From a virus, in the IMG/VR virus record IMGVR_UViG_3300036827_000361, positions 1 to 39,435 of that record: a DNA stretch of 39,435 bases. The stretch is one strand, 5' to 3'. Under the pieces are notes generated by a model, which was given only the letters and a program-made list of their open reading frames with translations, searched no databases and was not told the origin of the DNA. The translations under genes and the position numbers were made by a program. Positions 1 through 39,435 of the stretch are shown piece by piece (the first letter of the stretch is position 1; every line of letters starts with the position of its first letter).

Positions 1-291
1 TGAACTCATGCGCGCTGCCTCGCCCACATGCATAACCGCGGACGCATTGGATGCAATCCTGGCCACGTAGCGTACAGTCACGCGAATTCGCTGACGTTTG
101 AGATGGGAGAATTTCGAGCGCGGAAGGTTTTCCCGCATAAAGCGTTCGTCGTCCCGGTCCATCAGGGTTCTGAAAGCGTTAAGGTCTACCGTGCGGAAAC
201 TTTGTCCCGCCTGTGTTCTGCGGCCGCGTACCGCCATGTAAAACAACATGACAGCGCACAACGCAAGCGCAATTACGATCACAGTTATCAT
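1..291 (-). CDS. partial membrane-anchored hypothetical protein (host)
   Basis: Reading frame that starts at 291 and runs off the left edge, so only the first 97 residues are visible. The N-terminus (MITVIVIALALCAVMLFYMA) is a clear hydrophobic signal anchor; an RGRR stop-transfer follows and then a soluble, charged region. The start codon overlaps the stop of the upstream gene (ATGA), which indicates translational coupling with the 288-1028 gene. I do not recognise the family. It lies left of the interrupted tRNA, so it is taken as host chromosome. Confidence 0.7.
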   Translation of the reverse strand, partial: MITVIVIALALCAVMLFYMAVRGRRTQAGQSFRTVDLNAFRTLMDRDDERFMRENLPRSKFSHLKRQRIRVTVRYVARIASNASAVMHVGEAARMSS

Positions 292-1028
292 CTGCTTATT
301 AGCTCCATCACTGCCTGATTCCACTGCTCCAACTGGGCCCGTTTGGGAACTTCCGCATTGCTGGCTACCTGCTCAGGCGCAAGTAGATAACCTGCCCACA
401 TGAGCAGACTTGCGGAGAAAGAAATACCGCGGACCAAGTTAAATGCTTGTGCCGTTGCTGTGCTTACATGACCAATCAACGTTACGTTGATCAGTTCAAC
501 AGCCGCAAACATTCCCAGCCCCAAGGCTATCCCAAATACATTCTGTTTCCAGTGCAGTCCAAACGCACTGGAAGACAAAAACAAGAACATGATCAATCCC
601 ACTTCCACAATGCGCGTCGCCTGCTCGGCAAGCAGGATCGCGTGGCTTATGCCCCTGGCATCTCCTGATTGCTCATAGGCTACTCCACATCCTAGGACAA
701 CCAGCGCTATCACTACGACACGGAAAATTATGACAGCCAGTTTGCGCAAAGCCGGATGCGGCGAAAACACATTTGTAAATATTTCCCGCACTATCGTAAG
801 TCCGAGAACGATCCCGATCGCTTCAAAAACCAAAAAGGCGTACCCGTACACCTTCGGCGTCCGGAACAAAGAATACAGGACCGTTGTCTCAAACAAATTG
901 AAAGACACGTAGGCAGAAAAAAACGGATACCTTTGCCAGGTTCTTTTGGCCAGCACTACCAAAGCCAGTAGCACTTGCAAGCCAATGCTCCCGATCCACA
1001 CATCGTGAATAATCAACCTTAGCGGCAT
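288..1028 (-). CDS. polytopic membrane protein, uncharacterised (host)
   Basis: About 246 residues with roughly seven hydrophobic segments and few charged loops, so an integral inner-membrane protein. The frame is open upstream to a TTG at 1064, but the ATG at 1028 (MPLRLIIHDVW) is a more natural start, placing the first membrane segment near the N-terminus. No catalytic motif is visible. The style resembles uncharacterised multi-pass proteins common in Acidobacteriota genomes; that is a memory-based impression. It is coupled by a 4-base overlap to the next leftward gene, so the two probably form one operon. Confidence 0.75.
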   Translation of the reverse strand: MPLRLIIHDVWIGSIGLQVLLALVVLAKRTWQRYPFFSAYVSFNLFETTVLYSLFRTPKVYGYAFLVFEAIGIVLGLTIVREIFTNVFSPHPALRKLAVIIFRVVVIALVVLGCGVAYEQSGDARGISHAILLAEQATRIVEVGLIMFLFLSSSAFGLHWKQNVFGIALGLGMFAAVELINVTLIGHVSTATAQAFNLVRGISFSASLLMWAGYLLAPEQVASNAEVPKRAQLEQWNQAVMELISR

Positions 1029-1110
1029 ATCCACTAAGAAGCATAGCGCTTCAAGAACCAGCAAACAAGCTTTTCTTACCGGTCCGATTTCTCTGTCTGC
1101 ATTACCCTAG

Positions 1111-1269
1111 TTATCTATTTGTCCCCTGTGGACATGCTGGGAAACCAGGTATCCCGCACGGGAATGGTGACCCGCCGTCAAATCTGGTGGCTTCAAGAGG
1201 GAAAGCTGCGCTGGTGGATAGCGCTAATGCGCCCAATACAAGCAATTTAACCAATATCTTCTTCGCCAT
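1111..1269 (-). CDS. 52-residue secreted cysteine-containing peptide
   Basis: Starts with ATG at 1269, preceded by a GGAG ribosome site 8 nt upstream. MAKKILVKLLVLGALALSTS is a textbook signal peptide (Lys-rich n-region, Leu-rich core) with a likely cleavage after a SAA-type site near residue 22. The mature part is only about 30 residues, Gly/Pro-rich with two cysteines (FPCGIPGFPAC), which could form one disulfide. It ends in TAA at 1111. Function is unknown. Tandem palindromes about 90 bp upstream may control it. Confidence 0.65.
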   Translation of the reverse strand: MAKKILVKLLVLGALALSTSAAFPLEATRFDGGSPFPCGIPGFPACPQGTNR

Positions 1270-1357
1270 GAATGATCTCCTTCAAAATGGGTAAACCACT
1301 TGCAAGCTTCCATGATTTTTCCTGTATCACTAACAAACCATTGGAGTTAATATGGTT

Positions 1358-1392
1358 TTCCGAACCCGGAACAATTTTTCCCGAAATGGGAA
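1358..1392. promoter_or_regulatory. tandem palindromes, candidate operator
   Basis: Two short inverted repeats, TTCCGAACCCGGAA (1358-1371) and TTCCCGAAATGGGAA (1378-1392), have centres about 20.5 bp apart, i.e. two helical turns on the same DNA face. They lie upstream of the leftward secreted-peptide gene in an AT-rich gap. This is what a dimeric repressor or activator pair would leave; no protein can be named. Confidence 0.35.
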
Positions 1393-1910
1393 CAAAAGCT
1401 GACAGACACCATTCCTTAAAATATTAGAGTCTCTGGATGGACAAAATTGGTTACTCACTTAAGACCAATTTGGGAATTACCCCTTCCGGGTGGAATTGGC
1501 CCATTCCCCTCTTCATGGTTGCGATAAGGATTTTTTAAGATTGCCTCACCATCGTTTGTCGCGGCCAAAACTAATGATTTGAATGGCTATTCAGTTTGAG
1601 TTTTTGTGGGAAAGATTCAAGGCGCTTCCGCGTACTCTGAGACTTCAAACACCCCTTCGCGAACTACCACTTGGAAAAGTGAATCAAAGCCCACTGAGTC
1701 GCAATTTAAGTACTGGTTTTTATTCCCGATTTTTGGTTTTTGTAAACATTCACGCTGGCCGCTTAAAAATTACTTCTGCAAATTGTGCGCCGGATTTTAT
1801 CGGAAACAGAAACTCGCCCGCGTATCTCTCTTGAAAACAGGCATTTGGAGTGTGCAAATCAGGGACGCGAAAAATCAGTTAGAATGGATTTGTTGTTTTT
1901 TACAAAATGT
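1393..1910. other. host intergenic stretch without a convincing gene
   Basis: No frame here has a credible start, composition or ribosome site. It holds an imperfect 7-bp inverted repeat (AAATTGG...CCAATTT, about 1444-1471) and GGAA/TTCC-rich segments resembling the palindromes to the left. The last 50 bp must contain the tRNA promoter, but I see only a weak TAGAAT box at 1880-1885 with no good -35 partner. Confidence 0.4.
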
Positions 1911-1954
1911 CGGGGCGTAGCGCAGCCTGGTAGCGCACCTGCCTTGGGCGCAGG
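1911..1954 (+). tRNA. 5' half of tRNA-Pro(TGG), interrupted
   Basis: The sequence from 1911 gives the CGGGGCG acceptor strand, the D-arm and an anticodon arm CCTGC-CTTGGGC-GCAGG with anticodon TGG. After about 1954 the match stops: no variable loop, T-arm or CGCCCCG acceptor partner follows. As written the gene cannot give a mature tRNA. The break sits next to an integrase gene, so it is best read as the chromosome/element junction. Normally integrases carry a 3' part that restores the tRNA; that is not seen here. Confidence 0.8.
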
Positions 1955-1956
1955 TT
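1938..1956. other. attL: candidate attL core in tRNA-Pro anticodon arm
   Basis: The transition from tRNA sequence to unrelated AT-rich DNA occurs at about 1954, so the recombination core probably lies in the anticodon stem-loop, a common target of tyrosine integrases. No second copy of the core is visible in the window, consistent with attR lying beyond position 39435. The exact core cannot be set without the other end. Confidence 0.5.
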
Positions 1957-2000
1957 TAACTCTGTAAGCCGCTAAATCCTTTCCTTAGAACAAAATCCAC

Positions 2001-2438
2001 TCAAATAACAACGTTTTGCATACCTGCTAAGCGATAAGAGCCGTATTCTCTGGCGGTGATTTTTCGATGGCAGTTAGCGCAAAGCACTTGGCATTTTGCA
2101 ACTTCTTCCATGAGGAGTTGTAAAGGAACGTTTCTACGAATCAGGTCAGAGATATTCGCGGTCTTGTCTCGTAAATGGTGAAACTCAAGAACAACGCGGT
2201 CAGCCTCACCGCATACAGCACACGGATGAGAAGCAAGGAAATCGTTTATCCAAGCTCTCTTGACCGAGCGGTAATGGTGCTTGAAAGCGTCTCTGGTCGT
2301 CTTCCATTTCGGATAAGAAGCGTTGTGGTAAATCCGGGTACACGGTCGGCAGTACGACTGAAGGCCGTCTGGTCTGCTTGTGTTTTTACTGAACTCCGAA
2401 CGGGGTTTATTTGTTTTGCACTTGGAACAGAACTTCAA
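2001..2438 (-). CDS. HNH endonuclease with N-terminal zinc ribbon
   Basis: 145 residues. N-terminal C4-x2-C7 ... C30-x2-C33 zinc ribbon of the type common in phage HNH proteins (KFCSKCKTNKP), then the HNH core: C73-x2-C76, H87-H88 in an EFHH motif, and C120-x2-C123-H124. It would cut or nick DNA with a single metal ion. The start is TTG at 2438, the only start that keeps the family-typical KFCSKC opening. It lies between the attachment site and the integrase, on the opposite strand, with only 14 bp between the two start codons. Freestanding HNH genes are often mobile. Confidence 0.8.
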   Translation of the reverse strand: MKFCSKCKTNKPRSEFSKNTSRPDGLQSYCRPCTRIYHNASYPKWKTTRDAFKHHYRSVKRAWINDFLASHPCAVCGEADRVVLEFHHLRDKTANISDLIRRNVPLQLLMEEVAKCQVLCANCHRKITAREYGSYRLAGMQNVVI

Positions 2439-2452
2439 GGTGGAGAGATTTA

Positions 2453-3295
2453 ATGTTTGAAACTTTTGTTAAGGAAAAGCGGTATTTGAAAAACGTTACC
2501 CAAAGAACTGAAGAGTGGTACGGGGAAACCTTTAAGTGGCTGGGGATTGAAGCTCCGACCGAAGCGGACCTAAAAGACTGCGTGATAAGGATGAGGCAGA
2601 AAGGTCTTACGGCCTCCTCATGCAACAATCGCATCCGAGCGATTAATTCTTACCTGCATTGGTTGGTCATGGGGATTGATAAAAAATGTGGGCCGGCGTG
2701 CCAACATCTCCGTATTCAAAAAATTAACGAAGAGCAACGGATTTTACCGACCTACACCCCTGAACAGCTCAAGAAGCTGATTGACTTCAAACCAAAGGGG
2801 TTTTATGAACGGCGGCTCTACACTCTTATCCTGACAAAAATCGACACCGGCGTTCGGATTTCAGAACTTATCGGCATCAAAAAAAGCGAACTCAATCTTG
2901 ACGGCCTGTATTTCAAGGTTCTGGCTAAAGGAAAGAAAGAGCGCCTGATTCCATTCTCCATTTCCCTGCGGCGTTATCTGGTCGTTTGGCAGAGGGAGAA
3001 CGAACATGAATTACTTTTTCCAACTGCTGATGGTTTTCCACTTGGCCGGCGAGATGTCTTGCGCGATTTGAAACAGCTCTGCCTCAGACTTGGATTCAAA
3101 GCTCCCGAGAGGTCATTACATGCTCTCAGACACACATTCGCCGTAAATTATCTGCGTCAAGGTGGTTCTGTATTTCATTTACAAAGAGCGCTCGGACATA
3201 CATCTCTTGAGCAATCGCGGAAATATGCAAACCTTATGAATGAGGATTTACAAGAGATGCAGCAGAAAGTCTCGATTCTAAATCGGATGCGTTAG
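2453..3295 (+). CDS. int: tyrosine recombinase / phage integrase
   Basis: 280 residues. Residues 1-90 form the SAM-like core-binding domain; the catalytic domain follows with R135 (GVRISE), Lys in the LAKGKK hairpin (about 159-162), H223 and R226 (HALRHTF), H249 (LGHTS) and nucleophile Y258 (SRKYANL). It catalyses site-specific integration and excision through a 3'-phosphotyrosine link. The ATG at 2453 has a GGTGGAGAG ribosome site. It is transcribed away from the broken tRNA-Pro and has no accessory excisionase next to it. Its length suits XerC/D-like integrases without an arm-binding domain. Confidence 0.95.
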   Translation: MFETFVKEKRYLKNVTQRTEEWYGETFKWLGIEAPTEADLKDCVIRMRQKGLTASSCNNRIRAINSYLHWLVMGIDKKCGPACQHLRIQKINEEQRILPTYTPEQLKKLIDFKPKGFYERRLYTLILTKIDTGVRISELIGIKKSELNLDGLYFKVLAKGKKERLIPFSISLRRYLVVWQRENEHELLFPTADGFPLGRRDVLRDLKQLCLRLGFKAPERSLHALRHTFAVNYLRQGGSVFHLQRALGHTSLEQSRKYANLMNEDLQEMQQKVSILNRMR

Positions 3296-3573
3296 GATTT
3301 GGCCTGGGCTGCAACAGCCTGGGCTTTTTCTTTCTCTTCAATCTCCTTGTCAGTCAGATGCTTTCCGAATTTATCGGTCGGGCGCTCTTTGGGTCTCTGT
3401 ACTTGCTTCATGGCTGATTGCAGTTTCTTTCTCAAATCCATTGCAATTTCAAGGGTCGCCGGGTCTGTTCGGAGGTCGATAGCACCTAGCATATAGACCA
3501 TCATGTCTAATTGCTTTGGCGTCATTTCAAGTTTGACGCTGGACGGCAATGCCGTCTTTTTTTGGAGGGACAT
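3292..3573 (-). CDS. hypothetical phage protein, 93 residues
   Basis: Soluble, charged protein with a Lys/Glu/Ala-rich C-terminal helix (KEIEEKEKAQAVAAQ). No family recognised. It is the last gene of a leftward run of tightly packed small genes and overlaps the end of the integrase gene by 4 bases in convergent orientation. It directly follows the 3574-3771 gene with no gap. Confidence 0.6.
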   Translation of the reverse strand: MSLQKKTALPSSVKLEMTPKQLDMMVYMLGAIDLRTDPATLEIAMDLRKKLQSAMKQVQRPKERPTDKFGKHLTDKEIEEKEKAQAVAAQAKS

Positions 3574-3771
3574 TTAGTTCACTTTGACGTTAATCATCTT
3601 ATTGACCGCAAGCTTTGCTGCCGTGCGGTTTGCAGCTTTCAGGCTGACTGAGGACACAATCTTTTTGCTGACGTAAATATCAGCCGTGAAGACCTGAGAA
3701 CTCTCCTGCTCTGGCTCTTTCGTCAATTTCTTTTTGGCCGGGGTTTTTGCTGCTGGTGGTGTTGGTGTCAT
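3574..3771 (-). CDS. hypothetical 65-residue basic protein
   Basis: Lys/Pro/Ala-rich N-terminus (MTPTPPAAKTPAKKK) followed by a short alpha/beta-like part. The start at 3771 has the element's recurrent AATTAA box 8 nt upstream instead of a Shine-Dalgarno site. The gene overlaps the end of the 3680-3949 gene by 92 bases in another frame. The leader box supports the start; function unknown. Confidence 0.55.
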   Translation of the reverse strand: MTPTPPAAKTPAKKKLTKEPEQESSQVFTADIYVSKKIVSSVSLKAANRTAAKLAVNKMINVKVN

Positions 3772-3949
3772 TTGATTTCTTAATTGCGATTATTTTTCTT
3801 GTTAAGTCAAAAGCGCGGTCGTTAATGCCGCGAATTACCTTTGCGGCCTTTACAGAATCCGCAAGAATATCTGCGAGGTCAGATTCAAGGGCTGCTAAAA
3901 GGTTAGGCTCGTTTTCAATCTTGTATTTTTTGTTTGGTTCCATTTTCAT
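3680..3949 (-). CDS. hypothetical 89-residue protein
   Basis: Acidic helical N-terminal half (LLAALESDLADILADSVKAA) and a hydrophilic tail. The start at 3949 overlaps the stop of the 3946-4104 gene (ATGA), showing coupling. The last 30 codons overlap the start of the next gene in a different frame and look low-complexity. No known family. Confidence 0.55.
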   Translation of the reverse strand: MKMEPNKKYKIENEPNLLAALESDLADILADSVKAAKVIRGINDRAFDLTRKIIAIKKSNDTNTTSSKNPGQKEIDERARAGEFSGLHG

Positions 3950-4104
3950 TCGAAGAATTCTTTAACATCCTGAGCAAAAGCTACGCAGAAAGCAAAAGCT
4001 AGTAAGTTCGCATCCGTGTTATCAAAGAAATCACCTGGAATCGCCCAGTGCTGCCGCAGCATAGCAATAACTAGAAATGTAAGTAAACAGATAGAAAATC
4101 TCAT
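3946..4104 (-). CDS. 52-residue small membrane or secreted protein
   Basis: The start at 4104 overlaps the upstream HNH stop by ATGA and the stop overlaps the next start by ATGA, so it sits exactly in the operon phase. The N-terminus (MRFSICLLTFLVIAML) is a hydrophobic signal or anchor; a second hydrophobic patch (LLAFAFCVAFA) follows near residues 34-44. Function unknown. Confidence 0.6.
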   Translation of the reverse strand: MRFSICLLTFLVIAMLRQHWAIPGDFFDNTDANLLAFAFCVAFAQDVKEFFE

Positions 4105-4442
4105 TTGGTTTGTGCTTTTAATTGTTCTTCAAGGGCGGTAAGTTCAACTGGTGTCCAAATCTTCGGGGTCATCGCTCTTCGCTGAAGTGGCCCAAATCTC
4201 TTTCCAAGCCTCTTCTTCACCCATTCCGTGAATTGAATCGGCTCACTATGCGCCCAGAACAGATGATGCCTATAACAAAGGGTGACGGCGTTATCCAAAT
4301 CCCAGCGGACTGATTTGTTGCGGCGAGAAAAGATGTGCGCGCACTGAAGGGTTTTGGTCGTGCCGCATACGAGGCATTTGCCGTCTCTGGCTCTTACGAC
4401 CTGGCTGAATAATTTATCCAGCTTGGTGATACGAATTTTCAG
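4101..4442 (-). CDS. NinG/Rap-like HNH nuclease, CTG start
   Basis: 113 residues beginning MKIRITKLDKLFSQVV if translation starts at the CTG at 4442, which overlaps the preceding stop as CTGA. The HNH core has C23-x2-C26, C34-A-H36, N51 and C56-x2-H59-H60, as in lambda NinG-type recombination nucleases and related phage HNH proteins that process recombination intermediates. An internal-only start (TTG at 4298) would remove half of the zinc site. No ATG exists in the frame after the upstream TAA, so a CTG or ATT start is needed. Neighbours are small phage genes in the same operon. Confidence 0.7.
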   Translation of the reverse strand: MKIRITKLDKLFSQVVRARDGKCLVCGTTKTLQCAHIFSRRNKSVRWDLDNAVTLCYRHHLFWAHSEPIQFTEWVKKRLGKRFGPLQRRAMTPKIWTPVELTALEEQLKAQTK

Positions 4443-4645
4443 AGAATTACGTTTTCGTTAAGCAACTCGATTTCGTCCAGCTTTTCATCCGGCTCAAATT
4501 CGCACTTGGCCATCGCCGCGGAAGCATTACGAGCCACAACATTAAACTGCTGCCATCGGGGGCTTTCTTCTTTAAACTCACCCTTACGATTGGTGTCAAT
4601 CAAACGTGTGGTGATGCGGTAAAGTTTATTGGTTTGTTCTTTCAT
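4439..4645 (-). CDS. hypothetical 68-residue protein
   Basis: Small charged protein (MKEQTNKLYRITTRLID). The start at 4645 has AATTAA 12 nt upstream and an A-rich leader with no Shine-Dalgarno site. Its stop overlaps the CTG start of the next gene. No family recognised. Confidence 0.6.
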   Translation of the reverse strand: MKEQTNKLYRITTRLIDTNRKGEFKEESPRWQQFNVVARNASAAMAKCEFEPDEKLDEIELLNENVIL

Positions 4646-4650
4646 TTTGT

Positions 4651-4938
4651 TTATTTCTTAATTGTCTTTTTAATTTTCCTCAGCACCTCTTTCTCCTGCC
4701 GGCCAGTCGCGGTCTCTTCGGTCGTCTTGGCGTACTCAATGCCCAGATGAGCAAAGAGCATTTTCTGCATCTTCTCTTGCTGGTCGAGGCGGGATTCAAG
4801 CGCGCTAAAAACTTCGCGCAATCTGAGACGCTTTGCGCGGCCAACATAGATATCTAAAAAAGATGCTCCGGGGGCATAGCCGACGAATACATGCTTTTTC
4901 AGTTCTTCGAGGTCTTCCCTCAGTTGTTTGTTGAACAT
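4651..4938 (-). CDS. hypothetical 95-residue protein
   Basis: Starts at 4938 (MFNKQLREDLEELKKHV) with an AATTAA box 11 nt upstream. The frame is open further upstream to 5010, but that part lacks the leader. Helical, with a basic C-terminus (RKIKKTIKK). A central segment (VGYAPGASFLDIYVGRAKRL) may bind nucleic acid. Function unknown; it appears to be the first gene of this short leftward cluster. Confidence 0.6.
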   Translation of the reverse strand: MFNKQLREDLEELKKHVFVGYAPGASFLDIYVGRAKRLRLREVFSALESRLDQQEKMQKMLFAHLGIEYAKTTEETATGRQEKEVLRKIKKTIKK

Positions 4939-4979
4939 TTTTGTTGTTTTTAATTGTTTTATGTGAGTACAATTGGCGT

Positions 4980-5150
4980 ATGCACCTGCCGGACCCGAGC
5001 TATGTGTCACTTGCGACCGCTGTCATAACCTCTGTGACTGCGGGCATCGGGCTTGTCCGGCTTCTACTAGAAAAAAAATACAAATCGGTTGACACATGTA
5101 CGGGGTGTGTTTCCAACCTTCAAAAAAACTCCACGCGTAATAATTGTTAG
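4980..5150 (+). CDS. possible small membrane protein
   Basis: A rightward frame from ATG 4980 encodes 56 residues with one hydrophobic segment (SLATAVITSVTAGIGLVRLL) and a CxxC pair near the end. It has no ribosome site and faces the leftward genes, so it may be chance. Kept at low confidence because the membrane segment is clean. Confidence 0.25.
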   Translation: MHLPDPSYVSLATAVITSVTAGIGLVRLLLEKKYKSVDTCTGCVSNLQKNSTRNNC

Positions 5151-5211
5151 GTGAAATGGCATTCTCACTTGGTGCCGATTCGAAAACGGTCATGCCCCTG
5201 ACATTACTTTG

Positions 5212-5689
5212 TTAAATCTGACTGCACAGCCTTACAAACTCCCTCACCGGAATCAGCGTCATGTAATCGTGGAACTCCCCGCCCCGCACGACCCGCCAGC
5301 GCCTCTCCCCCTGCCAATTTTCTTTTAGCAAGCCAATTAGTTCTTGTCGGCCTATCTGGTAAAGGTCGTCTTTGCCGTCAAGCATGTAAACAATGAAGTC
5401 GGCCTGGGAATGGAGAAGTGCTTTATGCTCGCAAGCGACATTTCCCGTTTGCTGTGCCATCCGGTCCCGTTTGCATTCGTAGGTTACTGAAACGCCAGAG
5501 ACCGGGAAGGTTGCAATTATGTCGTATTTGCGGAGTTGGGAAAGTGAGCCGCCGGGGGTTGACTTGGGGATTGAAACCCAAGCTCCTTAGCTTTTCGACT
5601 AACTTGTTTTCGCACACTTTTCCGTCTGCGAGGTCTGAGGGGAAATACGGGGTTGCCGAACCTTTTGAAGAAGATGGGAACTGATTCAT
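5212..5689 (-). CDS. PD-(D/E)XK nuclease interrupted by a frameshift
   Basis: Two frames join into one nuclease-like protein of about 158 residues: codons from ATG 5689 to the CCCCC run at 5554-5558, then the +1 frame to the stop at 5212. The joined product has E27 (KVCENKLVEKL), D56 (RKYDII) and E71-x-K73 (TYECKRD), the usual acid/acid/ExK layout of phage PD-(D/E)XK or resolvase-like enzymes. Read without the shift, the N-terminal frame continues as an unconvincing Arg/Pro-rich tail, and the C-terminal frame lacks its catalytic Asp-Glu-Lys part if started at ATG 5460. It may be an indel in a C-run, a pseudogene or a programmed +1 shift. Confidence 0.6.
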
Positions 5690-5901
5690 CCATTTGCTGG
5701 CTTAACTTTTATTGTTTTGAGATGAGCAGGTTTCCAACGTGGATATTTATCTACTAATATTGCGAACCAATTCCTCCTCAACATCACGGCTGTAGACCTT
5801 TTTGTGGAACCTAAAAACTCTGTTTGCCAACAAGGAATCCATGTACCATCCGACATTTGGGCATAATTTATGTAAACCTGTATGTATTGCGAAAATTTCA
5901 T
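5686..5901 (-). CDS. hypothetical 71-residue protein
   Basis: Aromatic-rich small protein (MKFSQYIQVYINYAQMSDGT). Its start overlaps the stop of the 5898-6230 gene by ATGA, and its stop overlaps the start of the nuclease gene. The leader is A-rich without a Shine-Dalgarno site. No family recognised. Confidence 0.55.
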   Translation of the reverse strand: MKFSQYIQVYINYAQMSDGTWIPCWQTEFLGSTKRSTAVMLRRNWFAILVDKYPRWKPAHLKTIKVKPANG

Positions 5902-6230
5902 TTCTTTTTGATTTCAAGATAAAGATTAGCGAGTGCGTGGATGGCTGTCGGTCCAAAGGCAAGTTTTTGTCCGTTCTCCGACCGACCTATTGCACCCCAT
6001 AAATCTGTGCGTTCTAGGAGCTGGAAATCTTCTCCAAGAACATCAATTATCTGTTCAATGGTCGGCTCTAAATACCACTTTCCGGCAATCTGATGAGCGT
6101 TAGGGAATAATTCAGGGATTTTGCTCTCAGCGATTTCATGAGTAAGACTGAATCGGTCGAGGATGTCTGGAACAGAAGTGAGAGGGAAACCAGCTCGGCG
6201 GAGTTCGGCCAGTACTTCTACAGTAAGCAT
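5898..6230 (-). CDS. hypothetical 110-residue protein
   Basis: Starts best at ATG 6230 (MLTVEVLAELRRAGF), though the frame is open to 6254. Helical and acidic; the N-terminal part looks like a helix-turn-helix-sized domain, but I cannot assign it. First gene of the 5212-6230 leftward cluster, with a gap containing an inverted repeat upstream. Confidence 0.55.
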   Translation of the reverse strand: MLTVEVLAELRRAGFPLTSVPDILDRFSLTHEIAESKIPELFPNAHQIAGKWYLEPTIEQIIDVLGEDFQLLERTDLWGAIGRSENGQKLAFGPTAIHALANLYLEIKKK

Positions 6231-6269
6231 AGCGCTCAAAATAGCAATTGACAAACATTGAAAACAGGG

Positions 6270-6291
6270 TAGATATTGAAATCTATTGAAT
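6270..6291. promoter_or_regulatory. inverted repeat and 16-nt shared word, candidate operator
   Basis: TAGAT-ATTGAA-ATCTA (6270-6285) is a short palindrome in the gap before the 5898-6230 gene. The word TTGAAATCTATTGAAT (6276-6291) recurs exactly at 29896-29911. TTGACA at 6248-6253 could be a -35 box reading rightward, but its -10 partner is poor. DnaA-like words (TTATCCCCA, TTGTCCACA) follow at about 6293-6321. Confidence 0.3.
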
Positions 6292-6380
6292 AGTTATCCC
6301 CAGCCAACAACCTTTCCAGAAGTTGTCCACAAGAATCCGGCGCGGTTTAGTGGAAAGATATAAATTTAAAATGCTATGAT

Positions 6381-6610
6381 TCTTTCAGATGCGCTGATGC
6401 AATAGCGTAGTGGCCTCCCGGCTGCTGAAGGATTGCATCCCGAACAAAACTCATACTCATACCGAAAGCAAGCCGCGAAAATTTGCGGTTCTAAAGACTC
6501 AAGGAAAAGAAAAGCCTCAAAACACTTCTTACTCCATAACTCTTGCTTCGGGAGAGGAGAGGGAGTGAAGGGTCTCCGGTCCTGGGGAAAGAAACGCACC
6601 CACAATTGCA
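6381..6610 (+). ncRNA. structured leader or non-coding RNA
   Basis: A gene-free 230-nt stretch upstream of the RHH gene. A perfect 8-bp stem GATGCAAT/ATTGCATC (6396-6403 with 6432-6439) encloses a second 7-bp hairpin (6409-6415 with 6420-6426, TCCC loop). CCGC/GCGG (6473-6488) forms another. The word GTCTCCGGTCCT (6572-6583) is repeated inside the large RNA at 8252-8263. Strand chosen from the downstream gene. Confidence 0.45.
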
Positions 6611-6619
6611 CCCACAAAT

Positions 6620-6781
6620 ATGAAACCAAAACAAGAACACAAAGAATATAAAACGCGCCACATTCGCATGAGCGATGAGGTCTGGGAAGAGTTAAAAGAA
6701 AAACGCCGCGAGTCCGGTGAAAGCTGGAATTTATTTGTTAAGAGGTTGATTGATAATTCTGACCTTAAAGGGTTGAGGTAA
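6620..6781 (+). CDS. 53-residue ribbon-helix-helix-like DNA-binding protein
   Basis: MKPKQEHKEYKTRHIRMSDE opens with a basic tail and a short beta-strand (TRHIRMS), followed by two helices (VWEELKEKRRESG, SWNLFVKRLID), the layout of Arc/MetJ/CopG repressors. Such proteins bind operators as dimers through the strand. It overlaps the convergent 6765-7142 gene by 17 bases. The leader has CACAAAT before the ATG and no Shine-Dalgarno site. It could be the regulator of this region. Confidence 0.6.
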   Translation: MKPKQEHKEYKTRHIRMSDEVWEELKEKRRESGESWNLFVKRLIDNSDLKGLR

Positions 6782-7142
6782 TTTTCTTACGTCGTTCTTC
6801 ATCTTCCCGGTCGAGTTCGGAATGTGCTCTATGGATATAATCGTGAAATTCCTTCTCCATCTCGTCTCCAATTTTTCCAGTTGCAAACAGGCTAGAAAGC
6901 TGACGATGATACCAGCGCGCCGTTACAATTTCAGGAGCAATAAGACCGCCACCGAGCGCCTCTCCGAGTTCTTGCATGCGTTTGGTTGTAACTTGGGCCA
7001 TTTCAAGGGATTTAGTCAACAATAATTCTTGCTGTCTGGCTTTACGCTCTAAGCGACTCGTCCAAGCAGTCATGAGGCTTGAGACCAATGCGCCGACCGC
7101 AGCAGAGCCAAGAATGAGCGTGATGATTTGAGTTTTATCCAT
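6765..7142 (-). CDS. membrane-anchored coiled-coil protein
   Basis: 125 residues. One N-terminal membrane segment (IITLILGSAAVGALVSSLM) followed by a long charged helix (RLERKARQQELLLTKSLEMA) and an acidic/basic tail, so a single-pass protein with a cytoplasmic coiled coil. No enzymatic motif. Function unknown. Confidence 0.65.
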   Translation of the reverse strand: MDKTQIITLILGSAAVGALVSSLMTAWTSRLERKARQQELLLTKSLEMAQVTTKRMQELGEALGGGLIAPEIVTARWYHRQLSSLFATGKIGDEMEKEFHDYIHRAHSELDREDEERRKKITSTL

Positions 7143-7154
7143 GAGTATTGTTTT

Positions 7155-7424
7155 CTAAAAACCAGTCGCCGAGATATAACATTGATTGGGGTCGTCATTG
7201 CATTCAGGGCATGCCGTAACATGACACTCGAACGCATAAATAGCAGTCTTTACCAGTTGTTGCATTGGGTACAGCACACTCCGAATATCGCGGTCATTGT
7301 TAGAGTAAGTTATGGTTAGCGGAATCGGGTCTTCTGGGTAGTTAATGGTTTTTCGTAATTCGTCAATAGACTTCTTGAGCGCCGCAACTGCATTGTTCAA
7401 GGCGTCCTTCTTGGCACATTCCAT
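7155..7424 (-). CDS. hypothetical protein with C-terminal CxxC
   Basis: Starts at ATG 7424 (MECAKKDALNN); a TTG at 7445 is possible. N-terminal helix, then a strand-rich middle, then CHVTACPECNDDPNQC near the end, which could hold a metal. A perfect DnaA-box word (TTATCCACA on this strand) lies over the start codon. No family recognised. Confidence 0.55.
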   Translation of the reverse strand: MECAKKDALNNAVAALKKSIDELRKTINYPEDPIPLTITYSNNDRDIRSVLYPMQQLVKTAIYAFECHVTACPECNDDPNQCYISATGF

Positions 7425-7472
7425 GTGGATAAGTTCCCCCGGCAACTCTGATTTTACTGCTATTTGGTCAAT

Positions 7473-7500
7473 TTGACAGACTCATTTGAAATGCCATAAT
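7473..7500 (+). promoter_or_regulatory. sigma-70-type promoter for the SSB-like gene
   Basis: TTGACA (7473-7478), 16-bp spacer, CATAAT (7495-7500). Predicted start near 7507, giving a 24-nt leader before the ATG at 7531. It is the clearest consensus promoter of the window and may also drive the large RNA downstream. Confidence 0.65.
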
Positions 7501-7530
7501 TCAGATACAAGCAATTAAATATCAACACAA

Positions 7531-8025
7531 ATGACAGAAGTAAACTTCGGCGCTGACCTCCAGGCCGCCGAAAAAGAGTTCAACATCGGAAAGGGTTCCG
7601 ATAAATTCAAGTTCAAAGAAGGCGAAAACCGGGTCAGAGTTCTATCTGCTTCCGTTCCTCTTCAAAACACATTCCAAGGCGAGACACGAGTAAAGTTCGT
7701 GACCTGGCTTTGGGATTATTCAGAGAATGCTCTGAGACTCGCATTCCTACCAATCACAATTGTTCGAGCAATCGCCGCATTGCAAGCAAAGCCTGATTAC
7801 GCTTTCACCGAAGTTCCAATGCCGTATGATTTGCTGATTGACGCGCAGAAGCCCGGCACAATTGATGTTGAGTACAGCGTGACCGCTGCCCGTTCAAACA
7901 CAGATGTACCGCAAGAAGCACTTGATGCCCTGGCTAAAGAAAAGCCGGTGGCCGAAGTGGTTGCTTTGATTCAGCAGAAGAATGCCGCGCAAGACGCAGG
8001 CGCATCAGAAGGTCTTCCTACCTAA
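7531..8025 (+). CDS. probable single-stranded DNA-binding protein
   Basis: 164 residues. The N-terminal FKFKEGENRVRVLSAS is the opening strand typical of T4 gp32-like and other phage ssDNA-binding proteins, and the middle has aromatic residues (TWLWDYSEN) and a small-domain layout. The tail is acidic/flexible. It would coat ssDNA during replication or recombination. An AATTAA box lies 12 nt before the start. It is followed by the folded RNA at 8026-8500. Assignment rests on motif style only. Confidence 0.55.
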   Translation: MTEVNFGADLQAAEKEFNIGKGSDKFKFKEGENRVRVLSASVPLQNTFQGETRVKFVTWLWDYSENALRLAFLPITIVRAIAALQAKPDYAFTEVPMPYDLLIDAQKPGTIDVEYSVTAARSNTDVPQEALDALAKEKPVAEVVALIQQKNAAQDAGASEGLPT

Positions 8026-8500
8026 TTGTCCTAGGGGAATCGTGCGCTTCATATGGGCGTGTAATTCCCCTCCTCTGCCCTCAGCGAAAGCTGGGATATT
8101 CATAGTAGCTCCTAATCTTGTATTGGGGGCAGAGGAAATAAATTCTCGTTCTTTCATGGGGGCAGCGTAAAAGTCGTAGTGCGATTCTAGGACGCTAGAA
8201 AAGCTTATTATAAGCAGGTGCAATTCCTGACGCTCCACCACGAGAGAATGAGTCTCCGGTCCTCAGCACTGCTGGGGCTGTTGCTACAGCTCTTAACGCC
8301 AAAATAGCGTTGAGGGCCGGGGAAGTGGCGGAATAGGTAGACGCAAATTGAGGCTAGATTGTGTGCCACAGTAAGGATTTATCCACTACCTGGCTATGAG
8401 GCCTTTACGAAGCAAAACACATGCAAGGTGACTATACGAGTTAAATAAGTTGCTGCGGGTGTAAGTCCCGATAAATACTACGGCGGTTGTACCGCATTCT
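8026..8500 (+). ncRNA. large ornate non-coding RNA (candidate ROOL/GOLLD-type)
   Basis: About 475 nt without a credible gene but dense with helices: AGGGGAAT/ATTCCCCT (8033-8040, 8064-8071); CCTCTGCCC/GGGCAGAGG (8072-8080, 8127-8135) enclosing CAGC-GAAA-GCTG with a GNRA loop (8082-8093); a tRNA-like module (8161-8240); a 10-bp helix (8256-8265 with 8311-8320) closing two hairpins; a tRNA-Leu-like D-arm word (about 8324-8344); CGGG-TGTAAGT-CCCG; and GCGGT/ACCGC at the end. Large phage RNAs of the ROOL and GOLLD classes are known to sit near tRNAs in prophages; membership is an inference. Confidence 0.6.
8161..8240 (+). ncRNA. tRNA-like module ending in CCA
   Basis: GGcAGCGT (8161-8168, one bulged C) pairs with ACGCTCC (8230-8236), followed by A and CCA at 8238-8240. 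Inside are a D-arm-like hairpin (AGTCG/CGATT), a hairpin with only a 4-nt loop where the anticodon would be (CTAG-GACG-CTAG), a variable-arm-like hairpin (GCTTA/TAAGC) and a 4-bp T-arm-like hairpin with loop TGCAATT. It has no usable anticodon, so it is a mimic or decayed tRNA, not a normal one. Confidence 0.5.
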
Positions 8501-8540
8501 TGTCAAATCCTTGCCTTCCTCTTCTTTCTAAAAAACACAA

Positions 8541-8936
8541 ATGAAAAAAGACATATACGAAAACGGGGCAACCCGAAACAAAATTCCTTACCGCTTCGAC
8601 CTTATTCCTGCTGCGGGGCTTGAAAAGATTGCTGCCCGGTTTGAGTTGGGAGTTAGGAATCACGGCGAAAATCTATGGCGGAAGGGTGGCCCGGAATTCC
8701 TTAAATCATCATTGAATCATGCGATTCATCATCTGCTGGATTATTTGGAAAATGGTAATAATGAAGCAATACAGGGGGCAGGTGGAAACTTAGGCGCTGT
8801 GGGTTGGTTCATTGTTGTCGCTGCTGAATTTGAACGCCGGGGTTTAGCTTGGCGCGGCAATAGAAATATCACTCAAAAAGAAAAACAAAATGCTCGCTCA
8901 CACATACGACGACCCGCCAACAAAACATCAAAGTAA
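8541..8936 (+). CDS. dATP/dGTP diphosphohydrolase-like protein (DUF5664)
   Basis: 131 residues. GATRNKIPYRFDLIPAAGLE, then LGVRNHGENLWRKG, then SSLNHAIHHLLDYLENG and a GAVGWFIVVAAE helix match the phage DUF5664 domain, linked to hydrolysis of dATP/dGTP and to altered nucleotide pools. The His and acidic residues of the SLNHAIHHLLDYLE helix are the expected metal ligands, although the second acidic motif (often GEDxD) is degraded to ENGNNEA. The leader is A-rich (AACACAAATG) with no Shine-Dalgarno site. Confidence 0.7.
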   Translation: MKKDIYENGATRNKIPYRFDLIPAAGLEKIAARFELGVRNHGENLWRKGGPEFLKSSLNHAIHHLLDYLENGNNEAIQGAGGNLGAVGWFIVVAAEFERRGLAWRGNRNITQKEKQNARSHIRRPANKTSK

Positions 8937-9084
8937 ATATTTTGAGACCGTTCAAGCTGATTTGGTGCGGAAGTACGGGCCAGCCAAGGGCCAGAGGCTT
9001 GCTGAACGATATTGGACGATTCGGAATTTATCCGACCCGATGTTTGAAGAAGAGAAGATAAAAATTATGTATGGGTTAGCTTGA
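8890..9084 (+). CDS. hypothetical 64-residue protein
   Basis: Overlaps the end of the previous gene by 47 bases in another frame. The start (MLAHTYDDPPTKHQS) has the A-rich leader GAAAAACAAAATG. The body (LVRKYGPAKGQRLAERYW) is basic and helical. No family recognised. Confidence 0.5.
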   Translation: MLAHTYDDPPTKHQSKYFETVQADLVRKYGPAKGQRLAERYWTIRNLSDPMFEEEKIKIMYGLA

Positions 9085-9148
9085 CCTTTCGTGGCCTGGA
9101 ATCGTGGCGGCTCGGGCAAAGAGTTACCCGATTTTGGGCCTTGGAATG

Positions 9149-9439
9149 TCAGAAGTCCAGCAAGCGGGTTATGAAATAAAACTCATAATTATCATATTGT
9201 TGCGGTTCAACTTCTTTCTGAGATGTCGGCGGCATCTTGGGCTCGATTTCCTTATACCGTTCGCGTAACTGTGTAATCTCATTACCGGTAAACTGCAACC
9301 TGATTTCATCAAATTCAGTTTTGGTTTTCTTTTTCCGCTCTTCACTTTCTTTCACACTCTCGAAGCGGGGCGTGGCTGGAGGTTTTTTGGCCAGCTCGCG
9401 CATAGCGGAATCGAGTTTTTGTTTTAGTGCTTCTTTCAT
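9149..9439 (-). CDS. hypothetical 96-residue charged protein
   Basis: Starts at ATG 9439 (MKEALKQKLDSAMRELAKK) in the A-rich context TTGCAAAATG. Very Lys/Glu-rich coiled-coil-like protein. It is convergent with the rightward 8541-9084 genes; the 64-bp gap between them holds a weak CTCGGG/CCCGA hairpin followed by TTTT that may stop rightward transcription. Function unknown. Confidence 0.5.
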   Translation of the reverse strand: MKEALKQKLDSAMRELAKKPPATPRFESVKESEERKKKTKTEFDEIRLQFTGNEITQLRERYKEIEPKMPPTSQKEVEPQQYDNYEFYFITRLLDF

Positions 9440-9710
9440 TTTGCAATCATACAAGATTTTGGTTCCTTGGCACTGGGGGATTCGCGATACATCCAGCTTT
9501 ATAACCTGGAGAGGATTGCCCCCGCTGCCAGCGAAGCAAAATTGATTCTCTGGGTTGTGCTGGCGTGTTCCGGACAACAAGTAAGCTCAAAGCGAGTGAA
9601 CGAGGCAAGGCCATTAAGTCCCGTTTTGTTGATGAGGTGGCGTTCATCACTTGTCGTCAGCACTCCCCAGAGCGTCAAGAAAGTCGATGCGCTGGAGGAG
9701 GATTTATTCA
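9440..9710. other. 271-bp stretch without a convincing gene
   Basis: Several overlapping frames are open here but none has a ribosome site or protein-like composition. The right end carries GGAGGAGG at about 9693-9701, the ribosome site of the next gene. It must hold divergent promoters for 9439 (left) and 9711 (right); I cannot place them. Confidence 0.35.
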
Positions 9711-9887
9711 ATGGCCGGAAAAACGCTGGCCGTTTACGGGATTAACCAGCACAAAGGCAAGGATTTTTGGACACGCATTGGCGCGGCGTTTGAAAATCGT
9801 GATGGCAGCCTAAACGTGGTGCTGAATTACTTTCCCCTGGACGGCAAACTGCAAATCCGTGAGCCACAAGAAAAAGAAGGCGGCTGA
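9711..9887 (+). CDS. 58-residue protein of a plasmid-type small family
   Basis: MAGKTLAVYGINQHKGKDFW continues with a TRIGAAFENRDGS turn and ends LDGKLQIREP. The pattern WxxIGAAF...DGS...LP..GKL.IRE recalls a small family of unknown function often seen on plasmids and integrative elements. A very strong GGAGGAGG site precedes the ATG, unlike most phage genes here. A hairpin that can act as a terminator follows directly. Confidence 0.65.
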   Translation: MAGKTLAVYGINQHKGKDFWTRIGAAFENRDGSLNVVLNYFPLDGKLQIREPQEKEGG

Positions 9888-9902
9888 TACCGCCCTGAAC
9901 AT

Positions 9903-9946
9903 AAAACGCCTCGTATAACTCATATTTTGAGCAATACAGGCGTTTT
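9903..9946. terminator. bidirectional terminator between convergent genes
   Basis: AAAACGCCT (9903-9911) pairs with AGGCGTTTT (9938-9946), giving a 9-bp stem flanked by A-run and T-run on either strand, so it can stop both the rightward 9711 gene and the leftward DUF4177 gene, whose stop codon it overlaps. Confidence 0.65.
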
Positions 9947-10178
9947 AAATATGCACTTGTTCGGTTAAAAATCCAGTATCGGATTGTTTTGGACGCTTCA
10001 AAAAGAATTTATAAAAGCCGGCATTCGCAAGTGTTACAGCAACCAGTTCCCAATTTCTAGTTCCAAGGTCTTGAAGGTGATGCTGTTCGGAAAGATTTTT
10101 TTCGGACATTTTTAACCCCTCAATTGCCGTCACAACCTCCCCATCGCTTTCAAAAGTTGTATATTCCCAAGTTTGCAT
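9945..10178 (-). CDS. DUF4177-like protein
   Basis: 77 residues. MQTWEYTTFES at the start and LGTRNWELVAVTLANAGFYK followed by FFLKRP are the signature of DUF4177: an N-terminal WEY strand, a helix ending in L.xxGWELV, and a final FKRP strand. These are small alpha/beta proteins of unknown function. GGAGG lies 7 nt before the ATG. A strong terminator separates it from the DUF932 gene upstream, so it has its own promoter or relies on read-through. Confidence 0.7.
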   Translation of the reverse strand: MQTWEYTTFESDGEVVTAIEGLKMSEKNLSEQHHLQDLGTRNWELVAVTLANAGFYKFFLKRPKQSDTGFLTEQVHI

Positions 10179-10204
10179 TCTGCCTCCGAAAATAGATTTT
10201 ACAT

Positions 10205-10232
10205 TAAAAAAAGACCGCCCTTTCGGGTGGTC
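10205..10232 (-). terminator. rho-independent terminator after the DUF932 operon
   Basis: On the minus strand GACCACCC-GAAA-GGGCGGTC is followed by seven T. An 8-bp GC-rich stem with GNRA loop and U-run is a textbook intrinsic terminator. It lies 12 bp after the DUF932 stop. Confidence 0.9.
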
Positions 10233-10243
10233 AAGTTTGTCTC

Positions 10244-10960
10244 TTAATTGAGACTGTTAAAGTATGTGGCAACTTCCGTCGCTGCTTGGAACTGTGGAAC
10301 TGGTTCCAGCTTTTTTATTGCGGAAGTAAATCCGTTTTGAAGGCTCCACATTGTGCGAGGCCTGAACTCTTCATATTCGGGTTCAAAATATTCGTGATGC
10401 ACGTCACGAAGTAAATGTTTGGGAAGGGTAGCGCCGTCTTCGACAAACGCTTTGTAGATGAGGAGTTTGGCATCGCTATCTGCCAAGCTGTGATTCTTCC
10501 AAACGTCAATCTTTTGAATGAGCGGTTTGAAGTTCCGCTGCATCTTCTCAAGGGACATGCCAATCGTGCCGTCCAGGTCAAGGTGTTTAGTGTGCTTCTT
10601 CATCACCGGCGAGTAGTCGCCAAAGAATGAAAGATTGTCACACACGATGACTCGGAAACCGACAGTCAGTCCGAGCGAGAAAGATTTGTCGTGAGAATTA
10701 CGAACGCCAAGGGAAATTCTGACTCCTGATTCTTCGATTTGAAGTTCAAGAAATCCGAACATCCTCATGCCGTTTGGTGTCACTGCGTACTCGTCTTTCA
10801 CGACCGTTAAATGTCTGTATGTGAGAGATTCAAGAAGACTCTCAATAATCTTCGCGTGAGGAATGGGCCGGTGTGTCGCGGTCCCTTCCGGGGTGGGTAA
10901 AGCAAGTAAATCCTGACGCCCTATCTTGCTTGCGCCAGCGTGGACAATGAGACCTTCCAT
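10244..10960 (-). CDS. DUF932 phage/plasmid-like protein
   Basis: 238 residues from ATG 10960, with AGGAGA 8 nt upstream. The frame is open to 11005 but the ribosome site fixes the start. Segments such as GLTVGFRVIVCDNLSFFGDY, KHTKHLDLDG and the preceding LGVRNSHDKSFSLGL match the conserved core of DUF932, a family of about 240-340 residues found on phages and plasmids and related to replication or anti-restriction loci; its activity is not established. It heads a two-gene unit with the 10962 gene. Confidence 0.8.
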   Translation of the reverse strand: MEGLIVHAGASKIGRQDLLALPTPEGTATHRPIPHAKIIESLLESLTYRHLTVVKDEYAVTPNGMRMFGFLELQIEESGVRISLGVRNSHDKSFSLGLTVGFRVIVCDNLSFFGDYSPVMKKHTKHLDLDGTIGMSLEKMQRNFKPLIQKIDVWKNHSLADSDAKLLIYKAFVEDGATLPKHLLRDVHHEYFEPEYEEFRPRTMWSLQNGFTSAIKKLEPVPQFQAATEVATYFNSLN

Positions 10961-10961
10961 A

Positions 10962-11192
10962 TTAATTCTCCTGTAAGAGTTGAGCGCTGGTAATCCCGAA
11001 GGCACAATCGCAACAAGAGATGTAGAACTCCGGGCTTACGATGATTGGTTCGCGAGAGATAAGAACTCGACTGGCGAGTGCTGGTGTGATTTCAATACGG
11101 CGTCCACATTCATTCATGCACGCGATGAATATGGATACCTCCTCTATTGGCGGTTTAAGACGTTTAACGCGCAAACGGCGTGGTTGTGCCAC
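10962..11192 (-). CDS. small cysteine-rich (possible zinc) protein
   Basis: 76 residues from GTG 11192, whose AAAGGAGGAA site is ideal; the nearby ATG is out of frame. Cysteines occur as CMNEC and SCCDC around a strand-rich middle, suggesting a zinc ribbon. The N-terminus is very basic (MAQPRRLRVKRLKPP). It ends 1 bp before the DUF932 start, so the two are co-translated. Confidence 0.6.
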   Translation of the reverse strand: MAQPRRLRVKRLKPPIEEVSIFIACMNECGRRIEITPALASRVLISREPIIVSPEFYISCCDCAFGITSAQLLQEN

Positions 11193-11206
11193 ATTTATTC
11201 CTCCTT

Positions 11207-11533
11207 TTAAGCTGCTAACTGATACAAGTTGCGAATAGTGCGTTCTGATACGTCGTAACCTGCGCAAAGATGTTCACCGTGACGATGTAATTCCCAATAA
11301 AGACACTCTGCGAGTTGTTGTTTTAATTCGATAAGTCGCCTCGGTGCGTCCTGAATGATGCAAGCAAGTAAGGCATTTAGGTGAGCGCGGGACGGGCCGG
11401 GAGTTGGGCCGGGAAAGCCTTTGGCAAATCTAGCGCGTAGTTCTTGAAAGTCAGTGTCTATTTGTTCTTGGTGTTCTTTGAGTCGTGCGATACAGCCTCG
11501 GGCAGGGTGAAAACCGGCTGTAAGTTCTTTCAT
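11207..11533 (-). CDS. hypothetical 108-residue protein
   Basis: MKELTAGFHPARGCIARLKE with an AAGGAGGT site, the strongest in the region. Mostly helical; the end (GYDVSERTIRNLYQL) resembles a recognition helix, so a DNA-binding role is possible but not shown. First gene of the leftward block 9945-11533. The leader contains alternative hairpins (see 11556-11607). Confidence 0.55.
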   Translation of the reverse strand: MKELTAGFHPARGCIARLKEHQEQIDTDFQELRARFAKGFPGPTPGPSRAHLNALLACIIQDAPRRLIELKQQLAECLYWELHRHGEHLCAGYDVSERTIRNLYQLAA

Positions 11534-11555
11534 GCGACCTCCTTGTGAGCTGAGG

Positions 11556-11607
11556 CGCGGGCATATATTTACACCCGTACCCCAGCCCGCGAATGAGTCG
11601 CGCTGGG
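11556..11607 (-). promoter_or_regulatory. leader with mutually exclusive hairpins
   Basis: CGCGGGC (11556-11562) can pair with GCCCGCG (11585-11591), while CCCAGC (11581-11586) can pair with GCTGGG (11602-11607). The two stems share bases 11585-11586 and so compete. They precede the ribosome site of the 11207-11533 gene. This resembles an attenuator or switch; no ligand can be named. Confidence 0.4.
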
Positions 11608-11775
11608 TCAGTAGCAGGAATAAAAATGTTGAAAAGGGGTCTTTAGAACTTTTCCGCAGTTAGTACATTTCGGCGGGGGCCGATGTTCTCGGCCATGTTC
11701 ACGGAGTGAATACAGCGAGGAAAACGTGCGGTAACAGACCTTACACCGGATTTTGCGGGGTAGTGGTGTCTGCAT
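11608..11775 (-). CDS. 55-residue C2H2 zinc-finger micro-protein
   Basis: MQTPLPRKIRCKVCYRTFSS holds the first half of a classical finger: C11-x2-C14-x3-F18-x5-L24-x2-H27-x3-H31 fits the C2H2 consensus exactly. A second set, C37-x2-C40 with H50 and C54, could bind another zinc. The start overlaps the end of the holin-like gene by 35 bases in another frame, with AAAGAGA upstream. Classical C2H2 spacing is unusual in bacteria and phages. It may bind nucleic acid or protein. Confidence 0.65.
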   Translation of the reverse strand: MQTPLPRKIRCKVCYRTFSSLYSLREHGREHRPPPKCTNCGKVLKTPFQHFYSCY

Positions 11776-11995
11776 TCTCTTTCGCTGCTTCGGTTTGAAT
11801 AAACTTCACTACAGCGGCAACGACAATATTGACGATTGCAGTTGGGAGACCGAACTGAATCAGGAATGAAGAGAACTGGCTTGTGACAGCCGGATTATTG
11901 TTGAGCAGTACGCCCAGGCCAACAATAATTGCGGCAAAGAGAATGTGTCCTGCGACATTAAGGCCATGTAGGATGGCTGTTTTAAGATTGGTCAT
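11741..11995 (-). CDS. holin-like two-pass membrane protein
   Basis: 84 residues with two hydrophobic segments (ILFAAIIVGLGVLL, about 18-31, and AIVNIVVAAVVKFI, about 53-66) and a hydrophilic tail with acidic and amide residues, the shape of class II holins. It lies just downstream of the endolysin, supporting a pore-forming role in lysis. The start at 11995 has AATTAA 12 nt upstream. Confidence 0.6.
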   Translation of the reverse strand: MTNLKTAILHGLNVAGHILFAAIIVGLGVLLNNNPAVTSQFSSFLIQFGLPTAIVNIVVAAVVKFIQTEAAKENADTTTPQNPV

Positions 11996-12149
11996 TTGAT
12001 TTGTTTGTTAATTCTTTTTGAGTTTGATTGCTTTCGCGGATTGCAAGGGAAATAGCTGTGCGGAAACAGCCGTTGCAGGCTTTGCCGAATGGGTCTTCTC
12101 CAAAAGCGGAGTCATCGAGATAGTTTTTGCACTTGGAGCAAGTCTGCAT
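11982..12149 (-). CDS. 55-residue zinc-ribbon micro-protein
   Basis: MQTCSKCKNYLDDSAFGEDP then CNGC: C4-x2-C7 and C25-x2-C28 form a four-cysteine zinc ribbon. It overlaps the endolysin end by 38 bases and the holin start by 14, each in another frame. No Shine-Dalgarno site is visible. Protein-like composition across both overlaps supports it as real. Function unknown; related in style to small ribbons seen in phage HNH proteins. Confidence 0.6.
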   Translation of the reverse strand: MQTCSKCKNYLDDSAFGEDPFGKACNGCFRTAISLAIRESNQTQKELTNKSNDQS

Positions 12150-12615
12150 TGATTTCGTTCATGTAACGAATTATTGTTGGCCCGTAGTTGGGGTTGGAAT
12201 GGGGGCCGTATGCTCTTGCTTTGTCGAGGTCGGATTTTCCAGCGTAGTAGCTGGCTTCTCCGAGTTGCTCCGACACGAAACGTATACCTTCTGGGATGCT
12301 GGTAAAGTGCATGAGGCCAGAACTGCTCCCGTATCCGAAGCAATCATTGTATATGTAATGCTTGCACCCGGAAGACTCTGCAACGGCGATAGAAGCAACG
12401 AGTCGGTAGTCAATGTGATACCTATCCGCGCTTTGGATGTATTCTTGGACATAATAAGGTTTAGCGAATTTGTGTTTCTCCATGAATTCCGCAAGCGCGG
12501 AGATTCTGAAGTCGTGGGCGATTGTTGGCAGGGGAGGAATCGTCGGCCTGTAAGAGAAAAGGAATGAGGCCGAGAGGATTTCCAGCGCAATAATCGCGCC
12601 AATGAATTTGTTCAC
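12112..12615 (-). CDS. lytic transglycosylase/lysozyme-type endolysin with signal anchor
   Basis: 167 residues. Hydrophobic N-terminus (FIGAIIALEILSASFLFS) for export or membrane anchoring. The domain has YIQSADRYHIDYRLVASIAV followed by AESSGCKHY: E80 lies at the place of the catalytic glutamate of goose-lysozyme/SLT-like folds, and C84/C92 may form a disulfide; FGYGSSSG and the later YYAGKSD helix complete the groove. It would cut peptidoglycan glycan strands at the end of infection. It is followed by the holin-like gene. Confidence 0.75.
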   Translation of the reverse strand: MNKFIGAIIALEILSASFLFSYRPTIPPLPTIAHDFRISALAEFMEKHKFAKPYYVQEYIQSADRYHIDYRLVASIAVAESSGCKHYIYNDCFGYGSSSGLMHFTSIPEGIRFVSEQLGEASYYAGKSDLDKARAYGPHSNPNYGPTIIRYMNEINADLLQVQKLSR

Positions 12616-12893
12616 AATTACTCGTGGACGGGTTGTAGTCGCTTTTCGCTCGTTCTCTTGTCGCTCTACTCCACTGCACTAGTTTCGAGATAACCTACAT
12701 CGGGAGTAGAAGAATGAAAGAACGAACGCCCTCCAACTTTTAATATAAAAATCCTTATTAAAAGTTAAGCGGATTTCCACCCGTTTAAAGAATTGATTTT
12801 TGTTTTTGTTTTTGCTTGACTTCTAAAGCCTAGCACTTCTGAACAGCTTGTCCAGAGGGCCTGGGGATAACTCTAACCCCTTGCACAATTGCT
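12616..12893. repeat. gene-free spacer with an 11-bp perfect inverted repeat
   Basis: AACTTTTAATA (12735-12745) and TATTAAAAGTT (12756-12766) form a perfect AT-only stem with a 10-nt loop. GGGGATAAC near 12861 resembles a DnaA-like word. Around it I see no gene. The spacer separates the papain-like gene from the lysis genes and may contain a lysis promoter or a weak terminator. Confidence 0.4.
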
Positions 12894-13574
12894 TTAACTT
12901 ACTGTCTCATCCACGCTATTCGGGTCTTTGCCGAAGATTGCGCAGAGTGCTGTCCATTCTTCAGGGCTTGCGGCTTGTAAGACAATGCGGCGTTCAGCGC
13001 CTTTTGCTTGACTTGAGATTTGTGGCATTTTGTTCTTTGACTTAATTGTAAATTGGAAAGAAGCTACTGGCTCGTAAAAAGTGATTGGTTTTACGGCTGG
13101 CAGGTAGGAATCAAATATCTCGGTTGAATTGAACTGCTCAACAAAATGGAATGTGCTTCCTGCTTTTACCCTGAGCCAAATTGGAGCAATTGAAAGGTCG
13201 GCTGAGGTTATCGGTGCGGACACTTCCCAATTGGCCAAGAAGTCTTTTCCAGCTTCAATCACGTTCTGCGGAATTTCCGCGTAATACTCGTCCCAAGTGA
13301 AGTCCGTTAAATCCGGCCATAAATCATAAGGAATCAGGCCGTATTTCTTGATTGCATTGATGACGGTACTGATGTCGTTGCCGTTTAAAGTTGTGCCGGC
13401 GAGTTTCGCCAGGGCGCGGGGAGAATAGCGGACCTGTTTTCCAGTGAGCCTGTAGATTACAGTCTCAATAATATGGACTGCTGATTCAGATACGCAGTCA
13501 TCGGCATCAGCTACATTGTCGGCGGAGTGTTGTGGGTCGAAAGGCGGGAGCCAGTTACCCCAGTCAAAATTCAT
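12894..13574 (-). CDS. possible papain-like cysteine peptidase
   Basis: 226 residues. DADDCVSESAVHIIE places C27 before a helix, as in the papain fold; RYSPRALAKLAG and a later NAIKKYGLIPYDLWP resemble the second helix and the G-xxxxxxYP segment; H143 (STFHFVEQ) with N149 nearby could complete the active site. Phages of this kind often carry such a protein near the tail or lysis genes for virion maturation or entry. Assignment is by pattern, without a search. Confidence 0.45.
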   Translation of the reverse strand: MNFDWGNWLPPFDPQHSADNVADADDCVSESAVHIIETVIYRLTGKQVRYSPRALAKLAGTTLNGNDISTVINAIKKYGLIPYDLWPDLTDFTWDEYYAEIPQNVIEAGKDFLANWEVSAPITSADLSIAPIWLRVKAGSTFHFVEQFNSTEIFDSYLPAVKPITFYEPVASFQFTIKSKNKMPQISSQAKGAERRIVLQAASPEEWTALCAIFGKDPNSVDETVS

Positions 13575-13586
13575 TTTTTAGGAGGC

Positions 13587-13802
13587 TTAATGATGAAGTG
13601 CGATGTAAAAGCCAAAGATGACATTTGCGACGTAAAGAACGGCGACAGCGCCCCAAACCCAGCGTTCAATAAAGCGGATTCTTTCTTCATGGTCGTCTAA
13701 TTTTTTAGATTGGCTATCCTTGATTTCTCGGACATCTGCTTGAAGCAGTTTTATGTCCCCACGCATTTCAAGGATGAGGTCGTGGTCTGTAATTTCGCCC
13801 AT
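13587..13802 (-). CDS. XhlA-like coiled-coil membrane protein
   Basis: 71 residues: an amphipathic coiled coil (ILEMRGDIKLLQADVREIKD), basic/acidic helix (EERIRFIERW) and one C-terminal membrane segment (VWGAVAVLYVANVIFGFYIA). This is the architecture of haemolysin XhlA-type proteins, which act with holins or tether lysis factors to the membrane. It lies upstream of the endolysin genes. Confidence 0.6.
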   Translation of the reverse strand: MGEITDHDLILEMRGDIKLLQADVREIKDSQSKKLDDHEERIRFIERWVWGAVAVLYVANVIFGFYIALHH

Positions 13803-13811
13803 TTGACAGAG

Positions 13812-13943
13812 TTAATGATTGGAGTAATGTTCATGGTGTATGAACATAATTTTTTGGATGGCAGTAGTTGGGCTGCCGATTCTCACGTATTTGATAAGTC
13901 CGGTAGTCTTCTTTATCACTTTGATAGTGATAATGTTAGGCAT
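13812..13943 (-). CDS. possible 43-residue basic peptide
   Basis: ATG at 13943 follows the stop of the virion gene by 2 bp. The product (MPNIITIKVIKKTTGLIKYV start) is basic and short, with no membrane segment or motif. It fills the gap between two leftward genes in operon phase, which is the main support. Confidence 0.35.
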   Translation of the reverse strand: MPNIITIKVIKKTTGLIKYVRIGSPTTAIQKIMFIHHEHYSNH

Positions 13944-13945
13944 GA

Positions 13946-15277
13946 TTATTGACCTGTAACGTCATTATGGAGTGCTTTACCAAGTGAAACGGCGCTGCCG
14001 CCGATTGCAGCACCTATGGCGAGAGGATAAACAATGCGTTTAAGGAGTTGTGCTTTTTGAGGATTGGCCTTTGCCCAGCGAGATAAAGTAGTGGAATTCT
14101 CCGGAAGTTCTTCAGAGATTTTCTGTGCCATTGCTTCACGCGCAGCAATCAAACTCGATTGGCGGCGAAGTTCGTCCCTAAAGCCGATGCCGTTCGGGAG
14201 TTTTTCATCTGGAAGTTGTTTAGCGGTGAAATCATTTATGGTCTCACGGATATTGCGCACGTATTGTCGAATCGGCGTTGATTCTTTGTCATAAAGATTT
14301 GGGAATTCTTGGCGAATCATGCCATCGAGATTTTGGCGAAGGTCTAACAATCCTTCGTTTGTTTTCGGTGCGTCCTGAACAAGTGCGAATACGGCATTTT
14401 GCAGTTTTTCTACTGTGCCTTCTGTGGCTTTGATTGAAAGGGGAACTTTAGTCTGAAAAATCTCTTTAGTAAGGTCTTGAGGTGTCCATGACCCTCCACT
14501 ATCCTGAATACCTTGGCGAAGAGTCTGAGTCGAAGAATCCAGTTCTTTTTGAACAGCAGTTATGTTGTTGAGATAATCGCTCGGGGCTTTAGGACTAACG
14601 ACTTCACCCTCTTTGACAAGAGGCTTTAAAACATTGGCGATGCGGGTATCTTCTTGTGAAGGAGCATAGACAATTTGTTTGGCAGCTCCGGAAATAGTGG
14701 TCTTTCCTTTTGCCGCGGCTTCAGCCTGTTCTCCAGCGCTGAGCTTCGTCTTGATTGAGTCCAGCGCGGCTTGTTCTGTCTCGCGTACTGCCTTGCTAGT
14801 CATCTGTTCTTTTATGATGCCAGGAGCCTCGGCAACGCCCTCTCCGAGAGCAAGTGTTGAACCAAGTCCTCCGGCAACATCGAACGTGCTTTGAATTGCA
14901 TTGGCAACAGGGCCTTGTCCTGCGGCTTTACGCTGTATGGCTTCGGTCTGGTAGCTCTGAAACGGTGAGATTCCGGGAATGTTATAAGTTTTACCAGAAG
15001 CGCTTTGTGTGCCGCCTGTTTTGAAAGTTTGTGCAACTCCCTCGCCTGCGGAAGTTACAAATTTAGCGGCATCTTTTAGGACCACGTCTGCGGCGGCTTG
15101 TGGTAGTGATTGCAGGAAATTGATAAATGTATTTTGGCTGCTGCCTTTTGAAAGCTGGGCTGCCTGTTGAACAGGAGGGGCGCTGGATACAGAGGGTTGA
15201 GGCTGAGATGGAGATTTTGGGTTTACCACAACACCACTGAAGCCATATTTAGATAAATCGATTGGATTATTTGGCAT
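13946..15277 (-). CDS. internal virion (ejection-type) protein
   Basis: 443 residues, low in Cys, with a Pro/Ser/Gln-rich N-terminus, a long Ala/Gly-rich hydrophobic stretch (FDVAGGLGSTLALGEGVAEA) and a helical C-terminal half ending in a possible membrane-interacting segment (IVYPLAIGAAIGGSAVSLG). It is at the end of the virion operon next to another large helical protein, where short-tailed phages keep proteins that are ejected with DNA. No sequence family recognised. Confidence 0.5.
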   Translation of the reverse strand: MPNNPIDLSKYGFSGVVVNPKSPSQPQPSVSSAPPVQQAAQLSKGSSQNTFINFLQSLPQAAADVVLKDAAKFVTSAGEGVAQTFKTGGTQSASGKTYNIPGISPFQSYQTEAIQRKAAGQGPVANAIQSTFDVAGGLGSTLALGEGVAEAPGIIKEQMTSKAVRETEQAALDSIKTKLSAGEQAEAAAKGKTTISGAAKQIVYAPSQEDTRIANVLKPLVKEGEVVSPKAPSDYLNNITAVQKELDSSTQTLRQGIQDSGGSWTPQDLTKEIFQTKVPLSIKATEGTVEKLQNAVFALVQDAPKTNEGLLDLRQNLDGMIRQEFPNLYDKESTPIRQYVRNIRETINDFTAKQLPDEKLPNGIGFRDELRRQSSLIAAREAMAQKISEELPENSTTLSRWAKANPQKAQLLKRIVYPLAIGAAIGGSAVSLGKALHNDVTGQ

Positions 15278-15282
15278 GGAGT

Positions 15283-16638
15283 TTAAATGTTGGAAAAGAA
15301 GTTTTTAATGCCGTTCCAAGCGTTGGATATGATGCCTGGCTTGTTTACTGAATTCTGTGTTGCGGTCGGCTGTTTGATTGTCGAGTCGAAATAGGAACTC
15401 GCTGCTGGTTCGCCAAATTCTTGAACGAAAGCCGAACGTGCTGTCTCCCATTGCTGAACGGTCCAGGTTGTAGGGTTCTGTCCTAGAAGAGCGTTAACAA
15501 CATCTGGAGCTGAATTGCCTTGGGGGTCTGTCGGTATTCCGGCATTTCCGGCGATGTATGTGTCCTTGCGGTATAGGGCGCTGTTTTGCAATTTAGCTGA
15601 AGCTGTATCGAGAGAATCTGAAAGTTTTATACCTGCGTCTGGATATTTGGTTGCGAGGTTAGCGACTTGGCCGGATTCTGCAATTTTTTGTGGGTCGATT
15701 GTTCCAATGAGTCCGCGATTGTATGCGTCGTTAAAACTTGTTACTCCTGCGTCTTTCAAGAATTCATCTGAAGAGGAGAAGGCATGACCATCAGATGCGC
15801 GGATAATCGTGCCATTGTCATTGATATATTTATTTGTAAGTCCAGATTGGAGAATAGTGGCCAGATTGTCTTTGTCTTGCTGTTTCTGGTCAGCCAGATT
15901 TTGTAAAGCGATGTTGACTTTTAACTGTTGTGCATCAGACTGCTTTTTTTCATCTGCATCGAGCAATGGTTGAATCGCCTGGAGTTGGGCTTGATAAGTA
16001 TTTATTTGGTCTTTAATAGGCGCATATTTTGCGTCAACGGCTTGCTGCGCGGTTTGCATAGCAAGTGAAATGTTTCCTTGAGCTGCCTGGGCTTGGGCAT
16101 TTAATACTCCAATTTCAGCAACCTTTTGAGCGCGAACGATAGCAGCATCGGCTGCATTTTTCGCTTCTTGTTTTTGGACAATAAAGGTCGCGACGCCGGG
16201 CTGGTTCTCAGTAGATTTGTTAAGGGCAAGTAAACTTGCGTCATCTACATTCAATTCAGCTTGTTTTGAGGCAATCTGATTGCTAATTCCTTGGAGTTGC
16301 TGCTGAAGTTGCGGCAATCCGGCATTATTTTGGGCTGTAATTAGTGCGGCACTCTGCCCAGCTAACTCTGGGGCAGTATTTGCAATTTCTTCCGACAAGT
16401 TTGCAGCTTGCTTTTGGGTATCAGTATCCGGGACCGCACTCTGCTGCAAAATCTGGTCTGCAATATTTTGAGTTTGTGGAATAGGCGCAGGTTGAGGAGT
16501 AGGGACTTGAACGGAAGTTTGCGGACTTAAATTCTCCGGTGTAATTGGAGAGTTCGCCGGGGTGGTGTTGGTTGGAGTCAATATTTGATTTGCCGCATTC
16601 GTTCCTGCTTGAACGAGCGGGTCTTGAGATGTTGCCAT
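15283..16638 (-). CDS. helical internal virion protein
   Basis: 451 residues, extremely Gln/Ala/Asn-rich. Pro/Thr-rich N-terminus, then roughly 150-270 of heptad-like helix (AQAAQGNISLAMQTAQQAVD), then a globular C-terminus ending GIKNFFSNI. Typical of ejected or tail-tube-associated proteins of podoviruses. It is separated by 5 bp from the 13946 gene. Confidence 0.5.
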   Translation of the reverse strand: MATSQDPLVQAGTNAANQILTPTNTTPANSPITPENLSPQTSVQVPTPQPAPIPQTQNIADQILQQSAVPDTDTQKQAANLSEEIANTAPELAGQSAALITAQNNAGLPQLQQQLQGISNQIASKQAELNVDDASLLALNKSTENQPGVATFIVQKQEAKNAADAAIVRAQKVAEIGVLNAQAQAAQGNISLAMQTAQQAVDAKYAPIKDQINTYQAQLQAIQPLLDADEKKQSDAQQLKVNIALQNLADQKQQDKDNLATILQSGLTNKYINDNGTIIRASDGHAFSSSDEFLKDAGVTSFNDAYNRGLIGTIDPQKIAESGQVANLATKYPDAGIKLSDSLDTASAKLQNSALYRKDTYIAGNAGIPTDPQGNSAPDVVNALLGQNPTTWTVQQWETARSAFVQEFGEPAASSYFDSTIKQPTATQNSVNKPGIISNAWNGIKNFFSNI

Positions 16639-16639
16639 A

Positions 16640-16864
16640 TTATGTCATCGTGGCGAAATGCCACGCGTGATTAGTTGCATCGTAAAAATAAAGTTGTAAG
16701 GTGGAACCACTTTTAAGAAATTGAATCTGGTCGAGAGATGTATTTGGTACGCCGGTCGGTGCGCTTGAAACTGTTCGGAAGAGGCCGAAAACATTTTGTC
16801 CTCGGATTTGTTGCTGAAGATTGATTTCTGGAATTATAGGTTTGTGTTCAATTACTGCATCCAT
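16640..16864 (-). CDS. small virion-operon protein
   Basis: 74 residues, strand-rich (STLQLYFYDATNHAWHFATM). The start codon lies directly after the stop of the hub-like gene (TAAATG), so it is co-translated. A minor structural or fold-assisting protein is likely; no family recognised. Confidence 0.55.
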   Translation of the reverse strand: MDAVIEHKPIIPEINLQQQIRGQNVFGLFRTVSSAPTGVPNTSLDQIQFLKSGSTLQLYFYDATNHAWHFATMT

Positions 16865-18361
16865 TTAGTTGTTTTGATAATTATCGTCAAGTGCTGTGCC
16901 GTAAATAGAAATCCGCGAAATTGAGACGCCTCCGGTTGTTTCTATACTGACGTTCAAACTTTCAAAAGATGACTTTGCGCCTGCTGTCATTTTTCGGGTG
17001 AAGACTAATTCTCTGTGCGGGGCAGCTGAGTTAAAAGTCTTAGTGTCGCTAGTTGAAACAGGTGTATTGCCCTTATCTGTTTCAGCGTGGAAAGTAACTG
17101 TTTGGCCGGATGAGAGTGGTTGAGCCAAGACAACTTTTGCGTACTCAAATTTGTACGGTTGAGGAAGTTGGTAATCTAGGCTTTTGAAGCCGAGTTGAGA
17201 GTAAGTTAATGCGGAATTATTGACATAAATAGACGGTGTGCCGCTTTCAGCGTTCCAAAACTGTTCCCCGACCATTGAGAGGCAAATTTGTTTCCCGGCA
17301 CTAGGGCCGCCATTAGAGTAAGGTTGATAAAAAGCTTTTGGCTGGCCGGCAATCGGGTTCCCATAAGCGTAAATCGTACCCTGAAGAGCAACGGTCGAAC
17401 CGCCGTCAATCCAGTAAACTGAACCTCGGCCTTCAGTGACCTGATATGAGTTCATCGGGCGGGCCGGGAATGTGGTGGTTGAACCAAGGAAAGAACGAAT
17501 GAGGCTAGGTGGTGTGGCTGAGTTGCAGACGTAGAAGCCGTTGTAGCCAAAAAGATAAACTGCACCGTCAACAACACGTCCGGCAATCATGTATGAATCG
17601 CCGTGAATTTCGTAGATGACATCGGCAGTCGTGTTGACCATATCCCAGAAATAAATTCGGCACTTGTAATCTCCGACCACTCTGTTTGCTGACGCCTGTG
17701 CATTGTTGTCCGCGATTATTACAAGGTATCTGCCATCGTTGCACATATCTCGAACGACCCAATTAGTATCTATTGAGAACGTTACTGTATTACCTGAAGT
17801 CCCGGCTGAGTTTGTAATCTGGTCCACTCTGCCGCTGTTGCCGACATATAAATTCTTGTCAGCACCGATGCACATTGGAATCGTGTCCAGTGAAGATGAT
17901 TGTAAAAAGGATGTTTTAAGAGCAATGTCAGACCCGCTTGCTACCGGCAATGAGTTTGCGCGAATATCGGTTGTGCCAGCGCTTGCGGGAATATAGACGT
18001 ACATTCCTTGCCACATAATCGCGCCTAAAATTCCATTTGTCCTGGTTGTAATCTGTGCTGTTACATCGGTTACTGTGTAGGGCGAATCTTTTGTAATTTT
18101 ATAAAGTTTGGAATCTGAATGTGCGTAAATGAATCCGTTACCGCTGCCGTCATTCCAGCTTGAAAGAATTTTAGGAGTTGTGCTAATGCCTGAAGTTACT
18201 TGAGTTGCGGCGAGTGAAGGCTTGGCGATTCCGGGGTCATCGAAAATATCACAACCTAAAAGTTCTTGATAAAGACCGCCCCACGGATAACTCACCTTTG
18301 AGGATGTGCCATGAAGCCAGTCAGAGCCTTTTATTTCGATGATTTTCTGTGGTTTGGACAT
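16865..18361 (-). CDS. beta-rich tail hub/nozzle-like protein
   Basis: 498 residues built of repeated short strands with WQGMYVYIP, GADKNLYVGNSG, DGRYLVIIADN and VDGAVYLFGYNGFYV units, the rhythm of a beta-propeller. In P22-like phages a propeller protein (gp10) plugs the head-tail junction; position after the adaptor and tail-fibre genes supports such a role here. No direct sequence match is claimed. Confidence 0.55.
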   Translation of the reverse strand: MSKPQKIIEIKGSDWLHGTSSKVSYPWGGLYQELLGCDIFDDPGIAKPSLAATQVTSGISTTPKILSSWNDGSGNGFIYAHSDSKLYKITKDSPYTVTDVTAQITTRTNGILGAIMWQGMYVYIPASAGTTDIRANSLPVASGSDIALKTSFLQSSSLDTIPMCIGADKNLYVGNSGRVDQITNSAGTSGNTVTFSIDTNWVVRDMCNDGRYLVIIADNNAQASANRVVGDYKCRIYFWDMVNTTADVIYEIHGDSYMIAGRVVDGAVYLFGYNGFYVCNSATPPSLIRSFLGSTTTFPARPMNSYQVTEGRGSVYWIDGGSTVALQGTIYAYGNPIAGQPKAFYQPYSNGGPSAGKQICLSMVGEQFWNAESGTPSIYVNNSALTYSQLGFKSLDYQLPQPYKFEYAKVVLAQPLSSGQTVTFHAETDKGNTPVSTSDTKTFNSAAPHRELVFTRKMTAGAKSSFESLNVSIETTGGVSISRISIYGTALDDNYQNN

Positions 18362-18362
18362 T

Positions 18363-19496
18363 TTAGAAAATAAACATTCCTTGGTTTAAGAGAAATACCG
18401 AACGAGTCGCGGTTGATTTATTGGAGATAGCCCAGACAAGAGCCGCAAAAGCATCTGTAGCAGAGGTTGGAAGATGTGTTGTATTAGTGGTTGCGCTTGA
18501 CCACGCTGCGCCGTTCTTTGCCCAGTAAAAATCAATGCCAACGCCAGGAGTATATACGGCCATAAGGTCGAGCCAATCACCTGAAACAATGGTTGTTAGT
18601 GCAGAGGTCGCGGTTTCGGTTGTGCCGTTGCCGTTCGTGCCAAAGAGGGTGTAAACAGATGATGCTCCGACAATTTTGAATCCATACTGGCTCAGTGTGT
18701 AGACATTTCCTGTACCGCTAACGTCGCCATTTACAGTACCAACGCCAAAGAATGTGTCGAATGTTGTACCTGCAACATTTAGGTTTACGCGAACGCTGAA
18801 GCGAGAGGGTCGTGCAAAAAGATTATTTGAATTTCCGGCACCGCCGGTTGGTTGGTGATAAATTTGAGCGAAACTTGTTGCGGTTGAACCTGTGTCAATT
18901 TTTCCACCTTGGCCGGAAACAACAGTAGTTGCACCCGTACCACTTGCCGCAGTTCCGTAGTTAGTCGCGGATTCAAAAACAGATGGAAAATACATCTTAG
19001 GAATATCTGATACCAAGGAGCCGAATGTTCCATCGCCTTTTAAGACATCATTAGTATTTCCGCTGAGTTTTGGGAGAAAACCGTGTTTGCTTGATGAAGC
19101 GTTATTTGTTGTGATGTCAGTGAGCGCCAAAGCTGCTTCGGCTAACGTACCGCCGCCTGCTGCGTTCTGGTGATTGTGCTGGGCGTTGGTATGGTCTGCG
19201 ATTGTGGGAGTAGTGAGGGTTTTATTTGTAAGAGTCTGGCTGTCGGTGTCTCCGACAATGGTTCCTGCCGGGGCTGTTACAAGCGAAAGAACGCCAGCGA
19301 TAAGTTTTGCGATTCCATTACCAGAGGCTCTTTTAATTGTTTTGCCGCCGGTCCCATTGAAAACTGCAACTTCTGAATCAACTGAAGCGGCTGGGCCTTC
19401 GACTTTATCGGCATTAAGGTTTGCGAAGTTGCTATTGATGTCGTTACGGCTGGTTGCGCCGTCCTCATTTGAGGCGAGGGTTGCGATTGTAGACAT
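18363..19496 (-). CDS. tail fibre / receptor-binding protein
   Basis: 377 residues. The N-terminal part has DSQTLTNKTLTTPTIADHTN and AQHNHQNAAGGG, a repeat seen in many phage fibre shafts; the C-terminal half is strand-rich and Gly/Ser/Thr-rich (VSGTGNVYTLSQYGFKIVGA) like a globular binding head. It probably contacts the host surface. It overlaps the preceding small repeat-protein gene by one base. Confidence 0.75.
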   Translation of the reverse strand: MSTIATLASNEDGATSRNDINSNFANLNADKVEGPAASVDSEVAVFNGTGGKTIKRASGNGIAKLIAGVLSLVTAPAGTIVGDTDSQTLTNKTLTTPTIADHTNAQHNHQNAAGGGTLAEAALALTDITTNNASSSKHGFLPKLSGNTNDVLKGDGTFGSLVSDIPKMYFPSVFESATNYGTAASGTGATTVVSGQGGKIDTGSTATSFAQIYHQPTGGAGNSNNLFARPSRFSVRVNLNVAGTTFDTFFGVGTVNGDVSGTGNVYTLSQYGFKIVGASSVYTLFGTNGNGTTETATSALTTIVSGDWLDLMAVYTPGVGIDFYWAKNGAAWSSATTNTTHLPTSATDAFAALVWAISNKSTATRSVFLLNQGMFIF

Positions 19497-19681
19497 TAGT
19501 GTTTTGTTTGATTATTGAAAATCGAGTTTCCTGATTGCCAGGGCAAAGCTAATTCCCAAGGGAAGACATGAGACGACCAAAGGCTGAAAATGTTACGAGG
19601 CTGATTTGCGAACGTGGTCGAATGTTTCGTTTGATTATTTATGCTCGTCGCGCTCTTGGATTGATTTGCAAAAGTTGTCAT
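19496..19681 (-). CDS. 61-residue repeat protein (TTFANQ / NNQTKH units)
   Basis: The start overlaps the stop of the adaptor gene by ATGA. The product has two copies each of TTFANQ and NNQTKH, arranged as TTFANQS...INNQTKHS-TTFANQP...FNNQTKH, with a Trp-rich linker between. Short polar repeats of this type occur beside fibre genes and may form a beta-solenoid or be a fibre accessory. No family recognised. Confidence 0.6.
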   Translation of the reverse strand: MTTFANQSKSATSINNQTKHSTTFANQPRNIFSLWSSHVFPWELALPWQSGNSIFNNQTKH

Positions 19682-20397
19682 CGGGTATTCTCAACGTTAG
19701 CTCTCATGCGCTTTTTATCATCCCGATTTCTGCGGCCCATGAAATCTTTTATGTTTTGCTCGTCCTGAAGAATTAAAGAGTTGATACTGGTTAAACTGTC
19801 CATGTTGTGTTCGATAAGGTGAGGGAGTGAAGCAACTCGCGCCAGGTAGGGGTGAAAGAGAGACGGGATTCCGGGCTGTTTTGTTGTGTCGGTGTAGACG
19901 AACTTCGAGCCGTTGCGCTTAAATACAACTTTCAATCCACCGGTTGAGTTGTAATTCGGAATCGGGTCAAAGAAAATCGAGTTTGCGAATTTGTCGTATC
20001 GAGTTGGTACTCCTGTATTTCCGGTTGCAAGAGTCCAAAGTTTTGCTGCTCCGCGCTCGTTAATATCAACCTTGTCTAGTTCTTGCCAATTGCCGCTTGA
20101 ATCCTTAATCATCACTTTTTCCACGGTCAGAACGTCAGATGAAAAGGAATAATCCTGCTGGCCGGAAATAAGGTCGCCAACGCCAATTGGTAAATCGCTG
20201 TAATTGGTGTCGTCAAATTGCCACTGACTGTCATGAGTCAAAGCAATCATGTAAAAACGGTCGAGTGCCTGATTTATGCGGGCAGTAAAGTTCTTGAGCT
20301 GGGTCGTGTCGCCGGAAATTCCGGTAACTCCCATAAGACAAATGCGTTCGCATTCATTTATGAGTCCGTCAAAATTTGTTGTGTCGAGAAATTGCAT
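19678..20397 (-). CDS. head-tail adaptor (P22 gp4-like position)
   Basis: 239 residues. Helical N-terminus (LINECERICLMG, KNFTARINQALDRFYMIALT) and a strand-rich middle with QQDYSFSSDVLTVEKVMIKD, the layout of short-tailed phage adaptors below the portal. It lies after the capsid genes and before fibre and hub genes. An AGGAGGAATAAG site, partly inside a hairpin, lies upstream. Confidence 0.6.
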   Translation of the reverse strand: MQFLDTTNFDGLINECERICLMGVTGISGDTTQLKNFTARINQALDRFYMIALTHDSQWQFDDTNYSDLPIGVGDLISGQQDYSFSSDVLTVEKVMIKDSSGNWQELDKVDINERGAAKLWTLATGNTGVPTRYDKFANSIFFDPIPNYNSTGGLKVVFKRNGSKFVYTDTTKQPGIPSLFHPYLARVASLPHLIEHNMDSLTSINSLILQDEQNIKDFMGRRNRDDKKRMRANVENTR

Positions 20398-20412
20398 ATA
20401 ATTTACTTATTC

Positions 20413-20438
20413 CTCCTGCCCAGAGAACTGAGCAGGAG
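20413..20438 (-). promoter_or_regulatory. hairpin enclosing the adaptor ribosome site
   Basis: On the minus strand CTCCTGC and GCAGGAG form a 7-bp stem with a 12-nt loop. The 3' arm is part of GCAGGAGGAA, the only good Shine-Dalgarno site in the virion operon, so the hairpin can hide it. Confidence 0.5.
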
Positions 20439-20448
20439 AGAAAGCAAA

Positions 20449-20922
20449 CTATGAAGTTGCTACAGGTGTGGCGACTGTGCCGTTGCCCTGGATAATGCCT
20501 TGTAAACCCCACTGAGTGGAGTTCAAAGCGGTAACGCGAAGCCAAGTGCCTGCGAGACCGCCTGTGGTTGTGCCGTTCATTGAAACGGAAAGATGAGTTG
20601 ACCCGTTTGCTGTCCAAGCTGCAACAGCGTTGGAAGTGTCGGTATCAATATTCATCAAACCACCTAGCAAGAATTCAGTTCCGGCAGCAGTGATAACCTT
20701 AGCAGCGTTTGAAGTGATGGTTGTTGTGACGAAAAAGTCAAAATATGTTCCGGCTTTAGCGGCTGCGGGAAGGGTATAGACGATTCCTGCGGCCCGGTCA
20801 AACAACACAGCTGCCCCAGATTCATTTTCTGAGAGAGTGCGAGTTGCCCCTGCTCCAGAGATGATGTTTCTGCGGCCACCAACTTTGTCAAACTGCGGGT
20901 TAATGCCATTTGAGACTGCCAT
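20449..20922 (-). CDS. head decoration-like protein
   Basis: 157 residues, Gly/Ala/Thr-rich and strand-rich (AGTYFDFFVTTTITSNAAKV, LAGTWLRVTALNS), with no charge-rich helices. It lies directly after the major capsid gene, where phages keep capsid cement or head-fibre proteins. AATTAA stands 12 nt before its start. Identity is inferred from position and composition. Confidence 0.55.
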   Translation of the reverse strand: MAVSNGINPQFDKVGGRRNIISGAGATRTLSENESGAAVLFDRAAGIVYTLPAAAKAGTYFDFFVTTTITSNAAKVITAAGTEFLLGGLMNIDTDTSNAVAAWTANGSTHLSVSMNGTTTGGLAGTWLRVTALNSTQWGLQGIIQGNGTVATPVATS

Positions 20923-20946
20923 TGGATTGAGAAATTAATTGGTAAG

Positions 20947-21007
20947 TGAGGCGGGGAATAGGACTCCCGAAATCGGCGGGAGGTCGGAAGCCCAAGCCCC
21001 CGCCTCA
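20947..21007 (-). ncRNA. nested hairpin between capsid and decoration genes
   Basis: TGAGGCGGGG (20947-20956) and CCCCGCCTCA (20998-21007) form a perfect 10-bp stem; CTCCCG/CGGGAG (20964-20969, 20977-20982) forms an inner one. It fills the gap after the capsid stop. No T-run follows, so it is more likely an RNA-stability or partial-termination element that keeps capsid message high. Confidence 0.55.
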
Positions 21008-21013
21008 AGGAAA

Positions 21014-21868
21014 TTAGACTAAGGTAATGTCAACGACCAAAGTGGTCTTTGTGGTCCACAGCTTAAAGCCGATGTAACCATAGACAGAAACTTCTCTGCC
21101 TGTTTTGCCTGAAACCAATTTTTCGTCAACCTGGATACCGCGAGGTGCGGCGTAGGTTGCAACACCCTTAACGCCAAACACACGGTGGCCGTTGTTGGTG
21201 TAAGTGGTTGTTCCCAATGTTTCATCTGCGAATGTGCTTGAGCGAGTAACGTACACATCAACTCCCATGTAAGAAGTCATCATGCCGTTATTCAAGACCG
21301 CATCTGCAAATGAGAAACCACTGGCTGCACCGGCTTGAATCAAGCCAGGGACATCAGTATTTTCAAGAACCAAGAACAAACCTTTGTAAACATCTGAGTA
21401 ACCAGCAACTTGTGAAATCAGGTTTGCAAAGATGGTGTTGACGTTTGCTGCTGTGGTAAAGCCGCCGGCAGGAGTTGAATACGAACCTGTTGCGTCTTCA
21501 GTGAGGTTGTTCAGAACGAAGCGGTCGATTTGTTTTGCGACAGCGTAGTTCATTTCTTCGGTCCGGTCTGCGAACAAATCAAAGTTTGAAAGCAGAGACT
21601 CGAAGTCCTTGATGTGTTCAGCAACGATAAATTCATTGTTGACGGTCAAGGAGTCATCTGTGGTTGTCATGTCGGCAACGCTGTATGTACCTGCCAAAGC
21701 CTGAATGGTCACAGTTGGCTGTGAGCCATAAGGGTTCTGAATGGTTTTTGCATTGCTTCTGTCAACTTCACAGATTTTTTCGCAAATGAGAGCCTGTCTC
21801 AGTTGCTTTTCCAAGGTGGCCATCCGGTATTTGTCCCGGTAGGTCTTGGTTGAGATTGTATTTGCCAT
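21014..21868 (-). CDS. major capsid protein (HK97 fold, P22-like)
   Basis: 284 residues. Helical N-terminal arm (RMATLEKQLRQALICEKICE), long spine region with FIVAEHIKDFESLLSNFDLF and EEMNYAVAKQIDRFVLNNL, and a C-terminal strand-rich part with GVKGVATYAAPRGIQVDEK. This is the pattern of P22-type/HK97-fold coat proteins at the short end of their size range. Preceded by scaffold and followed by decoration genes, as expected for a capsid operon. Confidence 0.85.
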   Translation of the reverse strand: MANTISTKTYRDKYRMATLEKQLRQALICEKICEVDRSNAKTIQNPYGSQPTVTIQALAGTYSVADMTTTDDSLTVNNEFIVAEHIKDFESLLSNFDLFADRTEEMNYAVAKQIDRFVLNNLTEDATGSYSTPAGGFTTAANVNTIFANLISQVAGYSDVYKGLFLVLENTDVPGLIQAGAASGFSFADAVLNNGMMTSYMGVDVYVTRSSTFADETLGTTTYTNNGHRVFGVKGVATYAAPRGIQVDEKLVSGKTGREVSVYGYIGFKLWTTKTTLVVDITLV

Positions 21869-21917
21869 GTAGGGAAATAACTTTTAATGATTTTTCCCCA
21901 CCGATTAGGCCAAGGGG

Positions 21918-22508
21918 CTATTTGCCCCGTTTGGCGTCCTGTCGTGCCTGATATAGCCTCTGAATTTCAGCATCACCGTCTGGGACTTCACCCTTAGAGC
22001 GGGCTGTATTCAAAAGCATTTCATCAGATATTTTCCCGGTATTACGCCTTGTGGTCGTTATATTGGTTGCATCGGCCACTTTGCGGTTCTCGGCTTTCTC
22101 AGCCAGGACATTCTTTACCACGCTTGATTTGAGTGCTTCCGTAACAGTTATGCCTTTGAGTTTGGCGTAATCTGTAACTTCAGCAACATCTTCCTGCGGC
22201 ACTGCTGCCTGGAGGAGTGCGTAAAGGTCTGTCGGCGAGAGGGTACCGGATTGCTGTTGGGATTGCACGACCGGCTTTTCAGAGGTCTTGGCTTTCTTCT
22301 CAGCTTTCTCGGCGCGAATTTTGTAATTGTCTGCAAGCTGTTTTACCTTGTCGTATTCCGACTTGGCGACAACTTCGGCATTTTCTTCTTCGCTAGATTC
22401 CTCATGGGAAACGATAGTTTCCTGTTCGGTTTCTTGGTTTTCCGTATTAGACTCGGCAGTCTGTGAGGTTTGTGAGGTCTCCTCGATGACCTGTTCTTGT
22501 TCGTCCAT
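21918..22508 (-). CDS. scaffolding protein
   Basis: 196 residues, very acidic Gln/Glu-rich N-terminal half (EETSQTSQTAESNTENQETE), a helical middle (EYDKVKQLADNYKIRAEKAE) and a basic C-terminal helix-turn-helix-like end (RQDAKRGK) as in phage scaffolds whose basic tail binds the coat protein. It lies immediately upstream of the major capsid gene. Confidence 0.75.
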   Translation of the reverse strand: MDEQEQVIEETSQTSQTAESNTENQETEQETIVSHEESSEEENAEVVAKSEYDKVKQLADNYKIRAEKAEKKAKTSEKPVVQSQQQSGTLSPTDLYALLQAAVPQEDVAEVTDYAKLKGITVTEALKSSVVKNVLAEKAENRKVADATNITTTRRNTGKISDEMLLNTARSKGEVPDGDAEIQRLYQARQDAKRGK

Positions 22509-22523
22509 AGGATTGTTATTTAA

Positions 22524-22540
22524 GGTCTTAAAACAAGACC
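22524..22540 (-). promoter_or_regulatory. 6-bp hairpin in the scaffold leader
   Basis: GGTCTT and AAGACC with a 5-nt loop, followed by TTAAAT on the minus strand. It may cause partial termination or RNA processing between the 22549 and scaffold genes. Confidence 0.35.
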
Positions 22541-22548
22541 CTGTTTAA

Positions 22549-23103
22549 TTATTTAGTGGAATTCTTTGAGAGGCGTTCTTGCGTTTCTGCGACCGTCTCA
22601 TCTGTCATGCCAGCAAGGAATTTGATTTGCAAAAGCTGGCTTTCAACGTGATTGATATATGTATTGCGGGTCGTGAGCCAAACGTAGCTCTGGTCAATAT
22701 CGCCGGGAAGAGAGAACTGTTCAATGCCGAGAAAAGAGGATGGATTAGCGAGATTGTTTAAGCCCTGCTCAATTAACTTAATCAGTCTTTCTCGGGACTG
22801 CAAAAGCAAATGGGCCAGTTCCGGGGTCTTGTCGGCAATCTGTACTGTCATCCATAAGTCCAGCTGCTGCCCGAGTGGAGCATCGCCGTCAATTTCAGGC
22901 AAGAATATTTTTCTGATTACTTGCTGAAGCGCTACGTTATTTTTAATCAAATAGGAAAGGGTGCTGGATTCATCGGCAGTTATTGTGAGACCGAGCATCG
23001 CTCTGCGCATAGTCTTTAAAAGCGCATCATTTTCCGCAAAAGTGTTTTTTAACAGCGACATCTCGCTATCGGAGATGCGGCGTTCTTGTTTCTTTGTTTC
23101 CAT
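22549..23103 (-). CDS. hypothetical virion-assembly protein
   Basis: 184 residues, nearly all-helical (AHLLLQSRERLIKLIEQGLN), Leu-rich, no membrane segment. It lies between portal and scaffold genes and may be a portal- or head-associated protein. AATTAA lies 11 nt before its start, within the end of the preceding gene. No family recognised. Confidence 0.55.
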   Translation of the reverse strand: METKKQERRISDSEMSLLKNTFAENDALLKTMRRAMLGLTITADESSTLSYLIKNNVALQQVIRKIFLPEIDGDAPLGQQLDLWMTVQIADKTPELAHLLLQSRERLIKLIEQGLNNLANPSSFLGIEQFSLPGDIDQSYVWLTTRNTYINHVESQLLQIKFLAGMTDETVAETQERLSKNSTK

Positions 23104-23286
23104 TTATAGGGTGTTTAATTTTGCTTCGAGCGCTTCTTTTTTGAGTGCGTACTTCTCCGGGTTCTGCTTGGCGTATTTTTCGATGAATGCGCGGAACTCT
23201 GCTTTTTGCGGCGAGTCTTCGCTGACTTCCGGGGATACCGGGTCTTGTACGATGTCTTCATCTGAAGTGTTGGTTTTCTTTGGCAT
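23104..23286 (-). CDS. 60-residue acidic/basic protein
   Basis: MPKKTNTSDEDIVQDPVSPE is an acidic disordered half; a helical basic half (KYAKQNPEKYALKKEALEAK) follows. It starts 13 bp after the portal stop, with AATTAA 9 nt before the ATG, and its stop abuts the next start. Unknown function. Confidence 0.55.
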   Translation of the reverse strand: MPKKTNTSDEDIVQDPVSPEVSEDSPQKAEFRAFIEKYAKQNPEKYALKKEALEAKLNTL

Positions 23287-23299
23287 GTTTATCTGTTAA

Positions 23300-25261
23300 T
23301 TATTTTTGTGGAAGTTGCGGAGTTTGTTGTGGCTGTACTGGCTGCTGTTGAGCGCCTGGGCGTTGAGGTTGCTGCGGCGGTGGTGTCTGCTGTGGTTGTT
23401 GTCCAAGGTCTTGAGGTTGAAGTGTAATTCCGGCGCGTTGTGCTGCTTGGATTTGTCCTGCTGGCGGTAAATCTTTATAGTCCATGCCGATTGTTAAGCG
23501 TTCGGTCATTGGCGGCAGGAATGGCGAGGTAGGCGGCATCAACTCAACTGGAGAAACGACTCCGGTAGCTTCAAGGATTTTATTGAATACAAGTTTGGCA
23601 TTAGGATTGTTTAAGAGTGCTGGGTTGCTTGCGATATTGGTGAGAACGGTTGAAAGGGTCTGAAGAATTGTTGCCTTGTCACCTGTTTCATTTGTTACTT
23701 CGACATCTAAATCCCATTCCAAATCTTTAAAAATCTCTTTCCATGTTTTGCTTGGGATGTCTGATGGCTTAAAGAAGCGCTGATTGCCTTGGGTATTGAG
23801 GCCGTCTTGAACTGAAGATTGAAGCGCGGCTAAGTCTTGATTGCTTGCAATCTGGCCAGAGAGAATTGCTTTTTTCTTTTGGTTATTATCAATCTGAATC
23901 GCTTTGTTCTTAGTATACAGCGCGTCAATTTGGGTAATGTGGTAATCGTCAAGCGTTGCGCTGATTTCTTCGGTAGTATCCATTTGCTTTTTAAGAAATG
24001 GAATGATGAACCGGCGCATCATCTCTTCAACGTGTATTCCTTTGTTCTCGGTCATCACTTCAAAAAGGGAATGAGACTCTTGATTCAGGATTGCAACTTG
24101 TCTAAACGGAGTTCCTGATGGCATCGTCTGCCCAGAGATTGCGTCTGGTGTTGATGTGATGTCTTTAGCGAGTGCTTGCCACTGTGCGGAAAAGTTTTGA
24201 AGTGATGTAATGTCGTGGCTGTTGTTCTGAAGTTGTATTAGGGGTTTGCCGTCTGCGTGAATCAGGATGTCGCCGTTTTCGATTGCGGCCAGGGCGTTCT
24301 GCCCGACAAAATTAGGGTCTGCGGTCTGGAAAATAAGCTTTGAAGCCAGGTCGAGCTGGTCTTTAATCGCTTTGGCCGAATGATTCACCATCCATTGCGC
24401 TTCAAATAAATGTTCTACAGCGCCGATTGCTTGGGTGCGTCCGTCCTCCCTGATAAGGTGCGTAATCATGTAAGGGTCTTGGGCTTCGCGGCCAGAGATT
24501 AGAGAAAAGTCGTCATAACCGTCTTTCTTTTCGTTTTCAAGAAATGAGATGACGTGCATCTGTTGAACATATTTCTTATCATCTTTCTCTTTTTCAGTAA
24601 TGAAGCAGAGCGGGAGTTCGCCGTGAACTTCGTAAAGTTCGATATAGTCGGCGCGAGTGTCCTGATTCTGCTTATCGAGGGTCTTGCGAGTGCCGACCGC
24701 GCTAATCAGTTTTTCAACCATTTCTTGGTCATATCCCTTGCGCATCCGCAATTGTGCCGGTGTAAGGTAAAGTTTTTCAATCTTGGGGGCTGCATCGAAG
24801 TCAACCGGGTCCGCTATCAAACGATTCCAAGGCACAATCATCCAGTGCAGTTCACCTTTTTGTTCCACGAACTTGAGGACGGTTGAACCATAACGAGCCA
24901 GCGAACGGCCCCAATCTTTCAAGAAAGAGCCAAAGTTTTCCCGGCGCATCCACTGTTGCAAATGTACGGTCGCAAGGAAAGCCGGGAAATAATCTGATTG
25001 CTTGGTCGCCTTAACTCGGATGTCTTTTCGGTCCAGGTCTGTAGCGCGATACCAAATGTTTACAGCTGCGGTGACAATGTTAAAAAAAGGCTTCTCGCGT
25101 CCAAGTGAATCGGTCTCGCCAGAAATATGCTTGCTGTTTAAGTAAGCGTCAATTTTTTCAATATTGTCGTACTGGTTGAAGTGGACATAGCGGGAAATGG
25201 TAGTGTTCCCGGCAATGTAGTTCTGTTCCTGTTTTCTAACGAGGTCAAAAATCGTTTGCAT
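23300..25261 (-). CDS. portal protein
   Basis: 653 residues, the largest gene. Strand/helix alternation in the first 350 residues (wing and stem), a long helix with AKAIKDQLDLASKLIFQTA, and a Gln/Pro-rich C-terminal tail (QQPQQTPPPQQPQRPGAQQQ), as in portal rings of podoviruses. It forms the dodecameric channel for DNA entry. Located between terminase and capsid genes in the canonical order. Confidence 0.8.
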   Translation of the reverse strand: MQTIFDLVRKQEQNYIAGNTTISRYVHFNQYDNIEKIDAYLNSKHISGETDSLGREKPFFNIVTAAVNIWYRATDLDRKDIRVKATKQSDYFPAFLATVHLQQWMRRENFGSFLKDWGRSLARYGSTVLKFVEQKGELHWMIVPWNRLIADPVDFDAAPKIEKLYLTPAQLRMRKGYDQEMVEKLISAVGTRKTLDKQNQDTRADYIELYEVHGELPLCFITEKEKDDKKYVQQMHVISFLENEKKDGYDDFSLISGREAQDPYMITHLIREDGRTQAIGAVEHLFEAQWMVNHSAKAIKDQLDLASKLIFQTADPNFVGQNALAAIENGDILIHADGKPLIQLQNNSHDITSLQNFSAQWQALAKDITSTPDAISGQTMPSGTPFRQVAILNQESHSLFEVMTENKGIHVEEMMRRFIIPFLKKQMDTTEEISATLDDYHITQIDALYTKNKAIQIDNNQKKKAILSGQIASNQDLAALQSSVQDGLNTQGNQRFFKPSDIPSKTWKEIFKDLEWDLDVEVTNETGDKATILQTLSTVLTNIASNPALLNNPNAKLVFNKILEATGVVSPVELMPPTSPFLPPMTERLTIGMDYKDLPPAGQIQAAQRAGITLQPQDLGQQPQQTPPPQQPQRPGAQQQPVQPQQTPQLPQK

Positions 25262-25269
25262 TTAAGCGT

Positions 25270-25542
25270 TTAAATAGTGTTTGGAGACCAAAGAATGGTA
25301 ATGTCTGCTGTACCGCCGATTGTGGCAAAGAGACCTGTATAAAAGTCAATTGGCGCTGGGAAAAGCTGAACGCTTGAACCTGTTGGAAAGGTAAAGGTGT
25401 TCATGATTACAGTATTTGCCGCAGTTAAGCTGTCCCACAATTTCAATGTGCCGCTGGTATGCGAGTTGACGATAAAGCCGTTAACCTGTCCGGCGCCTGC
25501 TTGAACCTGAACGGACGCAGCGGTGTTTTTATATTTAGCCAT
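25270..25542 (-). CDS. small structural protein between terminase and portal
   Basis: 90 residues, strand-rich (GFIVNSHTSGTLKLWDSLTA) and Thr/Ser/Gly-rich. Its start overlaps the stop of the terminase gene by one base and has AATTAA 12 nt upstream. Possibly a head-joining or decoration protein; no family recognised. Confidence 0.55.
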   Translation of the reverse strand: MAKYKNTAASVQVQAGAGQVNGFIVNSHTSGTLKLWDSLTAANTVIMNTFTFPTGSSVQLFPAPIDFYTGLFATIGGTADITILWSPNTI

Positions 25543-26993
25543 TATTTTGTTGAGTTAATTGATTGATTTGCTCTTGTGAGCGAAAAATGTTGTAACTGTT
25601 GATTGACCACATGCGAAGTATTTGGGTCTTCGTTGGTCGCATCACGCTTTAGTTCAAACCAAGCGCGGAAAATGATTTGGTCGCCAATGTCGGGTGAGCG
25701 TCCCAGGTCTCCTTTCACTTCGTCCTTGGGCTTGATTGCCAGCTTTCCGTCTGAGTCCACGTCCTTATGGCGCAAGAGTGCAGTTAGTTCTTCAATAATC
25801 TGTTCGCGGTACTCTGGGACTTTGAACGCTATCTTGTGTTCGTTTATCAGCTCCGCAAGTTTGAAAGCGCACTGAGTTTTTAAGTTTCTAAAATTTGTTT
25901 TCGGGTAAAGCGGCGAGTCTATCTTTTGTACTTTTCCGCGTATCTGTGTTCTGGTTGGAAGCGGTGTTGAGTTGGCAACGAATCCCCGGACTCCCGGCAG
26001 GCCGTCTACCACTCCCCCGCCTACGCCGTCCTCATCAATGATGATGTTCGAATAAGGGATTTGGTTGATTGCTGCAAAGTCCCTGGCTTGACGTTTCGTT
26101 TCTTCGATGTCCTGCTTGGCTCTCTGCTCAATTCTTACGAGTTCTAAGCCTTCCCAGAAGCCGAATACAGTTGTGTCTTTGCCCTTGCGCGCCACGTCTA
26201 CAGTCAAATATTTCTGATTGTCTTTGACGATTGTGTTTGTAAAAGCGTCTGACAGGGCATCGTAGGACACAAGCGCGTCCAGGTCTTCGTCGTAATCCCA
26301 ATTGCCAAGAAATAAACGCTGCCGGCGAACTTTGTCTTTTTCATTTGAAAGTGTGGCGACGTAATCAGCCGGGAGATAGGTGTTGTCAGTAGCAAGAGCT
26401 TGGACGAATTTGCGGCTTGGCGGTAAGAGATTCTGCTTCCACGGTTGTATGAAGTCGCGTTTCATCCAACCTTTTTTCGGGTTAGCGGTAATCAGTAACT
26501 TCTTTTTGAGTTTGTACTCATCGTTTTTCCATCGTCCGATTGAAAGCCAGAGGTTTGCCTTGGCTGCTTCCACGACTTCGCCGCCCTCTTCAATCCAGCC
26601 GCGAGTGTTTTGCATGGAACCAAAGCGTTCGTAAAGCGGGTCCTGCGGAAGATATTTACAAGAAATGAAGTGTACAAGTGAGCCGTTATAAAGTTTCCAA
26701 AAGTTATCCTGGCCGTTAAACGTGGCGTATTCGTTTATGTCGAGCTGCCAGTTTTTAAAGACTTCGTGAATCGTTGGAATGGTGTATTTACGGAGGTCGT
26801 TTAACTCTTGCCGCGCTATAAAGTAATGCGTTTCGGGATAAATAAGTGCATCGCCAAAAATGAGAGAAGCACCTAAGTAACTCTTGCCCCCAGCTTTGCC
26901 GCCGCCGAAAAGAAGTTCTTCTGTTTCGTCATCTATCCAGTATTGAGCGGCTTCGTACTGCTTAGGATTTGTTGTCTGGAACTGGATTTCCAT
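25542..26993 (-). CDS. terL: terminase large subunit
   Basis: 483 residues. ATPase part: Walker A-like FGGGKAGGKS (29-38) and Walker B RGWIEEGGE; nuclease part: TVDVARKGKDTT, IIIDEDGVGGGV and RSPDIGDQI supply the acidic metal ligands. It cuts concatemers and drives DNA into the head. It overlaps the small subunit gene by 32 bases. The spacing of motifs fits P22/Sf6-like terminases. Confidence 0.92.
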   Translation of the reverse strand: MEIQFQTTNPKQYEAAQYWIDDETEELLFGGGKAGGKSYLGASLIFGDALIYPETHYFIARQELNDLRKYTIPTIHEVFKNWQLDINEYATFNGQDNFWKLYNGSLVHFISCKYLPQDPLYERFGSMQNTRGWIEEGGEVVEAAKANLWLSIGRWKNDEYKLKKKLLITANPKKGWMKRDFIQPWKQNLLPPSRKFVQALATDNTYLPADYVATLSNEKDKVRRQRLFLGNWDYDEDLDALVSYDALSDAFTNTIVKDNQKYLTVDVARKGKDTTVFGFWEGLELVRIEQRAKQDIEETKRQARDFAAINQIPYSNIIIDEDGVGGGVVDGLPGVRGFVANSTPLPTRTQIRGKVQKIDSPLYPKTNFRNLKTQCAFKLAELINEHKIAFKVPEYREQIIEELTALLRHKDVDSDGKLAIKPKDEVKGDLGRSPDIGDQIIFRAWFELKRDATNEDPNTSHVVNQQLQHFSLTRANQSINSTK

Positions 26994-27309
26994 TCGTGCT
27001 TGTTGAAATGGTTTGGCCGCTGGCTAAAGAAATTGTCATGCCGGTAATCTGCTCAAATTTGATTGGCTGGCCGTCTTTTCCGGTGAGTTCAACGCCTTGG
27101 CTAGCTTTGCCGAAAATACGGTCGAGAAGTTCTCGGGTCGCGTAGGTGTCGCCGTGTTTGGCGTTGTGAATCAGGGCGTCGATAATCGGCCCCCATTCCT
27201 CGGCGGCGCGTTCAATAAGCGCCTTTTTCATTTCTTGGGCGAGAAGTGTGTGGCCTGCGATTGTTCCCTTGGGCCTTCCGGCACCTGGGCGTTTGCCGCC
27301 ATTTGGCAT
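26962..27309 (-). CDS. terS: terminase small subunit
   Basis: 115 residues beginning MPNGGKRPGAGRPKGTIAGH, the GRP-KG opening typical of phage small terminases and related DNA-binding proteins; then a helical core (KKALIERAAEEWGPIIDALI) and a flexible tail. It recognises packaging DNA and hands it to the large subunit. First gene of the leftward virion operon. Confidence 0.8.
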   Translation of the reverse strand: MPNGGKRPGAGRPKGTIAGHTLLAQEMKKALIERAAEEWGPIIDALIHNAKHGDTYATRELLDRIFGKASQGVELTGKDGQPIKFEQITGMTISLASGQTISTSTNGNPVPDNKS

Positions 27310-27339
27310 AGGTGGGTAAAAAATCAGTTAATCGGAAAC

Positions 27340-27369
27340 TATATGCGGATAACAATAGAAAAAAGTCAA
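27340..27369 (-). promoter_or_regulatory. candidate promoter of the virion operon
   Basis: On the minus strand TTGACT (27364-27369), 18-bp spacer, CATATA (27340-27345), about 31 bp before the small terminase start. It is the only promoter-like pair upstream of the 14-kb virion operon. Confidence 0.45.
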
Positions 27370-27549
27370 CAACCGTGAAGGCAAATTAACCGTCTACTCT
27401 AATAGGACGAGTTTTAGATAACAGGGGCGAACCGGAAGCAGGAAGTCCTTTATTCATGCGACCTTAGGAAATTTGCGCGATAGAAGTGCAAATATCGGAA
27501 AAAGAAACGTCAGTTTTAGTAGAGCAAACAGCGCAAATTGTGAGGACTT

Positions 27550-27693
27550 GTGAAAACAAAAAATGAGAAACGAGTAATAAAACGAAGAGTGTTTGCAAAG
27601 CTTTTGTCTTACTGTCTCAAGCTCGGCCCCTACTTGATTGTAGCGAAGACTCTGCTCGACATAGCAATCACGGTTCACAAATGGAAGGCTTAA
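27550..27693 (+). CDS. possible 47-residue basic amphipathic peptide
   Basis: GTG start with GAGGA 5 nt upstream. Product MKTKNEKRVIKRRVFAKLLS followed by a hydrophobic helix (LIVAKTLLDIAITV). Stop overlaps the stop of the convergent 27690 gene. The ribosome site and helix support it; no family recognised. Confidence 0.4.
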   Translation: MKTKNEKRVIKRRVFAKLLSYCLKLGPYLIVAKTLLDIAITVHKWKA

Positions 27694-27899
27694 TCTTCAT
27701 CCGGCGCGGTGTACTCAAACCCTATTGGGTCTGCTATTGGCCGGTCTTCTGCTCTGTCAGCTACAAATATCTCGTGTACCGGAGCCTTACTCTCGTTCTT
27801 GAGAGCTTGCTGTACGGATGACGCGATTACATATTTGCGAATGACGAAGCGGAACTTAGTCGGCTTGGCTAGCTTCTTTGCGGAAGTTTTTGAAGGCAT
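27690..27899 (-). CDS. hypothetical 69-residue protein
   Basis: Basic N-terminus (MPSKTSAKKLAKPTKFR), strand (RFVIRKYVIASS), and an acidic tail. Similar in size and layout to the 3574-3771 protein, but I cannot show homology. Overlaps the 27856 gene by 44 bases in another frame. Confidence 0.5.
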   Translation of the reverse strand: MPSKTSAKKLAKPTKFRFVIRKYVIASSVQQALKNESKAPVHEIFVADRAEDRPIADPIGFEYTAPDED

Positions 27900-28185
27900 T
27901 GATGAGGCGTTTAAATAGTGAAGGCTTTGGCTCCGGGTTTAATCCCAAGTTGTCGATGACGACCGTAAGCTGTAAATCCCATTCGACCCCGGCAATCTTG
28001 TTCTCTGCAAATGCGCGGGCGTTCTTGTCCACATATTCCTTAATGGTGTTGCGAACCCGGCGTTCAAGCGTTTCTTCGACCGCCTTTATGACGTAATTTT
28101 GCTGGACTTCGTTCATGTGTAGATAAGTTTCTGTGGATAACTTTTGATTCGGTGGCTTAGATAAGCGATTTTCCTGCATTTGCAT
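27856..28185 (-). CDS. hypothetical 109-residue protein
   Basis: Helical, charged (VIKAVEETLERRVRNTIKEY), with a basic end (FKRLINAFKNFRKEA). Starts at 28185, or at the internal ATG of MNEVQQNYV. A perfect DnaA-type word, TTATCCACA on the minus strand, lies in the N-terminal coding part near 28134. Function unknown. Confidence 0.5.
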   Translation of the reverse strand: MQMQENRLSKPPNQKLSTETYLHMNEVQQNYVIKAVEETLERRVRNTIKEYVDKNARAFAENKIAGVEWDLQLTVVIDNLGLNPEPKPSLFKRLINAFKNFRKEASQAD

Positions 28186-28238
28186 GTTTCTGAGGATTTG
28201 TCAGAATACCTATGTAGCGAGGGAGAAAGAAAAAATTT

Positions 28239-28391
28239 ATGAAATATGTCGTTATCTTCCCACCAATTACTTTTGAGGAAGACGGAAGCAGGTTAGAACA
28301 CGGACAAGCCGTTCATACCGCACTGAAACAGCTAACAAAGGCGATTGAAGCAAATAATAATGAAGCATTTGAAATCCGTGTGATTGCCTAG
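28239..28391 (+). CDS. 50-residue hypothetical protein
   Basis: MKYVVIFPPITFEEDGSRLE, then a helix (HTALKQLTKAIEANN) and a last strand (FEIRVIA), so a small alpha/beta fold. GGGAG lies 14 nt before the ATG. First gene of a rightward four-gene unit (28239-28997). Confidence 0.55.
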   Translation: MKYVVIFPPITFEEDGSRLEHGQAVHTALKQLTKAIEANNNEAFEIRVIA

Positions 28392-28403
28392 TGTCCTAAT
28401 CCA

Positions 28404-28424
28404 ATTCCCCGATTCTTCGGGGAT
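28404..28424 (+). terminator. terminator-like hairpin without T-run
   Basis: CCCCGA-TTCT-TCGGGG, extended by AT pairs, 12 nt after the 28239 gene. No T-run follows, so it may act as a partial terminator or RNA stabiliser between the first two genes of this unit. Confidence 0.4.
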
Positions 28425-28463
28425 GCGGACTAGACCGCTAAGGGTTTAGAGAAAGAGAAATGT

Positions 28464-28709
28464 ATGTCTGGAGTTTTAAACACAAACAATGTCGCGCTCG
28501 GCGATGATGTCGGAAAGCTTTGCCCGGTCTGTGCGCTTCTTATCCGAGGCTTTCAAGCAATTCATCGGCAGACTGACGGCATAATCGTTCATCAATCTTG
28601 TTTCGATGAAGCTGAGCTGTTAGAGGAGCCGGATGCAGAGGACTTTGCTTTTGCGGAACGTGCGGAAGATGACAAGCAGGCTGGATATGATTCTTCGAGG
28701 GGAGTATGA
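28464..28709 (+). CDS. small CxxC zinc-binding protein
   Basis: 81 residues. LCPVCALLIRGFQAIHRQTD and HQSCF give C-x2-C ... H ... H-x2-C, a possible zinc site. The second half is acidic (DEAELLEEPDAEDFAF). It overlaps the next gene by 4 bases (ATGA). Confidence 0.55.
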   Translation: MSGVLNTNNVALGDDVGKLCPVCALLIRGFQAIHRQTDGIIVHQSCFDEAELLEEPDAEDFAFAERAEDDKQAGYDSSRGV

Positions 28710-28897
28710 AAGAAACTCGTCACACCCGCTCCCTTCGCTTCACTGATGCCGGCTGGAAGCTAATAACGAGCCGCTCTGAGGAGCGGTTAGGCCTCAAACG
28801 AGGCAAGAGTCAAAGGGCAAGGTATTTGGAGGACTTAGCATTAAAAGAACACAAGGAAAATGAAATATCAAAAGGGCTATCACCAACTCCAGCGTGA
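28706..28897 (+). CDS. RHH-like DNA-binding protein
   Basis: 63 residues: MKETRHTRSLRFTDAGWKLI resembles the strand-helix opening of the 6620-6781 protein (TRHIRMSDEVW), followed by a second helix (SQRARYLEDLALKEH). A ribbon-helix-helix-type regulator is likely. Coupled to the previous gene by ATGA. Confidence 0.5.
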   Translation: MKETRHTRSLRFTDAGWKLITSRSEERLGLKRGKSQRARYLEDLALKEHKENEISKGLSPTPA

Positions 28898-28997
28898 GAA
28901 ACACATTGCCCGACTAAAGAAAGACCTGCTGTTCGTGTTCGGAATCCTGGGCTTCCTCGGTATTCTCGGACTGGCTGGATTCTTTTCAAAAAGATGA
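28860..28997 (+). CDS. 45-residue single-pass membrane peptide
   Basis: MKYQKGYHQLQREKHIARLK is a basic amphipathic half; a Gly/Leu-rich membrane segment (LLFVFGILGFLGILGLAGFF) ends in SKR. The start (AAGGAAAATG) overlaps the end of the previous gene by 38 bases. Function unknown. Confidence 0.6.
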   Translation: MKYQKGYHQLQREKHIARLKKDLLFVFGILGFLGILGLAGFFSKR

Positions 28998-29072
28998 GCG
29001 AAGGAAAGTGCAAGGCGTTAGCCTTCTGTTGCTGTTGAATATTGTTCCTGTCATCTGTTCTTAACATAACAT

Positions 29073-29645
29073 TCAATCGTCAGTTTTTCCGCCAGTTGCT
29101 TTCTTTGTGCGCGAAACAGGCGATAGCTCTTTTGCTTCTAGCTGTGCCCGTAGCCGAAAGAGCTTCTCTTCATAAAAAGCCGCCCACTCCTCAAAGTGGA
29201 TAAGCTGTCTACAAATTGGAACGCTCGTGGAGACAATTATCACAATAAGTAAAGCGCCACTGAAAGGTGCCATGAAATAAATCGTTGCGCGCGCCAAAGC
29301 AATTAAAGACATATTCGGAGTGTTCACAATATCCCAAATTGATGTAGATGGCCGCAAATAAATGCCGACCAAAACCATTGACAGTGCCACAAGGGCACCA
29401 AACATTGCTAATGCCATAACCGCGACTAGCCTATTCGTGTCATTGTGTAATTCGGTTAAATATTTAAGCCGATATTCAGCAGAGGAAATCCTGGTCTTTA
29501 GAAACCAAATATTCAATCGTTGCGGTGGAATAGATATGAAGCTACGAATATCACCAGAATAAACTGAAATCAGTCCTCCCACGAATAACGTGATAAATGC
29601 GAGCGAAAGTGGATGTTGACTGGACCAGCGAGATAGGCTATCCAT
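29073..29645 (-). CDS. four-segment membrane protein
   Basis: 190 residues from ATG 29645 (MDSLSRWSSQHPLSLAF); the frame is open to 29666. Hydrophobic segments near residues 14-30, 74-96, 112-140 (two), and a long C-terminal basic coiled coil (YEEKLFRLRAQLEAKEL). No family recognised. Could be a superinfection-exclusion or other lysogenic conversion gene, but nothing proves that. Confidence 0.55.
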   Translation of the reverse strand: MDSLSRWSSQHPLSLAFITLFVGGLISVYSGDIRSFISIPPQRLNIWFLKTRISSAEYRLKYLTELHNDTNRLVAVMALAMFGALVALSMVLVGIYLRPSTSIWDIVNTPNMSLIALARATIYFMAPFSGALLIVIIVSTSVPICRQLIHFEEWAAFYEEKLFRLRAQLEAKELSPVSRTKKATGGKTDD

Positions 29646-29675
29646 ATATAGCTCGCAATATATCACGCCTTACAG

Positions 29676-29918
29676 TCATTCGATGACCCCATTCTCTACC
29701 AGAGCCTCGTAAAGCCTCGCCAGACTCTCCAGCCGGTCCCGGACTTTGTACAGATACCTTGATGACACGCCAAGTCTCGCCTGGGCAGCGGGCGCGTTCC
29801 TCACGCTGAAAGTGCCGTGTTTATTCGGCCTTATATAGTCCCGGTAAATGGTTCGTTCAAACTTGTGGAAGTCCAATAAAGGTGAAATCCAGCGGTTGAA
29901 ATCTATTGAATTTGTCAT
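29676..29918 (-). CDS. possible helix-turn-helix protein
   Basis: 80 residues. APAAQARLGVSSRYLYKVRD resembles a helix-turn-helix with the recognition helix at VSSRYLYKVRDRL. The start has TTAATTATG directly upstream, no Shine-Dalgarno site. The 16-nt word shared with 6276-6291 lies in its first codons. Confidence 0.45.
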   Translation of the reverse strand: MTNSIDFNRWISPLLDFHKFERTIYRDYIRPNKHGTFSVRNAPAAQARLGVSSRYLYKVRDRLESLARLYEALVENGVIE

Positions 29919-29961
29919 AATTAAGAAAAGGATTGAAAGATTTTGATAGCTTTGGATGTGA

Positions 29962-30018
29962 GACTTCGGTTATAGTATTTGCAGGCTGGATAGCGTGAGT
30001 CTCCTAACCGCTGAAGTC
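29962..30018 (+). promoter_or_regulatory. inverted repeat across a TATAGT box
   Basis: GACTTCGGTTA (29962-29972) and TAACCGCTGAAGTC (30005-30018) are inverted copies with a 3-nt insertion. TATAGT at 29971-29976 could be a -10 for the 30101 gene, leaving a leader of about 120 nt. The repeat could be an operator or a leader stem. Confidence 0.35.
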
Positions 30019-30100
30019 CGAGCCATGCTACCTAAACATCGTTGAAGCTACGCTGGTTCCAAGAAATCAAAATAATTTAAGAAAATTATAAGGGGGCAAC

Positions 30101-30244
30101 ATGCCTCTCATTCAGACGCTTGTCTCTAGTTTTGGAGACTTCGTGCATCTGTTGGAACTCCTCCAGATGTATGCGCTGCAGCTCGTCTTGGTCGGCATTT
30201 TCTTTGCGGGTCTCTACAAGTTTGCAGCATCAATCCTGAAATAA
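30101..30244 (+). CDS. 47-residue membrane peptide
   Basis: GGGGG lies 5 nt before the ATG. MPLIQTLVSSFGDFVHLLEL leads into a membrane helix (ALQLVLVGIFFAGLYKFAA) and a short basic end. It precedes the folded element upstream of the primase. Function unknown. Confidence 0.55.
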   Translation: MPLIQTLVSSFGDFVHLLELLQMYALQLVLVGIFFAGLYKFAASILK

Positions 30245-30257
30245 AATTCTGTGCTGG

Positions 30258-30350
30258 TCGCTGGTGAGCGGGACTGTGAGCCCGGTTTAGGTCAAGTAGT
30301 TGGGCGTAAGCCTCGGTGCTTGTCTGTGAGTCAAACCTCACCGCCAGCGA
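30258..30350 (+). ncRNA. folded leader upstream of the primase
   Basis: TCGCTGG (30258-30264) and CCAGCGA (30344-30350) close a structure of 93 nt, with TGA/TCA adding pairs inside. Within it, CGGG/CCCG forms a hairpin and GGC-GTAA-GCC a GNRA-capped one. It ends 19 nt before the primase ribosome site (GGAGG). Such layout suits a cis-acting RNA or a processed small RNA. Confidence 0.5.
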
Positions 30351-30381
30351 TTAGTTCAGAAGCCAAAGGAGGGCTTAATGA

Positions 30382-31392
30382 ATGTCAGACCCCTATCAAG
30401 AGGTCAGAAGCATACCACTTCGAGATGTTCTCTCGATGCTTGGAATTCCACTTAACCAATTTAAGAAGCGGGCTGGGAAAAAAGAATGGTACGGGCCTTG
30501 CATCTTTCACACTGCCAAGAAAAACAAAACTTCGTTCAGTTTCACCGATGAAAAATTCAACTGCTTCTCTTGCGGGGAGCATGGTTCGGGAAGTATTGAC
30601 CTTGTAATGAAGCTCAAGAAGATTGGGTTTCAGGAAGCGGTTAAATTCCTAGGAGGAACCAGACAAGAACACGCTGCGGAAGTCGTTTCACCAGCCAAAA
30701 AGGACACAGTAAGAAACAACGAATGTGAAAAGGTTTTCGAGAATAAGCCATATAACGGGGTTTACGAGAAGCATTATGTGCCCTCGGAGTGGTTAAAGAA
30801 TCGCGGTCTAACGGAAGAAACGCTCAAGCTCTTTGGTGTCGGACAATATTTCAACCCCTCCCGCAAGAGCCTGTACTCGAACAAGATTCTCTTTCCCGTC
30901 AGGCGTTTCAAGGACGGTGTAAAAACCGCATACTTGGCCCGCACGATTGAAGAGAACTCGGCTGACCCAAAGTACATTTTCCCCAAAGGCTTTCATAAGC
31001 AGTTAGAAGTGTTCGGGGCGTGGCAGATTAAGCAGCTCGCTCAAGAAGCCGGCGCTTCAAACGCTTCGGGTGAACGTGCTTCGGGTTTAACTCTACCTCT
31101 TCAGGTTGGATATGTTGTTGAGTCGCCGCTTTGCGTGATGCGCTATTGGCAGATGGGCTTGTATGCTGTGAGTCCTTTCGGGGCCTTCCTCTCTTCCGAG
31201 CAGGTTGAGATAATCCGGCATCTGTTTCGCGGGATTTTATTTCTACCAGACCGGGATAAAAGTCAGAAGGTAGCGGATACGATTCAACTGGCGGCACGCC
31301 ATTTATGGATAAAGTCTCCCGAACTTCCTGCGGGGATTGATGACCCGGAAAAGTTAAATCTTGAGCAGATTCATGCTCTATTGAAGTCTTAG
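30382..31392 (+). CDS. CHC2 zinc-finger / TOPRIM DNA primase
   Basis: 336 residues. Zinc finger C40, H43, C61, C64 (GPCIFH ... FNCFSCG); middle domain with KILFPVRRFKDG; TOPRIM residues E247 (VVESPLC) and D290/D292 (LPDRDKS). It would make RNA primers for replication. It is shorter than cellular DnaG and lacks a helicase domain; no helicase is in the window. GGAGG precedes the ATG by about 8 nt. The 3' 365 bp overlap a convergent nuclease frame. Confidence 0.88.
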   Translation: MSDPYQEVRSIPLRDVLSMLGIPLNQFKKRAGKKEWYGPCIFHTAKKNKTSFSFTDEKFNCFSCGEHGSGSIDLVMKLKKIGFQEAVKFLGGTRQEHAAEVVSPAKKDTVRNNECEKVFENKPYNGVYEKHYVPSEWLKNRGLTEETLKLFGVGQYFNPSRKSLYSNKILFPVRRFKDGVKTAYLARTIEENSADPKYIFPKGFHKQLEVFGAWQIKQLAQEAGASNASGERASGLTLPLQVGYVVESPLCVMRYWQMGLYAVSPFGAFLSSEQVEIIRHLFRGILFLPDRDKSQKVADTIQLAARHLWIKSPELPAGIDDPEKLNLEQIHALLKS

Positions 31393-32137
31393 ATTCGTCT
31401 AGGGCTTCTTTTTTATCCGCAAATTCTCTGATATAAGTCTTCGGGTTCAATGTCTTCCTCTTCAATTCAGCGTTCTTGAGTCTCAGTTCAACGTCACTCC
31501 ATTCAGCGCACATCTCAATTGGATATGCGAAAAGGTCTTGGACATGCACGGCCCAAGTGCGGTCAACTTTGTGTCCCAAATTTTCTAAAACGTGTTTATT
31601 GATTGCCAGCTGAAATAGTGTGTTCTCGCCGACCGTTCTTCCAGTCTTGTAATCCATGACAGTATGAAGGTCGTCAACGAGACCGTAAAAGTCAATCTGC
31701 GTTGCGATTCCACAATGCGGGCAAACGAGCAGCTTCTCAGTAAAGATTGGTGTCACCTCATGCTGTCTGCGGAAATATAAAAACCCCTGGAAGTATGCTT
31801 GATGCTTCGGGGTCGGTAAATTTAAAGATTTGGCTTCGTCGAAGTTCTGAAACGCCTTGTGCATTTCAGTTCCAAAGACTGTGTATTGCTCTTTGTGGCG
31901 CTTGATGCCTGAGTAGGCAATCGCAATCGCCTCGTCCTGTGAGACGACTTTATTTCTCTTTTTGATTTCGCGGATAACTTCCCGAACGCCCGGTTCGACA
32001 AATTGAGTGCGGATTCTGTTTTTGTCTGTTCCCCAAGAATAGGAGAGTTTTGACGTGTTGCTCTCGTGAATCTGGCCGTCTATGAGATAAACCCCATAGT
32101 CGCCCTCGTCCTCAAGAACGAATTCTTCGACTTCCAA
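31028..32137 (-). CDS. RecB/Cas4-like PD-(D/E)XK nuclease
   Basis: 369 residues from TTG 32137 in an A-rich leader. H93 (GTEMHKAF), E134, IDFYGLVDD (D149/D155), VMDYKTGR (D162-Y-K164) and Q176 (LFQLAI) give the complete Cas4/RecB-type active site, plus C139-x2-C142 that may bind metal. It likely trims DNA ends for recombination. The last 120 residues (Arg/Pro/Ser-rich, KRGRPRKDSQHTSP) lie antisense to the primase TOPRIM and may be an open extension rather than a domain. Confidence 0.8.
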   Translation of the reverse strand: MEVEEFVLEDEGDYGVYLIDGQIHESNTSKLSYSWGTDKNRIRTQFVEPGVREVIREIKKRNKVVSQDEAIAIAYSGIKRHKEQYTVFGTEMHKAFQNFDEAKSLNLPTPKHQAYFQGFLYFRRQHEVTPIFTEKLLVCPHCGIATQIDFYGLVDDLHTVMDYKTGRTVGENTLFQLAINKHVLENLGHKVDRTWAVHVQDLFAYPIEMCAEWSDVELRLKNAELKRKTLNPKTYIREFADKKEALDESKTSIEHESAQDLTFPGHQSPQEVRETLSINGVPPVESYPLPSDFYPGLVEIKSRETDAGLSQPARKRGRPRKDSQHTSPSANSASRKAATQQHIQPEEVELNPKHVHPKRLKRRLLERAA

Positions 32138-32138
32138 T

Positions 32139-32615
32139 TTATTTTTGTTTTGCCGTTAATGAATAATTGTTTCGGTAAAATTCGGCTTTATAAGGCGCTC
32201 GCGTGGCTTCATAACAACGAAGACAAACTCCGTGGGATGCGTGAATGCTAGTGGTCTTTCCGCACTGGATGCAAAAAGGATGTTTGATAGACCATTTTCC
32301 GCCATCTCTTATTTGTGAAAAATTGCGGTGGCCCCGACGTTCATCATCTGCATGTTTATGGCACAGCCGACAAAGAGAAATAAGGTTATCAAGGGTATTA
32401 TTTTGCTCAGCAGCACGTAGTCCACTACCCTGGCCGTCAATGTGATGGATATCTAAACGCTTAATGCTGTCCGATACGCCGCAATTTTGACATTGAAAAT
32501 TATCCCGAATTAAAGCACGGTAGCCATTACCAGAAAACCTATTTCTGCGCGCCCAACATCCCGGACAAAGCACGGTAATATTTTTTAGAGGTTTTTGACA
32601 ATCAACGCAGGTCAG
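32139..32615 (-). CDS. HNH endonuclease with two zinc ribbons
   Basis: HNH core: FQCQNCG, LDIHHIDGQGS, NTLDNLISLCRLCHKH. A C-terminal ribbon (FCIQCG ... VCLRCYEA) follows. Upstream of GTG 32573 the frame still encodes TCVDCQKPLKN, whose CxxC pairs with LCPGC, so the natural start is probably the CTG at 32615 (or ATA 32621); no ATG is available. It ends 1 bp before the nuclease gene. Probably a nicking or homing-type enzyme. Confidence 0.7.
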   Translation of the reverse strand: MTCVDCQKPLKNITVLCPGCWARRNRFSGNGYRALIRDNFQCQNCGVSDSIKRLDIHHIDGQGSGLRAAEQNNTLDNLISLCRLCHKHADDERRGHRNFSQIRDGGKWSIKHPFCIQCGKTTSIHASHGVCLRCYEATRAPYKAEFYRNNYSLTAKQK

Positions 32616-32632
32616 ATATATTGCGGTTAGAA

Positions 32633-32681
32633 GCTTATATATAAAGCGTACAACTTGTAGTTACTCTGTCAACCCCCCCCC
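32633..32681 (-). promoter_or_regulatory. promoter/operator with palindrome and C9 tract
   Basis: TACAACTTGTA (32649-32659) is a perfect palindrome. TTGACA on the minus strand (32667-32672) lies beside nine C (32673-32681). GCTTATATATAAAGC (32633-32647) shares GCTTATATAT with the methyltransferase leader. This looks like the control region of the HNH/nuclease pair, but the -35/-10 spacing is not canonical. Confidence 0.4.
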
Positions 32682-32963
32682 GCTACCTGCAAACAAGTCA
32701 ATTAAAATTCCCGGTAAAACATTAGGCTTGCACGAGGCTTACGAAGAAAGAAGGGCATAGGCATTTGCCCCAAGTTCCGCCGTTCAGAGATGCCGCTCCG
32801 AACTTCCACAACTCCCGAGGGGTTCCCGGAAGTTCTTATATCCCCAGGCGGGGCGAGCCTATTAACAAAGCTTGGACGTGCCTTTAACGACAGGTGGGCA
32901 AGCACTCGTACTCTTGAAGCATAGCAAGAGACGCGTTGGGCCTTTCGCTGGCTAAAAGAAAAC
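32682..32963 (-). promoter_or_regulatory. gene-free stretch with three competing repeat arms
   Basis: CAAGTTC (32771-32777), GAACTTCC (32800-32807) and GGAAGTTC (32828-32835) can pair in two exclusive ways: first with second, or second with third. No credible gene is seen; a leftward open frame exists but has no ribosome site and covers the next small gene. The stretch may be a regulatory 3' region or RNA switch. Confidence 0.35.
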
Positions 32964-33086
32964 TCAATGAAGCCATACGAAATGAAGGAATTTCCAGCCT
33001 TCGATGACGAGACAGGTGAGGAGAATAATCTCAAAGACAATGATGTGGGCTTTAAAAAACGGGTTCTTCTGAGGGTCGGTCGGCAT
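32964..33086 (-). CDS. 40-residue membrane peptide (family member A)
   Basis: ATG 33086 lies 2 nt after a hairpin that contains AAGGAG. The product has a polar start (MPTDPQKNPFFK) and a membrane helix with VFEIILLTCLVIEGWKFL. It aligns with the 33234-33350 peptide: IIxxExxL...IEGxKYL-type pattern and a final His. Tiny membrane proteins of this type could be regulators of membrane enzymes or toxins. Confidence 0.65.
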   Translation of the reverse strand: MPTDPQKNPFFKAHIIVFEIILLTCLVIEGWKFLHFVWLH

Positions 33087-33088
33087 CT

Positions 33089-33115
33089 GGTCCACTCCTT
33101 AAGTTCAAGTGAACC
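33089..33115 (-). promoter_or_regulatory. Shine-Dalgarno hairpin, copy A
   Basis: Minus-strand arms GGTTCACT and AGTGGACC pair over 8 positions with one G-U, with TTAAGG at the end of the loop. The SD AAGGAG straddles loop and stem. Compensatory base changes relative to copies B and C indicate a conserved RNA fold. Confidence 0.7.
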
Positions 33116-33233
33116 TGAATAAAAAAGTAAATCCGATGTCTTCTGATAGAAATAAGTAATACACCTAGTTTCCCATCGTGGCTTACCTACTTTTGACCGG
33201 GCATTTTACCTTAACCGTTTCTTAAGGTGAAGT

Positions 33234-33350
33234 TCAGTGCTTAATCAAGAAAATAAGGTACTTGATTCCCTCGATAAGTGCCGCGCAAATCAGGACGGCT
33301 TCGGTGATGACGACTGAGGGCTTCTGCCGGCGTTTGCGTCTATGGGTCAA
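33234..33350 (-). CDS. 38-residue membrane peptide (family member B)
   Basis: TTG 33350 lies 6 nt after AAGGAG of hairpin B. MTHRRKRRQKPSVVITEAVL continues with a membrane helix and IEGIKYLIFLIKH. The E..L...IEG.KYL core matches member A. Very basic N-terminus, so N-inside topology. Function unknown. Confidence 0.6.
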   Translation of the reverse strand: MTHRRKRRQKPSVVITEAVLICAALIEGIKYLIFLIKH

Positions 33351-33506
33351 GGTCTGCTCCTTAAATCTCAAAAGCAAACCCACGTAGTTAATAACACAGA
33401 TTAGAGGATGGAATTGCACTCTGCGATGTGCAACTAGCAACTTTTTTTGAGGAATCGAATTCGGCACCGGGGCCGGGAGACCTGACTTCTTCCGTTTTCG
33501 TGGCAA
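33234..33506 (-). CDS. longer in-frame form starting at hairpin C
   Basis: A TTG at 33506 directly follows hairpin C (AAGGAGCAAACC). Its frame (MPRKRKKSGLPAPVPNS) continues without a stop through hairpin B into peptide B, giving 90 residues. The basic opening copies that of peptide B, but the expected membrane helix is replaced by an unrelated segment. It is either a decayed third copy or a fused product. Confidence 0.35.
   Translation of the reverse strand: MPRKRKKSGLPAPVPNSIPQKKLLVAHRRVQFHPLICVINYVGLLLRFKEQTLTHRRKRRQKPSVVITEAVLICAALIEGIKYLIFLIKH
33351..33380 (-). promoter_or_regulatory. Shine-Dalgarno hairpin, copy B
   Basis: Minus-strand arms GGTTTGCT and AGCAGACC (one G-U pair) enclose a 14-nt loop ending in TTTAAGG; the SD AAGGAG lies at loop/stem border, followed 6 nt later by the TTG start of peptide B. 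Confidence 0.7.
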
Positions 33507-33509
33507 GGT

Positions 33510-33536
33510 GGTTTGCTCCTTAATCAAAAGCAAACC
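33510..33536 (-). promoter_or_regulatory. Shine-Dalgarno hairpin, copy C
   Basis: Minus-strand arms GGTTTGCT and AGCAAACC pair perfectly over 8 bp, loop TTTGATTAAGG. Same SD placement as copies A and B. Confidence 0.7.
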
Positions 33537-33648
33537 CGAAAGCAATATGCGCTCGGTGGCGGATTGCTGTCAAGGGGGAGGGCCAAAAGATATTGTGCGA
33601 AATTTTGCCATGGCTGGTTGGGCGTCAAGTATTAAACGTGATGCTGTC

Positions 33649-33680
33649 CAAAAGAAAAGCCCTCCATGGTCGAGAGGGCT
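33649..33680 (-). terminator. rho-independent terminator after the YopX gene
   Basis: On the minus strand AGCCCTC and GAGGGCT (33674-33680 with 33658-33664) form a 7-bp stem followed by TTTTCTTTT. It lies 16 bp after the YopX stop. Confidence 0.8.
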
Positions 33681-33695
33681 ATATATATCGGGGGA

Positions 33696-34055
33696 TTAGG
33701 CTTTTAAGAGTTCGGGATTTTCGTAAATGTTGCCGATGATTTCAATTTCTTCTTTAGAGTAATAAGCGACAAGATGGTCGCTGCTGACCATTTTCTTATC
33801 AGCAGGAACGAGCGTAAAGAATGCTCCATTTTCATAGACCACTTCCCGATTTTGCTTAGTCTTTTCAATGACTCCTACTCGCAGAACATCCCCTTCATAA
33901 ATCTCCTTGCCGTTTTTGTCGTGGAGGCCGGTGAATTGCATCCAGTTATCTTTTAATCCGTTATGCTCAAGTTGCTGAACCAGCATGTCTTGCAAGGTGT
34001 ATTCCCTTGTCATCCTTTTACCATTCCAGCCTCTAAACTTCATTTCTCTGTTCAT
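33696..34055 (-). CDS. YopX family protein
   Basis: 119 residues. EMKFRGWNGKRM at the start, MQFTGLHDKNGKEIYEGDVL in the middle and IIGNIYENPELL at the end are the three hallmark segments of the YopX family, frequent in phages of many bacteria; function unknown. Strong terminator downstream; A-rich leader (ATTAACACAATG...) upstream. Confidence 0.9.
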   Translation of the reverse strand: MNREMKFRGWNGKRMTREYTLQDMLVQQLEHNGLKDNWMQFTGLHDKNGKEIYEGDVLRVGVIEKTKQNREVVYENGAFFTLVPADKKMVSSDHLVAYYSKEEIEIIGNIYENPELLKA

Positions 34056-34066
34056 TTTTCATTGTG

Positions 34067-34189
34067 TTAATGATGATGTAACCAAGGTCTATATGGTCGC
34101 CAGACCTTCTTCGGCTTGTGCGTCATGACGAGCGTGTACAGCATCATCATCACAGCCCCGAGAACGAAACTTGTTAAATCGATGTTCAT
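34067..34189 (-). CDS. 40-residue single-pass membrane peptide
   Basis: MNIDLTSFVLGAVMMMLYTL is a membrane segment, followed by a basic, aromatic, His-ending tail (KPKKVWRPYRPW). It lies between the methyltransferase and YopX genes in operon order. No family recognised. Confidence 0.55.
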   Translation of the reverse strand: MNIDLTSFVLGAVMMMLYTLVMTHKPKKVWRPYRPWLHHH

Positions 34190-34202
34190 ATGTTGGCTTA
34201 AA

Positions 34203-34751
34203 TTAATGGCTCAAAAACATAGGGCGTTGGCCTGCTTTTTGGATTTCCTCGAAAATAATCTGCCTTGGCAATACCCTATGAGTGACGTAGACGCTGCTGA
34301 AAGGTGGATTGAGCGAGGGTGTTGGCTCCGCATAGTCTTGAAAAAATGCTATTCGTTTATTGAAATACATGATTTCAAAGTCGTTATTTTTGAACAGATT
34401 GAATCTGAATTGACTCTCAAACAAACCGACGACACCGACTAGCATGGCAAATTTTCGGTTTAGAGCAAAGAGTCTTTCAAACACTTGGTTCTTGAGTGAG
34501 TAAGGCGGATTGCTGATTATGTAATCGTATGGCTCATTGGGTTCATACAGGAAAAAATCTTGCCCGGTGTCTTGGTGCGTGGCAATAACTTTGTTGCCTC
34601 GGCGCGTCAACAACTTCACAAAATTGCTTTCTGCTGTATCGAATGGACACCACACAACTGCTGAAGTAGGAATGTATTTCAAAATCGGTTCAATTGCATA
34701 TTCAGGCGTGTAATACTCGTCTTGCTTTTGGGTTATTAAATCTAATTTCGT
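34203..34751 (-). CDS. N6-adenine DNA methyltransferase-like protein, ACG start
   Basis: 182 residues if started at ACG 34751 (KLDLITQKQDEYYTPEYAIE). YYTPEYAIEPI is the usual opening of phage adenine methyltransferases, VVWCPFDTAES stands for the AdoMet motif, and N81-P-P-Y84 (IISNPPYS) is the catalytic motif. The ACG follows AATTAA by 11 nt, exactly where other genes have ATG, so a mutated start is likely; the next start is a TTG at 34682 that would drop the opening. It would methylate DNA, possibly as anti-restriction. Confidence 0.7.
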   Translation of the reverse strand, partial: TKLDLITQKQDEYYTPEYAIEPILKYIPTSAVVWCPFDTAESNFVKLLTRRGNKVIATHQDTGQDFFLYEPNEPYDYIISNPPYSLKNQVFERLFALNRKFAMLVGVVGLFESQFRFNLFKNNDFEIMYFNKRIAFFQDYAEPTPSLNPPFSSVYVTHRVLPRQIIFEEIQKAGQRPMFLSH

Positions 34752-34789
34752 AAATTTGTTGTTTAATTATTACCAATGCTTATATATGC

Positions 34790-35678
34790 AGTATGGCAGT
34801 TCCATATATTCATGCAAATGCAGAAAAACGGCTTATCTAAGCGGTCAAATGAAAAGTTGTCCACATTCTGGCGAAGCGTAAGAACGAAGTGTCTGCGATT
34901 TGAAACGCCTCAAAAACCGGGAATCTGAAACCAAGAACAGCGGGGCTACCCTCCTCCCAATCCCTCGGCCTCTTCTTCGTCCCGGTTCTTACTTTTAAGA
35001 GTTAGCTTTGGGAATCTGGATGTACTGACCAATGGGGAATCCAATCTCTCAAAGTCTAATCACTTAAAAACCGGCGAGGAACGAGCCGTAGGGGGGAAAG
35101 GGGGCAGCGTTGCCCCCTGATGTGTTCTGTTTCTTTTTGAGGCGTGGAAAAGAGCGGGGAGCGGAAGCGAAGTGGAATAAAAAATTAACCCGCGAAAATA
35201 GCCTTTCGGTCTCTTTGCACCAAGCCCCCTGGGCCACCCAATATCAAGAGCGACAAGCGACCAAACCAACCCCTCGAAACAAACCTGTTTCACAACAAAC
35301 AAAGAACCAGATTACCGAGCGCCAGCGAGGTTGTTCGTTAAAATGAGCGAAAGCGAATCGGCCTGCGAAGCGCACGCCTCCAATCCCGCAAGAGCATTGC
35401 AAGGGCCAGAGGAAATTAGTGAGAGCAAACGGAGTGCGGCTAGGCACGGAGTGAGCGAGATTGCCCCGCGCGCGTAAGCAAAGCCACCCGACAGATTCCC
35501 CCGTCCAGGGGGCGTAAGTCCAAGCGAATGTGCAGGAAATCGGGAGGGTGGCTTTGCTTGTTAAAGCAGCCGGGACAATAGCAAGTTTGGCTTGTCAAAG
35601 CCAAAAGCCCGGACAACGCCGTAAGGCGCACTCTATAAACCACTTATATAGAATTTAGAACTCTGTTTAGAACAGCGT
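34790..35678. other. 889-bp gene-free folded region
   Basis: No frame has a convincing start and composition. Inverted repeats include AACCGGGA/TCCCGGTT (34915-34922, 34980-34987), GGGGGCA-GCGT-TGCCCCC (35100-35117) and the cluster 35476-35628. A DnaA-like TTGTCCACA lies near 34857. Between 35320 and 35460 short AGCGA words recur. The region precedes the methyltransferase and follows the replication-relaxation gene, a suitable place for an origin of replication or transfer. Confidence 0.5.
35476..35628 (+). ncRNA. three-hairpin RNA or origin-like repeat cluster
   Basis: AAGCAAAGCCACCC (35476-35489) and GGGTGGCTTTGCTT (35546-35559) form a perfect 14-bp stem with CCCCC/GGGGG inside; TTTGGCTT/AAGCCAAA (35586-35605) sits inside CCGGG/CCCGG; CGCC-GTAA-GGCG (35617-35628) has a GNRA loop only when read on the plus strand, which suggests a plus-strand RNA. 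It lies 51 bp from the end of the replication-relaxation gene, so an oriT or sso role is also possible. Confidence 0.5.
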
Positions 35679-36599
35679 TTAGAAGTCTTTTAAGGACAAA
35701 GAGGCATTCTGCGCCGGGTCATACCAGACCTTGCCGAATGGGTCGCCCAAGACCTCATTATGTATCTCGCCGGGGGTGTGGTCTTTGTCGCCGGTAATGT
35801 CCCTGTGCCGCGCTAAAAGGAATGTAACTTTTTCGCTATGGTGGGAGTCGAATTGGGCCAGCAGGCCGGCATACTTTTCAAAGAGTTCTTCAGTGCCTTC
35901 CGGGTCATACGTCCCCATGCGCCAGTCCTCGATTGTGAACAGGACGGTAAAGGGCTTGTACCCTGAATCTCTGAAGTGTTTGAGGTAGCGTTCAATCTTG
36001 TAGTTAATCGAATCCTGATAATAAGATTTACCGACTTTACCGGCTGTCTCAGGACTCAAAATCGGGTGATTACCGCGCTCCACTTCAAGGAACATTTCGC
36101 GTCCAAAAAGCTTTAGTCTGGCATCGTATTTGACGGTCATCGCGACATCATTTCCCCGGTCGCGGTCCCAATATTCCAAGAGAGGTTTTTCGTCTGAATA
36201 GCGGTGAGGGAACAGGGCGCAGTAAACGTCAGCGACGGCAAGCTCGTGAGCGAGATTTGCGATTCGAGACTCGCTCTCGTTCGGTTTGATTTGGCGCTTT
36301 CTGAGGTCAATATCGACCCAAATATCTGAGTCGTTATTCCTGGCCTTCAAACACTTCCAAAACCCTGACTCGTTCTCATGGCTCTTCAGCATCTTGTGAA
36401 CGGTCATGTACGAACGAAGCAGGAACACTTGGCGCTTTAGATTTGGTTGGTATGTTAAGACCAGGCCCTTTAGGTTTTCCGGGCGAAGTTTTGACATCTG
36501 AATTGCCGTCATTGGGCCGTTCAGTTTTAACGCTCTGAGGAGGATGGACTTCAGGTCTTTCAACTCTGCTCCTAGATTGTTGAGGTTTGAATCGAGCAT
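35679..36599 (-). CDS. replication-relaxation family protein
   Basis: 306 residues. N-terminal winged-helix-like part with LKLNGPMTAIQMSKLRPENL, then LAHELAVADVYCALFPH, then WDRDRGNDVAMTVKYDARLK and FGREMFLEVERGNHPI, which resemble the core of replication-relaxation proteins (PF13814) found on conjugative elements. The D...E-x-E part has the look of a nuclease core. The first 75 codons overlap the end of the ATPase gene by 224 bases in another frame. Confidence 0.65.
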   Translation of the reverse strand: MLDSNLNNLGAELKDLKSILLRALKLNGPMTAIQMSKLRPENLKGLVLTYQPNLKRQVFLLRSYMTVHKMLKSHENESGFWKCLKARNNDSDIWVDIDLRKRQIKPNESESRIANLAHELAVADVYCALFPHRYSDEKPLLEYWDRDRGNDVAMTVKYDARLKLFGREMFLEVERGNHPILSPETAGKVGKSYYQDSINYKIERYLKHFRDSGYKPFTVLFTIEDWRMGTYDPEGTEELFEKYAGLLAQFDSHHSEKVTFLLARHRDITGDKDHTPGEIHNEVLGDPFGKVWYDPAQNASLSLKDF

Positions 36600-37980
36600 T
36601 TATTTCTTCGAGTACCGCTTCCGGGTGGTGATACCACGGCTGGCGGTACAGCTTACTAATGAAATCGTTTAAAACGTCTGGGGATATTTCAACATCTGGC
36701 ACGTCTGGGATTTTGATTGTTACAGGGTCTTCTTTATTTACCTTGACGACTGCATGTTGTTTTTTGAGGGACATGAGTGCATAGCGGGTAGCCTCCGAAT
36801 TGAGCTGGCCGCCATACATCATTGAAATCATTTTCTTTTGGTCGTTCGGGTCTTTTGTATTGAAGAGGACTTTTGTTTTTGTGCTGCGGTAAATGCTCGA
36901 TAAAACTTGAGAGTCTCCGATTTGGTCAAATCCTTGATGTGCAAGCGTAACTCGTAAGCCGCTCTTCCGCTTTTTATCGAGGAGATATGCCAATTTGGGG
37001 GTCGCATAGTCTCCAACTTCATCGATGTAGAGGTAATAAACACCTTTCCATCCGTGTTCACGTAAACGGTGAATTGCATGTGTTATTTCGTTAATGATTA
37101 CTGTGCCAATTAAACGCTGATGCTCCTGGCCGAAAATGCCCTGTGGGTCGAGGTTCAAAAGAATCAGCCAACCATCGGTTATTAACTTTTGAAAATCAAT
37201 CGTGTCCTTGCCGCCGAAAATGAGTTTCATTGTGTCTTCAAGAAACGGCTCAAGCCGGCGAATTGTGGAAGCAAACTCGTTTAAATAAAAGTTTCGGGTT
37301 CTAAAAACTTCTTCAAGCGTAATGCGATAGCGGTCTGCCGGATGAAGCTTGTTGAGCATCTCCATTCTGCGGTTGGTATAAATCGGGCTGCTGTGGTCTG
37401 TGAAATACAGAGATTCATTTAAGGTGTAGCCGCCCTTATGAAGCGTGTAGATAACAGCCGGAAAATATTTGTTGATTTTGGCTGTACCCTCATGGCTCTT
37501 GTCGCCCCAAAGCGTTCTTTCCACGTCCATCATGTCAGCGATTACAGCTGAGGCCGGCGCTCCTTCGTGAAGAGGGTTAATGCAAGGTACGACTGAAAAG
37601 TGTCCGTAACGGTGATGCGGGTCTATCAAACACACTTTCTCAAACCCGATTTTGGCGCAATACTTGAGAATCTTGTAAGCGGTATCACCGTTATCTGAGG
37701 GGTCAAGAAGGCAGGCTCCATAGCCGCGCTGAATGTCTTGCCTGATGAGATGTTCAAGGAATTTGGATTTACCCTCGCCTGGGCTGCCGAGAATGTGAAT
37801 GTGATTTTCCCGGTCTTCTTCAGTAAGCCACTCCATACCCTCCTGCGATACTCCCAAAGGGCGTAGGGGGTGCTTGGAAATAAGTTGTTTGTCGAGTCGC
37901 CTTTGAACGTCATCCAGGTTTGGGAACCTGATGTCATCCAAATTTTTACCCGTTAATCTCCGGAACAGCCGCTTTTCCAA
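36376..37980 (-). CDS. TraG/VirD4/HerA-like DNA-transfer ATPase
   Basis: 534 residues. Walker A GSPGEGKS (65-72), Walker B VYYLYIDEVGD (about 314-324), and LAHQGFDQIG (346-355) as sensor motif. DNA-pumping ATPases of conjugation and HerA/FtsK type share these. The usual N-terminal membrane helices are missing, but the upstream gene encodes a membrane protein. The C-terminal 60 residues are Pro/Lys-rich. TTG start with AGAGG upstream; it overlaps the preceding gene by 35 bases. Confidence 0.8.
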   Translation of the reverse strand: MEKRLFRRLTGKNLDDIRFPNLDDVQRRLDKQLISKHPLRPLGVSQEGMEWLTEEDRENHIHILGSPGEGKSKFLEHLIRQDIQRGYGACLLDPSDNGDTAYKILKYCAKIGFEKVCLIDPHHRYGHFSVVPCINPLHEGAPASAVIADMMDVERTLWGDKSHEGTAKINKYFPAVIYTLHKGGYTLNESLYFTDHSSPIYTNRRMEMLNKLHPADRYRITLEEVFRTRNFYLNEFASTIRRLEPFLEDTMKLIFGGKDTIDFQKLITDGWLILLNLDPQGIFGQEHQRLIGTVIINEITHAIHRLREHGWKGVYYLYIDEVGDYATPKLAYLLDKKRKSGLRVTLAHQGFDQIGDSQVLSSIYRSTKTKVLFNTKDPNDQKKMISMMYGGQLNSEATRYALMSLKKQHAVVKVNKEDPVTIKIPDVPDVEISPDVLNDFISKLYRQPWYHHPEAVLEEINARFKPQQSRSRVERPEVHPPQSVKTERPNDGNSDVKTSPGKPKGPGLNIPTKSKAPSVPASFVHDRSQDAEEP

Positions 37981-38614
37981 TGTAAGCCTCTAACTGCAAT
38001 TGCAAAATAGCGATGTTATTTTCAATGTCTTGAATCTGGGCCTGTTTGACTGTCTCAGATATTTTCGCGTTTCTTACCTTTTCCAATTCTTGACGCAGTT
38101 TGTAAAGGTGGTCTCGAATTACACTTGCAAGTTGAAAATTGCGGGCGGAAACAATTATGTCGGCATCTACCGTTGCTGCGATTCCATACTTTTTAACTTC
38201 CAGCTCACCTTCTAGCTCTAAAACTTTTCTTCTCGCTGCGGAATAATCAGTCGGGTTTACACCTGCGGCGGTCGCCAAAGTCAGGAGCTCATTTTCGTTT
38301 TCGAGAGTTCGGTTTGCTTTCTCAATCTTAGCGCGGGAAATCATTTCTTCCGTAACTGCCTCATGATGTACCGCCGCAAGCGCTGCCATATTCTTTGCCG
38401 CCACTAAATTTTCAGCAGCAGTCTTACCAAAAACTCTAGCGTATAACCTAGAGAACCAGAGAGAGATTGGGCTGGCGTTTGGGTCGGTGTTTGTGAAGCG
38501 CGGGAGTTGGCTTGAAAGATGGCTTTGCGCTGGAATCGGTTTACGGACAAAGAGAAAAAACGCGATTGCGCCGAGGAACAACAGACCGCCGACAATGAAG
38601 AAAAAAGTTGTCAT
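37946..38614 (-). CDS. membrane-anchored coiled-coil protein
   Basis: 222 residues. One N-terminal membrane segment (FFFIVGGLLFLGAIAFFLFV) and a long helical body (IEKANRTLENENELLTLATA; RQELEKVRNAKISETVKQAQ). The start overlaps the preceding stop (TAATG). It may serve as membrane partner for the soluble ATPase. No family recognised. Confidence 0.65.
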   Translation of the reverse strand: MTTFFFIVGGLLFLGAIAFFLFVRKPIPAQSHLSSQLPRFTNTDPNASPISLWFSRLYARVFGKTAAENLVAAKNMAALAAVHHEAVTEEMISRAKIEKANRTLENENELLTLATAAGVNPTDYSAARRKVLELEGELEVKKYGIAATVDADIIVSARNFQLASVIRDHLYKLRQELEKVRNAKISETVKQAQIQDIENNIAILQLQLEAYIGKAAVPEING

Positions 38615-39354
38615 TACATCACCACGTGAATTGGGGGAATGTCATATCCAAACAAGTAACCGAAGCTTATAAAATGAATATCCAGAGATGAAGCATTGTG
38701 GTCGATGTTCTCAAATAAGTATGTCGGATAGACAGTCTCATGAGGTTCGAGTCTGTATACATCAGGACCAATCCCGGTAACGTAAGATAATCTGCCGTCA
38801 GGATTGCCGTTTAACAATCGGTAACGTCGTCCATTTGAGTCGATAACATTTGTCATGTTTCCCTCGCCACTCCCAGCGGTAATTTTCATTAGGCCAATAC
38901 CCTGCTGCGAATTCATCGAGCCATCAACCTTAAATGTTATGGCCGTCATTCCATTAACTTCGCGAATCTGGGAAACACTCACTTGCAGCAAGCCTTGAAT
39001 ATTTAACTTTGTGCTTGAAGAGAAAGGAATGTCTTGTATCTTTGGTTGCTCTATTATTCTTTTTTGCGGCTGAGGAGCCGGGAGGCGCTGGGTTGTCGCA
39101 GCGCTGGCAGTCTGAACCGGATGTGCGATTGTATGTTTAGGCTTTCGCTGAGTCTGTGGGACTGGAGCCGGCTGGACTGGCTGAGGAGATTGCGGAGTCT
39201 CACTTGCGACAGGCTTGGGTTTATCTCCAAGTGAGTGCAGGCCAAGACCAATAAAGATGATGGCTAGAACGAATAGTCCAACGCCGATTTCGGCAGAGTA
39301 TTTTCTTGCCCAATGGATATTAGCTTGGGTGTTACCTTCTAACAGTGGCGGCAT
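38614..39354 (-). CDS. single-pass membrane protein with extracytoplasmic beta domain
   Basis: 246 residues from ATG 39354 (MPPLLEGNTQANIHWARKY); the frame is open to the window edge, so a longer form is possible. Membrane segment (IGVGLFVLAIIFIGLGLH), Pro/Gln-rich stalk (PQSPQPVQPAPVPQ), then a strand-rich domain (VNGMTAITFKVDG ... YLFENIDHN). The shape recalls periplasmic proteins of secretion or conjugation systems, but I cannot assign a family. Confidence 0.6.
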   Translation of the reverse strand: MPPLLEGNTQANIHWARKYSAEIGVGLFVLAIIFIGLGLHSLGDKPKPVASETPQSPQPVQPAPVPQTQRKPKHTIAHPVQTASAATTQRLPAPQPQKRIIEQPKIQDIPFSSSTKLNIQGLLQVSVSQIREVNGMTAITFKVDGSMNSQQGIGLMKITAGSGEGNMTNVIDSNGRRYRLLNGNPDGRLSYVTGIGPDVYRLEPHETVYPTYLFENIDHNASSLDIHFISFGYLFGYDIPPIHVVM

Positions 39355-39435
39355 ACTTTTGCCGCGAATCGTATCATAGTTTTGAATCCCTGATACAGCG
39401 AAAAACGTCCAAAGAGTGCATACCTGTGTTATCAT

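What the first reader, a model, noticed from the sequence alone, without database searches (positions are those of the whole stretch)
8026..8500. Large ornate RNA next to the SSB-like gene
475 nt with no gene but at least nine helices, a GAAA tetraloop hairpin, a 10-bp helix closing two hairpins, and a tRNA-like module. ROOL and GOLLD are known giant phage RNAs near tRNA genes. This could be a member or a new class.
Basis: partly seen in the sequence, partly recalled or inferred. Interest (0 to 1): 0.8.

Follow-up and report, generated by a model that had tools for sequence, protein, structure and literature searches.

The report
Phage tRNA-like RNA with extra arm
The non-coding stretch holds a member of a previously uncatalogued family of virus RNAs that copy the folded core of a transfer RNA but carry an extra arm inside one loop and sit on a long helix; more than 70 relatives keep this shape by compensating mutations, so it must do a job for these bacterial viruses, probably by imitating tRNA.

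Summary
In detail: the region is non-coding and strongly folded. The interpretation needs changing: it is not ROOL or GOLLD, and the 475 nt are not one conserved RNA. Conservation lies in the 3' part, 8319-8521 (+), a tRNA(Leu)-like element: 7-bp acceptor stem, near-perfect Leu-type D-arm (GUGGCGGAAUAGGUAGACGC), conserved U8, A14, A15, G18 and U48, and a 6-bp T-stem. A hairpin arm is inserted between U54 and U55 of the T-loop. There is no recognisable anticodon arm and no CCA; in most relatives ~14 bp of helix extends beyond the acceptor. Two pattern scans of viral contigs plus a covariance model gave more than 70 relatives. In 48 loci chosen without looking at pairing, 45 have all 7 acceptor pairs (44 different sequences; 6.94 of 7 pairs versus about 3.3 at other registers). 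In a second set with the T-stem left free, 20 of 20 pair. Rfam 15 has no matching family. The element lies between early replication and recombination genes of otherwise different phages, mostly reads the same way as its neighbours, and sometimes follows a boxA-like site. Best reading: a non-decoding tRNA mimic made early in infection. Structure is well shown; function is inferred.

The parts
8034..8070 (+). hairpin 1 (14 bp with a small internal loop)
   Evidence: fold z -3.9; a similar first hairpin is seen in L002
8071..8136 (+). hairpin 2, 14-bp outer helix; holds the CAGCGAAAGCUG sequence
   Evidence: fold z -3.6; L002 has a comparable helix with changed sequence, CUUCUGCU/AGCAGAGG
8145..8252 (+). 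cloverleaf module: 11-bp outer helix, tRNA-like acceptor, four arms, T-loop-type loop UGCAAUU, CCACCA at 8235-8240; GUUCUUUC (boxA-like) in its 5' strand
   Evidence: fold z -4.7; no homologue found, so conservation untested
8253..8323 (+). hairpin 4, up to 15 bp; its outer 5 pairs compete with the acceptor stem of the next element, the inner 10 bp (8258-8267/8309-8318) can coexist with it
   Evidence: fold z -5.1
8319..8521 (+). the conserved tRNA(Leu)-like element
   Evidence: CM R1 104.5 bits, E 4e-25 (the window is one of the 49 training rows); family covariation
8319..8325 (+). acceptor stem 5' strand GGGGAAG
   Evidence: pairs with 8515-8521 CUUCCUC; 45 of 48 relatives fully paired
8326..8344 (+). 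U8-G9 and D-arm, UGGCGGAAUAGGUAGACGC, with A14, A15, G18, G19
   Evidence: near-invariant in 49 sequences though not part of the search pattern
8345..8422 (+). variable middle region in place of the anticodon and variable arms; ends in U48
   Evidence: 25-166 nt in relatives; U48 49/49
8423..8428 (+). T-stem 5' strand GCAAGG
   Evidence: pairs with 8509-8514; covaries in the second set, e.g. GCAGGG/CCCTGC, GCAACG/CGTTGC
8430..8502 (+). arm inserted in the T-loop between U54 (8429) and U55 (8503): GACUAU, then stem ACGAG/CUUGU (the last U being U55)
   Evidence: stem covaries
8456..8470 (+). hairpin CGGG-UGUAAGU-CCCG with a T-loop-type loop, inside the inserted arm
   Evidence: such hairpins found in the inserts of 8 elements versus 1.0 +/- 1.1 in shuffles
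8504..8521 (+). T-loop 3' part CAAAU, T-stem 3' strand CCUUGC, acceptor 3' strand CUUCCUC

Best explanation
8319-8521 encodes a phage-specific, non-decoding tRNA mimic. SHOWN by comparison: an acceptor/D-arm/T-arm core built like tRNA(Leu), with the residues that make the tRNA elbow kept; an arm inserted inside the T-loop between positions 54 and 55; often a variable-arm-like hairpin just before U48; and in most relatives a helix running ~14 bp beyond the acceptor. INFERRED: it is transcribed as part of the early operon, in some phages helped past Rho by a boxA-type signal, and cut out or protected through its long terminal helix (RNase III) and tRNA-like shape (RNase P). With no anticodon arm and no CCA it should not decode. 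It then acts in trans by offering a tRNA elbow and acceptor/T-stem stack to a host tRNA-binding protein or RNA, as a decoy or a docking site; the likeliest partners are tRNA-cleaving defence nucleases or tRNA-processing and modifying enzymes. The hypervariable middle and inserted arms would tune that partner. The neighbouring cloverleaf and hairpins in the window may be further modules of the same transcript. The confidence given is for the trans-acting mimic; for the structural claim alone it is about 0.95.
For: Unbiased set of 48 loci picked by D-arm and T-motif only: acceptor pairs 6.94 of 7 in register, about 3.3 in others, 3.86 with shuffled mates, 44 different acceptor sequences. 49-row alignment: 185 cells with changes on both sides versus 46 shuffled; covariation score 0.49 versus at most 0.11 when slid. 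55-row alignment with flanks: outer helix plus acceptor (21 bp) has 20 of 21 pairs with double changes. G-U pairs are 15% of outer-helix pairs, as expected of RNA. Second scan with the T-stem free: T-stem pairs in 20 of 20. U8, A14, A15 and U48 49/49 and G18 45/49, none in the search pattern. Same-direction neighbours 40/53 and 40/55. Neighbouring genes differ between phages but are often early recombination/replication functions, so it is not tied to one gene. boxA-like site upstream in 9 of 58 versus 0.5 expected. Several phages carry 2-3 copies. Of the weak model matches in bacterial genomes, the three checked were ordinary tRNA-Leu.
Against: No expression data. No partner identified. No protein family is consistently encoded with it. 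Same-strand placement inside operons fits a cis role equally well; promoters and terminators were not tested. The middle and insert show no complementarity to each other or clear targets in the same phage, so nothing points to what the variable arms do. In the window the outer helix is weak (7 of 14 positions) because hairpin 4 occupies that strand.
Confidence: 0.45

Rival explanations
1. A cis-acting punctuation element of early polycistronic transcripts: the long helix and tRNA shape recruit RNase III and RNase P, or act with boxA as an antitermination/processing signal (as nut or put sites do), to separate or protect the flanking mRNAs.
For: Intergenic and same-strand with neighbours in about 3 of 4 loci; boxA-like site in or beside the 5' strand of the outer helix; few if any T-runs follow the helix in the flanks printed; ordinary tRNA genes directly downstream in a few loci, e.g. 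L121, L139, L140, L091.
Against: Punctuation would not obviously require an elaborate inserted T-loop arm, a near-invariant D-arm or several copies per phage; the position relative to particular genes is not conserved.
Confidence: 0.3
2. A specialised or intron-containing tRNA(Leu): the T-loop arm, and perhaps the middle region, is spliced out and the product used as a tRNA or as a non-ribosomal aminoacyl carrier.
For: Removing the insert would restore a perfect T-loop UUCAAAU; the D-arm is that of tRNA-Leu; the base after the acceptor is A in 30 of 48.
Against: No group I/II intron match; the middle region has no 7-nt anticodon arm in the shortest members; no CCA, and the base after the acceptor is itself paired in 85%; the insert stem is conserved by covariation.
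Confidence: 0.1
3. A GOLLD/ROOL-type large ornate RNA that assembles into a particle, with the tRNA-like element as one domain of the 475-nt whole.
For: The window and L076 carry further strong modules upstream of the element; GOLLD linkers can hold tRNAs (PMC12286853).
Against: No Rfam match; many relatives have the element alone between genes, without room for a large upstream RNA.
Confidence: 0.08
4. Decayed tRNA genes or attachment-site remnants with chance folding.
For: The phage does carry a tRNA-Pro half at 1911-1954 near its integrase.
Against: Compensatory changes across the family exclude decay.
Confidence: 0.02

Closest known systems
tRNA(Leu)
   Same: 7-bp acceptor ending G7-C66, U8, A14, A15-U48, Leu-type D-arm, T-loop letters U54/U55-C-A-A-A-U, long middle region as in class II tRNAs
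   Different: arm inserted inside the T-loop, 6-bp T-stem, no anticodon arm recognisable, no CCA, acceptor continued by ~14 bp; below tRNA model thresholds
Bacterial Y RNA (YrlA)
   Same: a tRNA-like domain in a non-decoding RNA; from general knowledge also a helix joining the RNA's two ends. Proposed, untested, as a competitive inhibitor of a tRNA nuclease (PMC7790460)
   Different: no YrlA match in Rfam; no Ro60/Rsr (TROVE) gene in 50 carrier contigs; Salmonella YrlA lies in an rsr/rtcBA operon, these in phage early regions
GOLLD and ROOL RNAs
   Same: structured phage RNAs, often near tRNAs, function unknown (PMC12286853)
   Different: no model match; the conserved unit is about 200 nt and tRNA-shaped
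tmRNA
   Same: tRNA-like ends around a non-tRNA middle
   Different: no tmRNA found at default settings, no conserved tag reading frame (middle as short as 25-30 nt), no CCA
Plant-virus 3' tRNA-like structures
   Same: imitate the tRNA elbow with a different topology (PMC4810234)
   Different: those are 3' ends of RNA genomes; these are intergenic in DNA phages

Membership tests
ROOL / GOLLD | matches the family covariance model | tested here: not met
   no match in window, relatives or at E<10
ROOL / GOLLD | self-assembly into RNA cages | not testable with these tools
   needs purified RNA
tRNA | scores as tRNA (Rfam RF00005 at 29 bits, ARAGORN) | tested here: not met
tRNA | 7-bp acceptor, D-arm and elbow residues | tested here: met
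tRNA | contiguous 7-nt T-loop | tested here: not met
   insert between U54 and U55 in the family members; the search pattern itself required an insert
tRNA | anticodon arm with 7-nt loop | tested here: not met
   no conserved arm; shortest middle regions 25-30 nt
tRNA | free 3' end with CCA | tested here: not met
   flanking bases pair for ~14 bp, no CCA
tRNA | aminoacylation | not testable with these tools
   needs charging assay
Y RNA (YrlA) | matches YrlA model | tested here: not met
   no YrlA match (all Rfam families, E<10)
Y RNA (YrlA) | partner Ro60/Rsr protein encoded nearby | tested here: not met
   TROVE absent from 50 carrier contigs; many are fragments and a host copy is possible
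Y RNA (YrlA) | terminal helix plus tRNA-like domain | tested here: met
tmRNA | tag reading frame | tested here: not met
   ARAGORN default none; middle too short in many members
Group I/II intron in a tRNA | intron core | tested here: not met
   no match

The most novel reading that the evidence does not exclude
A categorically new class of phage regulatory RNA: a tRNA-shaped scaffold that keeps the elbow, opens the T-loop to display an exchangeable arm, and is used across unrelated phages to capture or block a host tRNA-dependent factor, such as a tRNA-cleaving defence system.
Probability: 0.4. Interest if true: 0.92.

Novelty: new variant of a known kind. Interest (0 to 1): 0.8.

Why it matters
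tRNA mimicry is established for plant RNA viruses and for bacterial Y RNA, but I found no described DNA-phage family of tRNA mimics. This one is absent from Rfam 15, gave no blastn hit in 50,697 phage records (a limited test for so short a query) and is very rare in the bacterial genomes tested, yet occurs in more than 70 viral contigs, often next to early genes. An arm inserted at a fixed point of the T-loop, with the elbow residues kept, is an unexpected way to build a tRNA fold and can be tested directly for binding of RNase P, modification enzymes and defence nucleases. It would also improve annotation of uncultivated phages, where tRNA finders miss such elements.

Tried and rejected
SSB-gene and downstream-gene searches of viral contigs gave one relative only; the SSB profile against the terminase relatives found no others; the leader pattern also hit an unrelated coding region by chance (L005). 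blastn of the whole region found mainly tRNA-Leu 5' halves in phages. tmRNA, intron and mitochondrial tRNA modes of ARAGORN at lowered thresholds gave only incoherent calls. blastn of a consensus in phages and plasmids found nothing. Middle-insert pairing and own-genome targets were negative. Searching 297 and 395 bacterial genomes found only the seed genomes. Not every hit of the first scan is real: roughly 20-25 of 80 lack the acceptor/D-arm. A published description could have been missed: the paper library is open-access only, and no paper describing this element was found.

Full report
Setting. The window is an IMG/VR virus record of 39,435 bases. The finding lies between an SSB-like gene (7531-8025 +, phrog_1192, E 1e-6) and a gene with a dATP/dGTP diphosphohydrolase N-domain (8541-8936 +). 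Terminase, capsid, primase and integrase genes are elsewhere in the record.

Checking the observation. The region folds at z -3.9 as a whole, and its four 5' modules have z between -3.6 and -5.1. Short overlapping ORFs have no support. Rfam 15 at gathering thresholds and at E<10 gives no ROOL, GOLLD, tRNA or other credible match; ARAGORN finds no tRNA.

First relatives. The SSB gene led to one related phage (L002, 78% protein identity) with a 230-nt intergenic region at the same place. Using the terminase, 50 related loci were fetched, and blastn of the RNA region among their genomes pointed to L076, a phage sharing the motif GCAAGGTGAC...GCAAATCCTTGCC. Reading the three together showed that the motif closes a tRNA-like element whose 5' half is the tRNA-Leu-like GGGGAAG-UGGCGGAAUAGGUAGACGC of the window.

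The family. About 55-60 of them carry, 25-170 nt upstream, the same D-arm and a complementary acceptor strand; the rest look like chance. A second pattern that left most of the T-stem free gave 20 further loci. Covariance model R1, built from 49 aligned elements, matched all 50 records of a first batch (many are training rows), all 20 of the second set, none of which trained it, and one further phage, L069, with yet another T-stem (GUAGUG/CACUAC). Together this is more than 70 viral contigs, plus five contigs of bacterial assemblies. L002 is a probable but divergent member (16.9 bits).

Structure. To avoid circularity, 48 loci were chosen by D-arm and T-motif only: at the expected register the acceptor pairs 6.94 of 7 positions (45 fully), other registers give 2.9-4.0, shuffled mates 3.9, and 44 different acceptor sequences occur. 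On the 49-row alignment 96.4% of cells pair (shuffled 77.7, slid 39-52), with 185 double-change cells (shuffled 46); those rows had been selected partly for acceptor pairing, which is why one search is the cleaner test. In the second set T-stems vary in concert, e.g. GCAGGG/CCCTGC, GCAATG/CATTGC, GCGGGG/CCCCGC, GTAGGG/CCCTAC, GCAACG/CGTTGC, with 20 of 20 pairing at least 5 of 6, and 13 of 16 elements with a clear D-arm pairing 7/7 in the acceptor. The helix runs on outward: positions 1-14 beyond the acceptor pair in 64-86% of elements, then fall to chance; on 55 sequences 20 of the 21 pairs of this long helix have double changes. G-U pairs make up 15% of the outer helix, as expected for RNA rather than a DNA palindrome.

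Relation to tRNA. U8, A14, A15 and U48 are invariant and G18 nearly so, although none was in the search pattern; these form the U8-A14, A15-U48 and G18-55 contacts in tRNA (established knowledge). The letters UCAAAU of the T-loop 3' side follow the inserted stem, and U54 precedes the insert, so the insert lies between U54 and U55. The conserved 5' side of this junction reads U-GACUAU. Invariance of AGGTGAC and CAAATCC in the first set is partly imposed by the search. The middle region replaces anticodon and variable arms and has no conserved sequence; a stem ending 2-3 nt before the T-stem is over-represented by about 5 SD. In some inserts a hairpin is capped by a T-loop-type loop (8 elements versus 1.0 +/- 1.1 in shuffles; the three control loops are not enriched), including CGGG-UGUAAGU-CCCG in the window. 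Weak R1 matches in bacterial genomes that were followed up were ordinary tRNA-Leu genes.

Context. Flanking genes run in the same direction in 40 of 53 (upstream) and 40 of 55 (downstream) cases. The 71 neighbours scanned fall into many families, with early functions such as Erf, RecT, Bet, DnaB, NinG, RusA and exonuclease recurring, none in more than three of the proteins. boxA-like GTTCTTTGA sites occur within 80 nt upstream in 9 of 58, versus 0.5 expected. A few elements sit 5-35 nt before an ordinary tRNA gene (L121, L139, L140, L091). Several phages hold two or three copies. The element was not seen in characterised phages or plasmids by blastn (weak sensitivity for so short a query), was found in only 5 places among 84,980 species genomes with a strict pattern, and in none but the seeds among 297 and 395 genomes of two groups.

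The window copy. Acceptor 8319-8325/8515-8521, D-arm 8326-8344, middle 8345-8422, T-stem 8423-8428/8509-8514, insert 8430-8502. Upstream lie two hairpins, a second cloverleaf-like module with CCACCA, and a hairpin whose outer five pairs compete with the acceptor; its inner 10 bp can coexist with the element, which would let the two stack. The outer helix is weak here. Whether the upstream modules belong to the same molecule is unknown; they were not found in other phages, except for loosely similar hairpins in L002.

Function. Shown: a conserved, selected RNA structure imitating a tRNA core. Inferred: non-decoding, because anticodon arm and CCA are missing and the elbow carries an extra arm; early expression, from its neighbours; processing, from the long helix. 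The most likely role is trans-acting mimicry. The nearest precedent is YrlA, whose tRNA-like domain has been proposed (not shown) to inhibit a tRNA nuclease competitively (PMC7790460); but no Ro60/Rsr gene accompanies these elements. A cis role in transcript processing or antitermination is the main rival and cannot be excluded without RNA data.

Novelty. Absent from Rfam 15 and from the papers that could be searched. I file it as a new variant of a known kind (tRNA-mimicking RNAs), because its core is demonstrably tRNA-like; the family itself appears undescribed.

Noticed in passing
window 1911-1954 (+): 5' half of a tRNA-Pro-like gene (acceptor strand to end of anticodon arm, anticodon UGG), 0.5 kb before the integrase (2411-3295); probably the attP core, unusual in carrying the 5' rather than the 3' half.
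   Followed up: partly
window 8145-8252 (+): Second tRNA-like cloverleaf with CCACCA and T-loop UGCAAUU inside an 11-bp outer helix whose 5' strand holds a boxA-like GUUCUUUC; may be a different type of the same theme.
   Followed up: partly
L060 1501-1613 (G007 24206-24318): 113-nt tRNA-like gene in a related phage: good acceptor, D- and T-arm with CCA, but a 16-nt loop where the anticodon should be and a ~36-nt variable region, after a run of strong hairpins.
   Followed up: no
L098, upstream of the element at 8667-8831 (-): Another tRNA-like sequence with T-arm and D-arm but abnormal anticodon arm; not called by ARAGORN.
   Followed up: no
L163 353-540 and L201 3841-4006: Directly after the D-arm a canonical T-arm hairpin (GAAGG-UUCAAUU-CCUUC; GCGGG-UUCGAUU-CCCGC) stands where an anticodon arm would be.
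   Followed up: partly
window about 6572-6590 and 8251-8262: GTCTCCGGTCC occurs in both intergenic regions.
   Followed up: no
L076 3900-4240: Upstream of its element: a 10-bp helix (GTGCAGGTAC/GTACCTGCAC) enclosing several hairpins, then more strong hairpins and GGTTCTTTGAAA; an ornate array like the window's but unrelated in sequence.
   Followed up: partly
window 7521-7531 and 8531-8541: Genes start after A-rich leaders without an obvious Shine-Dalgarno sequence (e.g. AACACAAATG), hinting at a host such as Bacteroidota.
   Followed up: no
window 8498-8540 and L002 3699-3739: The stretch from the T-stem to the next ATG (CAAATCCTYGCC.TTCCTCTTCTTTCTAA..AACACAAATG) is about 90% identical in the two phages although the genes that follow are unrelated.
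   Followed up: partly
neighbours scanned: Genes next to the element in single phages include a GroEL-like chaperonin, a trypsin-like protease and a Fic-domain protein.
   Followed up: no
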